From positions 1,984,001 through 2,048,000 of the forward strand of contig NZ_JPOJ01000001.1 of assembly GCF_000733855.1 (NCBI RefSeq): 64,000 nt of DNA, written 5' to 3'. Positions 1 to 64,000 of this stretch are shown here, in pieces; positions within the stretch are counted from its first letter, which is position 1; the number at the start of each line of letters is the position of its first letter. The position numbers and the translations under genes are program-made. The stretch comes from Methylomicrobium agile. Its GTDB lineage: Bacteria; Pseudomonadota; Gammaproteobacteria; Methylococcales; Methylomonadaceae. The notes beneath the pieces were generated by a model. The model was not told the origin of the DNA and did no database searches. It worked only from the letters and a program-made list of their open reading frames with translations.

Positions 1-41
1 GAGATAAATTTCGCTTTCAGGGCTCAGGCAGGAGGTTTGCG

Positions 42-887
42 ATGTTCGAGAAATACGCACAAAAGGGTTGGTATTGGCTGTTGCCGGCGTTGATGCTGGC
101 CGGCTGCCAGACGGCTCCCACGGTCAGATTGCCCGGCGCGGCGGCGTCGGCGATCAAGACGGTCAGAATAGTGGCCGTCGAGGCGCCGCCCCTGGAGGTG
201 TTGCCCGACCCGCTCGAAACCCGGATGCCGAATTACGCGCATGAATACAATATGGTTTTGGCTTTGCCCGGCACTGGCACTGCGCAGGAAGCCGTGTACC
301 GGAGTCCTGGCGGTATCCTGATCGCTGGCAAGGTCGGGCAGGGCGACAGCGTGGAAATCGCCGACCTGTCGGCGAATGGCGACGCTTCGGCCTTGTCCGG
401 TTATTGGATGCCGACGCTTGAACTGGCCTCCGCCGCGGAAGCGCAGTTGAAGGCCGCGCATATTACGGCCGACCTGAAGCCTCAAGCCGCCCGCCTGCCG
501 ATCGCCGCCGGAGAACGCACCGCGTATATCGGACACTGGCGGGAAGCGGTCGATCGATGGTACGCCCGGAACGCTCCCGCATCCCTTGAAGGGGCGCAAA
601 CAGCCGACGCGGTGCTCGAAGTCGGCATCGGCCGCTACCGTATTTTCGAAGGCCAGACGTCCCTTCAGGTCTTGCTCAAATTGATCGATCCGCACACGGG
701 TCAAGTGCTCGCCAAGACCAGCAAAAAATCGCTAGTAGTCGGCGACACGGCAATACCCGCACTGCTCTATCCGCAAGGCGAAAGGTTCAAGGCTTCGATC
801 CGCGAGAACGGCGGCCGGCTGATCGCGGAGGCGATGCAGGACATCGGCCTGACGCCGGTGCGCTTGTCGGCACTGTCAACTCCGTAG
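42..887 (+). CDS. Predicted lipoprotein of unknown function
   Basis: The 281-residue product begins with a lysine-containing n-region and a hydrophobic stretch ending in LMLAGC, a good lipobox (Cys at about residue 22), so it should be lipidated and anchored to a membrane facing the periplasm. An AGGAGG ribosome site at 30-35, six bases before the ATG, supports this start. The mature part has no motif I can name; it resembles uncharacterised lipoproteins that pair with a small membrane protein. The next gene begins 26 bases downstream on the same strand, so the two are probably cotranscribed. The lipoprotein call is firm; function is unknown. Confidence 0.8.
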   Translation: MFEKYAQKGWYWLLPALMLAGCQTAPTVRLPGAAASAIKTVRIVAVEAPPLEVLPDPLETRMPNYAHEYNMVLALPGTGTAQEAVYRSPGGILIAGKVGQGDSVEIADLSANGDASALSGYWMPTLELASAAEAQLKAAHITADLKPQAARLPIAAGERTAYIGHWREAVDRWYARNAPASLEGAQTADAVLEVGIGRYRIFEGQTSLQVLLKLIDPHTGQVLAKTSKKSLVVGDTAIPALLYPQGERFKASIRENGGRLIAEAMQDIGLTPVRLSALSTP

Positions 888-913
888 TCGGAAGCGGCTT
901 GTGGAGAAAGGTT

Positions 914-1327
914 ATGAGCATATCGCTAAAACAGAAGATCGGTTTCGGTTTGCCGATCGTAATCCTGTCGTATATGCTGTTCGATACGTTGCTCGAACTG
1001 TTTCTCGAACTCCTGGATTTGGCTTTCGAAGGCATCGAATACGTCTTCGATGCGGCCATCGAACATTTGTTCGATACATCGCGCCATACGGCGCAGGTCG
1101 TCACTTTTTACCTGTTGTTTCTGATTGCGGCGGCCTCCCTCTACAGGCTGAGCCGCCGGTTGCCGGGCTGGTACGAGGCATTCAAAGCCGAGTGGATCGA
1201 TACACGCCATCAGTTGGGTGCAGTGACGCTGGATTATTGGCATACCTCATCGGCATCGGATCGAATGAAATGGGGATCGGCCTTCACAATCGGCGTGGGT
1301 ATGCTGATGTGGGGACTTTTGATCTGA
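914..1327 (+). CDS. Small membrane protein of unknown function
   Basis: I start this gene at the ATG at 914, preceded by GGAGA at 903-907; a TTG at 899 is in frame but lacks a ribosome site. The 137-residue product has an N-terminal hydrophobic stretch (about residues 8-22), an acidic and hydrophobic segment rich in Leu, Phe and Glu, a second membrane span (YLLFLIAAASLY) and a C-terminal hydrophobic end (GVGMLMWGLLI). That suggests two or three membrane passes in the inner membrane. It follows the lipoprotein by 26 bases. I recognise no family. A frame-shifted ORF over the same bases is a shadow. Confidence 0.7.
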   Translation: MSISLKQKIGFGLPIVILSYMLFDTLLELFLELLDLAFEGIEYVFDAAIEHLFDTSRHTAQVVTFYLLFLIAAASLYRLSRRLPGWYEAFKAEWIDTRHQLGAVTLDYWHTSSASDRMKWGSAFTIGVGMLMWGLLI

Positions 1328-1334
1328 CGGGATT

Positions 1335-1384
1335 AAAAAAAAAGCCAGCGGTGCCCGCTTAATTAATCGGACAGAGGCGCTGGC
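1335..1384 (-). terminator. Hairpin with T-run on the minus strand
   Basis: A 7-bp stem (GCCAGCG at 1344-1350, CGCTGGC at 1378-1384) is followed on the minus strand by nine T (A-run 1335-1343 on the plus strand). Read leftwards it looks like an intrinsic terminator that would block antisense transcription into the upstream genes. The 27-base loop is long, so confidence is low. The rest of 1328-1556 holds no recognisable gene. Confidence 0.3.
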
Positions 1385-1556
1385 GGCCGTTAACGGGCCG
1401 GCCTTTAAGGTCGTCGGCAATATCGGGCCGCGCCGTTTTTGCTTTATCATAGTATCGATTCGCTATTTTTTGAGAGTTTGCCAAATCTTATGCTGCGGAT
1501 TTTCCGTATGACTACACGCTTCGCAACCGCCTTCCCCGTCAGGAAATCTTCATAGC

Positions 1557-3125
1557 ATGGGCCTCATTTATAGCAAACGGCTGCGCGGCTGGCGCTTCGT
1601 GCTGTTCAACCTGTGTCTGGGCCTTGGTCATGCGGTGGTGATTTTCAATGCGGGAGCCTATATCGCGATGCTGCCGCGCGTGGCGGGCGGGCTTTCCATT
1701 CCGCCCAGCTTCGCGACCTGGACCCAGACCGATTACATGACCAGCCTGGCGCTCGGTTTTCCGCTCGGCTCGTGGTTTGCGCGGCAGAAGGGCGAATACC
1801 GCCCGTTCGTCTGGGCCTTCATGTTGTTTGCGGCCGCTTCGGCCGTCTGCGCCTACAGCACTTCACTCTACGGATACCTGGCCGCACGGGTCGTACTCGG
1901 TTTCGCGGGCGGCGTAACCCTGCCTTTGGGCCAGACGCTGGTTCTGAAAGAATATCCCGACCGCAAAAAGTCGGTCGGCATTGGCGTCTGGAGCCTGTTC
2001 ACGCTGACGCCGTTCACATTTGGCCCTCCGCTCGGCGGCTGGATCGCGGACCATCTGGGCTGGCGCTGGCTGTTTCTGTTCAATGTTCCCGTCTCGCTCG
2101 CGATCGCCGGCATTGTCGGCGCCTTGCTGTACGGGCGCGGCGCAAAAACCGCCTTCAGCCATTTCGACTGGATCGGCTTCGGCCTGCTGGCTGTCGCGAT
2201 GGGCAGCTTCCAGACCCTGCTGAATCAGGGCAACGACTGGGACTGGACGAATTCGGGCTATCTGAATGCGTTGATTGTCATCTGTATCGCCGCCCTGTTG
2301 TACTGGATCGTCTGGGAACTCGGCAGACGCCGGCCCTTCCTGGACGTCCGCTTATTCGCGCACCGCAATTTCACGATCGGGGTACTGCTGCTTTCGATCG
2401 GTTTTCTGTTTTTCCAGGGGTTGCTGTCGCTCCTGATCGTGCAGCTGCAACTAACGATGGGCTATTCTTCGTTCCTCGCGGGCCTTGTGTTTTTGCCGAT
2501 GGCGATTTTCGCGAAGCCGGTCGCGGGAGTCTTTCATGAAGTCGTCAAACGCTGCGACGCCCGCCCGCTGGCCTGCGCCAACCTGCTCGGCTTCGCGGGC
2601 GTTTATTTCTGGCTGAGCCGCTTCGACGATTCCGCGTCTTTCGATCGGTTGTTCTGGCCTAAATTGATCGAAGGCATTTGCCTCGGCACGTTCTTCGGGC
2701 CGCTGACCACATTGATGCTGCACGGTTTGCCGCCGGCCCAACAGCCCCGCGCGGTGGATATTGCCGGCCTGATGCGGATCGCGGCCGGCGCGATCGGCAT
2801 TTCGCTGCAAACGGTTGTATTCTACCGGCGCGCGCCTTTCCATATGACCCGCCTGGCCGAAACCCTGACGCCGCTCGATCCGCCTTACAGCCTGGCAATG
2901 GAGACACTGACCGGCGCCGGCTTTGCGGAACCGGCCGCTACGGTGCAACTGGCGAAAATCGCCAAGCAGCAGGCGGCCATTCACAGCGTCAACGATGCCT
3001 TCTGGATCGCCGGCTGCGCCTTCACCGCAATGGCGCTGCTGGTCTGGCTGGCGCAGCCGACCCGGGAGCCGCGGCGCCTCCCGTGGGTGCGCCGCGCGCT
3101 GGAACTGCTGGCGAGGGAAGTATGA
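1557..3125 (+). CDS. MFS multidrug transporter, DHA2 (EmrB/QacA) family
   Basis: The 522-residue, very hydrophobic protein has the length and roughly 14 hydrophobic segments expected of DHA2 drug:proton antiporters. Visible landmarks are ARVVLGFAGGVTLPLGQTL in the fourth to fifth span region and GPPLGGWIADHLGWRWLFLFNVP, which matches the family's conserved GGW-hh-GWRW-F-hNVP motif. It should use the proton gradient to push hydrophobic compounds through the inner membrane. Its stop overlaps the next start as ATGA (3122-3125), giving translational coupling to the outer-membrane factor, and the HlyD-type adaptor follows, so the three form a tripartite pump. AGGAAA at 1541 is a usable, somewhat distant ribosome site. 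Confidence 0.9.
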   Translation: MGLIYSKRLRGWRFVLFNLCLGLGHAVVIFNAGAYIAMLPRVAGGLSIPPSFATWTQTDYMTSLALGFPLGSWFARQKGEYRPFVWAFMLFAAASAVCAYSTSLYGYLAARVVLGFAGGVTLPLGQTLVLKEYPDRKKSVGIGVWSLFTLTPFTFGPPLGGWIADHLGWRWLFLFNVPVSLAIAGIVGALLYGRGAKTAFSHFDWIGFGLLAVAMGSFQTLLNQGNDWDWTNSGYLNALIVICIAALLYWIVWELGRRRPFLDVRLFAHRNFTIGVLLLSIGFLFFQGLLSLLIVQLQLTMGYSSFLAGLVFLPMAIFAKPVAGVFHEVVKRCDARPLACANLLGFAGVYFWLSRFDDSASFDRLFWPKLIEGICLGTFFGPLTTLMLHGLPPAQQPRAVDIAGLMRIAAGAIGISLQTVVFYRRAPFHMTRLAETLTPLDPPYSLAMETLTGAGFAEPAATVQLAKIAKQQAAIHSVNDAFWIAGCAFTAMALLVWLAQPTREPRRLPWVRRALELLAREV

Positions 3126-4564
3126 ACGCATTACGGCGGCGCTTTGCCGCATGCCTGGGCGCGCTGCTCCTGGCTCCATCCTGCGCCTGGCTTCCCGAGC
3201 CCGGCGCGCGCGCCGGCAAAATCCCCATGCCGCGCGTCGATAAGACGCTGGCGGCGGCTCGACAGGCATTGCCGGCCAGCCCCCGCTGGCCCTCGGAGAA
3301 ATGGTGGCAAAGCTTCGCGATACCGGCGTTGGACCGGCTGGTCGAAACCGCGCTGGCCGACAGTCCGACCCTCAAAACCGTCGAGGCGCGGCTGCGCCAG
3401 GCGCAAACCCTGGTCGATGCCGAGGCGGCCAATCAATATCCAACCGTCGACGCCAATATCGGTTTCAGCGCCCAACGTTTTTCCGCCAACAGCGTGCAGG
3501 CCAAACTGGCGGGCGAACATTTCCGGCAGCTGTTGATCAATCCGTTCGTGTTGCGCTACCACCTGGATTTGTGGGGCGAGGACAAGGCGGCGCTGGAAGC
3601 CGCGATCGGCAAGGCGATGGCTGCGGAGATCGAGCTGGCCGACGCCCGCCTGCTGCTCTCGGCCGCGGTCGCCGGCGCCTATTTCGATCTGGCTTCGGCA
3701 TCGGCCCGGCTCGACGCCGCCGCCCGCCTCACCGCCGAGCGGAGCGAATGGCTCAAATGGGCCGAATCGCGGCTCTCCACCGGACTTTCGTCCACCGCGC
3801 CGCTGTTGAAAGCGAAAATGGACCTCAACGATGCGAAGCAACAGGAGGCGGCGATTCGCGCCGAAATCCAACTGCTGCAAAACCGCCTTGCGGCGCTGGC
3901 CGGGAAAGGACCCGACTGGGGGCGGCAAGTCGCGTCCGCTCCCCTGGTCCTGCCCCGGCTGCTGCCCTTGCCGAACGACCTGCCGCTGCGCCTGCTCGCG
4001 CATCGTCCCGACGTGCAGGCCGCGCGGCTGCGCGCCGAAGCCGAAGCGAAGCTGATTGATGTCGCGAAAACGGCATTTTATCCCGATGTGAATCTCGTCT
4101 CCTTTGCGGGGCTCCACAGCGTCAGCATGACCGATGTGATTTTGCAGGGGTCGAGCCTCGCTTATGCGGTCGGTCCGTCGATCGACTTTCCGATTTTCGA
4201 AGGCGGACGCCTGCGCGCCGAACTCCAGTATCGGGAGGCCGCCTACGACGCCGCGGTCGAGCATTACAACGGCCAGGTACTGCACGCGGTGCAGGAAGTC
4301 GCCGACGCGCTGGCCGGCTGGCAAAAGATAGATGAACAGGTGAATGAGCAGCGGCAAACGCTTGCCGCGGCGGAAACGGCCCGGCGGCTGGCGGAAAGCG
4401 AGTACCGTTCCGGGCTGAGCGACCGCCGCGGCCTGATCGAAGCGAATACGGCCGTTTCCTTCCAACGTCTCCGGCTGGCCGGCCTCGAAGGCGATTATTG
4501 CAAAACCGCCGTACAACTCACCCGCGTTCTGGGCGGCGGCTATCTGAACAAGGCCGTTGAATAA
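3122..4564 (+). CDS. Outer-membrane efflux factor, NodT/OprM family
   Basis: The start at 3122 overlaps the permease stop (ATGA). The 480-residue protein has a signal peptide ending near LAPSCAW, a possible though imperfect lipobox, followed by the family pattern: a WW-Q-F-PALDRLVETAL segment near the N-terminus, two alpha-helical hairpin repeats rich in Ala, Glu and Arg, and LAHRPDVQAARLRAEAEA in the middle, a hallmark of NodT-type outer-membrane factors (hRPDv-aAe). It should form the trimeric outer-membrane and periplasmic channel for the flanking transporter and adaptor. A longer in-frame extension upstream lies inside the permease gene and is not real. Confidence 0.9.
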   Translation: MNALRRRFAACLGALLLAPSCAWLPEPGARAGKIPMPRVDKTLAAARQALPASPRWPSEKWWQSFAIPALDRLVETALADSPTLKTVEARLRQAQTLVDAEAANQYPTVDANIGFSAQRFSANSVQAKLAGEHFRQLLINPFVLRYHLDLWGEDKAALEAAIGKAMAAEIELADARLLLSAAVAGAYFDLASASARLDAAARLTAERSEWLKWAESRLSTGLSSTAPLLKAKMDLNDAKQQEAAIRAEIQLLQNRLAALAGKGPDWGRQVASAPLVLPRLLPLPNDLPLRLLAHRPDVQAARLRAEAEAKLIDVAKTAFYPDVNLVSFAGLHSVSMTDVILQGSSLAYAVGPSIDFPIFEGGRLRAELQYREAAYDAAVEHYNGQVLHAVQEVADALAGWQKIDEQVNEQRQTLAAAETARRLAESEYRSGLSDRRGLIEANTAVSFQRLRLAGLEGDYCKTAVQLTRVLGGGYLNKAVE

Positions 4565-4572
4565 AGGAAACC

Positions 4573-5739
4573 ATGCATAAAACGATACGCCCCAGGGAAA
4601 TCCTCCGCCGCCGCAGGCGCCGGCTGGCCGCCGTCACCTTGACGTTACTGCTGAGCGTCGCCGCTTATTTGGTTTACTGGTGGTTTGCGAACCGCGAATG
4701 GGTCGCGACCGACGACGCTTTCGTGACCGGCCACCTGATTACGCTGAAAGCGCAAACCGAAGGCACCGTCGTCGAAATACTGGCCGAAAACACGCAACGA
4801 GTGCGCCAGGGGCAGGTCCTGGTGCGCCTCGACGGCGTTCGGGCGCAGCTGGATTTCGAAAAGGCGCAGGCCGAACTCGGCGAAACGGTCCGCCATCTCG
4901 AAAAACTGACTGCGGGAATTCAAACCTTGCGGCAGCGCATCGCGGCCAGGCAGGCGGCCCTGAACCAGGTCCGCCACGATTTGAATCGCTATCTGGCCGC
5001 CTTTAGCGACGGCGCCGCTTCCGAACAGCAGGTGCAAAACGCCAGGGACAAAATCGAGGAACTGGAGGCCGCGATCAAGGAGGCCGAAGCGGAGAAAACG
5101 GGCATCGAAGCCGAGGTGGGAGGCGTCGATGTCGACAAACATCCTTTAGTCGAAAAAGCCAAAAGCCAACTGCGCTTGGCGTACCTGGAATACAAGCGCC
5201 GCCATATTCTCGCGCCGGCTTCCGGCTATGTCGCGAAACGCCGCGCCGAGGTTGGCGACCAGATCAAGCCCGGCGCGCCGCTGCTGGTAATCGTGCCGCT
5301 CGACGACCTTTGGATCGAAGCGAATTATCTCGAAAACCAGATCGCCGGCATCCGTCCCGGCCAGCCTGCCGAAATCCGCGTCGACGCTTACGGCGACCGC
5401 CTCGTGTACCACGGCCGCGTGCAGGGCATCAATCCCGGCACCGGCAGTCCGTTCGCGCTGCTGCCGACCGACAACGCCACCGGCAACTTTATCCATATTG
5501 CCGAACGGGTCCCGGTCCGTATCGGCCTCGATCCGGAGGAACTGCGCAAAAATCCGCTGCAGCCGGGGTTGTCGACCCTGACCCGGATCAAGACCAGCGA
5601 AAAAGGCGACGCGCTGCTTGCCTCGCATACCGAAACCCAAGGCGAAGCCTATCGGACCGATATTTATGAGCATGAACTGGATGATGCGGAACAGTTGATC
5701 GAAAAAATCGTATTGTCGAACCGCTTCGGAAAGCCATAG
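4573..5739 (+). CDS. HlyD/EmrA-family periplasmic adaptor
   Basis: The 388-residue membrane-fusion protein has an Arg-rich N-terminus, one membrane span (about residues 18-36) and then the characteristic WVATDDAFVTGH motif that starts the lipoyl half in EmrA-type adaptors. A coiled-coil hairpin (about 85-185) is followed by the second lipoyl half with ILAPASGYVAKR and a beta-barrel region with NYLENQIAGIRPGQPAEIRVD. It bridges the inner-membrane permease and the outer-membrane channel of this operon. It starts 8 bases after the preceding stop, with AAAGGA just upstream. Downstream lies a palindromic repeat cluster that may act as the transcript end. Confidence 0.92.
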   Translation: MHKTIRPREILRRRRRRLAAVTLTLLLSVAAYLVYWWFANREWVATDDAFVTGHLITLKAQTEGTVVEILAENTQRVRQGQVLVRLDGVRAQLDFEKAQAELGETVRHLEKLTAGIQTLRQRIAARQAALNQVRHDLNRYLAAFSDGAASEQQVQNARDKIEELEAAIKEAEAEKTGIEAEVGGVDVDKHPLVEKAKSQLRLAYLEYKRRHILAPASGYVAKRRAEVGDQIKPGAPLLVIVPLDDLWIEANYLENQIAGIRPGQPAEIRVDAYGDRLVYHGRVQGINPGTGSPFALLPTDNATGNFIHIAERVPVRIGLDPEELRKNPLQPGLSTLTRIKTSEKGDALLASHTETQGEAYRTDIYEHELDDAEQLIEKIVLSNRFGKP

Positions 5740-5742
5740 CGT

Positions 5743-5863
5743 TATGGCAAACGGCGGTTTGCTTACGCGAAACCGCCCACCACACTGTAGGGCGTTTTCG
5801 CGACAGCAAAACGCCAATCCCCTTCAAAGCGCGGCGGATTGCCTGGCGGCGAATCCGCCCTAC
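5743..5863 (+). repeat. Palindromic repeat pair: small hairpin plus 77-bp element
   Basis: A short hairpin (GGCGGTTT...AAACCGCC around 5754-5778) is followed by one 77-bp unit at 5787-5863. The unit has terminal inverted repeats GTAGGGCG/CGCCCTAC and two internal hairpins (GGCGTTTT/AAAACGCC and GGCGGATT-GCC/GGC-GAATCCGCC), so one strand can fold into a Y shape. The whole block recurs inverted at 24771-24892 with one indel and a few substitutions. It lies just after the efflux operon. Confidence 0.85.
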
Positions 5864-5870
5864 CAGAGCC

Positions 5871-6041
5871 GTTGGGTTAAGCGCCAGCCGTAACCCAACA
5901 CTCGAAGCCGAATCCTGTTGGGTTACGCTTCGCTAGCCCAACCTACGGATCTTTCTCGTCGACACGCACCGCGCCTGATCCGGAATGCGCTCGCAAGGTC
6001 GGTACGTACATCGCCTCGGCATAGACCGGCGGCACGTTGAA
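5871..6041 (+). repeat. Left arm of a 171-bp inverted repeat
   Basis: These 171 bases match the reverse complement of 24985-25155 with five mismatches (about 97 percent). The arm covers the last 32 codons and stop of the macroglobulin gene (5943-6041) plus 72 downstream bases containing the GTTGGGTTA...TAACCCAAC palindrome family. Two of the three differences in the coding part are silent and one changes Ala to Thr. Confidence 0.9.
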
Positions 6042-9000
6042 CGTACCCGCCGCAGTGGCTTTGGCACGGTAGCGGTATTCGGCCATGTCCTTGTTTAGCG
6101 TGCCGTACAGAAGCACGCGATCTTCGCGCACGTCGACATAATCGGCCGTCCAGTTGCCGCCGGTTTTCAGCCGGTCCTGCCAGTGAGGAACATTTTCTTC
6201 TCCCGCATCCTCTTCGGAATCGGTTTGTTCTTTCTCGGCCGGATTTTGCAGCACCGCTTCGAAACCGCCGGGCAAGAGATCGACGATCGCGACATTGGCG
6301 ATAAAGTCCCGGTCGATCGCCCGCGCGCGGATCGAGACGGTGACTTCCGCGCCCAGCGGGATTTTATCGAGCGGCTTGCCGTCGTCGCCCAGGAAGCTTC
6401 GGACGATTTCGAGACCATCGCGCACTTCTGCCGAAGGCGGCGCGATATCGAAGCCCGATTCGGAAACCGCGTAATACAGCGGCATGCCGCTTTCGCCTTC
6501 GAATTCGAGCGCGGCGGCGTCGAGCGGGAACGCCGCGCGCGGCGCGAAATTTTGCGGCAGCGCCAGGGCTTGGCGCTGCCCTTTGCCGTCGATCGCGGTG
6601 ATCGCAAGATGCGGCGCCACGCCGGCCGGCAGCGCGTCCAGGTAGGCGTCGAAAGCGAGCAGCAGATACGCCGAGGACAGGGTGTTGAAGCGGTCCTCCC
6701 GCAAGTGCCGGCCGATCGCTTCGAACAGCGAGGCCGGCAGCTTTTTGAGCTGGGCCGGGAAATGCTTCGCCAGCACATACAGGGTCTGGGACTGATGGAT
6801 CAAGGGATCGTAATAGTCGTTGAAATCGAAGGTGCCGGCCGAACTTCCGAGCGATTCAGCCGGAATTTTGATCAGTTCATCGGCGGCCGAAGGCTGCTGC
6901 AGCAAGCGGTAGCTGGCTGCGAGATAGACCGCGACCAGGTCGTTTCGCCATTCTTCATCCTTGTAATTCGCGCGTAGCGCTTCTTGAATCCCGGCCAACG
7001 CGGCGGTCGCGACGTTGCCCTGCCGGGTCAAGAGATACGCCGCATAAGCGCGCGCGCGCAGGCCGGCCAAGTCTTCCGCCGGGCTCGCGGAAAGATTTTT
7101 CAGATAGTCGAGCGCCTGTTGCAGCATGTCCGCCGGCACCGGAAACCCGTTCGCGGACGCTTCCAGCAGCATATGGGCCGCATAGACCGACACGAATTCA
7201 TGCGCCTCGGGCGAAGCGGTCCACAAACCGAAGCCGCCTTCGCCGTTCTGGCGGGTGCGCAGCACCGAAAGCAATTTCAACCAATCCATATCGGCACTGG
7301 CCGGTTCGGGCTTGTCGCCGAATTCGGGACGCTTGCGCAGCACGATCGCCGGTATCGCTTTGCTGGTCAACTGCTCGGTGCAGTAATGGCTGAAATTGTC
7401 CAGATAAGCCGTCAATCCCGGCATCGCGACCAGCGGCAACGGCGACAGGCCGGCGCTGACCTGCCGGTATTCCGGATACAGCCGGCGCAGTTCTTTCACT
7501 TCCTGTTTGCCTTTGAAGTTGCCAAATCTCAGGTTTGCCATTTTCGGCACGGCGGGACGCAGGCTCAGATGGCTGCTCAGTCCGGCCGACTTGCCGCCGC
7601 TTTCCGCAGTGAAGCGCAGTTCCGCGTCGCCCAATACGGCTTTGCCGCCGGCGGCAGCCTGCAAGGTAAAGGTCGTGGCGCCTTCGTGGCCTTCGGCTAT
7701 CTTTATCGTCCGTTCGGCGCCATCCTTGACCTGCAACTGCGGCGGCACATTCAGCCTAACTTTGACTTCGGCTTTCGGCCCGCTGCCTTCGGCGTGGTTC
7801 GCGATGCCGGCGCTGACCGTGAATTGGTCGCCCGGCGCGACCATCGACGGCACGTTCGGCGTAACGATCAGATCGCCGCGCACCTGGGTTTTTCCGATCA
7901 CGCTGGCGATCTTCAAATCGCCGACCGCGACCGCGAAAATCTTCAGCGCGCCGTTGAACGTGTCCGGCACATCGTAATTGAAGGTTTTCTCGCCGTCGAT
8001 ATCGGTGATGCCGGACCAGTACACGGCTGGTTTGTCGCGTTTGCGCTTGAACGGGTTCAGGTAAGAGGCGGCTTCCTCTTCCTCGCCGTCGCCGCCGGGC
8101 GCGGAGAGCTGCAACAGTTTGGTGAATTCGGGCAGAATCAGGTCGAGGATCTGCGACGTGCCGACTTCGAGCATGCGCTTCCGGAAGAAATGGCCGAGCG
8201 GGTCGGGATTCTTGTAGCGCGCGACCTGCAGGATGCCTTCGTCGACCGCGAACACGACGACCCGCGCCGGGCCTTCGCTGGCCAGCTTGATCGGCAGGCG
8301 CTCGCCGGGCCGAATCCGTTCCGGCGCGTCGAGCGTCAACGGCTGCGTTTGCGCATTCAAGCCGATCTTGAACGGCGCGATGCCGTAAGACAGCGGGCTC
8401 ATGAAAATTTCGTCGGAGCCCGGATCGCGGACGAATTGCACCGACACGTAGCCGTTGCCGGCCAGCTCCTTCGGCACTTCGATCGTCTGCACGGTCGACT
8501 GGGTGTCGGCACGGAACCAGCGGCTCGCGTAGACCTTGTCGCGCTCGACCGTAATCAGCCCCGCGCCGGTATAAGGCGCCCGGATGTTCACGCTGATCGT
8601 CTCGCCCGGCGCGTAGCTCGGCTTGTCGAGCGTCAGCTGCAGTTCGGCATTGCGGTCCAGCGTCCGGGACACATTGCCGAGGCCGGCGACGCTGTAGGCG
8701 ATTTTGGCCAGCACCGTACCTTCCGCATTCCGCACCTGATAGACGTAATCGCCCGGCGTCTTGCTGTCGAGCGTCAACGTATGGCCTTCCTTCGGCAGGG
8801 CCAGCGGCGCCTTGTGCAACGGGTTTTCCTTAATCCGCGACTCGTAGCGGTAGGTACCGTCATCCTGCCGGATCAGCACCGACAGCGCCTTGCGTTCGAT
8901 CAGTTCGAGCGTCAGCGGGTCGGCGGCGGTCTTTTGCAGATTCGGATCGACCGCGATCAGCTCGACATTGCGCTTCGCATCGCGGGCGACGAAATCGAGC

Positions 9001-11813
9001 GCGCCGTCGGCCTTGTAGCCGACCAGATACGGCAGGTCGGAAACGACGATATCCGCTTCGGCGGCAACGCTGCGCCCGCCTTCCGCTTCGAACGCGCGCG
9101 CCAGTAAATGCAGCTTGTAGGTCGCCTTCGCATATTTTTCCAGGTCCAGGCTGAAGACTGCCTTGCCGCCCGCATCGGTCCGTGCTGGGCTCAAATCTTC
9201 ATCGTAACCGTGCTCGGCGAAATGCGGATCGTAAAAACGGTAATCCTTGTAGCGGGGAAATTCCGGCAGCCTGGGGCTCAAGGCCAGACTGGCCTCGACG
9301 GTCCGGTTTTCGGCCGGCGCGCCGTAAAGATTCCGCACGTTCACGGCCGCCTGCAAATCTTGCGGATTGGCCCAGCCTTCGGGAATCGGCTTCGAGAACG
9401 CGATCGCCGCCTTCATCCGGTCGGGCAGGAACTCCTCGACCTTGACCGACACCGAACCCAGGTATTTGTCCGACTTCGCGTTCCTGACCGTGTACAGATT
9501 GACCGTATAGGTGCCGGTCGGCGAGCTGTCGAGCGTTTCGTGCGCGAGCTCGTTGAAGCCGCCCCGGCCGAGATTCAGCCGCGTTTTTTTGATGGCGAGG
9601 CCGCGCGGATCGAGGATTTCGGCCTCCAGCGGCAGGCCGGCGAGCGGCATCTCCCATTTTTCTGCCTTCACGATCATCCCGATATGGAAGGTATCGCCCG
9701 GCCGGTAAATGCCGCGATCCGAGAACAGATAGGCGCTGAGTTCGCCCGGATCGGCCGCATTGGCCGCGCCGCCGATATCGAAACGCGAAAGGTTCAGGTT
9801 GCGGTCGTCCCGGCCGAGCGGCAAAAAGCTCATGTCGCCGCGATCGGTAGCCAGGTACAAGACCGGCTCACGTTCGCGTTCGAGTTTTGCCAGTTTCGCG
9901 AAGCGGGCCATGCCGTCCGCATCGGTCAAGCCCTTCATCAACGTCAGTCCGTTCTTGCCGATTACCGAAACCTCGACGCCTGCCTGCGGTTCGCCGGTCC
10001 CGATCGACTGCACGAAAACGACCTGCGAGCCGTCCCGTTCGGTTTTCACGATCATCCCGAGATCGGTCACCAGCACCAAGCGCTTTTCTTCCGGCCCGCC
10101 GGCATCGTTTGTTTGGTCTTGTTCAGGCTTGTCCGGATCGTAGCTTTTCGCGGTCAGCAGGAAAATGCCGCGTTTCGGCTGGCCCTCCGCATCGACCAGA
10201 TAGGTTTTCAGATCGACCGGTTGATAATGCGGCTTGCCTTGGCCGGCCTCCGGCAGCGGCAGCTTGAGTTCGAAGCGTTCGGCCAGATTGTCCTGCCCGA
10301 GATTACCGTTGAATTCCGGATGCGCGAAATCGCCGGAGGTCTGGGTGACCAGATGCTGCAACTGGTCCGGCAGCAGCCGGCCCAGTTCGACTTTCAGGCC
10401 CTTCAGGTCGCGCGTCATCACCGCGATTTTCTTTTCGCCGCTCAGCATCAACAGCGATCCCTGGCCCATGATGTGCAATTCCTTCGGAAACTCGGGCACT
10501 TGCAGGGTCCGGTAAACCGGTTTCGGCAATCGGTAGCCGCCGAACGAGCGCAACTCTTTCGAAACGGCCACATACAGATAGCGGCCGACATCGGCTTCGA
10601 GCCGGAACGCATGGGAGGTGCCGTACTCGTTTTCGGCCGGAACCGTGTGCAGGTCGACCGGTTGGGCGGATTTCAGGATTTCCGCGGTGACCCGGTCCAC
10701 GGACCAGTAAGTCGGGTGATCGCGCTCTTCTTCCGGCGTCTTCGGATCGAATTCGGGCAGTTGCCAAGCTTGAATCGATTTGGCGATTTCCTGTTCGTGA
10801 ACCGGCACCGACGTAGTGACGATCAGAACCTGTTCCTGCTGGCCGGACTGGAGATTCGGCGCGACCGTGAGTTCCATATTCTCGATCATCCGTTCGTCGT
10901 AAAGGCCCGGCACGCGCGCTTCGCTGCGTAATTCGGACGCGGTTTTCGCCTCCGCGCCTTTAGCCTTGACGCCTTTGTTCAACAAAAAGTTGACCTGCTG
11001 AGGATGCTGGGGAATCGCGAGCGGCCGACTGTGGATGAAGGCGTTCAGCCCCAGTTTGTCGTAGTTGACCGTGAACGGGATCGGCTCGGGTTTGATTTTC
11101 GAATCCTGCGCGCCGACCAGGGTCATCTCGACCGCTTTTTCGAGCGAGGCGGCATCGACCGGATGGCTGAAGCGGACTTGGAAAATCGCTTTCTTCAGCG
11201 CCGGGTCCAGCGGGTCCTGATAAAATTCGGCTTTGTCGAGCGTAGCGGTGAAAGCCGGCCCCGTGAACGAAAACTCGTCGCGCGCCAGCCGGATTTGTTT
11301 CGCGACCAGATGCTTTTCGAAAGCGACTTCGAACGTCCGCCCGACCGGCCATTCGTGATCGGGTTGCAGCGCCAGGCGCCGGTCGTCCAGCCACTGCCAG
11401 CGGCCTTTGACCTCCGGCTCGATCGTAACGCCTTCGGCAATCGCCTTGCCGGCCTGCTCCAGCGGCGCAACCGAGCCGTCGAACGTAATCACCAGCGGAT
11501 TCGGTTTGGCGTTTTTTTCCTCGATTTTCATCCGCTCGGGTGCGGCGACCGAAAAGTCGACCGACGCCGGCTTGGGGCGGTTTTCCCACAAATGGTAACC
11601 GTACCAGCTTGCGGCGCCGACTCCTGCGGCCAGGATCAGGGCCAGGATGCTTTGCCAGAGATGGCTTTTCACATAGTCAAGCCGTGGCGCTAGCCAGCCG
11701 CCGAATTGGACGATCCAGGCCGGCTTGTCCCAGCGCCAGACGCCGAACAGACCGCGCCAGCCGAGCAGAAAAGCGCGCCATAATGAGGACAACACCGCAA
11801 ACAACCTGGCCAT
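5943..11813 (-). CDS. yfhM: Bacterial alpha-2-macroglobulin (YfhM type)
   Basis: The product of about 1956 residues matches large bacterial alpha-2-macroglobulins, periplasmic protease traps. It has many beta-sandwich MG domains, an A2M segment around ALKIFAVAVGDLKIASVIGK, and the thioester motif Cys-Thr-Glu-Gln at residues 1478-1481, inside the alpha/alpha domain (FSHYCTEQLTSKAIP). The thioester suggests covalent capture of attacking proteases. I choose ATG at 11813 with GGAG upstream; the TTG 30 bases earlier is less likely. Unlike E. coli YfhM, a lipoprotein, this one has an N-terminal extension and a single membrane span at about residues 50-68, so it is anchored by a transmembrane helix. 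Its usual partner pbpC lies at 28200. The stop TAG overlaps a repeat boundary. Confidence 0.93.
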   Translation of the reverse strand: MARLFAVLSSLWRAFLLGWRGLFGVWRWDKPAWIVQFGGWLAPRLDYVKSHLWQSILALILAAGVGAASWYGYHLWENRPKPASVDFSVAAPERMKIEEKNAKPNPLVITFDGSVAPLEQAGKAIAEGVTIEPEVKGRWQWLDDRRLALQPDHEWPVGRTFEVAFEKHLVAKQIRLARDEFSFTGPAFTATLDKAEFYQDPLDPALKKAIFQVRFSHPVDAASLEKAVEMTLVGAQDSKIKPEPIPFTVNYDKLGLNAFIHSRPLAIPQHPQQVNFLLNKGVKAKGAEAKTASELRSEARVPGLYDERMIENMELTVAPNLQSGQQEQVLIVTTSVPVHEQEIAKSIQAWQLPEFDPKTPEEERDHPTYWSVDRVTAEILKSAQPVDLHTVPAENEYGTSHAFRLEADVGRYLYVAVSKELRSFGGYRLPKPVYRTLQVPEFPKELHIMGQGSLLMLSGEKKIAVMTRDLKGLKVELGRLLPDQLQHLVTQTSGDFAHPEFNGNLGQDNLAERFELKLPLPEAGQGKPHYQPVDLKTYLVDAEGQPKRGIFLLTAKSYDPDKPEQDQTNDAGGPEEKRLVLVTDLGMIVKTERDGSQVVFVQSIGTGEPQAGVEVSVIGKNGLTLMKGLTDADGMARFAKLAKLEREREPVLYLATDRGDMSFLPLGRDDRNLNLSRFDIGGAANAADPGELSAYLFSDRGIYRPGDTFHIGMIVKAEKWEMPLAGLPLEAEILDPRGLAIKKTRLNLGRGGFNELAHETLDSSPTGTYTVNLYTVRNAKSDKYLGSVSVKVEEFLPDRMKAAIAFSKPIPEGWANPQDLQAAVNVRNLYGAPAENRTVEASLALSPRLPEFPRYKDYRFYDPHFAEHGYDEDLSPARTDAGGKAVFSLDLEKYAKATYKLHLLARAFEAEGGRSVAAEADIVVSDLPYLVGYKADGALDFVARDAKRNVELIAVDPNLQKTAADPLTLELIERKALSVLIRQDDGTYRYESRIKENPLHKAPLALPKEGHTLTLDSKTPGDYVYQVRNAEGTVLAKIAYSVAGLGNVSRTLDRNAELQLTLDKPSYAPGETISVNIRAPYTGAGLITVERDKVYASRWFRADTQSTVQTIEVPKELAGNGYVSVQFVRDPGSDEIFMSPLSYGIAPFKIGLNAQTQPLTLDAPERIRPGERLPIKLASEGPARVVVFAVDEGILQVARYKNPDPLGHFFRKRMLEVGTSQILDLILPEFTKLLQLSAPGGDGEEEEAASYLNPFKRKRDKPAVYWSGITDIDGEKTFNYDVPDTFNGALKIFAVAVGDLKIASVIGKTQVRGDLIVTPNVPSMVAPGDQFTVSAGIANHAEGSGPKAEVKVRLNVPPQLQVKDGAERTIKIAEGHEGATTFTLQAAAGGKAVLGDAELRFTAESGGKSAGLSSHLSLRPAVPKMANLRFGNFKGKQEVKELRRLYPEYRQVSAGLSPLPLVAMPGLTAYLDNFSHYCTEQLTSKAIPAIVLRKRPEFGDKPEPASADMDWLKLLSVLRTRQNGEGGFGLWTASPEAHEFVSVYAAHMLLEASANGFPVPADMLQQALDYLKNLSASPAEDLAGLRARAYAAYLLTRQGNVATAALAGIQEALRANYKDEEWRNDLVAVYLAASYRLLQQPSAADELIKIPAESLGSSAGTFDFNDYYDPLIHQSQTLYVLAKHFPAQLKKLPASLFEAIGRHLREDRFNTLSSAYLLLAFDAYLDALPAGVAPHLAITAIDGKGQRQALALPQNFAPRAAFPLDAAALEFEGESGMPLYYAVSESGFDIAPPSAEVRDGLEIVRSFLGDDGKPLDKIPLGAEVTVSIRARAIDRDFIANVAIVDLLPGGFEAVLQNPAEKEQTDSEEDAGEENVPHWQDRLKTGGNWTADYVDVREDRVLLYGTLNKDMAEYRYRAKATAAGTFNVPPVYAEAMYVPTLRAHSGSGAVRVDEKDP

Positions 11814-11907
11814 CGATCGATTCTCCGGGGAAGACAAGGGCAATGAAGCGGTTGCGATTGTACCCTATTCGTCCCGATTTTTCCCCGCCCTCGCACTCGA
11901 AAGAGCT

Positions 11908-12290
11908 GTAGGGCGTTTTCGCGACAGCAAAACGCCAACAGGCTTCAAAGCAAGGCGGATTGCCTGACGGCGAATCCACCCTACCGGCGTTGTAGGGCGT
12001 TTTCGCGACAGCAAAACGCCAATTCCCTTCAAAGCAAGGCGGATTGCCTGACGGCGAATCCACCCTACCGGCATTGTAGGGCGTTTTCGCGACAGCAAAA
12101 CGCCAATTCCCTTCAAAGCAAGGCGGATTGCCTGACGGCGAATCCACCCTACCGGCATTGTAGGGCGTTTTCGCGATAGCAAAACGCCAATCCCCTTTAA
12201 AGCGCGGCGGATTACCTGATGGCGAATCCACCCTACCGGCATTGTAGGGCGTTTTCGCGATAGCAAAACGCCAATGGCCTTCAAAGTAGG
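11908..12290 (+). repeat. Tandem array of 84-bp palindromic units
   Basis: Units begin GTAGGGCGTTTTCG at 11908, 11992, 12076, 12160 and 12244, exactly 84 bases apart: four complete units and a truncated fifth that stops near 12287. Each is the dispersed 77-bp element plus a 7-base spacer (CGGCATT or close). The second and third units are nearly identical and the fourth is more diverged, so expansion was recent. Because 84 is a multiple of three, the minus strand shows repetitive 28-residue open frames with no sign of being genes. The array fills the space between the divergent macroglobulin and giant RTX genes. Confidence 0.95.
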
Positions 12291-12292
12291 AT

Positions 12293-12336
12293 GCGGCTTT
12301 AGCCGCGATTGAAGCCTCTATCGCGGCTAAAGCCGC
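12293..12336. repeat. REP-like hairpin, GCGGCTTTAGCCGC family
   Basis: A perfect 17-bp inverted repeat (12293-12309 and 12320-12336) with a 10-base loop follows directly on the truncated fifth array unit. It resembles the GTAGGAGCGGCTTTAGCCGCG repetitive extragenic palindromes familiar from Pseudomonas and Xanthomonas; that likeness is from memory, not a search. Confidence 0.8.
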
Positions 12337-12415
12337 TCCTTCATGCCATGACAATCGCGGGTAGAAGCGTATCCATACGATTACCGTTTGAAAAACACAA
12401 TTAGACAATACCAAA

Positions 12416-12441
12416 GTTGGGTTAGTGCAGCGTAACCCAAC
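12416..12441. repeat. GTTGGGTTA/TAACCCAAC palindrome
   Basis: A 9-bp perfect inverted repeat with an 8-base loop. It is the minimal form of the palindrome also found at 5871-5945 and 25081-25155, and sits just upstream of the likely giant-gene promoter. Confidence 0.7.
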
Positions 12442-12448
12442 CTTAAGC

Positions 12449-12476
12449 TAGACAAAGATAAAACCTTAATTATAAT
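12449..12476 (+). promoter_or_regulatory. Likely sigma-70 promoter of the giant RTX gene
   Basis: TAGACA at 12449-12454 (five of six to TTGACA) and a perfect TATAAT at 12471-12476 are 16 bases apart. Transcription from here would leave a leader of about 140 bases before the ATG at 12627, in which I see no riboswitch I recognise. Confidence 0.6.
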
Positions 12477-12626
12477 GTTTCTATATAAGGGGAATATGCC
12501 GTGGCTAAGTCGATGAGGTTGTCTACTTGGGCACGGGTTAAGTTAAAGATACACAGATGAAATGAGGTTCGCTGGTTTCAACGGCGGCCGCAAAATAATG
12601 CTCAGACTTTAATCCAGGAATTTGAA

Positions 12627-13177
12627 ATGGCTATTTTCAGTTTTTCTAACGCGCAATCGATTAACACAGCAACTACCCCGGCAGGTGATGTCTATGAAGA
12701 TTCTGCCGCCCCCGCTACGCTGCTCGTCATCGACGCCCGCGTGCCTGACTATCAGAGCCTGCTCGCCGACCTACCCGCCAACGTCGCCGTGCGCATCGTC
12801 CAAGCCGATGAGTCCGGGTTGAACGCTATTGGCATGGAACTTGCTAATTTGGGGGGGGTAAGTTCGACGCCATCCACATCGTCAGCCACGGCAGCGCCGG
12901 CAGCCTGACGCTCGGCAGCGATACCCTCGACCTACAAAGCCTTGCCACGCAAGGCGACGCCCTGCAAACCTGGGCCGCCCATCTCACGGCGGATGCCGAC
13001 ATTCTTCTCTATGGCTGCGACATTGCCCAGGGCGAACAAGGCGATGCCTTCATCCGGCAACTCGCCCAACTCACCGGCGCCGACATTGCCGCCTCCACCA
13101 ATGCCACCGGCGACGCCGGCAAAGGCGGCGACTGGACGCTGGAAAGCCACACCGGCAACATCGAAGCCCCGAGCCTC
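12627..13177 (+). pseudogene. DUF4347 head of the giant protein, split by a frameshift
   Basis: From the ATG at 12627 (AGGAA at 12616-12620) the frame encodes LLVIDARVPDYQSLL and VRIVQADESGLNAIGMELANLGG, the first half of a DUF4347 domain. At eight consecutive G (12851-12858) the frame leaves the domain and ends at 12908. The other half (FDAIHIVSHGSAGSL, ADILLYGCDIAQG) continues in the frame of the downstream 3630-residue ORF, open from 12848. Between 12848 and 13178 that frame has no ATG, GTG or TTG, so the second half can be made only by frame restoration. A nine-G or six-G tract, or a -1 ribosomal slip, would join them into one protein of about 3800 residues. It could be a true mutation, a phase-variable OFF state or a base-calling error. 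Confidence 0.8.
12851..12858 (+). other. Homopolymer of eight G at the frameshift point
   Basis: The tract lies within codons for L-G-G of the DUF4347 domain. Eight G give an early stop at 12906-12908; one more G, or two fewer, restores a Gly-Lys-Phe-Asp-Ala reading that continues the domain. Such tracts are classical slipped-strand contingency sites, and also classical sequencing-error sites. Confidence 0.85.
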
Positions 13178-16100
13178 GTGGCGGACGACTGGTCGTATGT
13201 GCTCGCGGACGAGACAGTTCCGCTGATCGTGCCTGGCGCTACGCCGCTGAAGTTCAATAACGCCGAACTTGTCTTTGGTACCGACAAGCAAGAAGAAGCC
13301 GTTTACAAATACACCAACGTCGTTACGATCGACGGCGTGCAGATTGATGCCTATGTAAAGATTGAAAGTATTCAGGGCGCGGAGTTGACCTCGATCGATA
13401 ATAACAATCCTACAAACGCAACGGCTCCTGCGGGAATGACGACTGCGGATTTTTTTGCCCCTGAAATCAAAACGACGGCAGCCGATGGCGGCGTGACTTT
13501 TTCGATCACGTTCAAGGACACCGATGGCAATGTGCGCGCCTTGAGCGGCTTTTATAATAATTCCATCGATATTGATGCTGCCAGCGGCAATGTCAGAGAA
13601 TTTGTCGAGTACGGCGGTTTTAAAAGCTATACCGTCAATAATCCCACGGATTTGCAAATCAAGGCGGGAGCCGTCGGGACGGGGCGCATGCGTTTCGAAA
13701 GTGGAAATAATAAAAGTTATGATGGCTTGGTCGTCAACGATATAGGCCGCGTTCAGACGCAATTCGATACGGTCAGCACGTTTACCATCAAGATGGGGGC
13801 AACAGGAAACGTAGGCTCAACTGCGCGTCAGTACGGCTCCATCTTCGCATCGATGGCTTTTAGCAACCCGCTGACGACCGAGGCGCCCACCGTCGACGCG
13901 CTGCGCACCAACGACCTGACTCCCATCTTGACCGGCACCGTCGGCAATACCCTACTCGGTGAGAGCGAAGCCTTCAGCGTGAACGTGAATGGCAAGACCT
14001 ATGAGAAGGGAGATCCTGAACTCACGATTAATGACATGGTCTGGACGCTGGAAATTCCCGTGGGCGACGAATTGGCCAACGAGGATAAAACCTACGAAGT
14101 CAAGGCCCTGCGCGGAGGCGTCTTGTACGACCAAACGGCGAATGAACTGATCATCGACGTGACTCCTCCGACGGTCGTCGATGCGATCATTACAATGGAC
14201 AAGTCCTCGCTGAAGGCGGGGGACACGGCCCTGGTCACGATCCAGTTTAGCGAAGCGGTCAAGAATTTCGATAACGACGATCTGACGATCGAGGGCGGCA
14301 CGTTGACCGCTATCGTTTCCAGCGATGGCGGCATCACCTGGACGGCAACTTTTACGCCGACGGCCGATCTCGAAGACACCTCCAACGTCATTACGCTGAA
14401 CAACGCCGGCGTGACCGATCTCGCCGGCAATTCGGCCAACGGCAGCACGACAGCGTCGGACAACTATGTGATCGACACCAAGCCGCCGGTGATAGACCTC
14501 GATCCGTCGGACGCCTCGACGCTGAACCACTCGGCCAACGTGTTGCCGGGCGTGGCCGTCGGTATCGATGACAATGACGATGCGGCCAGTGTTATCGAAG
14601 GAAATGGAATTGCTTCCTTGGTCTTGACGGTGACGGGCTTGTCCGATGGGGATGACGAGTTGTTGTCCTTCGATGACGGCAGCTTCTATCGGGCGAACGG
14701 CAGCGCAGCCGTGGGCACGGTTACGGTTGGCGGCGTCTCGGTGCAGGTGACGGCCAATGGAACCTCTGGCGGGGCGAGCGGCACGTTCACCATCGTCAAG
14801 TCGGGAGGAGGCCACCTTACGGCAGCCGAAACCGCCAGCATTATTCATGCGTTGGAATATAAGAATGCTTCTACCACCCCGACAGAGGGCGATCGCAGCT
14901 TCAGCTTCACCGCGACGGATGCTGCCGGTAATGCCACCGCCAGCGCGGCGGTCAGCACAGTCACGGTCGACGACGACCGCGACATCACGGTGACCGGCGG
15001 CGGCACGTTCAACGAAGCCTCAACGTATGCGACGTTTACCGTGACTGCCGATGGCGAGGTGGGCGATGCGGTGTTGCTGGAGCTAGGCAACACGGCGGAC
15101 ACGGCCGACCGGGACGCGACGATCAGCGGCTTCGCGATCCACTATTCGACGAACGATGGCGAGGACTGGGAAACCTATACCTGGAATGGGGCATCGGGTA
15201 ACCGTCCGACGGTACCGAGCGGCGGCCAGATTCTGGTGCGCGTGGGCATCGGCACCGAACAGGACGATCTCTACGAAGGCGCGGAAACCTTCACGCTAAC
15301 GGCGAGCTATGCGACAAACAGCGCGAAAACCAGTACCGACACGGCGACCATCGTGGACGACAACACGGGCCGTATCGACGTCAATGGGGATGGCGACATC
15401 ACGGATGCCGACGAAGGCGAAGGACCGGGAACGCCGGGCGGCAGTTTAACCTTCGACGATGACCGGGCCATCACGGTGACCGGCGGCGGCACGTTCAACG
15501 AAGCATCGACCTACGCGACCTTCACGGTCGATGTGACCGGCGAGGCCGGCGACAAGGTGGAATTAACGTTGGGCAACACGGAAGACCCGGACGACCAGAA
15601 CGCGACGGTCAGCGGCTTCGCGCTCCAATATTCGACGAACGGCGGCACCTCCTGGACGACTTATTCGGGCAGCAGCCAACCGGAAGTGCCGGCCGGCGGC
15701 AGCGGCCAGATTCTGGTGCGCGTGGACATCACCTCCGAACAGGACGACCTCTACGAAGGCGCGGAAACCTTCACGCTGACGGCGAACTACGTTTCGAACC
15801 CGGACAACGGCGACACGGGCCTGGCCACGATCATTGACGACGGCACGGGGACGATTCTGGTGCCGACGGATCCGGCCGATCCCAGCAAGCCGCATGGTTC
15901 GAACCCGGCCGAAGGCAATGAGGGTCACGTTTCGGCGGACGACGACCGCAGCATAAACGTGAATGACATCACCGTCAACGAAGCGTCGAGCCACGCCGTG
16001 TTTACCGTAACCGGCACGCAAGGCCAGCATGTTGTCCTGGCGTTGACCGGGGGTACTGCTACCGGCGGCGGCATCGACTTCGGCAGCGGCGGTGCAGCGA

Positions 16101-19100
16101 ACCTGCAATATTGGAATGGCGAAACGTGGTCGAATTACACGGGGGCGATCGCCCTTCCGGATGGAGGCACCCTGCTGGTGCGTACGCCACTCGTCAACGA
16201 TAACATCTATGAAGGCAGCGAAACCTTCACCCTGACCGTCACTCCCGTGGGTGGCCACGCCGCTACCGGCACCGCCACCATCCAGGATGACGGCACCGGC
16301 ACCCTCTTCGACCCGGACACCGGCGAGGAAACCCCGACTGACCCGAGCGATGAAGCTTACATTACACGCGACGATGACCGCGCCGTGAGCGTGAACGGCA
16401 TCACCGTCAACGAAGCGTCGAGCCACGGCGTGTTTACCGTGACCGGCACGCAAGGCCAGCAGATCGTCCTGGCCCTGACCGATGGTACGGCCGTCAGCAA
16501 CGGTTCCAATCCCGACTTTGGTCCGGGCCTGCAATACTTCAATGGCACAACCTGGCAGACCTACACCGCCGGAACAGCCGTGACCATCGCCAATGCCGAC
16601 GGCACCTTGCTGGTACGCACGCCGCTCGTCAACGACAACACCTATGAAGGCAGCGAAACCTTCACGCTGACTGCCACTCCCGTGGGTGGCCAAGCCGCTA
16701 CCGGCACCGCCACCATCCAGGACGACGGCACCGGCACCCTCTTTGACCCCGACACCGGCGAAGAAACCCCGACTGACCCAAGCGATGAAGCTTACATTAC
16801 ACGCGACGACGACCGTGCCGTGAGCGTAAACGACATCACCGTCAACGAAGCGTCGAGCCACGGCGTATTCATCGTCGAAGGCGATGCCGGCAGAACGGTA
16901 ACGCTGGCGCTGACCGGCGGCACCGCCACCGGTCAGGCCACCGGCGGCGGCATCGACTTCGGCAGCGGCGGTGCCACGAACCTGCAATATTGGGATGGCG
17001 AAGCGTGGTCGAATTACACGGGGGCGATCGCCCTTCCGGACGGAGGCACCCTGCTGGTGCGCACGCCGCTCGTCAACGATAACACCTATGAAGGCAGCGA
17101 AACCTTCACGCTGACCGTCACCCCGGCGGGCGGCCAAGCCGTCACTGGCACCGCCACCATTCAGGACGACGGTACCGGCACTATCTTCAAGGACAACGGC
17201 ACGCCTGATAGCGAGGCTCTGAAGGACGACGACCGCGCCGTGAGCGTGAACGACATCGCCGTCAACGAAGCGTCGAGCCACGCCGTGTTCACCGTCGAAG
17301 GCGACGCCGGCAGAACGGTAACGCTGGCGCTGACCGGCGGCACCGCCACCGGTCAGGCCACCGGCGGCGGCATCGACTTCGGCAGCGGCGGTGCCACGAA
17401 CCTGCAATATTGGGATGGCGAAGCGTGGTCGAATTACACGGGTACGATCGCCCTTCCGGTCGGCGGCACCTTGCTGGTACGCACGCCGATCGTCAACGAC
17501 GATCTTTATGAAAGCAGCGAAACCTTCACCCTGACCGTCACCCCGGCGGGTGGCCAAGCCGTCACCGGCACCGCCACCATTCAGGACGACGGTACCGGCA
17601 CTATCTTCAAGGACAATGGCACACCCGATAGCGAGGCTCTGAAGGACGACGACCGCGCCGTGAGCGTGAACGACATCATCGTCAACGAAGCGTCGAGCCA
17701 CGCCGTGTTTACCGTGACCGGCACGCAAGGCCAACAGATCGTCCTGGCCCTGACCGATGGCACGGCCGTCAGCAGCGGTTCCAATCCCGACTTTGGTCCG
17801 GGCCTGCAATACTTCAATGGCACAACCTGGCAGAATTACGCAGCCGGAACAGCCGTGACCATCGCCAATGCCGACGCTACGCTGCTGGTGCGCACTCCGA
17901 TCGTCAACGATACTCTCAGCGAGAGCAGTGAAACCTTTACCCTCACCGCAACACCCATAGGCGGCCATGCAGCAATCGGCACGGCCACCATCAGGGACGA
18001 TGGCACAGGCGATATTTTTGACCCGGACACCGGCGCAAAAACCCCGGCCGACTCGAATACTCCGGGCTATATCCCGCGCGACAACGATCTGACCGTTACT
18101 AATCCGGTTGTCAACGAGGCGTCCGGCACGGCGGTGTTTGAAGTACACGCCACGCCGAACACGGCAATCACCCTGGCCTTGACTCCGGAGACAGCCGACG
18201 GAAGCGGTGTGGATTTCGGCAGCACCGGCAGCGTCAACTTGCAAGTATCGGTTGACGGCGGCCAGACCTGGACCAATTACACGGGCGGCACTGTTACCGT
18301 GCCCAACAACGGCACGGTGCTGGCGCGCACGCCGATCACCAACGATACAGTTTCCGACAACAACGAAACCTTCAGCCTGAATGTGACGCCGGGTAATGGC
18401 GGCGTTAGTGTCAAAGGTACGGCCACCATTAAGGACGACGGCACCGGCGATATCTTCAAGGACAACGGCACGCCCGATAGCGCGGCTCCGAAGGACGACG
18501 ACCGCGCCGTGAGCGTGAACGACATCACCGTCAACGAAGCGTCGAGCCACGGCGTGTTTACCGTGACCGGTACCCTGGGCCAGAGCATTACCCTGACACT
18601 GACCGACGGTACGGCCGTCAGCAGCGGTTCCAACCCCGACTACGGCCCTGGCCTACAATACTATGACGGCGAAACCTGGCAAACCTACACCGGCAGCCCG
18701 GTCGAGATCATCAATGCCGACGGCACCCTGCTGATACGCACGCCGATCATCGACGACAACACCTATGAAGGCAGCGAAACCTTCACCCTCACGGCAACGC
18801 CCATAGGCGGCCAAGCCGCCACCGGCACCGCCACCATCCAGGACAACGGCACCGGCGATATCTTCAAGGACGACGGCACGCCCGATAGCGCGGCTCCGAA
18901 GGACGACGACCGCGCCGTGAGCGTGAACGACATCACCGTCAACGAAGCGTCGAGCCACGCCGTGTTTACCGTGACCGGCACGCAAGGCCAGGAAATCACC
19001 CTGAGTTTGACGCCGGGCACGGCCACGGGCGGCGGCGTTGACTTCGGCAGCGCCAACCCCCTGCAAGTATCCATCGATGGCGGCGCCACCTGGACCGACT

Positions 19101-22100
19101 ACACAGGAGCGATCGCCCTTCCGACCGGCGGCACCCTGCTGGCACGCACGCCGATCGTCAACGACGACGTCTATGAAGGCAGCGAAACCTTCACGCTGAC
19201 CGTCACCCCGGCGGGTGGTCAAGCCGTCACCGGCACCGCCACCATCCAGGACGACGGCGCCGGCGATATCTTCAAGGACGACGGCACGCCCGACAGCGCG
19301 GCTCCGAAGGACGACGACCGCGCCGTGAGCGTGAACGACATTATTGTCAACGAAGCGTCGAGCCACGCCGTGTTTACCGTGACCGGCACGCAAGGCCAGG
19401 AAATCACCCTGAGTTTGACGCCGGGCACGGCCACGGGCGGCGGCGTTGACTTCGGCAGCGGCAACCCTCTGCAAGTATCCATCGATGGCGGCGCCACCTG
19501 GACCGACTACACAGGAGCGATCGCCCTTCCGACCGGCGGCACCCTGCTGGCACGCACGCCGATCGTCAACGACGACGTCTATGAAGGCAGCGAAACCTTC
19601 ACGCTGACCGTCACCCCGGCGGGTGGTCAAGCCGTCACCGGCACCGCCACCATCCAGGACGACGGCGCCGGCGATATCTTCAAGGACGACGGCACGCCCG
19701 ACAGCGCGGCTCCGAAGGACGACGACCGCGCCGTGAGCGTGAACGACATTATTGTCAATGAAGCGTCGAGCCACGCCGTGTTCACCGTGACCGGCACGCA
19801 AGGCCAGGAAATCACCCTGAGTTTGACGCCGGGCACGGCCACGGGCGGCGGCGTTGACTTCGGCAGCGCCAACCCTCTGCAAGTATCCATCGATGGCGGC
19901 GCCACCTGGACCGACTACACAGGAGCGATTGCCCTTCCGACCGGCGGCACCCTGCTGGCACGCACGCCGATCGTCAACGACGACGTCTATGAAGGCAGCG
20001 AAACCTTTACCCTGACCGTCACCCCGGCGGGTGGCCAAGCCGTCATCGGCACCGCCACCATCCAGGACGACGGCGCCGGCGATATCTTCAAGGACGACGG
20101 CACGCCCGACAGCGCGGCTCCGAAGGACGACGACCGCAGCATCACGGTGACCGGCGGCGGTACGTTCAACGAAGCTTCGACCTACGCGACCTTCACGGTC
20201 GATGTGACCGGCAAGGCCGGCGACAAGGTGGAATTGACGCTGGGCAACACGGCGGACGCGGCCGACCGGGACGCGACGGTCAGCGGCTTCGCGCTCCACT
20301 ATTCGACGAACGGCGGCACCTCCTGGACGACCTATTCGGGCAGCAGCCGGCCGGAAGTGCCGGCCGGCGGCAGCGGCCAGATTCTGGTGCGCGTGGACAT
20401 CACCTCCGAACAGGACGACCTCTACGAAGGCGCGGAAACCTTCACGCTGACGGCGAACTACGTTTCGAACCCGGACAACGGCGACACGGGCCTGGCCACG
20501 ATCGTTGACGACGGCACGGGGACGATTCTGGTGCCGACGGATCCGGCCGACCCCAGCAAGCCGCATGGTTCGAACCCGGCCGAAGGCAATGAGGGCCACG
20601 TTCCGGTGAACGACGACCGCGCCGTGAGCGTGAACGACATCACCGTCAACGAGGCGTCGAGCCACGCCGTGTTCACCGTGACCGGCACGCAAGGCCAGCC
20701 GGTCTCTCTGGCCCTGACCGACGGCACGGCCGTCGGCAGCGGCGCCAACCCCGACTTTGGTCCGGACCTGCAATACTATGACGGCGAAACTTGGCAGACT
20801 TACACCGGCAGTCCGGTCGAGATCATCAACACCGATGGCACCTTGCTGGTGCGCACGCCGATCATCGATGACGGCGTCACCGAAGGCAGCGAAACCTTCA
20901 CGCTGACCGTCACCCCGGCGGGCGGCCAAGCCGTCACCGGCACCGCCACCATCGAAGATAACGACGAGCAAACGGTCCTCAGCGTCGTTGCCGAAGACAA
21001 TGGCAATTCCGGACAAAACCCTGTCGACGACCGTGTCGTTGAAGGCGAGAGCTTGCGTTACGCCGTGACCCTGTCCGGCGCGAGCGCCATCCCGACCGAA
21101 CACAGCGTCGCCCTTGGCGGTACGGCCGACAGCAGCGACTATGCGGCGCGGAGCGGCTGGACTTTCAGCGGCGGCGTCGCCTGGAAAGACGCTAATTACA
21201 ATGCCGTCATCGTGCCGGAAGGCGTGACCAGTTTTACCATTACCATTGGCACCACCGATGACAGTCTCATCGAAGATGGGGAAACTTTGAGTCTGACCGT
21301 GGGCGGCGTGACTGGCGCCGGAACCATTCTCGACAACGATCTGCCGCTGCAGGTGAGCAACATCGAGGTGAACGAAGCCTCGCCGTTTGCCATCTTTACT
21401 GTCAGCGGTCTTGCCGGCCAGCCGGTTAGTTTGGCTTTGGCGCCTACCGGTAGTGGCGAGGGCCATGCCATCTTGGGCGTAGATACCGCCAATACCCCCA
21501 GCGGTTCGGCGTTGCAGTTTTTCGACGGTAACGCCTGGCAAGATTATGTTCCGGACAGCGTGACGAACTTTCCTGCAGGCGGTCTGTTGCTGGTTCGAAC
21601 CGGTATCGTCAATGACGATCCACCCATCTATGAAGGCCCGGAAACCTTCCAATTGATTGCCAGCAGCGGCGGCCGCGCGTTTACCGGAACGGCGACTTTG
21701 CTCGACGATGGCACGGGCACGATTTTTACCGGCTCGGTCAGTGCCGATACGCCGGTGACCAGTCAGAGCCATCTTGACGATGACCGGTTACTGAGAATCG
21801 ATAATGTGACGGTCAACGAGAAGTCTCCGTATGCGGTGTTCCGGGTTTCCGGCTCTACAGGACAACAGTTATCTCTCTCGTTGGAAGAAACCGCGGCGCG
21901 CTTGGCGGATGGAACCTTGCCCGAAGGCCACGCGGCCTTGGGTGACGATACGGGTACCCAACTGCAGTATTTCGATGGCGATCAATGGGCTGATTATGTG
22001 GGGTCGCCGGTGACTTATCCGGCCGGCAGCACCACACTGTTGGTGAGAGTCGCTATTCGAGATGACGAGGTGTTCGAGGGGCCGGAGTCGTTCAAACTGA

Positions 22101-24070
22101 AAGCGGTCACCGGCAGCTTGACGTCTTATGGCACCGGGGTAATTGGCGATGACGGGCGCGGTGCGTTTTATAACGAAAGCGGCGCGGAGACGACCGACCC
22201 GAGGATAATCAAGGACGATGACCGCAGCTTTTCGATTGACAGTTTTGAGGTGAATGAAGGTTCGTCGTTTGCGGTGTTTATCCTCACCGGTTTGGGCGGC
22301 CAGCAATTGACGTTGCGTTTGACTTCAACCGGCGTAGGCGAAGGCCATGCCAGTTTGGGCCTGGATGTGGCGGATACGCTGGAAGTGTTTATGGATGGCG
22401 CTTGGCAGGCGTATCCCGCCAACGATGTCTTGACCTTGCCGGAGGGGCCGGGCGCGGTAACGAACTTGCTGGTTCGTGTCCCGTTGATCAATGACCTCTT
22501 AAAAGAGGGCGCTGAAACTTTCCGCTTGACGGCCACCGGTTTGCCCGGCAGTCCGGTAGTGGGCGAAACCTTCGGCACCGCTACCATCAAAGACGACGGT
22601 ACCGGGCTGAAATACACGGGCGATCTGATAGACGGCCGGCCGGTCAGCAATACCGTCCTGTTGGATGACGATTTCGACAAAGACGGTATTGCGCCCAATG
22701 TGGAAGAGATTTTGGCGACCATGTCCTCATCTACCGGCAACGGCGGTGCCGATGGCGACTTGAATAACGATGGCAAACAAGATGCCGAACAACATGCGCT
22801 GGCTACATTGGCCTGGATCAATAGCGGGTATTTCGATAAAGCCATTGAAGGCACGTTGACCGAAGTCAAGCCGATCATTTCGTTGTCGGTGGTATCGGGA
22901 TATGCCGAGGAGGATTCGCCGATAGTTGGCGATGAGTTCTATCAGCTCAGTCAAATCAACGTGATTCCTCAGGATGCCGCCGAGTTCGGCGGGCATCCGG
23001 TCAGCGTGAATAATCTTCCCAATGGCACTACCATTGAAGCGCCTTGGGATCCGATTCAATTTGCGATTACGCCTGTCGACGACGGACTTGTCTTGCAGGA
23101 TTTTGATAACAATCCCGACAATGGTACGCAAGTGCGGGTGGTGATCGACATTTCACGCGCTAAAGTACCCGAAAACGGCTTCAACGCTTATCTCAAATAT
23201 GTTACCCAGGCGGCTATAGATGCGCCAGGCGTCTTGCTGGATTTGAACGGTAAAGAGATTACCAGCGCCGGTTGGTATGATTTTACGCAACGCACCGACG
23301 CGGCGGGTAATCCGGTGGGCGATGGCGCTCGCTTTATCATTAAGGACGGTCTGATTCAAGCGATCGAGTTGACGCTTACCGACAATGCTTTTGGCGACAA
23401 CGATCCCAATATGCAAGCGTTGTTCGATCCGGGGTTGCCGGTGTTCATCCAGCAGCCGGTTAATCCTCCACCCGTGTGGATTACTTCGAATGTCAGTTTA
23501 AAAAAGACGCCGGTGGACGTCGATAATGTGCAATTGCTCAACAAGATCGTATCGACATCCACCAGTGCCTACAATTGCTTGCCCGATTGGCTGCTTAAAA
23601 TGGCGGGCCTGTCGAATGCGTCTACTCATGGCATTGCCAATTTGAATTGCGCCGGCAATGCCAAGGACAATATCCTCGTGGGTAACGACGGCAAGAATGT
23701 TCTGCGAGGATTGGGAGGTAACGATGTGTTGGTGGGCAGTGGCGGCTCCGATAAATTGTTCGGCGGCGCCGGGGCCGATGTGTTCAAGTACGTGGAGCTG
23801 TCGGACAGTTTGGTCGGTAAGAAGAACCGCGACGTCATCGCCGACTTTAAGGTGAATGAGGACAAAATCGATTTAACCGAGTTGGCCAACAAATTGCTGC
23901 CAAGCGGGCAGCAGTTCGTTCTTGTCACGGCATTTAGCGAACAGGCAGGGGAATTGCATTTCGATGCCAAGACCCATCTGTTGCAAGGTGATGTCACGGG
24001 CGACGGCATAGCGGATTTTGAAATCATGCTGACTGGCGTCAAGGCGCTGACTGTGGATAATTTTGTGTAA
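13178..24070 (+). CDS. Giant Calx-beta-repeat RTX protein (probable adhesin)
   Basis: The 3630-residue intact frame starts at GTG 13178, but the real N-terminus is probably the DUF4347 head upstream. In order: the end of DUF4347; a lectin- or jelly-roll-like region (about 20-240); Bap/Big-type Ig-like domains (to about 600) with VTPPTVVDAIITMD; about 18 repeats of 136-160 residues, most starting DDDRAVSVNDI and ending VTGTATIQDDGTG, which look like calcium-binding Calx-beta domains; a choice-of-anchor-U-like region (PIISLSVVSGY to LTDNAFGDNDP); two RTX-type Gly-Asp nonapeptides (GGNDVLVGSGGSDKLFGGAGAD); and a serralysin C-terminal segment (DVIADFKVNEDKIDL). The tail implies type I secretion. 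No ABC exporter is adjacent. A role in attachment or biofilm is inference. A small barrel gene follows 17 bases on. Confidence 0.88.
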   Translation: MADDWSYVLADETVPLIVPGATPLKFNNAELVFGTDKQEEAVYKYTNVVTIDGVQIDAYVKIESIQGAELTSIDNNNPTNATAPAGMTTADFFAPEIKTTAADGGVTFSITFKDTDGNVRALSGFYNNSIDIDAASGNVREFVEYGGFKSYTVNNPTDLQIKAGAVGTGRMRFESGNNKSYDGLVVNDIGRVQTQFDTVSTFTIKMGATGNVGSTARQYGSIFASMAFSNPLTTEAPTVDALRTNDLTPILTGTVGNTLLGESEAFSVNVNGKTYEKGDPELTINDMVWTLEIPVGDELANEDKTYEVKALRGGVLYDQTANELIIDVTPPTVVDAIITMDKSSLKAGDTALVTIQFSEAVKNFDNDDLTIEGGTLTAIVSSDGGITWTATFTPTADLEDTSNVITLNNAGVTDLAGNSANGSTTASDNYVIDTKPPVIDLDPSDASTLNHSANVLPGVAVGIDDNDDAASVIEGNGIASLVLTVTGLSDGDDELLSFDDGSFYRANGSAAVGTVTVGGVSVQVTANGTSGGASGTFTIVKSGGGHLTAAETASIIHALEYKNASTTPTEGDRSFSFTATDAAGNATASAAVSTVTVDDDRDITVTGGGTFNEASTYATFTVTADGEVGDAVLLELGNTADTADRDATISGFAIHYSTNDGEDWETYTWNGASGNRPTVPSGGQILVRVGIGTEQDDLYEGAETFTLTASYATNSAKTSTDTATIVDDNTGRIDVNGDGDITDADEGEGPGTPGGSLTFDDDRAITVTGGGTFNEASTYATFTVDVTGEAGDKVELTLGNTEDPDDQNATVSGFALQYSTNGGTSWTTYSGSSQPEVPAGGSGQILVRVDITSEQDDLYEGAETFTLTANYVSNPDNGDTGLATIIDDGTGTILVPTDPADPSKPHGSNPAEGNEGHVSADDDRSINVNDITVNEASSHAVFTVTGTQGQHVVLALTGGTATGGGIDFGSGGAANLQYWNGETWSNYTGAIALPDGGTLLVRTPLVNDNIYEGSETFTLTVTPVGGHAATGTATIQDDGTGTLFDPDTGEETPTDPSDEAYITRDDDRAVSVNGITVNEASSHGVFTVTGTQGQQIVLALTDGTAVSNGSNPDFGPGLQYFNGTTWQTYTAGTAVTIANADGTLLVRTPLVNDNTYEGSETFTLTATPVGGQAATGTATIQDDGTGTLFDPDTGEETPTDPSDEAYITRDDDRAVSVNDITVNEASSHGVFIVEGDAGRTVTLALTGGTATGQATGGGIDFGSGGATNLQYWDGEAWSNYTGAIALPDGGTLLVRTPLVNDNTYEGSETFTLTVTPAGGQAVTGTATIQDDGTGTIFKDNGTPDSEALKDDDRAVSVNDIAVNEASSHAVFTVEGDAGRTVTLALTGGTATGQATGGGIDFGSGGATNLQYWDGEAWSNYTGTIALPVGGTLLVRTPIVNDDLYESSETFTLTVTPAGGQAVTGTATIQDDGTGTIFKDNGTPDSEALKDDDRAVSVNDIIVNEASSHAVFTVTGTQGQQIVLALTDGTAVSSGSNPDFGPGLQYFNGTTWQNYAAGTAVTIANADATLLVRTPIVNDTLSESSETFTLTATPIGGHAAIGTATIRDDGTGDIFDPDTGAKTPADSNTPGYIPRDNDLTVTNPVVNEASGTAVFEVHATPNTAITLALTPETADGSGVDFGSTGSVNLQVSVDGGQTWTNYTGGTVTVPNNGTVLARTPITNDTVSDNNETFSLNVTPGNGGVSVKGTATIKDDGTGDIFKDNGTPDSAAPKDDDRAVSVNDITVNEASSHGVFTVTGTLGQSITLTLTDGTAVSSGSNPDYGPGLQYYDGETWQTYTGSPVEIINADGTLLIRTPIIDDNTYEGSETFTLTATPIGGQAATGTATIQDNGTGDIFKDDGTPDSAAPKDDDRAVSVNDITVNEASSHAVFTVTGTQGQEITLSLTPGTATGGGVDFGSANPLQVSIDGGATWTDYTGAIALPTGGTLLARTPIVNDDVYEGSETFTLTVTPAGGQAVTGTATIQDDGAGDIFKDDGTPDSAAPKDDDRAVSVNDIIVNEASSHAVFTVTGTQGQEITLSLTPGTATGGGVDFGSGNPLQVSIDGGATWTDYTGAIALPTGGTLLARTPIVNDDVYEGSETFTLTVTPAGGQAVTGTATIQDDGAGDIFKDDGTPDSAAPKDDDRAVSVNDIIVNEASSHAVFTVTGTQGQEITLSLTPGTATGGGVDFGSANPLQVSIDGGATWTDYTGAIALPTGGTLLARTPIVNDDVYEGSETFTLTVTPAGGQAVIGTATIQDDGAGDIFKDDGTPDSAAPKDDDRSITVTGGGTFNEASTYATFTVDVTGKAGDKVELTLGNTADAADRDATVSGFALHYSTNGGTSWTTYSGSSRPEVPAGGSGQILVRVDITSEQDDLYEGAETFTLTANYVSNPDNGDTGLATIVDDGTGTILVPTDPADPSKPHGSNPAEGNEGHVPVNDDRAVSVNDITVNEASSHAVFTVTGTQGQPVSLALTDGTAVGSGANPDFGPDLQYYDGETWQTYTGSPVEIINTDGTLLVRTPIIDDGVTEGSETFTLTVTPAGGQAVTGTATIEDNDEQTVLSVVAEDNGNSGQNPVDDRVVEGESLRYAVTLSGASAIPTEHSVALGGTADSSDYAARSGWTFSGGVAWKDANYNAVIVPEGVTSFTITIGTTDDSLIEDGETLSLTVGGVTGAGTILDNDLPLQVSNIEVNEASPFAIFTVSGLAGQPVSLALAPTGSGEGHAILGVDTANTPSGSALQFFDGNAWQDYVPDSVTNFPAGGLLLVRTGIVNDDPPIYEGPETFQLIASSGGRAFTGTATLLDDGTGTIFTGSVSADTPVTSQSHLDDDRLLRIDNVTVNEKSPYAVFRVSGSTGQQLSLSLEETAARLADGTLPEGHAALGDDTGTQLQYFDGDQWADYVGSPVTYPAGSTTLLVRVAIRDDEVFEGPESFKLKAVTGSLTSYGTGVIGDDGRGAFYNESGAETTDPRIIKDDDRSFSIDSFEVNEGSSFAVFILTGLGGQQLTLRLTSTGVGEGHASLGLDVADTLEVFMDGAWQAYPANDVLTLPEGPGAVTNLLVRVPLINDLLKEGAETFRLTATGLPGSPVVGETFGTATIKDDGTGLKYTGDLIDGRPVSNTVLLDDDFDKDGIAPNVEEILATMSSSTGNGGADGDLNNDGKQDAEQHALATLAWINSGYFDKAIEGTLTEVKPIISLSVVSGYAEEDSPIVGDEFYQLSQINVIPQDAAEFGGHPVSVNNLPNGTTIEAPWDPIQFAITPVDDGLVLQDFDNNPDNGTQVRVVIDISRAKVPENGFNAYLKYVTQAAIDAPGVLLDLNGKEITSAGWYDFTQRTDAAGNPVGDGARFIIKDGLIQAIELTLTDNAFGDNDPNMQALFDPGLPVFIQQPVNPPPVWITSNVSLKKTPVDVDNVQLLNKIVSTSTSAYNCLPDWLLKMAGLSNASTHGIANLNCAGNAKDNILVGNDGKNVLRGLGGNDVLVGSGGSDKLFGGAGADVFKYVELSDSLVGKKNRDVIADFKVNEDKIDLTELANKLLPSGQQFVLVTAFSEQAGELHFDAKTHLLQGDVTGDGIADFEIMLTGVKALTVDNFV
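18901..20124 (+). repeat. Three near-identical 408-bp coding repeats
   Basis: Units at 18901-19308, 19309-19716 and 19717-20124 have exactly 408 bases (136 codons) each and differ by only a handful of bases, for example AACGACATCACC versus AACGACATTATT near the start. All carry the TQGQEITLSLTPGTATGGG version of the Calx-beta domain. This points to recent in-frame amplification by recombination inside the giant gene. Confidence 0.92.
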
Positions 24071-24087
24071 TTTTTTGAGAGAGATCG

Positions 24088-24657
24088 ATGAACATAAATA
24101 AGTTAGCGACGGTTTTGGTTGCCGTCTCATCGCTGGGCATTAGCGCCGTTTCGCAAGCGAGCGGAGAGGCGGGCGATATTTATGTCGCGCCGTTCGGCAG
24201 TTATTTGCATCCGGGCGGCGATACGCAGGCATCCGATGGCTGGGGGGCGGGAGCCGGCGTCGGAATGGTGATCAATCGCTATTTCAACGTGGAGGCGCGC
24301 GGCTTCTGGCATAACTATAGGAACGACATTCCCTGTTGCGGCGGCGGCGAAACCGATTTATTGGGAGCTAGCCTGGACGGGCAGTTTTACTTCATGCGCG
24401 ACCGTTTTTCACCCTATCTGGTCGCCAGCCTCGGCGGCATGCGTACCGAGTTGACCTCCCGTTATTTCAACACCCATGCCACTTCGTTCATTTTTGAAGC
24501 CGGCGGCGGCAGCAGTTTTACGATTACCGACAACTTCAGTTTACGCGGCGATGTTCGCTATCGTATAAATACCCTTCCGTCTAACGTCGGCGGCGAAGGC
24601 GTGTTGAACGACTTGGTGGTGAATTTGGGCTTTGAATTTAAATTAGGCCAATTATAG
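24088..24657 (+). CDS. Outer-membrane beta-barrel protein (OmpA-N-like)
   Basis: The 189-residue product has a signal peptide ending at SQASG (about residue 26) and then alternating hydrophobic and polar strands: DIYVAPFGSYL, GAGAGVGMVINRYFNVEARGFW, GASLDGQFYF, SPYLVASLGGM, FIFEAGGGSSFTITDNFSLRGDVRYRI and a last strand VVNLGFEFKLG. That is the eight-strand pattern of OmpA N-terminal and OprF-type barrels, without the C-terminal peptidoglycan-binding domain. A Cys-Cys pair in a loop (IPCCGGG) is unusual. It starts 17 bases after the giant gene and is probably cotranscribed, so it may help display or hold that protein; that role is inference. Confidence 0.8.
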   Translation: MNINKLATVLVAVSSLGISAVSQASGEAGDIYVAPFGSYLHPGGDTQASDGWGAGAGVGMVINRYFNVEARGFWHNYRNDIPCCGGGETDLLGASLDGQFYFMRDRFSPYLVASLGGMRTELTSRYFNTHATSFIFEAGGGSSFTITDNFSLRGDVRYRINTLPSNVGGEGVLNDLVVNLGFEFKLGQL

Positions 24658-24770
24658 GTCTTGAGGAGGCTCTGAATAAGCTGATTCCGTCCATGGCCCG
24701 GCAAGCTCACCACGAACGGAATCGACAGCTTACCGCTCGTCCTGAGCTTGTCGAAGGATTTAATCAGCTT

Positions 24771-24892
24771 GTAGGGCGGATTCGCCGTCAGGCAATCCGC
24801 CGCGCTTTAAAGGGGATTGGCGTTTTGCTGTCGCGAAAACGCCCTACAGTGTGGTAGGGCGGTTTCGCGTAAGCAAATCGCCGTTTGCCATA
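24771..24892 (-). repeat. Inverted copy of the 5743-5863 repeat block
   Basis: The 77-bp element occupies 24771-24847, followed by the small hairpin family to 24892. Reverse-complemented it matches 5743-5863 nearly throughout. Relative to the 171-bp arm its order is swapped: outside the arm on the left, inside the bracketed segment here. Confidence 0.85.
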
Positions 24893-24904
24893 GCAAGGTA
24901 GGAC

Positions 24905-24970
24905 GGGTAGAGCGAAGCGAAACCCATCATACGATATGGCTTCCACAATGGGTTTCGCTTCGCTCTACCC
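24905..24970. repeat. Perfect 23-bp inverted repeat, GGGTAGAGCGAAGCG family
   Basis: Arms 24905-24927 and 24948-24970 pair perfectly around a 20-base loop. The flanks (GTAGGACGGG / CCCAACCTACGG) extend the family's typical ends. It separates the 77-bp element from the duplicated macroglobulin tail. Confidence 0.85.
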
Positions 24971-24984
24971 AACCTACGGGGCTA

Positions 24985-25083
24985 TTCAACGTGCCGCCGG
25001 TCTATGCCGAGGCGATGTATGTACCGACCTTGCGAGCACATTCCGGATCAGGCACGGTGCGTGTCGACGAGAAAGATCCGTAG
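24985..25083 (+). pseudogene. Duplicated 3' end of the macroglobulin gene
   Basis: These 99 bases encode the last 32 residues of the macroglobulin (FNVPPVYAEAMYV to VDEKDP) plus its TAG stop, with one amino-acid change (Ala to Thr). There is no rest of the gene upstream; instead the sequence runs into a palindromic repeat. It is on the plus strand, the same orientation as pbpC at 28200. It may be a scar of inversion or a fragment carried by repeats. Confidence 0.9.
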
Positions 25084-25155
25084 GTTGGGTTAGCGAAGCG
25101 TAACCCAACAGGATTCGGCTTCGAGTGTTGGGTTACGGCTGGCGCCTAACCCAAC
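24985..25155 (-). repeat. Right arm of the 171-bp inverted repeat
   Basis: Matches 5871-6041 in inverted orientation, equal length, five mismatches and no gaps. The two arms enclose 18,943 bases holding the macroglobulin, the giant RTX gene and the small barrel gene. Confidence 0.9.
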
Positions 25156-25162
25156 CTACGCA

Positions 25163-27175
25163 CTAATTGATATGCGCTGTTCCTCCAGGCGGTTCCGCCG
25201 CCAGGATAGCGTATTGAATCCCCGATTCCGGCAGGGCGGAATCACTGACTTCCAATGTCCTGACATGGTAGCCAAACCCGGCCAGAAACTCAGTCAATCG
25301 CGACACATCCCGCCAGTACAATACGCCCGCGACGATAACCGGCTGGCAACGCCGTATCGTATTGCCGGCCCCTTGCAGCACCGACAGCAGCGGTAAAGGC
25401 GAGCAGACGGTCAGCAGGCGGCACGCCTCTATTTTTCTGGCATCCAGCGGCCAGCAGACGATCGGCTCGAGCTGTTCCGAATTGCCCATGCTCAACGGCA
25501 GATATTCATCATCCATCGAGAGATGGGCGATTTCGCGTACGGCGTATCCTTCCCCTTCCGGCATCGCAAAATGCGCTTCGGCATGGCGAATTCCCGCCCG
25601 CGCCAGATTGGCGCAAAGCAGCTGATACAATTCCCGGCGCGGTTCGAAAGCGACCAGACGTCCCTGTCCGCCGACCATTCGAGCCAGAGGCAGCGCCGCT
25701 GCTCCGGCTCCCGCGCCAAGATAAACCACAGTATCTCCCCTGGCCAGGACTTGCTTGCCCAAACCGATGACGGTCTGGTGGAGTAACTGCGCCAACGGGT
25801 CTTCCCGCTGCCGTATCGGCATGTCCAGTTCCATGCCTTCGATGACTGCCTGCCGCGTCGAAAGCTTCCGTTCCGGGCCGGGTTCGGGATGAAACCGTAT
25901 CGGATAGGCACGATAGGACGCCTGCTTTTTAGCCATCATTCGGCGTAAGGCGGAAAGTACGGCATCAAAATCCAGTGTCTCCCACGCCATTTCGTAATGG
26001 CTCGATGCGGCGGCCCAGTCGGATGGCGCAACTTTGGCCTTACCCCAGCCGGAAAGCTGGCTTGCGCCCGGCAATAATAAACTTTCACCCAATGGGTAGT
26101 AGGGATAAACCTCCAGCTCCATCGAGGCCATCATCGTAACGGACGGCGTTGAAGTCGCATCGGCGAGGTGTTGGGTATAAGTGTCAACGCCAATGAGACC
26201 GTCGACTTGCGTGAGCAGCGCCGCCAGATGGTCCACCGTTGGCGTGATTTTCGAAACGAACTGCAAACGAGGGGAATGGATGTTCAGCTGATGAGTCAGC
26301 AGCACATCCGCTTCCGGCCAGGCAGACAGGAGATGCTCGATCAATCGCCGCAAGGCGCTTTCCGGCATACTCCGCAATAGCACCGAAGCGTGCGGATTCA
26401 CCAGGATGCGCGGTCCAGCTTTAGGCGTCAGGCCATCAGCCACCGCTCGATCGGCCTCCGCCGGGATGGCTACTTGGTTGCGCTTGTCGGCAGCAGCGAC
26501 TTGGGAAGGCTCTATGCCGAACCACCACAGATACCAATCCACCATCGGCATCTTTCCATAACGAGGCAGCAACAGCAATCTGCTGGTATCGAAGATACCC
26601 TGATAGCGCGACATTTCGGCCAGACTCAAGCCTTGAGTCAATACGGCATCGATACCCTCCACATTCCGCACCAGCCTTTCCAGGCGATCGTCCTTATGCC
26701 AACCCAGCATGAGGTCCACCGACACCGCCGGCAATTCGGCGCGCAACACGGACAGCACCTGCCTGAAAGCCGTAAGGCCGATCATCGTGTCGCCCAAATT
26801 GCTGACGAAACCATTGATGACGAGCAGCCGGAAGTGCTCGCGAAACGGTTGGGCGGCTTTAAGCGACCGCAATTGAAGGACAAGGCATTGCGGCGGCGAT
26901 TGATGTTCGGGGTCGGCATACGCTCCGGCGCCCAACAGGACGGGAAATCCCGCCGTCCGCACGAGGGTTGCCGACGAAATGATTCGCAACAATTCCGCCT
27001 TGTTCGCTTGCGGCCAGGCCTCCGTCAATGCCTGTTGGAGCATGTCGATTTCCCACTGGGCCGAGATATAGACCGTATCCGCCGTAGGCGTTTCGAGCGA
27101 GGGTGCGGCTTTCAGGGTTTTGCGCTGGCCGCGAACGCTCAAGGCAAAAGGACGGCTAACGGCATAGCCAATCAT
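25163..27175 (-). CDS. GT9-like glycosyltransferase fused to an FkbM-like methyltransferase
   Basis: The 670-residue protein has two parts. Residues about 110-410 look like family 9 (heptosyltransferase-type) GT-B enzymes: LLVINGFVSNLGDTMIGLTAFRQVL at the N-terminal domain and VDGLIGVDTYTQHLADAT, the donor-side signature, in the C-terminal domain, with ILVNPHASVLLRSMP between. Residues about 470-670 resemble SAM-dependent methyltransferases: VVYLGAGAGAAALPLARMVGGQGRLVAFEPRRELYQLL is the nucleotide-binding loop and first strands of an FkbM-like domain. It may build and methylate a surface or protein-linked glycan in the cytoplasm. The start at 27175 has GGAG five bases upstream. It stands between a duplicated gene fragment and unrelated genes, so the substrate is unknown. 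Confidence 0.72.
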   Translation of the reverse strand: MIGYAVSRPFALSVRGQRKTLKAAPSLETPTADTVYISAQWEIDMLQQALTEAWPQANKAELLRIISSATLVRTAGFPVLLGAGAYADPEHQSPPQCLVLQLRSLKAAQPFREHFRLLVINGFVSNLGDTMIGLTAFRQVLSVLRAELPAVSVDLMLGWHKDDRLERLVRNVEGIDAVLTQGLSLAEMSRYQGIFDTSRLLLLPRYGKMPMVDWYLWWFGIEPSQVAAADKRNQVAIPAEADRAVADGLTPKAGPRILVNPHASVLLRSMPESALRRLIEHLLSAWPEADVLLTHQLNIHSPRLQFVSKITPTVDHLAALLTQVDGLIGVDTYTQHLADATSTPSVTMMASMELEVYPYYPLGESLLLPGASQLSGWGKAKVAPSDWAAASSHYEMAWETLDFDAVLSALRRMMAKKQASYRAYPIRFHPEPGPERKLSTRQAVIEGMELDMPIRQREDPLAQLLHQTVIGLGKQVLARGDTVVYLGAGAGAAALPLARMVGGQGRLVAFEPRRELYQLLCANLARAGIRHAEAHFAMPEGEGYAVREIAHLSMDDEYLPLSMGNSEQLEPIVCWPLDARKIEACRLLTVCSPLPLLSVLQGAGNTIRRCQPVIVAGVLYWRDVSRLTEFLAGFGYHVRTLEVSDSALPESGIQYAILAAEPPGGTAHIN

Positions 27176-27771
27176 ATCGACTCCGATTAAGTAAATTTCA
27201 AGCCGGTAATCATATCATCCGCTTGTCTCATCTCAGATTATTCTCCGCGCCTCCAGTTGGAGCCGCGACAGCTTTCGTACAACAGGCAATATCCCGCCAT
27301 GATCGGTATCCAAAGCCGGACAGCTTTAAAGAAACTCACGGTCCGGCAGCCGCTTTTCCGCCGGGTTCTCGCTATGGAGAGGGGGTAGAGTTTGGCCGAT
27401 AATGACTTCTTCCCTAGTTCCCCTGTCGAGCGATAGCGTTACCTCAGGCGGGGTGGAGTTACCGCTGTAGGGTACGCTGTGCGTACTATTGGAGGATAAA
27501 AGGTACGCCGTCCCCTACAGTCAATAAGGGTTGTGGCGTATTCGGCTGTTGAGGCCATCCGACCCGTTTCTCTTCCAAATACCGTTTGCGCCGGCCGGAT
27601 TTAAGCCTAGCGCAAACCCAGCGGGATAGGATAAGGGTTTCTCTGCTCAAACCGATGGGTTTAACATTGCGCGCATCGATTGAACCTATGTTCGAACCCC
27701 CGGTTTTTTCACCACATCTGGTAAAATTCACCGTCTCCTATTTAATCCGTAACATTCAAGAGTCATTGATT
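27176..27771. other. Intergenic region without a recognised gene
   Basis: Between the divergent glycosyltransferase and lipoprotein genes I see one short palindromic repeat (27467-27518) and otherwise nothing coding: the frame open from 27586 is just an upstream extension of the lipoprotein gene without a ribosome site. Promoters for both flanking genes should lie here, but no clear hexamer pair stands out. Confidence 0.5.
27467..27518. repeat. GTAGGGTACGC palindrome
   Basis: GTAGGGTACG at the left and CGCCGTCCCCTAC at the right form an imperfect inverted repeat. It is a short member of the GTACGCTGTGCGTAC family also seen at 30593, 41751-41854 and 61694-61820. Confidence 0.65.
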
Positions 27772-28083
27772 ATGCAAAATTATCTTACTGTTCGAGCGAA
27801 GCTGGCGATTTCATGCTTCATTCTGGCCCTTGGCGGCTGTGCCTCCGAACCGGCGCCGGTCCCGGCCCCGGAACCGCTTATTTCCGGCGAGGAAATGCTG
27901 CGCGAAAGCCAGGGCATCGCGAATTTAGGCGATCGATGGAAAAAAGGCAAGCAGTTGGTCGACCGCGGCAATGCCATGATCGCCGAAGGTCAAAATAAAA
28001 TTAACGAAGGCCGGCGAATCGTCGAAGAGGGAGAAAGAATCATGCGCGAAAGCGAGGAAAACTATAAAAGTATCAAAAAATAA
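27772..28083 (+). CDS. Small lipoprotein with a charged helical tail
   Basis: I start at ATG 27772, which gives a proper signal peptide ending LALGGC (Cys at about residue 20), followed by a Pro/Ala linker (EPAPVPAPEP). The remaining 60 residues are a highly charged helix with a recurring GxxxIxEG pattern (RGNAMIAEGQNKINEGRRIVEEGERIMRESEE), likely a coiled coil. Total 103 residues. It should sit in the inner leaflet of the outer membrane or in the inner membrane. Architecture is loosely like murein-lipoprotein-type proteins, but the terminal Lys pair alone does not prove attachment to peptidoglycan. No family recognised. Confidence 0.75.
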   Translation: MQNYLTVRAKLAISCFILALGGCASEPAPVPAPEPLISGEEMLRESQGIANLGDRWKKGKQLVDRGNAMIAEGQNKINEGRRIVEEGERIMRESEENYKSIKK

Positions 28084-28199
28084 CCGTGCGGAAATCTCCG
28101 ACAAGAGGCTGCTCAGGCTGGGCTGACGCCAGGAAGCCCGACCTGCGCTTTTCCCGGCAGAGCCTGTTGTCATTGTCCGAAACAGTGATGGTTGATTAA

Positions 28200-30560
28200 A
28201 TGACCCGCAATCAAGCCGGCCTACCGCGCAACCCGTTGCATGCGCATGGGTGGTTTCGAGCCGCCGTTCTCGGTTTAGCGACAGTCTGGCTTGTTCTTGG
28301 AGCGGTTAAGTATTTCCCCAAATCGTCACTTTCGGATGCCTACCCCAAATCAACCGCGATCTACGCCCGGCATGGGGAACTGCTGCGCCTGACCCTGGCG
28401 AGCGACGGCCAGTTCCGGCTGTGGACTCCGCTGGAACAGATCCCCGTCCATCTCCGCGCCGCCGTCCTGCTCTACGAAGACCGCTGGTTCTACCGGCACC
28501 CCGGCGTCAATCCCTGGGCTTTGGCGCGCGCGGCCTGGGCCACGTTGACTAACAACGGCCGGCAAGGCGGCTCCACGATCACCATGCAGGTCGCCCGGCA
28601 GTTATACCGGATCGACAGCCGCCGTTATTTCGGAAAACTGCGGCAGATTGCGTTCGCGCTGTGGCTCGACCTGCGCTACGGCAAGGACGAGATACTGGAA
28701 GCCTATCTGAACGGCGTTTCGTACGGCGGCAATATCGTCGGGATCGGTGCGGCGAGCCGGATTTATTTTCACAAGCCTGCGGTGGAGTTGAACCGGATCG
28801 AAGCGGTGACGCTGGCGGTGATTCCGCAAAATCCTGCGCGCCGCGTCCCGATACACCATGAACTGCCAAAGGCGCTGCTGGCCGCCCGGCAGCGCCTTTG
28901 GCAAAACTGGCTCGACGAATTTCCGGAAGACCGCCGCTATGCCGCCGATCTGGCCTTGCCCTTGCCCGTATACGGCCGTTCCGAATTGGCGATCGAAGCC
29001 CCGCATCTGACCGACCTGCTGTTGCAGCGTTGCGCCGGAGCGGAAGCGATCCTCAGCAGTCTGGATCGGACCGTGCAAAAAAGCGTCGAACGTTCGATCC
29101 GCCATTTCCTGGCGGCCAACCGCGACAAAGGCGTACGCAACGCCGCAGCCCTTTTGGTCGATACAAATTCGATGCAGGTGCGGGCGATGGTCGGCTCGGC
29201 CGATTACCGGAATGCCGCGATCGACGGCCAGGTCAACGGCACGCTGGCGAAACGCTCGCCGGGTTCGACTTTAAAGCCGTTCGTCTATGCGCTGGCGCTC
29301 GATCAGGGGCTGGTGCATCCGCGCACGATCCTGGCCGACCTGCCGACCGCCTTCGGCCCTTACAGTCCGGAAAATTTCGACGGCCGTTTTATCGGGCCGG
29401 TCACGGTGCAGGAGGCGTTGATCCGCTCCCGCAACGTCCCTGCGGTCCGGGTTGCCGCCAAGCTTTCCCGCCCGACCTTCTATCAATTCCTGCTGCGCGC
29501 CGGCGTGTCGAGGCTGCGGGATGAACCGCATTACGGGCTATCGCTGGCGCTCGGCGGCGGCGAGGTGACGATGGAAGAGCTGGCCGAGCTTTATGCGCTG
29601 CTGATCAACCGGGGAAAGCTCGGCAGGCTGAATTATTGCGGCAGCCCCGGCCGGGCGGAATCGGAAGCTACCGAGCCCTTGGCGCTGCTGAGCAGCGCCG
29701 CGGCCTACATTACGCTCGACATGCTGAAGCACAATCCGCGGCCCGATTCGAAGCGCCCGGACCGGCCCGAGACGGCCTGGAAAACCGGCACTTCCTGGGG
29801 ATTTCGCGACGCCTGGAGCATCGGCATCGCGGGGCACTATGTGCTGGCCGTCTGGGTCGGCAATTTCGACGGCACTAAAAATCCTGCTCTGGTCGGCGGC
29901 AAAGCGGCCGCGCCGCTGTTCTTTTCGATTCTCGACGGCCTGCGGGCCCAAAGCCTGTTGCCCGGACTGGCCGACCCGATTCCCTCGTTCAAGCCCGATA
30001 CGGTTGCAGAGGTCGAGGTCTGCGCGGCCAGCGGCGACCTTCCGAACGCGGACTGTCCGGTACGGGCGAAGACCTGGTTCATTCCGGGCAAATCGCCGAT
30101 CCGAACCAGCACGCTGCACCGCGCGGTCCATTTCGACCGGCAAACCGGCCGCATCGTCTGCCCGGACGCCCCCCAAAGCCGGCGCGAAATCGTCGAATTC
30201 TGGGACAGCGAAATGCTCCGCCTTTTCGAACAGGCCGGCATGCCGCGCCGCCCGGCTCCGCCATTGCCCGCGTGCTACCGGAACCCGGCGGAAGAGGACG
30301 GCGGGCTCCGAATTATCTCGCCTTTGAAATCCGGCATCTACGCTCTCCGTCTCGGCAAACCGTCGACCCTGGCCCTGAAAGCGACCACGGCCGCGAACGG
30401 CAACATTTACTGGTTCGCCAATCGCAGTTTCATTGCCGGAACGGCTCCTTCCGAAACCTATTCCTGGCTGCCCGGCCAGCCCGGCCATTACCTGATCAGC
30501 GTGGTCGACGCGGACGGCCATGCCGCATCGACCGAAATCCGCGTCGAACTGGCGCCCTGA
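28200..30560 (+). CDS. pbpC: Penicillin-binding protein 1C
   Basis: The 786-residue protein has a short cytoplasmic tail and one membrane span (about 20-38). A family 51 glycosyltransferase domain follows, with catalytic Glu93 in EDRWFYRHPGV, GGSTITMQVAR, and RYGKDEILEAYLN. The transpeptidase domain has Ser356-Thr-Leu-Lys359, Ser410-Arg-Asn and Lys528-Thr-Gly. The C-terminal 90 residues match the PbpC-type beta-sandwich (ISPLKSGIYAL...HYLISVVDADG). It polymerises and crosslinks peptidoglycan in the periplasm. In E. coli pbpC directly follows yfhM; here yfhM is 16 kb away and reversed. The ATG at 28200 lacks a strong ribosome site but fits the family N-terminus. Confidence 0.96.
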   Translation: MTRNQAGLPRNPLHAHGWFRAAVLGLATVWLVLGAVKYFPKSSLSDAYPKSTAIYARHGELLRLTLASDGQFRLWTPLEQIPVHLRAAVLLYEDRWFYRHPGVNPWALARAAWATLTNNGRQGGSTITMQVARQLYRIDSRRYFGKLRQIAFALWLDLRYGKDEILEAYLNGVSYGGNIVGIGAASRIYFHKPAVELNRIEAVTLAVIPQNPARRVPIHHELPKALLAARQRLWQNWLDEFPEDRRYAADLALPLPVYGRSELAIEAPHLTDLLLQRCAGAEAILSSLDRTVQKSVERSIRHFLAANRDKGVRNAAALLVDTNSMQVRAMVGSADYRNAAIDGQVNGTLAKRSPGSTLKPFVYALALDQGLVHPRTILADLPTAFGPYSPENFDGRFIGPVTVQEALIRSRNVPAVRVAAKLSRPTFYQFLLRAGVSRLRDEPHYGLSLALGGGEVTMEELAELYALLINRGKLGRLNYCGSPGRAESEATEPLALLSSAAAYITLDMLKHNPRPDSKRPDRPETAWKTGTSWGFRDAWSIGIAGHYVLAVWVGNFDGTKNPALVGGKAAAPLFFSILDGLRAQSLLPGLADPIPSFKPDTVAEVEVCAASGDLPNADCPVRAKTWFIPGKSPIRTSTLHRAVHFDRQTGRIVCPDAPQSRREIVEFWDSEMLRLFEQAGMPRRPAPPLPACYRNPAEEDGGLRIISPLKSGIYALRLGKPSTLALKATTAANGNIYWFANRSFIAGTAPSETYSWLPGQPGHYLISVVDADGHAASTEIRVELAP

Positions 30561-30592
30561 AACCGCAGTTTGGGCGCTCCCGCAATGCAGAA

Positions 30593-30613
30593 GTAGGGTA
30601 CGCTGCGCGTACC
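30593..30613. repeat. Short GTAGGGTACGC palindrome
   Basis: GGTACGC-TGC-GCGTACC, a 7-bp inverted repeat preceded by GTAG, 33 bases after pbpC. It belongs to the same dispersed family as 61694-61820. Confidence 0.55.
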
Positions 30614-30816
30614 ATCCGCAACACAGAAGCGCAGCCGGAACGAAATTATCCGCACCGATCGTACCCGAATGACGGAACCTGGCGTCTATCCGGCCGGTCT
30701 TGGTAAATATTCCGAAGCACGGCTTTCAGGGCATTCGGATTTTGACTGAAGTACCCGTTTTCAAAAGCCCGGCGCGCAATGGGTTCGCCGGGGGTCAATA
30801 CACGAGGAGAACGATA

Positions 30817-31329
30817 ATGAAACACGCAGCCTTAATTTCGATGGGACTTTTATTTTTCGCGACGCCTGCGTTCGCCGAGGAAAATGCGGCGCCGCAGCGG
30901 CGCGAGGATGTCGAGCAGCGCCGCCAGGAACTGGTGCCTTATAACTCCGCCCAGGCGCTGGAAACTTTCTCCAAGACCGTTCACGGCGGAGTTCTGCACG
31001 TAGTGGCCAAAGCGGACAATCCCGAACAGGTTGAATTGATCCAGAGCCATCTGAAAAAAATGGCCGAAGAATTCAGAAAAGGCGATTTTTCCAGCACGAT
31101 GCGGATGCACGGCCCCGATATGCCGGGCCTTCAGCAATTGAAAACCGCTCCCGCCGACGATATCCGCTACGAATACAAACCGCTGCCCAACGGGGCCCAG
31201 ATTCATTTTTCCACCGAATACCCTCAGTATGTACAGGCCCTGCATGAATGGCTGGATGCACAGGCAAAGGATCACGGCAATGCCCAGGTGCCCGGGCATA
31301 CGGAACATCATTCGGGCATGTCGGAATAA
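30817..31329 (+). CDS. Secreted periplasmic protein of unknown function
   Basis: The ATG at 30817 has GAGGAGA at 30804-30810, so I reject the longer frame from 30700. The 170-residue product has a clean signal peptide with cleavage after TPAFA (about residue 22). The mature protein has a Gln/Arg-rich start, a central HGGVLHVVAKADNPEQVELIQSHLKKMAEEF section and PNGAQIHFSTEYPQYVQALHEWLDAQ, an alpha/beta pattern that occurs in small uncharacterised proteobacterial periplasmic proteins. The C-terminus is His-rich (GHTEHHSG), and HGPDMPG and other His residues could bind metal; this is inference. A strong terminator follows. Confidence 0.75.
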   Translation: MKHAALISMGLLFFATPAFAEENAAPQRREDVEQRRQELVPYNSAQALETFSKTVHGGVLHVVAKADNPEQVELIQSHLKKMAEEFRKGDFSSTMRMHGPDMPGLQQLKTAPADDIRYEYKPLPNGAQIHFSTEYPQYVQALHEWLDAQAKDHGNAQVPGHTEHHSGMSE

Positions 31330-31349
31330 AAGGCATCGGCGATGCGGTG

Positions 31350-31395
31350 AAATGTCCGGGCTCTCCGGCGCGCAGGCCGTCCGGACATTTTATTT
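31350..31395 (+). terminator. Rho-independent terminator after the periplasmic protein gene
   Basis: A perfect 10-bp stem (AAATGTCCGG at 31350-31359, CCGGACATTT at 31381-31390) is followed by TATTTT. It lies 20 bases after the stop codon. The 21-base loop is long but itself GC-rich and may pair further. Confidence 0.7.
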
Positions 31396-31608
31396 TCCGT
31401 TGGCGCCCCTCGCCGATGTTCGCCAAGTAGTCAAGTATCCGGCTACTGCGAAGGGCGGTTTCCTTCGGCCCGCACAAGAGCCGAGCCGTCCGGGGCGTTT
31501 GCCCGTGGCAAGGTTTTCCGCGCTTTGTATTGCCGGCTCGGCCGTTATCGGCCTGAAATTCCATGTATAATGGCCTTTCGTTTGATTGTTCAACTCGCCC
31601 CGGTAACC

Positions 31609-32403
31609 ATGCTGACTTATCCGCAAATCGATCCGATCGCCATCGCCATTGGCCCGCTGAAAATCCACTGGTACGGTTTAATGTACTTGGTCGGATTCGC
31701 CGGCGTCTGGATATTAGGCAAGAAACGGGCCGAAAAACCTTGGTCGCCGATCAAGCCCGAGGCCATCGAAGACTTGGTCACTTACGGCGCGCTCGGCGTG
31801 ATCCTGGGCGGGCGCATCGGCTACACGCTGTTTTACAATCTGCCCGAATTCCTGCACAACCCGCTGGTGCTGTTCGAGATCTGGAAAGGCGGCATGTCGT
31901 TCCACGGCGGCATGCTCGGGGTGTTCGTGGCGATGTGGTTTTTCGGCAAGCAGCAGCACTGCACGATGATGCAGCTGACCGACATCATTTCGCCGCTGTG
32001 CCCGATCGGCCTGTTTGCCGGCCGGATCGGCAACTTCATCAATTCGGAACTCTGGGGACGGACGACCGACGTGCCCTGGGCGATGGTGTTCCCGAACGGC
32101 GGCCCTTTGCCGCGTCACCCGTCCCAGCTTTATGAAGCGTTTCTGGAAGGCGTGGTGCTGTTCGTCATTCTCTGGATCTATACCGCCAAGCCCCGCCCGA
32201 AGATGGCGCCGACCGGGATGGCGCTGTTTTTTTACGGCTGCTTCCGCTTCTTCGTCGAATTCTTCCGGATGCCCGACGTGCAGTTGGGCTATCTGGCGCT
32301 CGACTGGGTCACGATGGGACAGATCCTGTCCATGCCGATGATCCTGATCGGCGCCGGGATGATTTACTGGGCTTACCGCAAGCCGATTTCGCAAAACGTT
32401 TGA
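31609..32403 (+). CDS. lgt: Prolipoprotein diacylglyceryl transferase
   Basis: Lgt transfers a diacylglyceryl group from phosphatidylglycerol to the lipobox Cys of prelipoproteins in the inner membrane. The 264-residue protein has the family start (YPQIDP-IAIAIGPLKIHWYGLMYLVGF), GGRIGYTLFYN, the essential HGGMLGV segment, the Lgt signature GLFAGRIGNFINSELWGR, and HPSQLYEA. ATG 31609 gives the usual length; an in-frame ATG at 31570 is possible but overlaps a TATAAT at 31566-31571 that could be the -10 box. thyA follows 35 bases downstream, as in many proteobacteria. Confidence 0.97.
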   Translation: MLTYPQIDPIAIAIGPLKIHWYGLMYLVGFAGVWILGKKRAEKPWSPIKPEAIEDLVTYGALGVILGGRIGYTLFYNLPEFLHNPLVLFEIWKGGMSFHGGMLGVFVAMWFFGKQQHCTMMQLTDIISPLCPIGLFAGRIGNFINSELWGRTTDVPWAMVFPNGGPLPRHPSQLYEAFLEGVVLFVILWIYTAKPRPKMAPTGMALFFYGCFRFFVEFFRMPDVQLGYLALDWVTMGQILSMPMILIGAGMIYWAYRKPISQNV

Positions 32404-32438
32404 ATCGGCATGACGACAGGACCTGAATTCGGAATTGC

Positions 32439-33272
32439 ATGCAACCTTATCTTGATCTACTGAACAAAATCCTTCACGAAGGCGTCCGGAAGGGCGACCG
32501 GACCGGCAGCGGTACTCTGTCGATCTTCGGACACCAGATGCGTTTCCCGCTGGCCGAAGGGTTTCCTTTGGTTACGACGAAAAAGATCCATCTGAAATCG
32601 ATTATTCACGAACTGCTCTGGTTCCTGCGCGGCGATACGAATCTGGCCTATCTGCACGAACACAAGGTCACCATCTGGGACGAATGGGCCGACGAAAACG
32701 GCGATCTCGGCCCGGTTTACGGGCGCCAGTGGCGCGCCTGGCCGCTGCCGGGCGGCGGTACCGTCGACCAATTGAAACAGGTCGTCGAGCAGATCGAGGC
32801 CACTCCGAACAGCCGCCGGCTGATTGTTTCGGCCTGGAACGTGGCCGATTTGCCGGACGAAACGATCAGCCCGCGGGCGAACGTCGCCCAAGGCAGGATG
32901 GCGCTGGCGCCGTGCCATGCGCTGTTCCAGTTTTACGTTGCGCAAGGGCGGCTGTCCTGCCAGCTTTACCAGCGCAGCTGCGACGCCTTTCTGGGCGTGC
33001 CGTTCAATATCGCGAGCTACGCTCTGCTGACGCACCTGGTCGCGCGGCAGGCCGGTCTCGGCGTCGGCGATTTCATCTGGACCGGCGGTGATGTACACTT
33101 GTACCTGAACCATCTGGAGCAGGCCCGGCTGCAATTGAGCCGTACGCCTTATCCTTTGCCGCGGCTGGTGTTGAAACGCCGGCCGGATTCGCTGTTCGAT
33201 TACCGGCACGAGGATTTCGAAGTCGAAGGTTACCGGGCGCACGATCCGATCAGGGCGCCCATTTCGGTTTGA
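32439..33272 (+). CDS. thyA: Thymidylate synthase
   Basis: ThyA methylates dUMP to dTMP using methylenetetrahydrofolate, producing dihydrofolate that FolA (62015-62509 here) recycles. The 277-residue protein starts [26 protein letters not shown]. The catalytic Cys is Cys159 in [12 protein letters not shown], followed by [19 protein letters not shown] and the C-terminal [13 protein letters not shown], the family's closing residues. It is 13 residues longer than the E. coli enzyme. It lies 35 bases after lgt, likely in one operon. Confidence 0.97.
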
Positions 33273-33425
33273 TGCCAGGCGTTTCGCGACTTTGGCCTGT
33301 CTATTTTATGTATCATCTCGATAGCGTATGTGCGATCGAGGCAGCTTATCCGTCGATCCGGTTTTACGCTGCATCGAAGCTACAGTTTATTTGTTCGATT
33401 CATCGCCTTCAAACGGAGCATGGCA

Positions 33426-34088
33426 ATGAAACAAGACCGCCCATTGATCGATCCCAATTACATGAACAACTACCATTACAAAGCCCATCCCTGGCACGGC
33501 ATCAGCGCGGGCGACAATACGCCTTCGGTGGTCAACGCCTTCATCGAGATCGTGCCGACCGATACGGTCAAATACGAAGTCGACAAGAAAAGCGGCTACC
33601 TGAAAATCGACCGGCCGCAAAAATTCTCGAACATGGTGCCGACCTTGTACGGATTCATTCCGCGTACCTATTGCGGGGGTAAAGTCGCCGAGTTCGCCGC
33701 CTTGAAGTCGGGCCGGATGGGCATCAAGGGCGACGGCGATCCGCTCGATATCTGCGTGTTGAGCGAACGTAGCGTGTCGCACGGCGACATCATCCTGCAG
33801 GCGATCCCGGTCGGCGGCTTCCGCCTGCTCGACGGCGGCGACGCGGACGACAAGATCATCGCGGTGATGAAAGGCGACGAATTTTACCGGCAGTGGAACG
33901 ACGTGTCGGACTGCCCGAGTTCCTACATCAACCGGCTGATGCACTATTTTCTGACCTACAAAAACCTGCCCGGCGAGGAATCCACCTGCGAGATTACCGA
34001 CGTGTACGGCCGCGCCGAAGCCCATGAAGTGATCAAGCGCGCCATGCAGGATTACATGAGCCTGTTCAACGGCATCGAAGACTTATAG
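33426..34088 (+). CDS. ppa: Inorganic pyrophosphatase, family I
   Basis: This enzyme hydrolyses pyrophosphate to phosphate in the cytoplasm. The product has the PPase metal-binding motif DGDPLDICV, preceded by YGFIPRTYCG, and KSGYLKIDRP near the N-terminus. I choose ATG 33426 (MKQDRP), seven bases after GGAG at 33415-33418; the ATG at 33420 is too close, and the longer frame from 33330 has no ribosome site. That gives 220 residues, longer than the 175 of E. coli Ppa, with a C-terminal extension (ESTCEITDVYGRAEAHEVIKRAM). Confidence 0.95.
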   Translation: MKQDRPLIDPNYMNNYHYKAHPWHGISAGDNTPSVVNAFIEIVPTDTVKYEVDKKSGYLKIDRPQKFSNMVPTLYGFIPRTYCGGKVAEFAALKSGRMGIKGDGDPLDICVLSERSVSHGDIILQAIPVGGFRLLDGGDADDKIIAVMKGDEFYRQWNDVSDCPSSYINRLMHYFLTYKNLPGEESTCEITDVYGRAEAHEVIKRAMQDYMSLFNGIEDL

Positions 34089-34133
34089 CCCTCCGAATCG
34101 GCCAAACCGATCTTTTCCACTATGAAAATAGCC

Positions 34134-34217
34134 GTAGGGCGGATTCGCCGAAGGCAATCCGCCATTTTGAAGCCTGTGCACATTCCCGGCGGATTGCCTT
34201 CGGCGAATCCGCCCTAC
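34134..34217. repeat. Perfect 30-bp inverted repeat between ppa and dnaE
   Basis: Arms 34134-34163 and 34188-34217 are exact reverse complements around a 24-base loop, bounded by GTAGGGCGG and CCGCCCTAC. It uses the right half of the 77-bp element twice, so it is a variant of that family. It lies 45 bases after ppa and 30 before dnaE, where it could end the ppa transcript. Confidence 0.95.
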
Positions 34218-34247
34218 TTTTATCCGCAGCGGTAAGAAGTAGCATCC

Positions 34248-37730
<3,483 letters not shown>

Positions 37731-37788
37731 CCTCGATTTCACTTTGTTATATCGAGGCTACTTAACGCTTGATGCGGACAACAAGCCG

Positions 37789-37853
37789 GTAAGGCGGAAC
37801 GCGACAGCGGTTCCGCCGTAAGATGGCGGATCGCCTGCCGGCATCCGCCCTAC
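37789..37853. repeat. Degenerate member of the 77-bp palindrome family
   Basis: Two adjacent hairpins, GGCGGAAC/GTTCCGCC around 37793-37816 and GGCGGATCGCC/GGCATCCGCC around 37825-37849, ending CCCTAC. The left end reads GTAAGG rather than GTAGGG. It lies downstream of dnaE. Confidence 0.7.
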
Positions 37854-37919
37854 ATTTACGACATCGTTTCTATATCAATGTCCTAGGGATGGTTTTTTCA
37901 ATGATACGAGGAGAAACAA

Positions 37920-38306
37920 ATGGCGATAAAAATCGTAAGATTAGGCAGTTCCCGCCAAGATCGGGAAGGTCTGCGCATCGGTACGGTCAGACATCCGCCC
38001 AGAGGCGTCAGAAAGGAAGATTACACGGCGAAGAATATCTACGATGTGTGGTTTCCGAATCTGTCTCCAAGCGAGGCGGTGCTCAAGGAGTTTCTCGCGA
38101 CGGACGACGAAAAGTCCTGGAAAACTTTCAAGCGAAAATTCCTGGCCGAAATGAAGGAGCCGGGAGCGAGCAAGGACCTGGACCTGCTCGCCGCGCTTTC
38201 CCATCATACGAACCTGTCGGTCGGTTGTTATTGCGAGGATGAAAGCCGCTGCCATCGTTCGCTATTGAAAGAACTGCTTCTGAAACGGGGCGCCGAAGTT
38301 GAATAA
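37920..38306 (+). CDS. DUF488 family protein
   Basis: The 128-residue protein matches the DUF488 family: an N-terminal IKIVRLGSSRQDREGLRIGTVRHPPRG strand-turn, KNIYDVWFPNLSPSEAVLKEFL, and the C-terminal SVGCYCEDESRCHRSLLKELL with two Cys and one His that recall the family's conserved C-x(n)-CHR pattern. Function of the family is not established; a metal or nucleic-acid role has been proposed. GAGGAGA just before ATG 37920 is a strong ribosome site. It stands alone between dnaE and a convergent chemotaxis-type fusion gene. Confidence 0.85.
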   Translation: MAIKIVRLGSSRQDREGLRIGTVRHPPRGVRKEDYTAKNIYDVWFPNLSPSEAVLKEFLATDDEKSWKTFKRKFLAEMKEPGASKDLDLLAALSHHTNLSVGCYCEDESRCHRSLLKELLLKRGAEVE

Positions 38307-38412
38307 GAAGGCATTTACGGTTTCCTGAAACCGCACAGTTCATTCAACCGTAAACCGAAAAATATAAAAGTCCGCTCGGCATCAACTACAGGGCGAAACC
38401 TTCTGCGGTTTG

Positions 38413-41358
38413 TCAGGGATTGATTTCCATCGACAGCAGGATCATCTGCGGCATGGCGATTTTGCCCGTTATGCGGCTGGCGTTGATTTTTATCCTGCGT
38501 TGGCCAACGCCGGGGATGTCCGCTATTATCCCATAGCCGTCAATCGGCTGATCATTCCGTAAAACATTTTCCAGCAGCTTGCGAAGTTCGGGAAGAGCCG
38601 TGAAGCCAATGTTCAATTGATCTATCGGATGGCCTACCACTTCTTCCGGGGTAATCTCGAATGCGCTATAAAACGACTGGCTGGCCGACATTATCTGGAA
38701 TGACTCGTTGAGGACGGCGAGAGGCTTGCGTATGGTATTGACGAGGCTTTCGGCGCGTACCACTGCATCTTGTTCCACTATTGCCTTGCGCGAAGTAATG
38801 TCGGTAAAAGTCATTACCACGCCGTCGATGATGTTGTCCAGCGTGCGGTAGGGCTGGATTCGCACCATCATCCAGGTATTGTCGCCGATGTAAAGTTCGC
38901 GCTCGTAAGGGATCAGTGTCTCGAGTACGGCTTGCGCCGCGTGGTGGAGGTCGTCGCCGTTGATGACCGATTTGATGTCGTTCAAAGGCCGTCCCACGTC
39001 CGAAGGCACCAGCCGGTAAATCCGCACCGCTTCGCGGGTGAAGCGCCGGATGATCAGATTCCGGTCGAGAAAAATAATCCCGACATTGATGTTGTCCAGC
39101 AGGTTTTTCATGTCGTTCTGCATGCCGGCCAACTGCTCGATTTTGGCTTGAAGCTCCGAGTTGACGGTGACCAGCTCTTCGTTGACCGACTGCAATTCTT
39201 CCTTCGAGGTTTCCAGTTCCTCGTTGGTCGACTGCAATTCCTCGTTGGTCGATTGCATTTCTTCGTTGGCGGATTTGAGTTCCTCGTTGGACGCCTGTTG
39301 TTCTTCGATACTGGCGCGATAGCTGGTCTTCAATTGTTCCAGCTCGCGCTCCAGCTCTTCGATGCGCCCCTGTTCACCGGGTTTGGCGGCGCGTTTGCGT
39401 ACCGGTTTGACGAGATCGACGGCGACATCCTCAAAGCTGATCAGCAGCAGATTCTGGCTGGCGTCGGGATTGGCAATAGGGCGAACCGACAGGTTGATCG
39501 GGGAGAAGCCGCCGTTGGTCCTGACCTGGATTTGCCGGTTCAAAATCTGTATTCTCTCGCTGGCGGCTATGTGGAGCGCGGTGCGCAGCTCCATCCCCAA
39601 TCCCTCGCGGGCCATTTCGATGATGTTGTGCGAAGGTTGGCCGGGCGCCGGACGTAAATATTTGCCGGTTTCGCCGTGAATGAACAGAATGTCGCCTTTA
39701 TGGTCGGTGATCACCGAAACGGGCGCAAAAAACTGCACCAGTATGCGCCGTGTCAGCTCGGCAATATTGAGTTCCCTGATCGTCTTCATGCTTTCTTCGG
39801 GTGTTTTTGTAACGGCTCCCAGTCCCCAGGATATCCCTTGCGCCATCATGGTCCGGGCGGAGGTGATGGAATGCACGGCGCGATAGAGCTTCCACTTGCG
39901 GTTCAGTACTTTGAAGAGTTCGTGATGATTGCCGATGCTTTCCGAAGGCGACAGAAACAGTGCGCCATCCGGCTTGAGCGCATAATGAAATGCCGGTATC
40001 AGCTTGTCCTGAAGTTCCGGTTTCAGATAAATCAACAGATTGCGGCAGCACAACAGGTCGAGTTTGGTGAACGGCGGATCCTTGATTACGTTTTGCACCG
40101 CGAACACGATCATTTCCCGGATCTCCTTTTTGACACGGTAACCGTTGTCTTCTCTTAGGAAGAAGCGGCGCAGCCGTTCCGGCGTGACATCCTGCGCGAT
40201 GTTGGGTGGATAAAGTCCGGTGCGGGCGATTGCAATCGCATCCTCGTCCAGGTCGGTGCTGTAAATCTGCACCTTGAGCTCTTTCTGGAGCTTGTCCATC
40301 ATTTCGCGCAAGATAATCGCAATCGAGTAGGCTTCCTCGCCGGTAGCGCACCCGGCGACCCAGACCCGGAAGAAAGCGCCTTCCGGTTTATCCTTGCACA
40401 ACTGCGGAAGTATGGTTTCTTCCAGCGTCGCAAACGCTTCGGGATCGCGGAAAAAACTGGTCACATTGATCAACAGTTCCTTGAACAGAGTGTGGACTTC
40501 GTCCGGTTTTTCCTTGAGGTAGCGGATATAGGTATCGGTATCTTTAATGTCGTTCTGCAGCATGCAGCGCTCGATACGGCGGCCGATCGTGCTTTCCTTG
40601 TACAACGAGAAGTCGTGGCCGGTAATCGAGCGGAGCAGCAGCAGAATACGCATCATTCCGCTTTCCGTTTTGGGACGCGAGGCCGGTTCGCCTTTGGCAG
40701 CGGCTTTCTCGGTCCCGGCGATCCGGATTTTTCCGGGCTCGGCGATCAGCGCATCGGGCATTTTATCGACAGGCAATACCCGCGTCGCATAACCGGCCTG
40801 GATCACGCTGGACGGCATGCCGTCGTAACGCGCCGTGGCCGGCTCCTGTACATAGGTCACGCCGCCTGCGCCCAGTATCGCGCGGCATCCTAAGGTGCCG
40901 TCGGTGCCCGTGCCGGAAAAAATGATCCCGACCGCGTTTTCTTTCTGGTCTTCGGCCAGCGAACGCAGAAAGGCGTCGACCGGCAAGCGCTTCCCGCGCG
41001 GTACATTGGGGACGCTGAGCTGGATTTTTCCGTGAAAAATTTCCATGTCCCGGTTGGGTGGAATCACATATACCTCGTCGGAGGCGACCGGCATTTGGTC
41101 CTGTACTTCGACGACCGGCATGCGGGTGGAGCGCTGCAGGATTTCGGTCAGCAGGCTGGCGTGGCTCGGGTCGAGATGCGGCACTAGCACAAAGGCGATA
41201 CCGCTGTCGGCCGGCATGTGCTGGAAGAATTCCTCGAAAGCCTCCAGGCCGCCGGCGGAGGCGCCGATCCCGACAACTTTGAAAGGAACGGCTTTATCTT
41301 CGGAAGGTCGGGAAGGAGAATCCGAGGAATTGTTGGAGGAAGATGGAGGTTTTTTCAC
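38413..41358 (-). CDS. CheB-CheR-PAS fusion protein
   Basis: The 981-residue protein joins: a CheB methylesterase domain without receiver (about 25-205: Ser34 in GIGASAGG, LVPHLDPSHAS, GTGTDGTLG); a CheR methyltransferase (about 230-490: INVTSFFRDPEAF, WVAGCATGEEAYSIAI, DLLCCRNLLIYL); a long coiled coil built on xNEEL repeats (about 650-730); and PAS domains (LDNINVGIIFLDRNLIIRRFTREA; LNESFQIMSASQSFYSAFEITPEEVVG). Relatives often end in a histidine kinase; this one stops after the second PAS. No Che genes are near, so it is likely a signalling protein outside flagellar chemotaxis. The start is GTG at 41358 with only a weak upstream ribosome site, so the exact N-terminus is uncertain. Confidence 0.9.
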   Translation of the reverse strand: MKKPPSSSNNSSDSPSRPSEDKAVPFKVVGIGASAGGLEAFEEFFQHMPADSGIAFVLVPHLDPSHASLLTEILQRSTRMPVVEVQDQMPVASDEVYVIPPNRDMEIFHGKIQLSVPNVPRGKRLPVDAFLRSLAEDQKENAVGIIFSGTGTDGTLGCRAILGAGGVTYVQEPATARYDGMPSSVIQAGYATRVLPVDKMPDALIAEPGKIRIAGTEKAAAKGEPASRPKTESGMMRILLLLRSITGHDFSLYKESTIGRRIERCMLQNDIKDTDTYIRYLKEKPDEVHTLFKELLINVTSFFRDPEAFATLEETILPQLCKDKPEGAFFRVWVAGCATGEEAYSIAIILREMMDKLQKELKVQIYSTDLDEDAIAIARTGLYPPNIAQDVTPERLRRFFLREDNGYRVKKEIREMIVFAVQNVIKDPPFTKLDLLCCRNLLIYLKPELQDKLIPAFHYALKPDGALFLSPSESIGNHHELFKVLNRKWKLYRAVHSITSARTMMAQGISWGLGAVTKTPEESMKTIRELNIAELTRRILVQFFAPVSVITDHKGDILFIHGETGKYLRPAPGQPSHNIIEMAREGLGMELRTALHIAASERIQILNRQIQVRTNGGFSPINLSVRPIANPDASQNLLLISFEDVAVDLVKPVRKRAAKPGEQGRIEELERELEQLKTSYRASIEEQQASNEELKSANEEMQSTNEELQSTNEELETSKEELQSVNEELVTVNSELQAKIEQLAGMQNDMKNLLDNINVGIIFLDRNLIIRRFTREAVRIYRLVPSDVGRPLNDIKSVINGDDLHHAAQAVLETLIPYERELYIGDNTWMMVRIQPYRTLDNIIDGVVMTFTDITSRKAIVEQDAVVRAESLVNTIRKPLAVLNESFQIMSASQSFYSAFEITPEEVVGHPIDQLNIGFTALPELRKLLENVLRNDQPIDGYGIIADIPGVGQRRIKINASRITGKIAMPQMILLSMEINP

Positions 41359-41612
41359 GATGACTTTTTGGTCGTATTTGAGTTTTCATCCCGCAGGATG
41401 ACGCAGTGAGTTTTTCGGCATTGAGCAAAAACCAGATCAATCGTTCCCTCGATCTATACCGGACGGAAGCTTTCCGTTTTCCCGAATACCAGATATCAAT
41501 ATTGATCCATGGCCTATGGGCTGTCAAAAAATATCTTTCGGGAAAATGAGGTGCCGTGCGGGGTGGCCCAATGCCGTTAAGATACGCCGGGGGCAAGGTT
41601 ATTCATGGAATA

Positions 41613-41660
41613 CAAAGCTGGCTTTGTTATTCGGTTTCGTCACTTGCAAAGCCAGCTTTG
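41613..41660. repeat. Perfect 14-bp inverted repeat
   Basis: CAAAGCTGGCTTTG at 41613-41626 and its reverse complement at 41647-41660, with a 20-base loop. Each arm is itself partly palindromic. Confidence 0.75.
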
Positions 41661-41750
41661 CAACACCTCGAAGCCAGAGCATTTTCATGTCGCGTGTAGT
41701 AAGGCCCTCACCTTCTGAAGGGTGCCATGCCGTTAAGTCCAGCCAGCCCC

Positions 41751-41854
41751 GTAGGGTACGCTCGACTGTAGGGATGCAGGAGTTAGGGCAACGCATGGAG
41801 CAGTTGCCGAATGCGTACCCTCTCATGTCGAAAGGTATGCACAGCGTACCCTAC
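41751..41854. repeat. GTACGC-family inverted repeat
   Basis: GTAGGGTACGC at 41751 and GCGTACCCTAC ending at 41854 are inverted termini. An internal GTAGGGATGCAGG/GCATGGAG segment separates them. It is the same family as 61694-61820, which has the same terminal order and a similar length. Confidence 0.75.
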
Positions 41855-42030
41855 GGGTGCAGTCGTCTGGCAGTCCCTGACCGGGGCAGGCTCTGCCGGA
41901 ATGACGTGTTTTCCTTACGAAGGCCATATACCCCAAGTGAAAATGCTCTAGACTTAGCGGTATTGCGGGGTGATCGATTCCTTTTGCCGAAGCGCGCCGA
42001 TGGCTTTCGGCTCAAGGCCGATGTTCGGTT

Positions 42031-45000
42031 TTATGGCGCCGATTCGGGAGGCGTCGACATAATCGCAAACGGAAACAGGCCGAAAGAGGAGGGCAGGCAA
42101 AGTTGAAGCTGATCCTCGGCCCTTACGGTGCTGGCCCGGCATTGGCCGAACAGATCCCGGTATTCTTCGGGCGCCGCCGGCGGCAGTTCCAGCCGGGTGC
42201 CGTTCCAGAAACCGCCCGGCGGCTCGGCCTTGTCGATATATAAAGCGGCGATCAGGCGGGGAACCACGATAATGACGAAATGGTTCCGGTCTTTTCTGGC
42301 GAACGCCAAGAGATGCTCGGCGCCGCTGCCCTGGATATTGATTTTCAAGTAGTCGCCGGTCTGGAACAGCGCGGCATGGCGCAGCCGGAAACGTAGCGTC
42401 TGCATTACGACAAACAGCTTGATGCGCCCGTCTTCCATCGAAGCGAGCAGGGAACGCAGCAGTTGAAGGCGGTTCTGGTCGGGTTTGGCCAGCATCGCTT
42501 CCAGTCGCTCCATCGCCTGATGGCGCCGGTCGAAGTCGGGAGGGCGCCGGTTGTCGGGATCGACCAGCGTAAATTGCCAGAGTTCGCAGCCCTGGTAAAT
42601 GTCGGGCATGCCGGGCGAGGTCAACTGCAGCACCGTTTGCGCGAGCGCGTTCAACAGGCCGGGCGTTCGAATCCGTTTTTCGAATTCGGTAAATTCCCGT
42701 AAAAACATCGGATTGGTGTTGGTGTCCAGGCAGCGGCAGACGAACGCGTCGACGGCCTGTTCGTACTCCTCGTTCGGGTCGATCCAGGACGTGTAAAGTT
42801 TCGCTTCGCGGACCGCCTTGATCATATAGGCCCGGATGCGTTCCCGGTAATCCTTCAGCGTGGTCTCGTCCATCGGCGTCAGCGGCCAGGTTCCGATCAG
42901 CACTTGATAGAACAGATATTCGTCGTCCCAGACGATCGCGGTCCGGCCCGCCTTCGATTTGGGCCGTTTGGTCAATTTTCGCCAGCGCAGCACGACTTCC
43001 TGCCATTGCTGCGGTATCTCGCTCAGCACATTGATCCGGGCGCGCGCGTCGGCGCTGTGCTTGCTGTCGTGCGTGGACAGCGACAGCATGCTGTGCGGCC
43101 ATTTCTTGAGCCGTTCCTGGTTGAAATAATGGAAGGCATTCACCGAATAGCCCAGATGGCCGGGATCGCCGCCCACTTCATTCACCGAAATGAGCCGGTT
43201 GTAACGGTAGCAGGCGGTATCCTCATAGCCTTTCGCCATCACCGGCGCGGTGTATTGCTGCAGCTTCATCGCGAACTTGAGCCGCTCTCTCTCCGAAACC
43301 GGCGAATGCTGTTCCAGGAGCAGGATGTTCCGGATGAACTCGAACACGGTCTTGTCGGCGGCGCGGCTGCGCTGCCTGGCCTGTTCGACGGCCCAGTTGA
43401 TGTATTGGCTGTCTTTTTTGCCGATGCTGTTGCCGTTGATATAGGTCCGGTAGACCGGAAAGCAGGCGACCACTTCCGATAAGGCTTCGCGCAGGGCGTT
43501 CAGCGTGTAATCGCGGGTTTTCGGGTTCGCATTGGCGATTTTACCGAGCTGGTTGGCAAGCACGCTCAATTCGCCCCCCATCAGCGTCGTCATCACCCGT
43601 TTTTTGGACTGATAGACCAGTTCGCCGAAATCCTGGCGTTTCCTGGCGAAACGGCCGTAACAGCGCGTCAGTTGGGCTTCCGCATTGCCGTCGATGAAAA
43701 CGCCGTTGACGATATTGGCGAACTCGTAGCCGGTGGTGCCGTGAATCGGCCAGTCGCTGGACAGGTATTCGTAATTGGCGACGATTTTTTCGGCCACGAC
43801 ATAAACCGGGGGCATGTCTTTCGGTTCGGCTTCGATATTCGAGAGGATGGCCGCCATCTTTTTGTTCAGGCGTTCGTAATAGGCGACCGGATCGTACAGC
43901 CCGTCCGCATGATCGATCCGGAGTCCCTGAATCTTGCCTTGCCCGAGCTGGGACAGAATCAATTGATGGGTCGTGTCGAACACTTTTTCGTCTTCGATGC
44001 GCAACCCGGCCAGGTCGTTGATATCGAAGAACCGGCGGTAATTGATTTCGTCCCCGGCGACGCGCCAGTAAGCCAGGCGGTAAACCTGCTTTTCCAGGAG
44101 CGCGTGCATTTCGCCGTTCTCGCCGCCGCTCCGGTTGATTTCCGCCACGCGGTCGGCGATGAAGCGCAGGATCGGCGGATTGTCCGCGCAGAGCCGGGCG
44201 AGGTGTTTCTTGAAAACTTCCTTGTCCCGCCGGCGTTCTTCTTTTTTTTCTTCCGTGGTTTCGGTGCGCAGCGGCAGTTTGCTGAAACTGTTGTCGAGGG
44301 TCTGGTATTCCGGAAATACCGGATCGTCCGGCGCGAAAGCCTTCGTCAACTGCGCGTGCTGCGAGTTCAGGATCAGCGGATAGGTCTGCGGATCGACCGG
44401 AAAACGGTGCTGGAAATAGTAAATGCCGAATTCGCCGAGGGTGGCGTCAAACTCCAGCGTCAGTTGCCGCTGTTCCAGGATCTCGCCGTACAGGCCGCCG
44501 AGCACCGGAATCAGCAGCTTGTTCTGCAGCGCCTGGTTGACGGGATGCCACTCGATGTCGAAAAAGTCGGCATAGCCGGAAGCCTGGCCGTTCTCCAGTA
44601 CGTCCTGCCACCAGAGATTGTCGCTGCCCATCACGCCCATGTGATTCGGCACGATGTCGGCGATCAGGCCCATGCCGTGGCGCTGCAGTTCGGCGACGAA
44701 ACGGTCGAACGCTTCGGTGCTGCCGATTTCCGGGTTGATTGCGCCGTGGTCGACGATATCGTAGCCGTGTGTGCTTCCCGGACGGGCCTTCAGGTAAGGC
44801 GACACGTAACAATGGCTGATGCCGAGGCGGCGTAAATACGGCACCAGCCGGGTCGCTTTCGCGAACGTGAAGCCTTTATTCAATTGCAGGCGGTAAGTCG
44901 ATACCGGAATCGCCGCTTTTGGGCGCCGGAGTGCGGTTTCGCTGGGTTGTTCCTCACTTTCGCGGGGAAGCGGATAGCCGGCTGTCGACTCGATCATCAT
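42031..45000 (-). CDS. treY: Malto-oligosyltrehalose synthase
   Basis: TreY rearranges the reducing-end glucose of a maltooligosaccharide into an alpha-1,1 linkage. The 989-residue GH13 enzyme shows PVSTYRLQLNKGFTFAKA at its N-terminus, LGISHCYVSPYLKARPGSTHGYDI, GLIADIVPNHMGVMG and GLRIDHADGLYDP (nucleophile Asp), and later LSLSTHDSKHSADARARI and SPGMPDIYQGCELWQF, all typical of TreY. I start at ATG 45000, which has GGAGG seven bases upstream; the frame open to 45117 lies inside treZ. It overlaps the end of treZ by 47 bases, implying coupled translation. It is the last gene of the operon. Confidence 0.95.
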   Translation of the reverse strand: MMIESTAGYPLPRESEEQPSETALRRPKAAIPVSTYRLQLNKGFTFAKATRLVPYLRRLGISHCYVSPYLKARPGSTHGYDIVDHGAINPEIGSTEAFDRFVAELQRHGMGLIADIVPNHMGVMGSDNLWWQDVLENGQASGYADFFDIEWHPVNQALQNKLLIPVLGGLYGEILEQRQLTLEFDATLGEFGIYYFQHRFPVDPQTYPLILNSQHAQLTKAFAPDDPVFPEYQTLDNSFSKLPLRTETTEEKKEERRRDKEVFKKHLARLCADNPPILRFIADRVAEINRSGGENGEMHALLEKQVYRLAYWRVAGDEINYRRFFDINDLAGLRIEDEKVFDTTHQLILSQLGQGKIQGLRIDHADGLYDPVAYYERLNKKMAAILSNIEAEPKDMPPVYVVAEKIVANYEYLSSDWPIHGTTGYEFANIVNGVFIDGNAEAQLTRCYGRFARKRQDFGELVYQSKKRVMTTLMGGELSVLANQLGKIANANPKTRDYTLNALREALSEVVACFPVYRTYINGNSIGKKDSQYINWAVEQARQRSRAADKTVFEFIRNILLLEQHSPVSERERLKFAMKLQQYTAPVMAKGYEDTACYRYNRLISVNEVGGDPGHLGYSVNAFHYFNQERLKKWPHSMLSLSTHDSKHSADARARINVLSEIPQQWQEVVLRWRKLTKRPKSKAGRTAIVWDDEYLFYQVLIGTWPLTPMDETTLKDYRERIRAYMIKAVREAKLYTSWIDPNEEYEQAVDAFVCRCLDTNTNPMFLREFTEFEKRIRTPGLLNALAQTVLQLTSPGMPDIYQGCELWQFTLVDPDNRRPPDFDRRHQAMERLEAMLAKPDQNRLQLLRSLLASMEDGRIKLFVVMQTLRFRLRHAALFQTGDYLKINIQGSGAEHLLAFARKDRNHFVIIVVPRLIAALYIDKAEPPGGFWNGTRLELPPAAPEEYRDLFGQCRASTVRAEDQLQLCLPSSFGLFPFAIMSTPPESAP

Positions 45001-46840
45001 CAGGTTCCTCCAGGCAGAACAGGACCGACCACGGCGGTAATTTTCCTTGCCGCAACGTTTCCTGCGGCTCGCCGGCACTGGCGTACAACACCCTGCCGGC
45101 GGCAGGGCATTCCGCATTTGCCTCGATAGCGCCCAGGTTGGCGGTCAACGTCAGTATCGCGCCGCCGTTCAACTGCCACTGCACCTGAAGAGAGCGGTCG
45201 GCGATCAGCCGGTAGCGGGCCTGTTTTCCGGTGACGCCGTGCAGCCTCGGGATGATTTCGCGCTTGCGGATGCGCAGCAATTCCCGGTGAAAATCCAGCC
45301 ATTGCCGGTGCGGCAGCCGCGTGATTTCTTCCCAGTGCAGAATCGCCGACTGATAGGTTGGCAGCGCATTCGGCGGCGGCAGGGCGCCGGGCGCCGTTTC
45401 GCCTTCGAACTCCGGAAAATCGGCAAACTCCTGCCGCCGCCCTGCCGCCACTTGCCGGCCGAGTTCCTCCGGAAAATCGATAAAATAAGGGAAAGGCCGA
45501 GTGCAGGCCCATTCCTCGCCCATGAACAGCAGCGGGAGCGAGGGCGCCAGCAAAACGATCGCGGTTGCCGCGCGCACGGCTTCGGCCGGGCAGAGTTCGG
45601 TGATCCGCCCGCCTAGCGGCCGGTTGCCGATCTGGTCATGATTCTGCAGGAAGGAGATGAAGGCGGTGAGCGGCAGGTCCGGGCTGGGCGCGCCGCGCGG
45701 TTGCCCGGCCCGGTAGGGCGAGGCTTCCCCCTGGTAGGCGAAGCCTTGCGTCAGGCACCGGCCCAGCAGATGTATCGTCCGGTCACGGTAGTCCCGGTAG
45801 AATCCGAAGGTTTCCCCGGTCAACAGCACGTGCAGGACATGATGCAGGTCGTCGTTCCACTGGGCATCGAAATAATGCCGCGGGCTGTTCTTGCCACGCC
45901 TTAGATAATGGCCGGCATTGTTGTCGTTTTCCAGGATCAGGTAGACATGGCGGTCGTAGCCCGGCCCCTGGCGGACCGCGTCGGCCAGTTCCTCCAGAAA
46001 GTGGGGTTGCCGGTGATCGAAAATGTTGTGCGCGGCATCGAAACGCAGGCCGTCGAAATGGTATTCTTCGAGCCAATATAGGGCATTGTGGATAAAGTAT
46101 TGGCGCACCCAGTGGCTTTGCCCGAAATTGATCGCATCGCCCCAGGCGGTATCATGGTCCGGGGTAAAAAACTCCGGCGCGTAAAGGCGGAGATAATTCC
46201 CTTCCGGCCCGAAATGGTTATAAACCACATCGTTGAAAATCATCAGGCCTTTCGCGTGCGCGGCATCGACCAGCTCTTTCAGCTCGTCGGGCGTTCCGTA
46301 GCAGCCCGCCGGCGCGAACGGCAGCACCCCGTCATAGCCCCAGTTGCGCCGGCCGAAAAAATCGGCGACCGGCATCAGCTGAATCGCGGTGACGCCCAGA
46401 TCGGCCAGATAATCCAGCTGTTTCCTGACGCCGGCAAAATTGCCTTCCCCGGAAAAAGCCCCGACATGCAGCTCGTAGAACACCGCGCTTTCCCAGGTTC
46501 GCCCCTGCCAGTGGTGGTCCTGCCATTGCCAAGCCGCGGGATCGATTACCTGGCTCGAACCGTGCACGTCCTGAGGCTGATAGCGGGAGGCGGGATCCGG
46601 CACATGATGCTTGCCGTCGATCAGGTACTGGTAATAAAACCCGGTACCGGCCAGTTCGGTGGTAATGCCGTACCAGCCTTCGTCTTCGGCGGCCATGTGC
46701 AGCCTGACTTCGGGGGCATCGCCTTGCAGGCATAACTCGACTTTATCCGCTCCGGGCGCCCACAGGCGGAAGTTCACCCGGCCGTCGTCGAGCAACCGGG
46801 TTCCGAAAGGCATCAGATGCGATCTTTTTGTTCCCGCCAT
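44954..46840 (-). CDS. treZ: Malto-oligosyltrehalose trehalohydrolase
   Basis: TreZ cuts trehalose from the product of TreY. The 628-residue protein has an N-terminal CBM48/E-set domain (RVNFRLWAPGADKVELCL) followed by a GH13 barrel: MIFNDVVYNHFGPEGNYL, FDGLRFDAAHNIFD with the nucleophile Asp, YLILENDNN with the acid/base Glu, and SFLQNHDQIGNRPLGGR, which is characteristic of TreZ. It starts 6 bases after the treT stop and overlaps treY by 47 bases. Together with treY it converts glycogen-type glucan to trehalose. Confidence 0.96.
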   Translation of the reverse strand: MAGTKRSHLMPFGTRLLDDGRVNFRLWAPGADKVELCLQGDAPEVRLHMAAEDEGWYGITTELAGTGFYYQYLIDGKHHVPDPASRYQPQDVHGSSQVIDPAAWQWQDHHWQGRTWESAVFYELHVGAFSGEGNFAGVRKQLDYLADLGVTAIQLMPVADFFGRRNWGYDGVLPFAPAGCYGTPDELKELVDAAHAKGLMIFNDVVYNHFGPEGNYLRLYAPEFFTPDHDTAWGDAINFGQSHWVRQYFIHNALYWLEEYHFDGLRFDAAHNIFDHRQPHFLEELADAVRQGPGYDRHVYLILENDNNAGHYLRRGKNSPRHYFDAQWNDDLHHVLHVLLTGETFGFYRDYRDRTIHLLGRCLTQGFAYQGEASPYRAGQPRGAPSPDLPLTAFISFLQNHDQIGNRPLGGRITELCPAEAVRAATAIVLLAPSLPLLFMGEEWACTRPFPYFIDFPEELGRQVAAGRRQEFADFPEFEGETAPGALPPPNALPTYQSAILHWEEITRLPHRQWLDFHRELLRIRKREIIPRLHGVTGKQARYRLIADRSLQVQWQLNGGAILTLTANLGAIEANAECPAAGRVLYASAGEPQETLRQGKLPPWSVLFCLEEPDDDRVDSRLSASPRK

Positions 46841-46846
46841 GCGTCG

Positions 46847-48091
46847 TTATCCACTCACTTCGATCCGGTCGTTCGCATGATGCTGCAGTGCAACCATCAA
46901 GGTCAGGTGTTCGCGCAACTGGCGGGTCAGGAGAAAGTTTTCGCGCACGAACGCTTTGCCTTTAATCCCCATTTCTTCCATTTTCTGCCTTTGATTCAAC
47001 AGATAGCGGATCCGCAAGGAGGCGCCTTCAGGGGTATTGACCAGAAACCCGGTATGGAAGTTGATCACCTGCAGGCGAATGCCGCCGGTATCGCCGCCGA
47101 TCACCGGTTTGCCTTTCCAAAGCGCCTCGGTCACCGTCAGGCCGAAACCTTCCTTGGTGGATTTTTGCAGCACGATATCGGCGAGCCGCTGCAACGCATT
47201 GATCGTCCGGTGCGCGTCGGGCGGGAGCAGCAGAATCTTGATGTCGGGGTCATCGCCGGCCGCGAAGCGCACCTCGTTCAGGACGGCTTCGCCTTCCGGG
47301 TCGTCGGTGGCGCTCCCGCCGGCCAGCACCATTTGCAGGTTCGGGATATAGCACTTGGCCATCTTGTACGCTTCGATCACCCCGACCGGGTCTTTGAAGC
47401 GGTCGAAGCGCGAAACCTGGACGATCATCGGCGCGTCCGGATCGATGCCGAAATACCCGCGGACCGAATCCAGTTCTTCCTGCGGCAAGTCGATATTCTT
47501 GTCGCTCAACGGGTCGATGCTCGGCGAAATGATGTAAGACGGGTGCGGCATCGGCTGGACGAACTGCGGCAGGGAAAAGATGCTCGCGTCGTAGCCGCGC
47601 ACGAACTGTTCGACGAAACGCCAGGGGCGCCGGTACGGATGGCTGGCATCGATGTGGCAGCGCCAGATCCATTTGCCTTTCCGTTCCTTGCAATATTGCA
47701 GCAGCGCCGCCGGTTGCGGGTCGTGGATAAACACGAAATCCGCCTCTTCGAGAATGGGCCGCAATTGATTCGCATTCTGTTCGTTGACTTCGCGGAAATG
47801 GTTCAATTGCGTTTCGGGTATGCCGATCTGGTTGCCCTGGATCGCATTGTGCAGGCTCTTGGTGCATTGATAAAACTCGCTGTCTCCGGTAATGACTTCC
47901 CAGCGCGCGTCGATCCCCAGTTCCCGGGCCAGCGGCACCATTTTTTCCAGGATTTCGGCGACGCCGCCGCCGACGCGGGTGGAGTTGACGTGAACCATCG
48001 TCTTGCCCCGCAGCGGTCTGGTCAACTGCTGCAAATGGCGGATCACGTCCTCGCCGGCCACCGCGGCATAGGATTCCAGCATCGAGGTCAT
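46847..48091 (-). CDS. treT: Trehalose glycosyltransferring synthase (GT4)
   Basis: TreT joins glucose from a nucleoside diphosphate glucose to free glucose, giving trehalose. The 414-residue GT-B protein has VHVNSTRVGGGVAEILEKMVPLARELGIDARW, the N-terminal signature of this family, and the GT4 donor-site elements IVQVSRFDRFKDP and STKEGFGLTVTEALWKGKPVIGG with the conserved EGFG-x(n)-E. I start at ATG 48091, which overlaps the upstream stop as ATGA; the longer frame to 48229 lies inside the DUF5752 gene. Whether it uses ADP- or UDP-glucose cannot be read from the sequence. Confidence 0.9.
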   Translation of the reverse strand: MTSMLESYAAVAGEDVIRHLQQLTRPLRGKTMVHVNSTRVGGGVAEILEKMVPLARELGIDARWEVITGDSEFYQCTKSLHNAIQGNQIGIPETQLNHFREVNEQNANQLRPILEEADFVFIHDPQPAALLQYCKERKGKWIWRCHIDASHPYRRPWRFVEQFVRGYDASIFSLPQFVQPMPHPSYIISPSIDPLSDKNIDLPQEELDSVRGYFGIDPDAPMIVQVSRFDRFKDPVGVIEAYKMAKCYIPNLQMVLAGGSATDDPEGEAVLNEVRFAAGDDPDIKILLLPPDAHRTINALQRLADIVLQKSTKEGFGLTVTEALWKGKPVIGGDTGGIRLQVINFHTGFLVNTPEGASLRIRYLLNQRQKMEEMGIKGKAFVRENFLLTRQLREHLTLMVALQHHANDRIEVSG

Positions 48092-48777
48092 GACACGGTC
48101 TCCGTAAAATAGTGTTGAAAAGTGGCGGCCAGTTGTTGGCGTAATTGGGTCAAAGTGACGAAATACGGATCGATCTTCGATAATTGGTCGATCAAAGGCT
48201 GGTAAGTCCCTCCGAAAAAGCCCAGCCATTGACGGAAGTCATCGATATTGCTTTCGGTACGGCGGCGCGAGTCGATGAAATGATAAAAAATGCTGTTGGT
48301 CGACAGGAGAGGAATCACTCCCACCATCTCTTGCGGCGCGGCCACAGAGGTGCGCGACTCGAATACGACGATCTGCGAGCGGATGAATTGGAAGCGTTGC
48401 GAGGCTTGCGACCATTGCAGATATTCGCTTTCTTCGAGACGGTCGTCGATGTACTCCAGCAAGCGGTAGCGCAGGTCTTCGGGATTATTGTAAAAGGTGG
48501 GGTCGAGAACGGCCAATTGCTCGGCCAGTTTCGCATCGTGCAGGCTGTGGCGTACCCAGCTTGCAAAATCGTTGATATATTCCGCTTCTTCAAAGTGAGG
48601 CAACAACAGATTGCCCCAGAAATGGTAATAAAGACTGTCCGGACTCAGTGTTTCGATATGGTCGCGGAGTTCTTTCAAGGTCGCCGCGCGTTTGTGAGTG
48701 GCAATCGCGATCAATGCGCAATCTTTAAAGACAAACCGCGGAATATCGGTTTGAGTTGGGTCATTTACCGCATTCAT
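48088..48777 (-). CDS. DUF5752 family protein, first gene of the trehalose operon
   Basis: The 229-residue protein begins at ATG 48777 with a GGGGGAG stretch upstream (a GTG at 48816 is a poorer alternative). It is soluble, rich in Tyr, Phe, His and acidic residues, with FVFKDCALIAIATHKRAATLKELRDHIETLSPDSLYYHFWGNLL and, further on, TNSIFYHFIDSRRRTESNIDDFRQWL, two similar YHF-containing segments that suggest an internal duplication. I recall this as the DUF5752 family, found next to TreT-type enzymes. Its ATGA overlap with treT suggests a partner or regulator of that enzyme; no activity is known. Confidence 0.8.
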   Translation of the reverse strand: MNAVNDPTQTDIPRFVFKDCALIAIATHKRAATLKELRDHIETLSPDSLYYHFWGNLLLPHFEEAEYINDFASWVRHSLHDAKLAEQLAVLDPTFYNNPEDLRYRLLEYIDDRLEESEYLQWSQASQRFQFIRSQIVVFESRTSVAAPQEMVGVIPLLSTNSIFYHFIDSRRRTESNIDDFRQWLGFFGGTYQPLIDQLSKIDPYFVTLTQLRQQLAATFQHYFTETVS

Positions 48778-49941
48778 CAGGATTGACTCCCCCGGTAATC
48801 GCACAAAATGGGGCACCGGTGTTTTTCCGAAACATGAGATTTATCCGTTTGCTGAAACTTGTTAACAAACAGGGTTGTTTATGTTTTAAAATAATGTCCA
48901 ATGTCTAGATTTTTATTTATAACTCATTGGTTGTAAATGGTTTTTGTTTTAAGTAATTTATTAGAGGCAAGGGCTGTTATTCGAGTTCCAATTTTATTGG
49001 AATGTTAAATTAGGCATATCAATTAACAAATATTGATAACTTGCGATAATATAAATAGTTATATTCGTTAAGTGATTATTAAATTGCTTGAATGTTTGAT
49101 GTTTCAGAGTTTCGCTCTTGGTTTTTAGGTTTATTCAATGGAGTAATCGACGAGCTGACGGTATAGAAAGAGATATTACGAAAAGGGATTTGAAATAACT
49201 TAAAATACCTTTAATAAAGCCTCGGTATTTCTTAAACAGTGCCGGTACAATACTGAAGCCGAACCAGGAGCTGAACTTTATTTCTTTATATTATAAAGGC
49301 TTAGTTGGAACCAGAGCCGTCGTTTTTCGGGAATTGATATTTCGTATATCCATTTAATATCCGTAGGCCCTCATTATTTGTATATTTACAGTTTTCTGGT
49401 TATAAATATAAACTGGTATCCGCTGGCGAAGAGGGCCATGTCGTTAAGTTGAGCCGTCGTCCGGCATTTCCGGCCGGAATGACGCAGTTTTTTAACGGCA
49501 TCGGTGGAGAGGGGCATTCCCCGAAACCTGACATTAAATCATCATGAGTAAAAATGCGGCTTCGTCAGCGATTCGAGTGAGCGCGGATTGGTTTGACGTG
49601 CCGATGAAGAACGGCCGGGCGAGCTACAGGAAGATCGGAACAGGACACGATCGGCTCCGGCAAGCGCGGGCACCCTACCCGGGGATAGGGCGGAGATAGC
49701 GGTTATGCCATCGGGTAAAATAGTCAATCTGTATTGCGTTGTAAGGCGTTGTAAATTGATCGGCGCGGGGACATTTGCGTGTAGCTAGCGCTATGCCCGG
49801 TCGGATGTTCTACTCGGTTTAGATAATAAAAAGCAATGGAAAATGTTGTATTTAAGGTGCGCCGAACGAAAGGGGTCGATTTTTGCCGGTTTTCGTTTGG
49901 TGTTATGCGGATGAAAAATCGATGGCAAACAGGAACATTTT
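48778..49941. other. Long AT-rich intergenic region
   Basis: About 1.2 kb between the divergent trehalose operon and the HEAGH gene. From about 48860 to 49430 it is clearly AT-rich by eye, unlike the rest of the window, with no open frame of substance. A repeat piece at 49436-49520 (GCCATGTCGTTAAG, CCGGCATTTCCGGCCGGAATGACG) belongs to the family seen at 41880 and 52439. Promoters for both flanking genes should be here. A 61-codon minus-strand frame at 49542-49727 has no family or ribosome support. Confidence 0.6.
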
Positions 49942-50670
49942 ATGAACAAGTACACCCACAACTTTATAAAGGCGTCGCGTCTGGCTCATAAAGAGCTCAG
50001 CAGAAGAAACGCCATCCATGAGGCCGGACATGCTGCCGCCATTTATCTGGGCAACAAGCAAAAAGGTTTGCCGCCGGTCTATTTTCGGATTACGATCAAT
50101 GGTATAGTGCAAAGCGATAGCCAATCAAAACGTCTTCTCGGCGATATCTACGATACCTATATTGCCAAAGTGGAAGGCGGTCGCCTGGTTCAGAATCTGC
50201 CCACGTCCTTTGCCGCAGCGACAAAGGATTTTTCCGCCGCCCAGAAACTCGCCTATGAAACCGCATTCGAAGCGGACATCATCAATTTGCTGGCGGGGCC
50301 GGTGGTTGAAGCCAAGGATGTCGCCATGCGCAACGACGAACGGGTCGACGCGGGCCGGATTAACGTCAATGCGCTGCAGTATTATGACGGGTCGTATGAA
50401 CTGGATGTTGTCAGGGAATACTTTGAATGTTTTTTTGATCACGAAGACCTGAAAAAAAGAAAGATCAATGAATTCTTCCTGGCCGCATTCGCTTTCGTCA
50501 GCGATTACTCGAACTGGAGCGCCATCAATAGGTTGGCGGATCATATTCTGGCTGACGACAAGCTTATCATTGATTGCGATGAGATTATTTCGGTTCTGGA
50601 AGATGAAAGCCGCTTTCCGTTGACCGATTCGGTTTTGCCGAACTCCATGTCATTATCGGGAGGTTTTTGA
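49942..50670 (+). CDS. Orphan HEAGH zinc-protease-like protein (M41-like)
   Basis: The 242-residue cytosolic-looking protein carries His26-Glu-Ala-Gly-His30, a zinc-binding HExxH in the HEAGHA context of FtsH-type (M41) peptidases. Further on, FEADIINLLAGPVVEAKDV recalls the M41 LAGRAAEE helix, and Asp136 in RVDAGRIN lies where M41 places its third zinc ligand. The end (RLADHILADDKLIIDCDEIISVLE) also resembles the last M41 helices. There is no AAA ATPase domain or membrane span, so this is a stand-alone peptidase domain or a derived one. AGGAA lies upstream of the ATG. Neighbours give no clue to a substrate. Confidence 0.65.
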   Translation: MNKYTHNFIKASRLAHKELSRRNAIHEAGHAAAIYLGNKQKGLPPVYFRITINGIVQSDSQSKRLLGDIYDTYIAKVEGGRLVQNLPTSFAAATKDFSAAQKLAYETAFEADIINLLAGPVVEAKDVAMRNDERVDAGRINVNALQYYDGSYELDVVREYFECFFDHEDLKKRKINEFFLAAFAFVSDYSNWSAINRLADHILADDKLIIDCDEIISVLEDESRFPLTDSVLPNSMSLSGGF

Positions 50671-50895
50671 ATTTAAGCTGATTTTGGTCATTATGAACAA
50701 TTCGCCCTGCATGAAATCCAAAAATAATTATGTAGGCGGAATATGATGATGCGCTGGATCAGCGTTCCACTAAGGTAGAGCTGTTGCCTGAGTTTAGCGG
50801 TAAGAATCTGCCCATCTTCGAGGAGGCAGAATCGTAGTAAACGTGTCCAAAATCAATATGCTGTTGACAGTTCAAATTTCGATGGAGCTCAACTG

Positions 50896-52371
50896 ATGAC
50901 TATGAAGACCGATCTACTCTCCGATCAGCTACAAAGGCAGTTGGAGTTGCGCGAAAAAGCCGAAGCTCGAATTGCCCATGTCGCCATAAAAGACCGGGAG
51001 GTTCCAAGCCCTGACAAACTGTTGCACGAATTGCGGGTCCACCAGATCGAACTGGAAATGCAAAACGAGGAACTGCGGCGCTCGCAGAGCGAACTGACTG
51101 CCTCGCGCGACCGGTACGCCGATCTTTACGATTTTGCGCCGGTCAGTTATTTTACGATTACCTGGGGCGGCGTGATTCTCGAATGCAATCTCACCGGCGC
51201 GAAATTGTTCGACACGCCCCGCAAAAAGTTGATCAATCGGCTGTTTGCGCAGTTTATTGCCGAAGAAGAAAAAGACCCGTGGCACCGGTTTTTTTGCCAG
51301 GCTCGCCAGAATGCGGATAAACAGAGCTGCGAAGCGCGGATTCGGCGCGCCGACAGTTCCGCTTTTTATGTACAGATCGACTGTCTGCGCATCGAGATTG
51401 ACGGCGAACTGCCGATTTTCCGTTTGGCGCTCAGCGACATTTCTTCCCTCAAGCAGGCCGAACAATGCCTGCGCGTGGCTGCCGCGGCTTTCGAGACCCA
51501 GGAAGCCATCCTGATCACCGACGCGGATAAGGCCATTCTCCGCTCCAATAAAGCCTTCACCCGGATTACCGGTTACAGCGCGAAAGAAATTGCCGGTCAG
51601 ACGCCTTCATTTTTTCAATGCGGCCTGCAGGACGATTTGTTTTCGGAATCTTTGTGGATCTCCATGGTGCGCGACGGCTATTGGCAAGGCGAAGCCTGCG
51701 AGCGGCGCAAGAACGGCGAGGTTTTTCCCGTCTCGCTCAGCATCACCCAGGTAATCGGGCCCGATGGACGCATCAGCCATTATGTGATCTGTTTTTCGGA
51801 CATTACCTTGCAAAAGGAAGCTGAAAAGGTCCTGCTGAACAAAAAGGCCTTCCTCGAAAAACAGATCAAGATCATGCATTCGGACCTCGGGAAAGCCAAT
51901 AAGGAAACTTCCGAAATGAACACCGCTTTGCAGGTGATGCTCAAGCAGCAACAGGCGGAGCTTTCCAAGGCCCAGTTCTCGCTTTCGCAGGAAGCGGAAA
52001 GAACGGTGCTGCCTTTTCTGAAAAAGTTGAAAGAGCATACCCGCGATAAAAACGAAATCCGCTTGATCGGCATTCTGGAAGTCAATTTGAAGCATTTGCT
52101 GGAATCGTACGGCGTTTCGGAAAGCTTGCCGGCCGCCTATATGAAACTGACTCCGGTCGAAATCCAGGTGGCGTCGATGATCAGGCAGGCCATGCCGACA
52201 AAAGTGATCGCTTCGATGCTGAAGCTCTCGCCGGGAACGGTCAATATTCACCGGAAGCACATCCGCAAAAAATTGGGATTGAACAGCCGTTCGTTGAATC
52301 TGACCGGCTATTTGATGTCCCTGCATGAGGAGGCTCCGCTCGGCGATCAAAGTGTCTGTTCCGAGCATTGA
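50896..52371 (+). CDS. PAS-PAS-LuxR transcriptional regulator
   Basis: The 491-residue protein has an N-terminal coiled coil with LLHELRVHQIELEMQNEELRRSQ, a motif common before PAS domains; PAS 1 (about 75-190: YADLYDFAPVSYFTI); PAS 2 with PAC (about 195-310: ILITDADKAILRSNKAFTRITGYSAKEIAGQ, RKNGEVFPVSLSI); a second coiled coil; and a LuxR-type helix-turn-helix at the C-terminus (LTPVEIQVASMIRQAMPTKVIASMLKLSPGTVNIHRKHIRKKLGL). There is neither receiver nor kinase domain, so it likely binds a ligand or cofactor through PAS and controls DNA directly. GGAG eight bases before ATG 50896 supports the start. A strong terminator follows. Confidence 0.9.
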   Translation: MTMKTDLLSDQLQRQLELREKAEARIAHVAIKDREVPSPDKLLHELRVHQIELEMQNEELRRSQSELTASRDRYADLYDFAPVSYFTITWGGVILECNLTGAKLFDTPRKKLINRLFAQFIAEEEKDPWHRFFCQARQNADKQSCEARIRRADSSAFYVQIDCLRIEIDGELPIFRLALSDISSLKQAEQCLRVAAAAFETQEAILITDADKAILRSNKAFTRITGYSAKEIAGQTPSFFQCGLQDDLFSESLWISMVRDGYWQGEACERRKNGEVFPVSLSITQVIGPDGRISHYVICFSDITLQKEAEKVLLNKKAFLEKQIKIMHSDLGKANKETSEMNTALQVMLKQQQAELSKAQFSLSQEAERTVLPFLKKLKEHTRDKNEIRLIGILEVNLKHLLESYGVSESLPAAYMKLTPVEIQVASMIRQAMPTKVIASMLKLSPGTVNIHRKHIRKKLGLNSRSLNLTGYLMSLHEEAPLGDQSVCSEH

Positions 52372-52393
52372 ATTCCAGCTCCGGCGGGTTCGG

Positions 52394-52439
52394 GCGCATG
52401 ATGCTTCCGGGATGGGAAACATCATGCGCGGGGCTTTTT
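52394..52439 (+). terminator. Rho-independent terminator after the PAS-LuxR gene
   Basis: A perfect 10-bp stem (GCGCATGATG at 52394-52403, CATCATGCGC at 52420-52429) with a 16-base loop, followed by GGGGC and five T (52435-52439). It starts 22 bases after the stop codon. Confidence 0.8.
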
Positions 52440-52804
52440 AGAGCATTTTCGTTTTGGGTGTACGGTCATAAGCCATGCCGCAAAGTGAGAGGAAACGCGT
52501 CATTCCGGCAGGGATTGCCGGACGACTGCATGGATGCGGGAGATACGAGCCCAAGGAAGGGCGAGGTAGATCGCGTCGGGAACACGCGATCGAGAGCAAC
52601 GCAAGGAGCGGTTGCCGAATCCAGAAGCCAGGGATGGCAAGCTTTAATGCATCCCTGCAGTCTGGATCTCGGCACAAATCTGTCTGGAACAGATTTGCAT
52701 TGACCCGAAGGGGGCCAGGCAGGAAAGCCTGGCATGAATCCCTGCCGAGATGACGGCTTGACTTAACGGTAGTGCGCCCTTATACGCGATATGAAAATGC
52801 TCTA
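52439..52804. repeat. 366-bp element bounded by 12-bp inverted ends
   Basis: TAGAGCATTTTC at 52439-52450 and GAAAATGCTCTA at 52793-52804 are exact inverted ends. Inside are several smaller palindromes (CGGCAGGGATTGCCG, GATCGCGTCGGGAACACGCGATC, AATCTGTCTGGAACAGATT, GCCAGGCAGGAAAGCCTGGC). No protein is supported. Right-end-like sequence recurs at about 41930-41953, and the CGGCAGGGATTGCCGG core at 63640-63656. It looks like a non-coding, possibly mobile, miniature element. Confidence 0.65.
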
Positions 52805-53163
52805 GCCATCTTTCGTCTCTTTTCTTCGTCTCTCTTCAGAATTAGGTTCGGCCGGCTCGTTTTGATGGGAACGGGGAACCTGACTCGGCCAATGCTCCGG
52901 CGGGAGCTAAACCTTCGCTCGTGCCGCCGCGTCCTGCTTCGCGCTATGTCAACTGATTCAAGATGTAAAAAATCATGGAAGTTTTGTGGTATTTCGGATT
53001 GAAAACCTCATCCCGGTCTATTAAAAATAGGATATCGATTCTATCTATTCTTTATCATTAATTACCTGTTCTTCAATGTTTACATTTAACTGTCATGTTG
53101 TAAATTTAACCAATTAAAAATAAAAAGAACATCTGTTATTAATTAGAGTGAAGGTGGCGAATT
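52805..53163. other. Intergenic region, AT-rich in its right half
   Basis: The left half (to about 52970) is ordinary in composition and non-coding. From about 53010 to 53150 it is AT-rich, with many TTAA and AATT steps, and probably carries the promoter of the secreted-protein gene at 53164. I cannot pick a single convincing promoter. Confidence 0.4.
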
Positions 53164-53487
53164 ATGACTAAGCAAGAGATATCGATAGCGTTTGTTGCAG
53201 CTTTTATTATGGTTTTATTTTTCGTTTCACCGCTCGCGCATGCAGCCGGCGCCAGTGAAGAAGAACAACAGGAAGAGTCGTTTAGCGAGCCTGTTCAGGA
53301 ACTGACCGGAAGGGCGGGAGATATTTCGGTATATTCTCATATTTACGGCGCCGATTTCATGACCGAGCAAGAAAGATGCAACTATCTGCTGAAGCTCGAC
53401 GGTATGAAGACGAAGGAGGAGAGGGCCGCATTTCGAGCCCGGCACCATAAAGAAATCGATAAGCGGCGCAAAGAAAAGGGCGGCTGA
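53164..53487 (+). CDS. Small secreted protein with a charged C-terminus
   Basis: The 107-residue product has a signal peptide (hydrophobic 8-25, likely cleavage after LAHAA), an acidic linker (SEEEQQEESFSE) and a C-terminal segment YGADFMTEQERCNYLLKLDGMKTKEERAAFRARHHKEIDKRRKEKG. Similar MTEQER...EER-F-xxHH segments occur in uncharacterised proteobacterial secreted proteins, sometimes near metal- or stress-related genes. GAAGGTGG before the ATG is a good ribosome site. The next small gene follows 48 bases downstream. Function unknown. Confidence 0.7.
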   Translation: MTKQEISIAFVAAFIMVLFFVSPLAHAAGASEEEQQEESFSEPVQELTGRAGDISVYSHIYGADFMTEQERCNYLLKLDGMKTKEERAAFRARHHKEIDKRRKEKGG

Positions 53488-53535
53488 CGTTTCCGGTTTT
53501 TAAAAAGCAAATAATAACAAAACAATATAGAAGCC

Positions 53536-53814
53536 ATGAAAATTCAAATAATGATGATCGGTGTCATGCTGGCGGTATTATTTTTGATAAATAATCAGGC
53601 AAATAACGCGGGAAAAAATAATCTTTCTCCGCCGAGCCTGATCGTCGAAGCGATTGTGCATTATTACCCCCCTGCTTCCGCCGAAGGAGCGGAAGTATTG
53701 TTGAAATCCGGAAACCGTTCTGACGAATATCAATCCGGAGCTTTTGAAATCGGCAAAAAAATAGAGCCATCTACAGGCCAGGAGAGATACGTTATCAATA
53801 CCGATCATTTCTGA
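53536..53814 (+). CDS. Small exported protein of unknown function
   Basis: The 92-residue product has a hydrophobic N-terminus (MMIGVMLAVLFLI) that could be a signal or anchor, then a short polar domain with IVEAIVHYYPPASAEGAEVLL. No family is recognised and no strong ribosome site is visible. It is on the same strand as the preceding secreted-protein gene, 48 bases after it, which makes it a plausible but not certain gene. Confidence 0.45.
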   Translation: MKIQIMMIGVMLAVLFLINNQANNAGKNNLSPPSLIVEAIVHYYPPASAEGAEVLLKSGNRSDEYQSGAFEIGKKIEPSTGQERYVINTDHF

Positions 53815-53974
53815 ATCAGGCTGGCGGTCCGGCTGCAACTTTCTACATTATTATTCGGTCTTCTGTTGATATAGCCCTTATTTCCTGCACTGATCGAACC
53901 CAAACTCTTTGGATGCCTCGATGCGGAAAATAAAGCGGCGAATTCTAGCGTATCAGGTTGTTCCGGAGGATGAC

Positions 53975-55264
53975 ATGCATTCCCGACGGGTTGTTTGTGC
54001 GGCGGTTGTTTTCTTTCTGCTGATGAGCGGTCTTTCGGATGCGTTGGCGAAACGGGTCGATGAAGAGGCTTACCGCTATCCCTACAAGGATCCTTGGATT
54101 GCAACCTCTACCGTTTCCCTGATGCAGGGGAAGGAAACCATTCCGGGCGGCGCTATCCGCGATCTTCAGATCAAGATTCTGGAGGGCCGCAATCATCCTT
54201 ATCTGGAAGGGAAGGGGGAATTGCTTTACCGGTTTTACCAGCAAAAGACCCCGGCTCCTCTCGTTTTCATCCTGCCCGGAGTGGGCAGCTCGGCTTACGC
54301 CGGCTCGGCCAGGCAAGTGGCGGAGTTTTTGGCCGGGTACGGGTTTCATGTGCTGGTTCTGCCTTCTCCGTTCCACTGGAATTTCGCTTTGGCGGCAAGC
54401 CGTTCCGGCCTGCCCGGCCTGACCGGGAAAGATGCCGAAGATCTTTACCGGGCGATGCAATTAATTCTGAACGAAGTCAAGCAGCGATGGCGGGCGAAAA
54501 TCGGCAAGATCGGCCTATTGGGATTGAGCGTTGGGGCGCTGGATGCGGCATACGTCGGCAAACTGGATACCGCCCAACATAAAATCGGCATTGCGACTTA
54601 CCTCTTGATCAATCCTCCCGTCGATCTGTTGAGATCGGTCCGGCGCATCGACGACATGGCCAGCCTCGGCGGCCTGTATAGCGAAAATCAGCGCGACTAC
54701 CTGGAAAGTTATGCGCTCGGGCTGCTGGGCGAGGCATTACGCAACGATCCCGGTAGTCCGGACTATTTCCTGGGATGGGATCGCAGGATCGGACTTACGG
54801 ACAGGCAAATCGGGTATTTGATCGGGGAGCGGATGCAGCGGGCGGTCGGCGATGCCATTTACGCGGCCGATCTGGCCTTGAATCTGGGCATTTTGAGAAC
54901 TCCGATCAGTTGGGGGGATCGCACTCAGCGGTTTCGGGAGGCTCACTCTTATACGCTGACGGAGTATCTGAAAAAAATTCTTATCGAGCGGCTGCGGCAG
55001 ATGGGCAACGCACGGATTGATCCGGATGAACTCAATGCCCGGAATAGCCTTCCGGCCATCAAAACGATGCTGGAAAATAATCAGAACTTTTTTTTAATGC
55101 ACAATCTGGATGATTTTCTGCTTACCGATCAGGATATCGCCTTTCTGGAAAAAACGTTCGGCGACCGCGCCATGATTTATCCTCATGGCGGCCATTTGGG
55201 CAATCTTTGGTATTCGGCGAACCAGAAAGATATGCTCGGCATTTTCAGGCCGCTATTGAATTGA
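53975..55264 (+). CDS. Exported alpha/beta-hydrolase-fold protein
   Basis: I start at ATG 53975, five bases after GGAGG at 53965-53969, which gives a 429-residue protein with a signal peptide (MHSRRVVCAAVVFFLLMSGLSDALA). The mature part has an alpha/beta-hydrolase layout: PLVFILPGVGSSAYAGSARQVAEFLAGYGFHVLVLPSPFHWNF, then the nucleophile elbow GLSVGA with Ser185, and late DDFLLTDQDIAFLEKTFG and YPHGGHLGNLW, whose Asp and His could complete the triad. It is therefore a probable periplasmic or outer-membrane-associated esterase or lipase; the substrate is unknown. The longer frame from 53909 starts at TTG without ribosome site. Confidence 0.75.
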   Translation: MHSRRVVCAAVVFFLLMSGLSDALAKRVDEEAYRYPYKDPWIATSTVSLMQGKETIPGGAIRDLQIKILEGRNHPYLEGKGELLYRFYQQKTPAPLVFILPGVGSSAYAGSARQVAEFLAGYGFHVLVLPSPFHWNFALAASRSGLPGLTGKDAEDLYRAMQLILNEVKQRWRAKIGKIGLLGLSVGALDAAYVGKLDTAQHKIGIATYLLINPPVDLLRSVRRIDDMASLGGLYSENQRDYLESYALGLLGEALRNDPGSPDYFLGWDRRIGLTDRQIGYLIGERMQRAVGDAIYAADLALNLGILRTPISWGDRTQRFREAHSYTLTEYLKKILIERLRQMGNARIDPDELNARNSLPAIKTMLENNQNFFLMHNLDDFLLTDQDIAFLEKTFGDRAMIYPHGGHLGNLWYSANQKDMLGIFRPLLN

Positions 55265-55432
55265 TCCTATTCTCTGTTGGATATCGTACCGACATTATAC
55301 TGAAGTTAACTCTATAGTTTCACCGCCTTCGCGTAATCCTCGAATTCCGGTTTATCCGATCTTGATCATCGAGCCGGAAAGAGGCGACATGAAGAATAAC
55401 ATCGGGTTGATAATCCAATAGGGAGAATCGAT

Positions 55433-55954
55433 ATGCGTATTTCCAATGGTTTAAATAAAAAGTCCTGGCTGTTGATCGGTTTTTGCGTCGGTTTGCCGGG
55501 AGGCGCTCAAGCAGGCGCGATGGGCGGGGCGGACTCCATCAGCTCGCAAGAACGTACGGGCAGTCCCTCGGCTACTTCGCCGGAAGGGACAAGCGGCTCG
55601 ACGGAAGGCTCCGGCAGTTCGACGGGCGCTAGCGGCAGCAGCGGTTCGCAAGGAAGTTCAGGAACCTCCCGGGGAACGCCGGGTGCTCCAGCGGGAAGTT
55701 CGGGCACTTCAGGAACGTCGGGGGGAACCTCGGGTACGCAACAGAGCGGTTCGAGCGGTCTGGGCAGTTCGCAGGGGATGGGCAAAGTCCGGTCTTTCCA
55801 AAGCGTGGACAAGAATGGCGACGGCTATGTAACCAAAAACGAGCTGGCCGATTCTCCTTCTTTACTCAAGCATTTTGACCGCGCCGATACCAATAAGGAC
55901 GCTCAACTGGAAGAAAATGAGTATAAAAAACTCATTATCGAGAATGAGCAATAA
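55433..55954 (+). CDS. Secreted Gly/Ser/Thr-rich EF-hand protein
   Basis: The 173-residue protein has a signal peptide ending near GAQAGA, then about 90 residues of low-complexity Gly, Ser and Thr (STGASGSSGSQGSSG and similar), then two EF-hands: DKNGDGYVTKNE and DTNKDAQLEENE, each with the 1-3-5-7-12 acidic pattern. It should bind calcium outside the cytoplasm. A ribosome site AGGGAGA precedes the ATG. The disordered segment is typical of a linker or wall-spanning region. Similar composition recurs in the lipoproteins at 56476 and 56737, so the group may act together. Confidence 0.8.
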   Translation: MRISNGLNKKSWLLIGFCVGLPGGAQAGAMGGADSISSQERTGSPSATSPEGTSGSTEGSGSSTGASGSSGSQGSSGTSRGTPGAPAGSSGTSGTSGGTSGTQQSGSSGLGSSQGMGKVRSFQSVDKNGDGYVTKNELADSPSLLKHFDRADTNKDAQLEENEYKKLIIENEQ

Positions 55955-56162
55955 GGAATCGGAGAGTTTATTGAAACCGATCTTTTAAAATTATATTGAT
56001 TTCTTCTGCAGTGCTGGATTTTAGTCTTATGTTTGTTGATGTACAGAATGATTTCCGTCCTTTATGTAGATTTGTTTCTGTCTTGACTCATGTTGTTATC
56101 CGGATTTAAGTTCAGTTTTTTTCAGAAGGTTGATCAACGGTTCAGAATTAAGGAAAAACCTT

Positions 56163-56363
56163 ATGAGATATAACCCAACAGACAACAACGAGAGTCAATT
56201 CAAGAGTAAGTCAAAAGATAGGCGGCGCAGGCTTGCCGATGATGAACTTGGACGATTTTCAGGCAAATCGGATACTCTCCTCAAGAAGACTCAACGGAAG
56301 TACAAGATCGCCAAAAAGGAAGCCGACAAACAAATCAAGGACTGGGAAAAAGCCTACAGTTAG
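56163..56363 (+). CDS. Small highly charged protein
   Basis: From ATG 56163, eight bases after AGGAA, the product is 66 residues and very basic and acidic (KSKSKDRRRRLADDELGRFSGKSDTLLKKTQRKYKIAKKEADKQIKDWEKAYS). It has no signal peptide, so it is cytosolic and probably helical. The size and charge suggest a stress-induced or nucleic-acid-binding peptide of the general CsbD-like kind, but I see no CsbD motif. The alternative TTG at 56130 is less likely. Confidence 0.6.
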   Translation: MRYNPTDNNESQFKSKSKDRRRRLADDELGRFSGKSDTLLKKTQRKYKIAKKEADKQIKDWEKAYS

Positions 56364-56475
56364 CGCCATGATCCGTTCAAGGACCTTAGGCGAATCTTAT
56401 TGTTAGCGCCGGTAAAGCAGCCGACGTTAATGATTCTGCCAAATTCCAAGGCAAATAACACGAGGAGCATGAAAG

Positions 56476-56709
56476 ATGAACACGAATAAAATTTTTATGA
56501 CGATTTTTTTGAGTTTCCTTCTGGCTTTGGCCGGATGTCAGAAAGACGGCTCGGGCAGCAAGTCAGGCCAGGGAACGCAAAGCTCCGGTACGGGCTCGAC
56601 CCAGGGTTCGGGATCTACGGGAACGGCGGGCTCAGGCACCGGCACGGAGCCAAGCGGAATCAGTCCGGGCGGCGAAACCGGTTCGGGCTCGGGCACCGGA
56701 ACGAGATAG
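56476..56709 (+). CDS. Gly/Ser-rich small lipoprotein
   Basis: The 77-residue product has a lipoprotein signal (IFLSFLLALAGC, Cys at about 21) and then almost only Gly, Ser and Thr (GSGSKSGQGTQSSG and onward). It has no folded domain. Its first 36 codons closely match those of the next gene (MTIFLSFLL..AGC.KDGSG), at DNA level too, so one leader has been duplicated. It may be a remnant of a copy of the downstream BON lipoprotein or a real short surface lipoprotein. Confidence 0.65.
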   Translation: MNTNKIFMTIFLSFLLALAGCQKDGSGSKSGQGTQSSGTGSTQGSGSTGTAGSGTGTEPSGISPGGETGSGSGTGTR

Positions 56710-56736
56710 AGAATCTAACCCACCTGCACGAGAGGC

Positions 56737-57318
56737 ATGAAAATGAGCCTAAACAGAACTTTTATGACGATTTTTTTGAGTTTCCTTCTGTCGGCGGCCG
56801 GATGCGAAAAAGACGGCTCGGGCGACAGGACGGGGCAACCCCCGACGCCGGAAACAAGACGCTCCGACACCGGAATGAGCTCGACGCAGGGATCGGAATA
56901 TGCGGCAACAGGGAGTGTTGCCGATCCGACCCGAGCGGGAGGCGAAAGAGCCTCGGGTTTCGGAAGTCCGGAGAGCCCGGGAGCGGGGCCGGGTGCCTCC
57001 GGGACGGCAAGGTCGGGCAGCGGAACCGGCATGGAGGAGCGCGAGGCAGGCGCCGAAGAGCCAAGGACCGGGCTCGAAGAGGCCAGCGATTATATGGACG
57101 ATTCGGTCATTACGGCTAAAATCAAGCAGGACATCCTGAGCGATCCGCTGCTTAAAGCCGCTCAAATCGATGTGGAAACCGAAAATGGCGTAGTCAAGCT
57201 TTCCGGGGTCGTCGATTCCCAGCAAAGTATCGATAGAGTCAAGGCCATTGCACAAAGCGTCACGGATGTGAAAGCGGTGGAAAGCGAACTTGCCATCAGG
57301 GAAGGCGGTAGTAAATAA
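56737..57318 (+). CDS. BON-domain lipoprotein
   Basis: The 193-residue product has a lipoprotein signal (IFLSFLLSAAGC), about 90 low-complexity residues rich in Gly, Ser, Pro and Glu, and a C-terminal BON domain (about 115-188: YMDDSVITAKIKQDILSDPLLKAAQIDVETENGVVKLSGVVDSQQSIDRVKAIAQSVTDVKAVESEL), as in OsmY-type envelope-stress proteins. BON domains are thought to bind phospholipid membranes. It probably sits at the outer membrane or periplasmic face. It follows the related short lipoprotein by 27 bases and converges on glgX across a palindromic element. Confidence 0.88.
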   Translation: MKMSLNRTFMTIFLSFLLSAAGCEKDGSGDRTGQPPTPETRRSDTGMSSTQGSEYAATGSVADPTRAGGERASGFGSPESPGAGPGASGTARSGSGTGMEEREAGAEEPRTGLEEASDYMDDSVITAKIKQDILSDPLLKAAQIDVETENGVVKLSGVVDSQQSIDRVKAIAQSVTDVKAVESELAIREGGSK

Positions 57319-57469
57319 CCATTGAAGATGCATCGCATTGCAAGCTGCTGTCCTGACCGGAAGTTTCAGTTTGTAATGCCATGTAAAAATAACGAAGTTC
57401 CGGACAGCCGATCTTGGCGGAGGGTCGAGATTTACCGGGCGACCGGAGATTCAGGTACCGTCAGCTCTT

Positions 57470-57546
57470 GTAGGGCGGATTCGCCGTTAGGCAATCCGCC
57501 TCGCTTTGAAGGGGATTGGCGTTTTGCTGTCGCGAAAACGCCCTAC
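57470..57546 (-). repeat. 77-bp palindromic element between bon and glgX
   Basis: A complete copy of the dispersed element in reverse orientation, with ends GTAGGGCGG and CGCCCTAC. Its right end supplies the TAG stop codon of glgX (57543-57545 on the minus strand). Lying between convergent genes it may act as a bidirectional transcript end. Confidence 0.92.
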
Positions 57547-59696
57547 GGCTCTGCCGGATCATCCTTCGACCCTATCTTGATCAGTAACGCCAACGAACGT
57601 CCCTGCAAAACGAAATTCTCGCCGGCGAGGCATTTCCATTCCAGCGCATCCGGTTGCGCGGTGTTCACAGCGGTATACCAACAAGCGTCCGTCTCGTCTT
57701 CCGGAAGACGAAACGGAATTTCGCCGTCGTAGCTGTTCAGCAGCAGCAGAAGATCGTTATCCGGAATGGGTTGACCCTGTTCGTCCCGTTCGGCGATCGC
57801 CTGGCCTGACAGATAAACCCCCAGGCAGCGCACGTAGGTCTGATTCCATTCGTTGCCGTTCATTTCCTGGCCGTTCGGATTCAGCCAGAGAATGTCCTTG
57901 TCGTCCGCGCCGGAGATCGGACGCCCCTGAAAGAAATTGCGCCGGCGGAAAACCGGATGCTGTTTGCGCAAATGGATCAATTTCCGGGCGAAATCGCTCA
58001 GCTCCCGGTCTTCCGGACGTAAATCCCAGTCAAGCCAGCTAAGCGCATTATCCTGGCAGTAGGCATTATTGTTGCCCTGCTGGGTGCGGCCCATCTCGTC
58101 TCCGGCCAGCAGCATCGGAACGCCCTGGGAAAGAAACAGGGTGCTTAGAAGATTACGCTTTTGTTTGGCGCGCAAACTGCGCACGCCGGGATCGTGGGTC
58201 GGGCCTTCGACGCCGCAATTCCAGGATTTATTGTTGTCGGTGCCGTCGCGGTTATCGTCGAGATTCGCTTCGTTATGCTTGCCGTCGTAGCTGACCAGGT
58301 CGTGCAGCGTGAAGCCGTCGTGCGCGGTCAGATAATTGATGCTGGAATAAGGCTTGCGGCCGCTGTGGCCGTAAAGATCGCTCGAACCCGTCAGACGGTA
58401 GGCCAGATTGTCGATCAGCCCTTCTTCGCCTTTCCAGTAGGCGCGTACCCCGTCCCGGTATTTATCGTTCCATTCGGCCCAACCGGCCGGAAAATTGCCG
58501 ACCTGGTAGCCGCCTTCGGCCAAGTCCCAGGGCTCGGCGATCAGCTTGACTTGCGAAAGTACCGGGTCCTGGTGAATGATGTCGAAGAATGGGCTGCGGC
58601 GGTCCACGTCGTTCGTTTCGCGGGCGAGCGTGGAAGCCAGGTCGAAGCGGAAGCCGTCCACATGCATTTCGGTCACCCAATGGCGCAGGCTGTCCATGAC
58701 CATTTGCAGCACGCGCGGATGCCCCATGTTGAGCGTATTGCCGCAGCCCGTGTAATCCTTGTAATAACGCGCGCCGTGGTCGCCGGTCAAACGGTAATAC
58801 GCGGCGTTGTCGATGCCCCGGAACGCCAGGGTCGGCCCCAGCTGGTTGCCTTCGGCGGTATGGTTGTAGACCACGTCCAGAATGACCTCGATATCGTTGC
58901 GGTGCAGGGTCTTGACCAGGCTTTTGAATTCGTTGACCGGATCGACATAGCCGTAGCGGCTTTCCGGAGCAAAATAGCCGATCGAACTGTAGCCCCAGTA
59001 ATTGCGCAGACCCTTGTCCACCAGATGACGTTCGTCGATGAAGGCATGGACGGGCATCAGCTCCACGGCCGTCACGCCGAGTTTTTTCAGATGGTTTATC
59101 ACGGGTTCGGCGGCAAGCCCGGCATAAGTCCCGCGTAAAGCGGAGGGAATCAGCGGATGGAGCTTGGTGAAGCCTTTGACGTGCAGCTCGTAAATGATCG
59201 TATCCTGCCAGGGAATCTGCGGCGGCTGATCGTATCCCCAACTGAAGGCCGGATCGATGACCCGGCATCTCGGCATATGCGAAGCGCTGTCCCGCCGGTC
59301 GAACGACAAATCTTCTTTTTTATGGCCGATCCTGTAGCCGAACAGGGTATCGCTCCAGTGCAGCGGTCCGACGATCGCCCTGGCATAAGGATCGAGAAGC
59401 AGTTTATAGTGGTTGAAACGGGCACCTTCCAAGGGGGCGTATTTTCCGTAAACGCGGTAACCGTACAACAGGCCGGGACGGGCCTCTGGAAGGTAGCAAT
59501 GCCAGATCTGGCCGGTCTGTTCCGGCATCGGGATGCGCTGGAATTCGCGGCGCCCTTTGGGCTCGAACAGGCACAGTTCGACTTTTTCGGCGTGTTCGGA
59601 AAACAGGGCGAAATTGACGCCTTTGCCGTCCCAGGTGGCGCCCAAAGGATAAGGCTTGCCGAGCCATACGGTTGAAGTCCTGTTCCTGTCGATCAT
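57543..59696 (-). CDS. glgX: Glycogen debranching enzyme (isoamylase type)
   Basis: GlgX hydrolyses alpha-1,6 branches of glycogen limit dextrin. The 717-residue protein has an N-terminal CBM48 domain (GKPYPLGATWDGKGVNFALFSEHAEKVELCLF) and a GH13 barrel with VILDVVYNHTAEGNQ, DGFRFDLASTLAR (nucleophile Asp), KLIAEPWDLAEGGYQVGNFP (acid/base Glu) and YLTAHDGFTLHDLVSY. The ATG at 59696 has AAGGAG nine bases upstream. The freed linear chains could feed TreY and TreZ at 42031-46840. Its stop codon lies within a palindromic element, so the C-terminus directly abuts a repeat. Confidence 0.96.
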   Translation of the reverse strand: MIDRNRTSTVWLGKPYPLGATWDGKGVNFALFSEHAEKVELCLFEPKGRREFQRIPMPEQTGQIWHCYLPEARPGLLYGYRVYGKYAPLEGARFNHYKLLLDPYARAIVGPLHWSDTLFGYRIGHKKEDLSFDRRDSASHMPRCRVIDPAFSWGYDQPPQIPWQDTIIYELHVKGFTKLHPLIPSALRGTYAGLAAEPVINHLKKLGVTAVELMPVHAFIDERHLVDKGLRNYWGYSSIGYFAPESRYGYVDPVNEFKSLVKTLHRNDIEVILDVVYNHTAEGNQLGPTLAFRGIDNAAYYRLTGDHGARYYKDYTGCGNTLNMGHPRVLQMVMDSLRHWVTEMHVDGFRFDLASTLARETNDVDRRSPFFDIIHQDPVLSQVKLIAEPWDLAEGGYQVGNFPAGWAEWNDKYRDGVRAYWKGEEGLIDNLAYRLTGSSDLYGHSGRKPYSSINYLTAHDGFTLHDLVSYDGKHNEANLDDNRDGTDNNKSWNCGVEGPTHDPGVRSLRAKQKRNLLSTLFLSQGVPMLLAGDEMGRTQQGNNNAYCQDNALSWLDWDLRPEDRELSDFARKLIHLRKQHPVFRRRNFFQGRPISGADDKDILWLNPNGQEMNGNEWNQTYVRCLGVYLSGQAIAERDEQGQPIPDNDLLLLLNSYDGEIPFRLPEDETDACWYTAVNTAQPDALEWKCLAGENFVLQGRSLALLIKIGSKDDPAEP

Positions 59697-60098
59697 GGAG
59701 ACAATCTCCTTCTATAAAATGCCTTGTTCTTTCGCTTCCGTTCGCCGCCCGGCATAGTCTGGTCGTTCTTCTGAGCGGGCGAGGGCGAATACTCGCTTTT
59801 TTCGGCGTGGCGGTCAATCTTCCTCCATTCAAACCGGAGGCCGGATTTGGAACAAGCCACTCCAAAATTAATTGCTCGGGAAAGCGCCGTCTGTACGGTA
59901 GCATACGGAATCGCCAGCAGCGGCCCTGCGGGCCGGGTATTTTGATTCGATTTTATCCGAATGCCCGCCCCTATCCTGAAGCGGGGCCGGTTTTCGCTTT
60001 TTCAGTCCATGTCGAGCAAAGGCATCATCCGGTGATGGCTATTATCTCTTGTCGATAAGTTTCCGTTATAATACGCGGTTTTGCAGTCAGTCCAGAGT
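59697..60098. other. Divergent intergenic region of glgX and prfC
   Basis: About 400 bases with no supported gene. The right end carries a good -10 box for prfC. Phe/Arg-rich small open frames here are chance frames in GC-rich DNA. Confidence 0.45.
60042..60072 (+). promoter_or_regulatory. Candidate prfC promoter
   Basis: A perfect TATAAT at 60067-60072 lies 26 bases before the prfC ATG. The best -35 at usable spacing is TTATCT at 60042-60047 (19-base spacer), which is poor, so the promoter rests mainly on the -10 box. Confidence 0.4.
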
Positions 60099-61679
60099 AT
60101 GTCCGAAGTCCTCTCAGAACTTAAACGCCGGCGCACCTTCGCGATTATTTCGCACCCGGACGCGGGTAAGACCACGATCACCGAAAAGCTGCTCCTGTTT
60201 GGCGGCGCGATTCAGCTGGCGGGATCGGTGAAAGGGCGCAAGGCCGCCCGGCATGCGACTTCCGACTGGATGGAAATGGAAAAGGAGCGGGGGATTTCGG
60301 TCACGACCTCGGTGATGCAGTTCGAACACAAGAACGCGATCATCAACCTGCTCGATACGCCCGGTCACGAGGATTTCTCGGAGGACACCTACCGGACGCT
60401 GACCGCGGTCGACTCGGCGCTGATGGTGATCGACTCCGCGAAAGGCGTCGAGGAACGGACGATCAACCTGATGGAGGTCTGCCGCCTGCGCACGACGCCG
60501 ATCCTGACCTTCATCAACAAGCTGGACCGTGAAGGGCGCGAGCCGATCGAACTGCTGGACGAAGTCGAGCATGTGTTGAAGATCCAATGCGCGCCGATGA
60601 CCTGGCCGATCGGCATGGGCAAGCGTTTCAAGGGCGTCTATCACCTCTACAAGGACGAGATTCACCTGTTCAGCCCGCAGCACGGCGGCCGGATCGCCGA
60701 AGCCGAGGTAATCAAGGGGCTGGGCAATCCGAAGCTGGACGAACTGCTCGGCGACCAGGCCGAGGAACTCAGGGTCGACATCGACCTGGTCAAAGGCGCG
60801 AGCCACGAATTCAGCCTGGACGCCTACCTGGCCGGCGCGCAGACGCCCATCTTCTTCGGTTCCGCGATCAACAATTTCGGGATTCTCGAACTGCTCGACG
60901 CGTTTGCCGAATTCGCGCCGCCGCCCCTGCCGCGACGGGCCGAGCAGCGCGCCGTGCATCCGGAAGAGGAAAAATTCACCGGCTTCGTGTTCAAAATCCA
61001 GGCGAACATGGACCCCGCGCACCGCGACCGGGTCGCGTTCATGCGCATCTGCTCGGGCAAGTTCGACAAGGGCATGAAGCTGCATCACGTGCGGATCGGC
61101 AAGTCCATCCAGGTCGCCAACGCGATCACCTTTCAGGCGGACACCCGCAAGGCGGTCGAGGAGGCTTATCCGGGCGACATCATCGGCCTGCACAACCACG
61201 GCACGATCCAGGTCGGCGACACCTTTACGATGGGTGAAACACTGAAGTTCGGCGGCATTCCGTATTTTGCGCCGGAGCTGTTCCGCCGGGTCGTGTTGAA
61301 AGATCCCCTCCGCGCGAAAGCGCTGCAGAAGGGCTTGGTCCAACTGACCGAGGAAGGCGCGACCCAGCTGTTCCGGCCGCTGAAGAACAACAATCTGATT
61401 CTCGGGGCGGTCGGGGTGCTGCAGTTCGACGTGACCGCGCACCGGCTCAAGAACGAATACAACGTCGAATGCGTTTACGATGCGGTGAATGTGTCGACCG
61501 TGCGCTGGGTGTCTTCGGACAAGCCGGCCAAACTGGAAGAGTTCAAAAAGAAGGTGTTCGACAACCTGGCCGAAGACGGCGGCGGGTTCCTGGTGTATCT
61601 CGCGACCAGCCGGGTCAATCTCCAATTGACCGAGGAACGCTGGCCGGACATCAAGTTCAGTGCGACGCGGGAGTTGTAG
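60099..61679 (+). CDS. prfC: Peptide chain release factor 3
   Basis: RF3 is a translational GTPase that removes RF1 and RF2 from the ribosome after termination. The 526-residue protein (529 in E. coli) has the P-loop [22 protein letters not shown], switch region [18 protein letters not shown], and NKLDRE, followed by domains II and III with [28 protein letters not shown] start at ATG 60099; the TTG 18 bases earlier is not needed. Downstream are two palindromic elements. Confidence 0.98.
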
Positions 61680-61693
61680 GCAGCGTGATTATT

Positions 61694-61820
61694 GTAGGGT
61701 ACGCTGTGCGTACCTTTTCGGGAGCAGGGTTTCCGGATCTTAACAGTATCTACGGTCTTATTCGTATTATTTTCAAAGAGTTTTAACAAAAAACCATAAG
61801 GTACGCACAGCGTACCCTAT
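61694..61820. repeat. GTACGC-family inverted repeat after prfC
   Basis: GTAGGGTACGCTGTGCGTACC at the left and GGTACGCACAGCGTACCCTA at the right are inverted copies about 85 bases apart. Each copy is also a hairpin by itself (GGTACGC-ACA-GCGTACC), and the right one is extended by CCATA/TATGG. It is the clearest member of this family. Confidence 0.88.
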
Positions 61821-61858
61821 GGAATAAATTGGCGCAGTACCTTTTGGGGAATGAAGCT

Positions 61859-61935
61859 GTAGGGCGTTTTCGCGATAGCAAAACGCCAATAGCCTTCAAA
61901 GCGCGGCGGATTGCCTGGCGGCGAATCCGCCCTAC
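61859..61935 (+). repeat. 77-bp palindromic element before folA
   Basis: A complete element with ends GTAGGGCG and CGCCCTAC and both internal hairpins. It lies between the convergent ends of prfC and folA. Confidence 0.92.
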
Positions 61936-62014
61936 AAGGGCTAAACCTCCGTAAGATGCGCCGTATGTGTAGGATGTGCCGAGGAACGATGCGCTTCCCT
62001 TCGTTCCGCACATC

Positions 62015-62509
62015 CTACGTTTTTATTCTGTCCAGCCGCAAAAAACTGTAACGAAACCCTGCCGCCGCATCGTCCTCGACATCCTCCCGCTCCGTCTCCA
62101 TCCATTCGCTCATATCCAGCTCCGGAAAAAAAGTATCGCCCGGAAATGCCTTGCCGATCTTGGTCAGATAAATCGTCTCGGCCCGCGGCAGCAGGGCTTC
62201 GTAAAGGTCCGAGCCGCCGGCCACGAAAATTTCGCCGTGATCCCGGCAGCCGGTCCGGATCGCGGTTTCCAGGTCGCGCGCGACCACGCAGCCCTCCGGC
62301 GCATAGGCCGGATTGCGGGTCAGGATGATATTGGTGCGGCCGGGCAGAGGCCGGCCGATCGATTCGAAGGTCTTGCGGCCCATCAGGATCGGCGAGCCCA
62401 TCGTGATCTTTTTGAAGTGTTTCAGGTCGGCGGAGAGATGCCAGGGCATTTGGTTGTTCAGGCCGATGGCCCGGTTGCTCGCCATCGCGACGATGAGTGA
62501 GATTTTCAT
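62015..62509 (-). CDS. folA: Dihydrofolate reductase
   Basis: FolA reduces dihydrofolate to tetrahydrofolate with NADPH, recycling the product of ThyA. The 164-residue protein starts KISLIVAMASNRAIGLNNQMPWHLSADLKHFKKITMGSPILMGRKTFESIGRPLPGRTNIILTRN, the classic chromosomal DHFR beginning (MPWHLSADLKHFK; MGRKTFESIG), and contains IFVAGGSDLYEALLP. It is slightly longer than E. coli FolA (159). The upstream ribosome site is weak. It diverges from the asparaginase gene 60 bases away. Confidence 0.97.
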   Translation of the reverse strand: MKISLIVAMASNRAIGLNNQMPWHLSADLKHFKKITMGSPILMGRKTFESIGRPLPGRTNIILTRNPAYAPEGCVVARDLETAIRTGCRDHGEIFVAGGSDLYEALLPRAETIYLTKIGKAFPGDTFFPELDMSEWMETEREDVEDDAAAGFRYSFLRLDRIKT

Positions 62510-62569
62510 GCGGGGGTGGTTTAAAATCTGGGGCGATTCAGGTTTAGGACAAAACGGACATCATACACT

Positions 62570-63592
62570 ATGAAACAGATTCTGGTTGTATTCACCGGCG
62601 GTACGATAGGGTCGGCCGCCAGCGAAGGCACGATCAAGCCGTCCGAGGCGGCGCCTTTCAAACTGCTCGGCGAGTTTCGACGCCGTTTTCCCGAGATGGC
62701 GAAGGAGATCGGCTTCGACTCGATCGAACCGATCCGGCTGCTCAGCGAAAATCTTGCCCCCGCCGCCTGGCCGATCATTATCGAGGCGATCGAAGCCAAG
62801 CAGCCGGAACGCTACGACGGCGTGATCGTGACCCACGGCACCGATACGCTGGCTTACACCGCGGCAGCGCTCGCTTTTTATTTCCGTGGGCTGAAGGTGC
62901 CGCTGCTGCTGGTATCGAGCGACCATCCGCTCGATCATCCGCAGGCGAACGGGCCGGACAATTTCCGCTGCGCGGTCGATTTTATCCTGGACGTGAAAGA
63001 GCCCGGCGTCTTCGTGCCTTACCGCAATCGAGGCCAAGCCATGCAGGTGCACCGGGGCGCGCGGCTGGCGTCGTCATTGCAGTTGAGCGGCGATTTTTTC
63101 AGCGTGCAGGGGCAAAGTTATCTGGAATATCGCGACGGCCGGTTCCTGAGCCAGAGCTTGCCGGCATTATCGGCACGAGCGGAGATGGCTGGCGTCAAAG
63201 CGCGGTTTTCGGACCGGATTCTGATAATCCGGCCTTATCCGGGGCTCGATTACACGCATTTCTCACTGAACGGCGTCGAAGCGGTCCTGCACGATCTTTA
63301 CCATTCCGGCACCGCCTGCAGCACCCGTCAATGGGGCGAAAATCATTCGCTGCCGGCGTTCATCAAACGCTGCCGGCAGCAGGGCGTGAAAGTGTATCTG
63401 GCGCCGGCGCGAAAGTCGCCGGACGCGTATGAAAGTACTCGGTTTCTGCTCGATGCGGGCGCGGAGATGATCTGGAACATGTCGATTGAGGCGGCTTACG
63501 TGAAACTGGCGCTGGCGTATGGGAATTTTCAGGAGCCGCAGGACATTACGGCATTTCTGGCGGTGGATATGGCGGGGGAGTTTGTTGACTAG
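62570..63592 (+). CDS. Asparaginase family protein
   Basis: The 340-residue protein matches the asparaginase/glutaminase fold: TGGTIGS at the N-terminus with the nucleophile Thr (VVFTGGTIG), and VTHGTDTLAYTAAALAF, the second motif with the Thr-Asp pair, in the usual position. Length is close to E. coli type I (AnsA, 338). No signal peptide is seen, so it is cytoplasmic. It hydrolyses asparagine to aspartate and ammonia, or a related amide. It is divergent to folA and followed by a repeat. Confidence 0.88.
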   Translation: MKQILVVFTGGTIGSAASEGTIKPSEAAPFKLLGEFRRRFPEMAKEIGFDSIEPIRLLSENLAPAAWPIIIEAIEAKQPERYDGVIVTHGTDTLAYTAAALAFYFRGLKVPLLLVSSDHPLDHPQANGPDNFRCAVDFILDVKEPGVFVPYRNRGQAMQVHRGARLASSLQLSGDFFSVQGQSYLEYRDGRFLSQSLPALSARAEMAGVKARFSDRILIIRPYPGLDYTHFSLNGVEAVLHDLYHSGTACSTRQWGENHSLPAFIKRCRQQGVKVYLAPARKSPDAYESTRFLLDAGAEMIWNMSIEAAYVKLALAYGNFQEPQDITAFLAVDMAGEFVD

Positions 63593-63593
63593 A

Positions 63594-63667
63594 GTGTGTT
63601 CCAATAGTCCGATGCTGCTTAACGAAGCCGTCATACCGGCAGGGATTGCCGGTATCCAGAACACAGG
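63594..63667. repeat. Copy of the CGGCAGGGATTGCCGG repeat
   Basis: Between the asparaginase and GIY-YIG genes lies a short piece with ATACCGGCAGGGATTGCCGGTAT, a perfect inverted repeat, and AGTGTGTTCC/GAACACAGGG near the ends. Its core matches the inside of the 52439-52804 element. Confidence 0.6.
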
Positions 63668-63678
63668 GAGGTGATAGG

Positions 63679-63996
63679 ATGCTAATGGAAAAACAACCTT
63701 GTGTTTATATTCTTGCCAGCGGTCGTAATGGGACTCTATATGTTGGCGTAACGTCTGACCTAATTGGCCGAGTGTATCAACATCGCCAGAAGATGATTCA
63801 GGGATTCACTGCCCGCTATGGGGTTGATCAGTTGGTGTGGTATGAAACTCATGAGCAGATGGAAAGCGCTATTATGAGAGAGAAACAAATTAAGAAATGG
63901 TCGCGTGTATTTAAAAAGCGTCTGATTGAGTTAGATAACCCAGCTTGGCGAGACTTGTGGCCCGATTTAGTATCGTCTTCCGTGGCGGCTCGGTAA
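63679..63996 (+). CDS. GIY-YIG nuclease-domain protein
   Basis: The 105-residue protein is a single GIY-YIG domain of the YhbQ/UPF0213 kind: PCVYILASGRNGTLYVGVTSDLIGRVYQH, with VYIL and LYVGVT as the GIY-YIG strands, Arg in the LIGRVYQH helix, and YETHEQMESAIMREKQIKKWSRVFKKRLIEL at the C-terminus. Such small proteins may cut DNA, though often the activity is unproven. ATG 63679 is preceded by GGAGG at seven bases. It ends 4 bases before the window edge. Confidence 0.92.
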   Translation: MLMEKQPCVYILASGRNGTLYVGVTSDLIGRVYQHRQKMIQGFTARYGVDQLVWYETHEQMESAIMREKQIKKWSRVFKKRLIELDNPAWRDLWPDLVSSSVAAR

Positions 63997-64000
63997 CTGC

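Follow-up and report, generated by a model that had tools for sequence, protein, structure and literature searches.

The window analysed here, a 64-kb stretch of the Methylomicrobium agile genome, carries on its forward strand a giant gene that is interrupted by a tract of eight consecutive G residues (G8; window positions 12851-12858, corresponding to 1996851-1996858 of contig C1). Translation is expected to begin at an ATG at 12627, which is preceded by AGGAA, and a sigma-70-like promoter (TAGACA-16-TATAAT, 12449-12476, 11 of 12 matches to the consensus) is predicted 150 nt 5' of this codon by a consensus scan for which 0.4 chance sites would be expected. We also note an 84-bp tandem repeat of 4.5 copies with 94% matches (11907-12286) just 5' of this promoter. 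The upstream frame (12627-12905) encodes 93 amino acids, comprising the N-terminus and the first third of a DUF4347 domain (PF14252 profile positions 1-49, E 5.8e-6), before it reaches a stop at 12905. The remainder of the domain, including its SHG and GCD motifs, is found in the -1 frame at 12860-13180 (profile positions 46 or 47 to 152), and the whole domain is thereby matched across two frames (1-49 and 46-152), with both parts above the cut-off. From 12860 the downstream frame runs to 24070, a total of 3,736 codons and a stop, through the rest of DUF4347, Big_12, a long Calx-beta array and a C-terminal RTX repeat; 408-bp direct repeats that encode Calx-beta units occupy 15937-20137 (Tandem Repeats Finder).

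A previous sequence-only reading of this DNA had placed the change of frame within DUF4347 exactly at the G tract, and both the location of the tract and the division of the domain profile bear this out. The tract spans codons 75-78 and, at its assembled length, translation ends 47 nt downstream; with the break at G8 and the remainder open, it is a homopolymer that decides between a full-length and a truncated product. The same reading expected a restored protein of about 3800 residues, in agreement with the sum of 75 and 3,737 codons, and held that nothing else in the gene had decayed. Indeed the 11.2 kb 3' of the tract is fully open over its 3,736 codons and the RTX end is intact, from which we see no further disabling changes, and by calculation a neutral substitution of just 1% would already yield approximately 2.6 stops in this downstream part. 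The suggestion that the second half has no start codon of its own holds within the domain, where the downstream frame contains no ATG, GTG or TTG, and needs amending 3' of DUF4347, where the ORF listing gives a GTG (13178-13180) as the first possible start. Because this codon follows DUF4347, the assembled G8 allele should make only the 93-residue peptide.

The DUF4347 head and the loop at the tract

DUF4347 is seldom mentioned in the literature. The model of the domain from a relative (L067:698-1180; pLDDT 85) has a caspase-like fold, its best structural matches being a DUF4347 protein in 9qpe (Z 13.2) and a SAVED-CHAT protein (Z 9.9), with caspases and legumain matching at Z 7-8, the level where chance resemblance starts. 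DUF4347 is predicted to share the clan CD (caspase/CHAT-like) fold, albeit by a remote similarity and in the model of a relative, not of this protein. The SHG and GCD motifs are conserved in DUF4347 and are compatible with a His/Cys pair; together with the predicted fold they suggest a cysteine-peptidase-like head on these giant adhesins. The loop encoded by the tract immediately precedes a strand with SHG at its end. Because of this position, a closed (OFF) allele would be left without the putative catalytic residues, and the adhesive repeats and RTX C-terminus would be missing as well.

In 105 of 119 DUF4347 relatives the loop at the tract position is of a single, constant length. Three G residues give this family length exactly, and six or nine add one or two glycines; the G8 tract is therefore an expansion beyond it. 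The order of DUF4347, Ig-like domains, Calx-beta array and RTX end is the same as in giant RTX/Calx-beta type I secreted DUF4347 adhesins, and the protein would presumably be exported by type I secretion, function in adhesion and perhaps act as a peptidase. The focal gene and three counterparts from other genera differ from such adhesins in that a G run inside DUF4347, or at its end, interrupts them.

Long G runs in the M. agile genome

The G8 tract is the sole G or C run of at least seven in the 64-kb window, for which order-2 and order-3 Markov models predict 0.16-0.18 runs of at least eight. The complete genome (4.53 Mb in four contigs), which we read as that of a methanotroph from its two AMO-family genes (methane/ammonia monooxygenase subunit A), contains 19 distinct G runs of at least eight, every one of which was inspected. 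About nine of the 19 are intergenic and measure 8-14 residues. Six runs of eight lie in frame with a Pfam match extending across the run (in genes for a GGDEF-EAL protein, hemA, Lon, CobS, CobW and a TonB receptor), an IS630-type transposase gene with a run of at least eight is in frame by reading of the sequence, and approximately ten runs of seven in conserved genes, among them those for AspRS, FtsQ, FlhA, AcrB, an ABC transporter and a hydrogenase, are likewise in frame.

Only three long G runs break a frame, namely the G8 of the focal adhesin gene, a G11 in a cadherin-type gene and a G9 in a C5 DNA methyltransferase gene. Breaks were found in three of three accessory genes and in none of six conserved genes (Fisher p 0.012); these tallies are small and post hoc, and two of the three broken tracts, the G9 and the G11, exceed eight residues. 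The G11 (3822501-3822511) interrupts a second giant surface gene, with cadherin/Big repeats, of which the upstream frame has 168 codons and a hydrophobic, signal-peptide-like N-terminus and the downstream frame 2,885 open codons. Because a congener carries an intact ortholog of this gene, free of any G run at the corresponding site, the G11 tract is not common to the genus. The G9 (4172218-4172226) interrupts a phage-type C5 methyltransferase gene, with phrog_363 positions 9-245 matched in one frame and 260-315 in another. For the focal gene, the Big/Calx-beta/RTX architecture points to a surface product, and the other two broken genes likewise belong among those for surface products or DNA modification.

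At the G9 locus we also observed that a second methyltransferase family (phrog_1008/31772) matches both sides of the tract in other frames, and the region looks as if it were overprinted or could switch between C-termini.

Evidence on slippage in this lineage comes from a dispersed palindromic repeat with 17 copies in the genome (e.g., 1037132-1037164 and 2882951-2882985). Pure-G loops occur in four copies of this repeat, with lengths of 5, 5, 10 and 12, and the interrupted loops measure 4-9 nt in 12 of 13 cases, the remaining one being 23 nt long. Since the pure-G loops expand and nearly all of the interrupted loops are short, uninterrupted G runs do change length in this lineage. The genome encodes an intact MutS1, and for this reason switching may be modest in rate, or slow.

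DUF4347 genes in other genomes

DUF4347 is present in 91 of 237 genomes of the family, across many genera, and most of the genes are intact. Among approximately 119 domains read (with L119, L120 and L125 ending at contig ends), six loci have a G run of at least seven and four of the six lose their frame there, compared with about 5 of 113 domains that are broken without such a run (L069, L072 and L073 among them; Fisher p 2e-4). A proportion of about two thirds out of frame is what would be expected if the runs changed length freely and the frame were not under selection. One of the four breaks is the focal tract; the others are at a G7 in the same loop as the focal tract (G096), at a G7 at the LGGDW motif (G158) and at a G9, also at the LGGDW motif, which is followed downstream by a second break of opposite sign at a G7 (G009). 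The G runs of G120 and G193 are at least seven long and yet in frame. In the broken relatives the downstream parts have no stop for 600-1,180 codons, which is as far as each sequence was read. A further locus with a run of seven and a possible break (L195) was left out of the count of breaks, and candidate breaks at runs of seven in L190 and L200 were rejected as lying close to ordinary gene ends. In locus L071, the DUF4347 gene of another genus, the G9 (1757-1765) and G7 (1893-1899) breaks are of opposite sign, such that the frame far downstream again agrees with that of the start.

The sequence-only reading had recommended comparing the tract among close relatives. This comparison yielded breaks at G runs in three other genera, and the tract itself proved not to be conserved, being absent from the intact paralog and from most relatives. 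The one congener genome has no DUF4347 gene, a DNA-level search for orthologs across 61 genomes returned just short partial matches outside the gene, and a scan of genome contigs yielded two distant relatives only. The DUF4347 genes found on plasmids (in E. coli, Citrobacter, Phaeobacter, Azospirillum, Cupriavidus and others) have an intact domain with no long G run inside it. An annotated break in Azospirillum thermophilum was set aside, the run there consisting of just four G.

A candidate contingency tract and its alternatives

We consider it slightly better than an even prospect that the G8 is the slippage-prone, revertible tract of a candidate contingency locus, caught OFF. The tract lies in the gene for a protein of approximately 3,800 residues that ends in RTX repeats and bears an N-terminal, caspase-like DUF4347, and its length would set the frame, with multiples of three (6 or 9) giving an open gene and eight a closed one. 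Replication slippage would alter this length reversibly, such that a clonal population would hold both ON and OFF cells, and the assembly would have captured the OFF state. The reversibility, the switching rate, the adhesin function and any benefit are all elements that we infer.

The same break might instead be a recent frameshift that has in effect become fixed, at a mutational hotspot of an adhesin gene that the cell can do without; the gene would then be a young pseudogene, which arose perhaps in laboratory culture. This is a serious rival, if in our estimation a somewhat doubtful one. It accounts for the intact remainder of the gene and for the confinement of breaks to accessory genes, and neutral frameshifting at such a site would leave the same picture; the G runs of the non-coding repeat expand too, so slippage needs no selected role, and three of the relatives are broken without G runs. 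However, the longest G runs in the coding DNA of this genome break two genes for giant surface proteins and one for a methyltransferase, and another genus has a break in this very loop, which together would require more than one accident; the tract would in any case still be revertible.

Homopolymers are the commonest site of sequencing error and the frame is otherwise perfect, as would be the case if the true tract were in frame and the gene intact. Plain assembly error is nevertheless unlikely: the six other G/C runs of eight and about ten of seven that lie in conserved genes keep the frame, and since random errors should show no preference for surface and phage genes, the restriction of the breaks to accessory genes argues against them, subject to the difference in tract length mentioned above. 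We regard as highly improbable a programmed -1 ribosomal frameshift or transcriptional slippage, by which some full-length protein would be made and the product dosed rather than switched. A -1 slip had been proposed by the earlier reading as one means of restoring the protein, and a zero-frame heptamer, G GGG GGG, is indeed present before the break, where the shift required is -1. The RNA downstream, in contrast, folds no better than shuffled sequences (z = -0.83) and offers no stimulatory structure beyond chance; neither the position nor the length of the tract is conserved, most relatives are simply in frame, and the G11 surface gene would need the opposite shift.

Returning to the candidate contingency tract, the original interpretation of a phase-variable switch retains the break, its position and the lack of other decay, and phase variation itself gains indirect support from the identity of the three broken genes, two of them for giant surface proteins and one for a methyltransferase, set against housekeeping runs of equal length that are in frame. 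The expansion of non-coding G runs and the breaks in three other genera likewise support it indirectly. Phase variation is defined by a tract length that varies among the cells of a population, whereas our evidence comes from the one assembled genome of the species; we therefore describe the locus as one that works like a contingency locus.

Most known cases of phase variation through G tracts come from host-adapted bacteria, and adhesins are a classic phase-variable gene class. DNA methyltransferase genes are another such class, and in the poly-G contingency loci of Campylobacter and Neisseria it is the length of a 5' G tract in a surface-protein gene that sets the frame (PMC8355987, PMC5084427, PMC5700931). 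M. agile shares with these a 5' G tract in a surface gene and a second tract in a methyltransferase gene of the same genome, but is a free-living methanotroph rather than host-adapted, has an intact MutS1, and its switching is putative. Eight G is short for a contingency tract, the tracts of C. jejuni being mainly 9-10; in C. jejuni, which has no functional mismatch repair, G8 tracts are biased toward insertion (PMC8355987). A reversible truncation is also known for Listeria monocytogenes inlA, a surface-protein gene with a 5' poly-A homopolymer (PMC2831843), although there the tract is at the very start of the gene and was measured experimentally, whereas here a poly-G at codon 75 is read from sequence. 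This is, then, a known kind of switch for which we found no report in this gene family and organism group, and the titles and abstracts of the literature searched disclosed none on phase variation in methanotrophs.

If real, the switch would represent a stochastic control of adhesion in an environmental methane oxidiser, with relevance to biofilm formation and to escape from phages or predators, and giant adhesins that appear 'pseudogenised' in such genomes would often be switched off, not dead. More tentatively, and with rather more doubt than conviction, we speculate that free-living methanotrophs carry a few poly-G switchable genes (giant adhesins with a caspase-like head, a cadherin-type surface protein and a phage-type C5 methyltransferase), and that the DUF4347 region of the giant adhesins may be a convergent site for turning surface adhesion on and off, where tracts have been gained repeatedly across genera.

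The intact DUF4347 paralog of M. agile (L015/L036, near 3157070) has a C7 run between a Shine-Dalgarno-like AAGGA and its ATG; variation in the length of this run, if it occurs, could tune translation.

Follow-up and report, generated by a model that had tools for sequence, protein, structure and literature searches.

The protein studied here, encoded in a 64,000-nucleotide stretch of the Methylomicrobium agile genome (the window; features in Table 1), consists, as judged from its predicted structure, solely of the M41 (FtsH-type) peptidase fold. It belongs to a much-duplicated protein family that was found so far only in one family of methanotrophs, near Methylomicrobium and Methylobacter. 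We propose, with moderate confidence, that this family consists of soluble, cytosolic, ATP-independent M41-fold zinc peptidases, possibly partners of FtsH in one clade, and with some copies that are pseudo-enzymes. An open reading frame with a HEAGHA motif had been predicted at this place, and it was borne out as a gene for 242 aa, in which HEAGHA occupies residues 26-31.

Table 1. Features of the gene and its upstream DNA, in window positions.
Feature	Position	Strand	Remarks
Gene of the stand-alone M41-fold protein	49942..50670	+	242 aa; stop included in the coordinates
AGGA, ribosome-binding-site-like	49931..49934	+	7 bases before the ATG; read from the sequence
HEAGH (residues 26-30), with the catalytic Glu between two His ligands	50017..50031	+	51/59 conservation
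Glu123 in the AGPxxEA motif, presumed to correspond to the first Glu in FtsH GGRxAEE	50308..50310	+	59/59; pairing inferred
Residue 153 (Glu in this copy, Asp in the family), the presumed third ligand of zinc	50398..50400	+	pairing inferred
Upstream intergenic DNA	48817..49941	.	AT-rich up to about 49480

Predicted fold of the window protein

Relatives were collected from 61 genomes and one Methylobacter MAG, and their surroundings were fetched. Removing L062 (a fragment) and L043 and L051 (broken reading frames) from the 61 extracted matches led to a 59-row set, window copy included. Alignment A1 (56 rows) is this set minus L075 and L027, which are near copies, and L053, which is 363 aa long. 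Alignment A2 has 15 rows, each of which is in A1 as well; it covers the 16-row FtsH-linked clade described below except for L053. The AlphaFold model of the window protein from A1 had a pLDDT of 88.5 and a pTM of 0.83. When it was structurally aligned, the top 22 entries were all M41 (Z 14.2-11.3, 125-161 residues at 2.8-5.2 Å), and they comprised FtsH of several bacteria, AFG3L2, YME1 and plastid FtsHi, matched mostly over residues 11-222. Below these rows came 5IQJ with a Z of 10.3, followed by a gap to unrelated entries at 3.8. A second model, of the distant FtsH-linked paralog L056 from A2 (pLDDT 76.9, pTM 0.79), returned the same M41 entries at Z 14.7-11.2 and 5IQJ at 10.5, with the next unrelated entry at 4.0. 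All these Z-scores are re-examinations of Foldseek's own candidates, and helical models may reach such values by chance arrangement, so the assignment of the M41 fold relies on the gap below the M41 rows. Foldseek itself placed 3kds_F first in the PDB (E 3.8e-3, probability 1.00); among PDB and viral models no match went down to E 0.001, the best viral one being at 4.3e-3. Two predicted models and their structural alignments thus agree with the M41 fold of the original prediction, and the fold was not an unrelated one.

The likeness is far weaker at the level of sequence profiles. For the window copy, no Pfam model scored over its cut-off, PF01434 did not match and no NCBIfam model matched. 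PF01434 gave weak matches in 28 of the 56 members scanned (best E 0.0012), and the two paralogs of the window copy in its genome scored 16.4 and 10.8 bits against a gathering cut-off of 29.9, whereas the four FtsHs of that genome scored 219-249. HEAGHA alone was aligned to FtsH with confidence by hhalign (probability 94). The family profile found four matches among PDB sequences, 5IQJ not among them, whereas the FtsH M41 domain L094 of the same genome, used as a contrast query, found 18, down to E 1e-58. The annexin and splicing-factor matches among PDB sequences were taken as chance, as was a match of the window protein to PF13983 YsaB (E 0.028, under its cut-off). The window copy had no match in PHROGs. 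Other members had weak ones, and among the 25 of 44 PHROGs families shown, phrog_87 ('metallo-protease') was matched by 2 of 56 members (best E 0.2 among those).

It had also been claimed that the protein lacks an AAA domain and a membrane span, and both points held. Scanning 56 members against Pfam gave no match to an AAA family, and lengths ranged from 212 to 363 aa (n = 59). The maximum 19-residue hydropathy of the window protein was 0.97, compared to 2.1-2.3 in three FtsHs. L059 was the one member of the 59 to reach 1.6 or more, and it did so in a C-terminus that seems to be read out of frame.

Putative active site and its loss in some copies

His26, Glu27 and His30 are all kept in 51 of the 59 members, and Glu123 of AGPLAEA is conserved in every one of them. 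The ligand set given in the original prediction stood for these two His residues and Glu27 and failed for its fourth member: column 136, proposed there as the zinc-binding Asp, is Asn in 44/59 and Asp in 4/59 members, and Asp136 was rejected as the third ligand. Column 153 contains Asp in 55 members, Glu in three (the window copy, its ortholog and L037) and Asn in one (L081), and it is Glu153 that presumably takes the third position in the window copy. HExxH together with Asp153 was found in 49/59 members. A further 24 distinct copies had the full set in 22 cases, the others being L120 with Gln for Glu27 and L090 with Glu153. Since these copies are mostly the best-scoring profile matches of the bacterial family, that sample favours intact ones.

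The choice of residue 153 comes from the order of helices. Both models contain the HEAGH helix, two strands, a long helix that stops just past AGPxAEA, a short helix and a helix starting from GGSSDLE; the predicted helix 151-164 has residue 153 in its first turn. In FtsH sequences, GASND(I/L)E occupies the place of the GGSSDLE helix start. Because this order is the same in the models and in FtsH, residue 153 is likely at the position of the third zinc ligand, and by helix order and motif Glu123 is presumed to pair with the first Glu in the GGRxAEE motif of FtsH. When alignment was forced with hhalign and MAFFT, the middle part paired in another way, which set Asp112, invariant at 59/59, near the FtsH Asp, and on these alignments Asp112 would be the alternative third ligand. 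For FtsH, PMC5939537 gives the downstream Asp as the third zinc ligand, and PMC12067869 gives Glu, not Asp. Both candidate residues, Glu and Asp, are kept by the family.

The residues of HExxH are partly lost in 8/59 members, five of which form one clade. As far as their sequences tell, these eight copies look like pseudo-enzymes. L037, one of the members with Glu153, is also without HExxH, and L053 of the FtsH-linked clade has Ala for Glu27. At L032:8059-9628 two family copies stand in tandem, one with HEASH and the other with Tyr in place of the first His.

Such copies suggest that the members could be regulators and not proteases, i.e., subunits or decoys of M41 shape that attach to FtsH hexamers or to substrates in the way of the plastid FtsHi proteins, which are proteolytically inactive. 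We consider this possible although somewhat unlikely. It would fit the intact reading frames of the eight copies without HExxH residues, the Glu for Asp at 153 in the window copy, the complete ftsH that one clade adjoins, and the FtsHi chains among the structural matches. However, the presumed active site is whole in 49 of the 59 members, including 15 of the 16 FtsH-linked rows (the exception is L053), which would not be expected if cutting did not matter.

Selection, distribution and gene neighborhoods

The closest ortholog is in Methylomicrobium sp. RS1 (NZ_JAERVK010000004.1). The DNA identity is 93% for the reading frame and 79-88% for pieces of the upstream intergenic region, and the dN/dS of the pair is 0.17. 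These values indicate that the window ORF is a gene under selection; dN/dS in three ortholog pairs (0.11-0.28) likewise indicated purifying selection. The AT-rich region noted beside the gene in the original prediction is real (34% GC at 48817-49480, compared to 58% for the window), but it diverges faster than the gene. The upstream intergenic DNA probably holds the promoter. An Rfam search of 48700-51000 gave a single match, to the sR28 snoRNA (E 0.92, under its cut-off), which was taken as chance.

These values also bear on the idea that the window copy is a paralog in decay, with its third ligand already altered. Its Asp149 and Glu153, which in the copy and its ortholog replace the GGxxD pattern of the family, would agree with loss of function, and so would the long branch (0.67) leading to the clade of these two rows. 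Nevertheless, the gene is intact in both genomes at the low dN/dS given above, and Glu153 is also present in L037 (without HExxH) and L090. Decay therefore seems quite improbable to us.

With the A1 profile, matches were obtained in 191 of 237 genomes (26 of 29 genera) of the window's bacterial family, Methylomonadaceae, at one to seven per genome; among good-quality genomes the protein family was present in 142 of 173. In the genome collection, roughly half of the known species are represented, by a single genome each. The order-level search matched 184/301 genomes in 26/50 genera, and every matched genome listed belongs to the window's bacterial family. Searches of even samples at the class and phylum levels matched 2/369 genomes, both of the same bacterial family, and 1/299, namely the window's own. 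Hence no sampled genome outside this bacterial family had a match in the order, class and phylum samples. Within it 46 genomes were unmatched, and of the 20 listed, 17 are 1.0-2.8 Mb and three are 3.1-4.1 Mb in size. The named relatives are Methylomicrobium and Methylobacter; a Methylobacter record was placed under Methylococcaceae in the tree output.

The gene had been called accessory, and this description was half right at most. Presence in 142/173 good-quality genomes and the chromosomal neighbors kept by two groups of copies (see below) point to a lineage-core gene with many duplicates and not to a stray one. The specialised role that was proposed along with it is plausible. That the family is an accessory gene of phages or plasmids is hardly credible and mostly refuted. 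The AT-rich flank could be read in its favor, but it is common to the locus of the ortholog, and the window protein, as a single-sequence query, was unmatched in 72,556 plasmid and 50,697 phage records. The scan of viral contigs, with short peptide patterns, found one IMG/VR contig with a family copy (L090). Along L090:1-8612 an alcohol dehydrogenase-like gene is followed by the family gene (1329-2024) and then by Mu-like tail genes on the opposite strand. By our own reading of its genes this contig reads as the border between a chromosome and a Mu-like prophage, with the family gene on the chromosomal side, which counts against a mobile origin, as does the wide presence within the bacterial family.

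The tree of the 59 rows contains a 16-row clade (support 100/99) to which every locus with FtsH in its vicinity, eight in total, belongs. A complete FtsH gene follows immediately, on the same strand, in L022, L034, L035, L049, L055 and L056 (6/61 loci), whereas FtsH is a decayed remnant in L042 and 2.2 kb away in L057. No FtsH was found in the stretch covered for the other eight rows of the clade, a stretch that is short in some of them, and FtsH was present in 0/40 control regions. The pairing spans genera g1, g16, g24 and g29 and a Methylobacter MAG. The remnant at L042:8748-9479 stands beside an intact family copy with a full active site, which shows that the family gene can outlive its FtsH neighbor. 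Three family paralogs, the window copy being one of them, and four FtsH genes over the Pfam cut-off are present in the M. agile genome, and one of these FtsH genes is beside a family copy. The window copy itself does not adjoin ftsH. Two FtsH M41 domains of this genome, L092 and L093 (G000:C1:2941470 and 3685049), score identically and are 0.74 Mb apart, perhaps as a result of a recent duplication.

A second group of loci is located near pilT-pilU, many with a yggS-like gene in between (names read from the sequence), and the window copy falls in an 8-row clade (99/97) with relatives of this group. Its own neighbors are a DUF5752 gene, which comes after a trehalose-type gene set, and a PAS-LuxR gene. 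We read 42031-48816 as genes for maltooligosyltrehalose synthase, its hydrolase and a glycosyltransferase followed by the DUF5752 protein, i.e., a trehalose-type cluster with an uncharacterised member.

Genes with PAS, GGDEF, EAL, kinase, receiver or LuxR domains were found within 2 kb of 24/61 family loci, compared to 8/85 similarly sized control genes, taken from 40 regions in 4 genomes (p 3e-5), with domain models that were seeded from the family neighborhoods. After loci were merged by eye according to shared neighborhood or clade, 11/35 groups had a signalling neighbor; p was 0.005 against the 8/85 genes and 0.08 against whole control regions (4/35 with an eligible gene). Signalling neighbors may thus be over-represented, but the signal fades after merging, and we treat it as a lead and not as a result.

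Proposed function and comparison with known systems

In the motor-less peptidase model that we prefer, the M41 peptidase domain would act alone in the cytosol, without motor or membrane anchor. As HExxH, the AEE-type Glu and the downstream Asp are kept in most members, the family would most likely be zinc endopeptidases, and conservation of the whole site in 49/59 argues that most copies cut. Without a motor only unfolded, flexible or handed-over substrates would be reachable, and these may be cut with no ATPase involved. Since the gene precedes a complete FtsH gene and the pair is kept in several genera, the product in this old FtsH-linked clade may work with the adjacent FtsH, but a single old linkage event, inherited vertically, may explain the counts equally well. 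The minority copies without catalytic residues would serve as partners that do not cut. With HEAGH intact but Glu at 153, the window copy may be active, its metal binding altered, or may be heading to a pseudo-enzyme; judging from these residues, its predicted activity would be the least certain in the family. A bolder version, unlikely to hold in full, would be an invention of this methanotroph family: motor-less M41 peptidases in up to seven copies per genome would cut flexible regulatory proteins, feed or gate a dedicated FtsH in one clade, and have pseudo-peptidase copies as built-in inhibitors.

The ATPase ring of FtsH feeds substrates into the M41 chamber, and a large, conserved, ring-less M41 family would show what the fold does alone. 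That it occurs in most genomes of one methane-oxidiser family and escapes the Pfam and NCBIfam models would point to a layer of protein control specific to this lineage. In the literature covered, which includes few subscription papers and no bioRxiv preprints, no study of a stand-alone M41 family from methanotrophs was found. The one paper in which 'methanotroph' and 'peptidase M41' were found together, PMC5063861, is about marine Synechococcus. The single paper found under the code 5IQJ is on brain imaging.

The family shares with the peptidase domain of FtsH, AFG3L2 and YME1 (MEROPS M41, PF01434) the predicted fold (Z 11-15 over about residues 11-222), HEAGHA and, in most members and by the presumed pairing, the Glu of AEE type as well as the downstream Asp. 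Unlike them, it is below the Pfam cut-off, contains neither AAA domain nor membrane span, has about 14 more residues between the Glu and the Asp, and has LPPVFFQI, EGGRLI and NW as motifs of its own. FtsHi and Ycf2-FtsHi, plastid motor subunits, have the M41 fold and are among the top matches. FtsHi peptidase domains are inactive, which parallels the eight degenerate copies, but their chains are at least 1008 aa long with AAA parts. 5IQJ from Vibrio cholerae (unknown function, 131 aa chain, Z 10.3-10.5) is likewise a single M41-like domain without ATPase; it is shorter and has no sequence match to the family profile. The predicted phage protein A0A6J5RJ76 ('Peptidase M41 domain-containing protein', 214 aa) also stands alone (Foldseek probability 1.00, E 4.3e-3, TM 0.48-0.53) but differs in its phage origin and is 10% identical to the window protein. 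The M41 fold itself is known, and isolated M41-like domains had been seen before in 5IQJ and A0A6J5RJ76; the methanotroph family described here is unnamed, and its scanned members score below the Pfam cut-offs.
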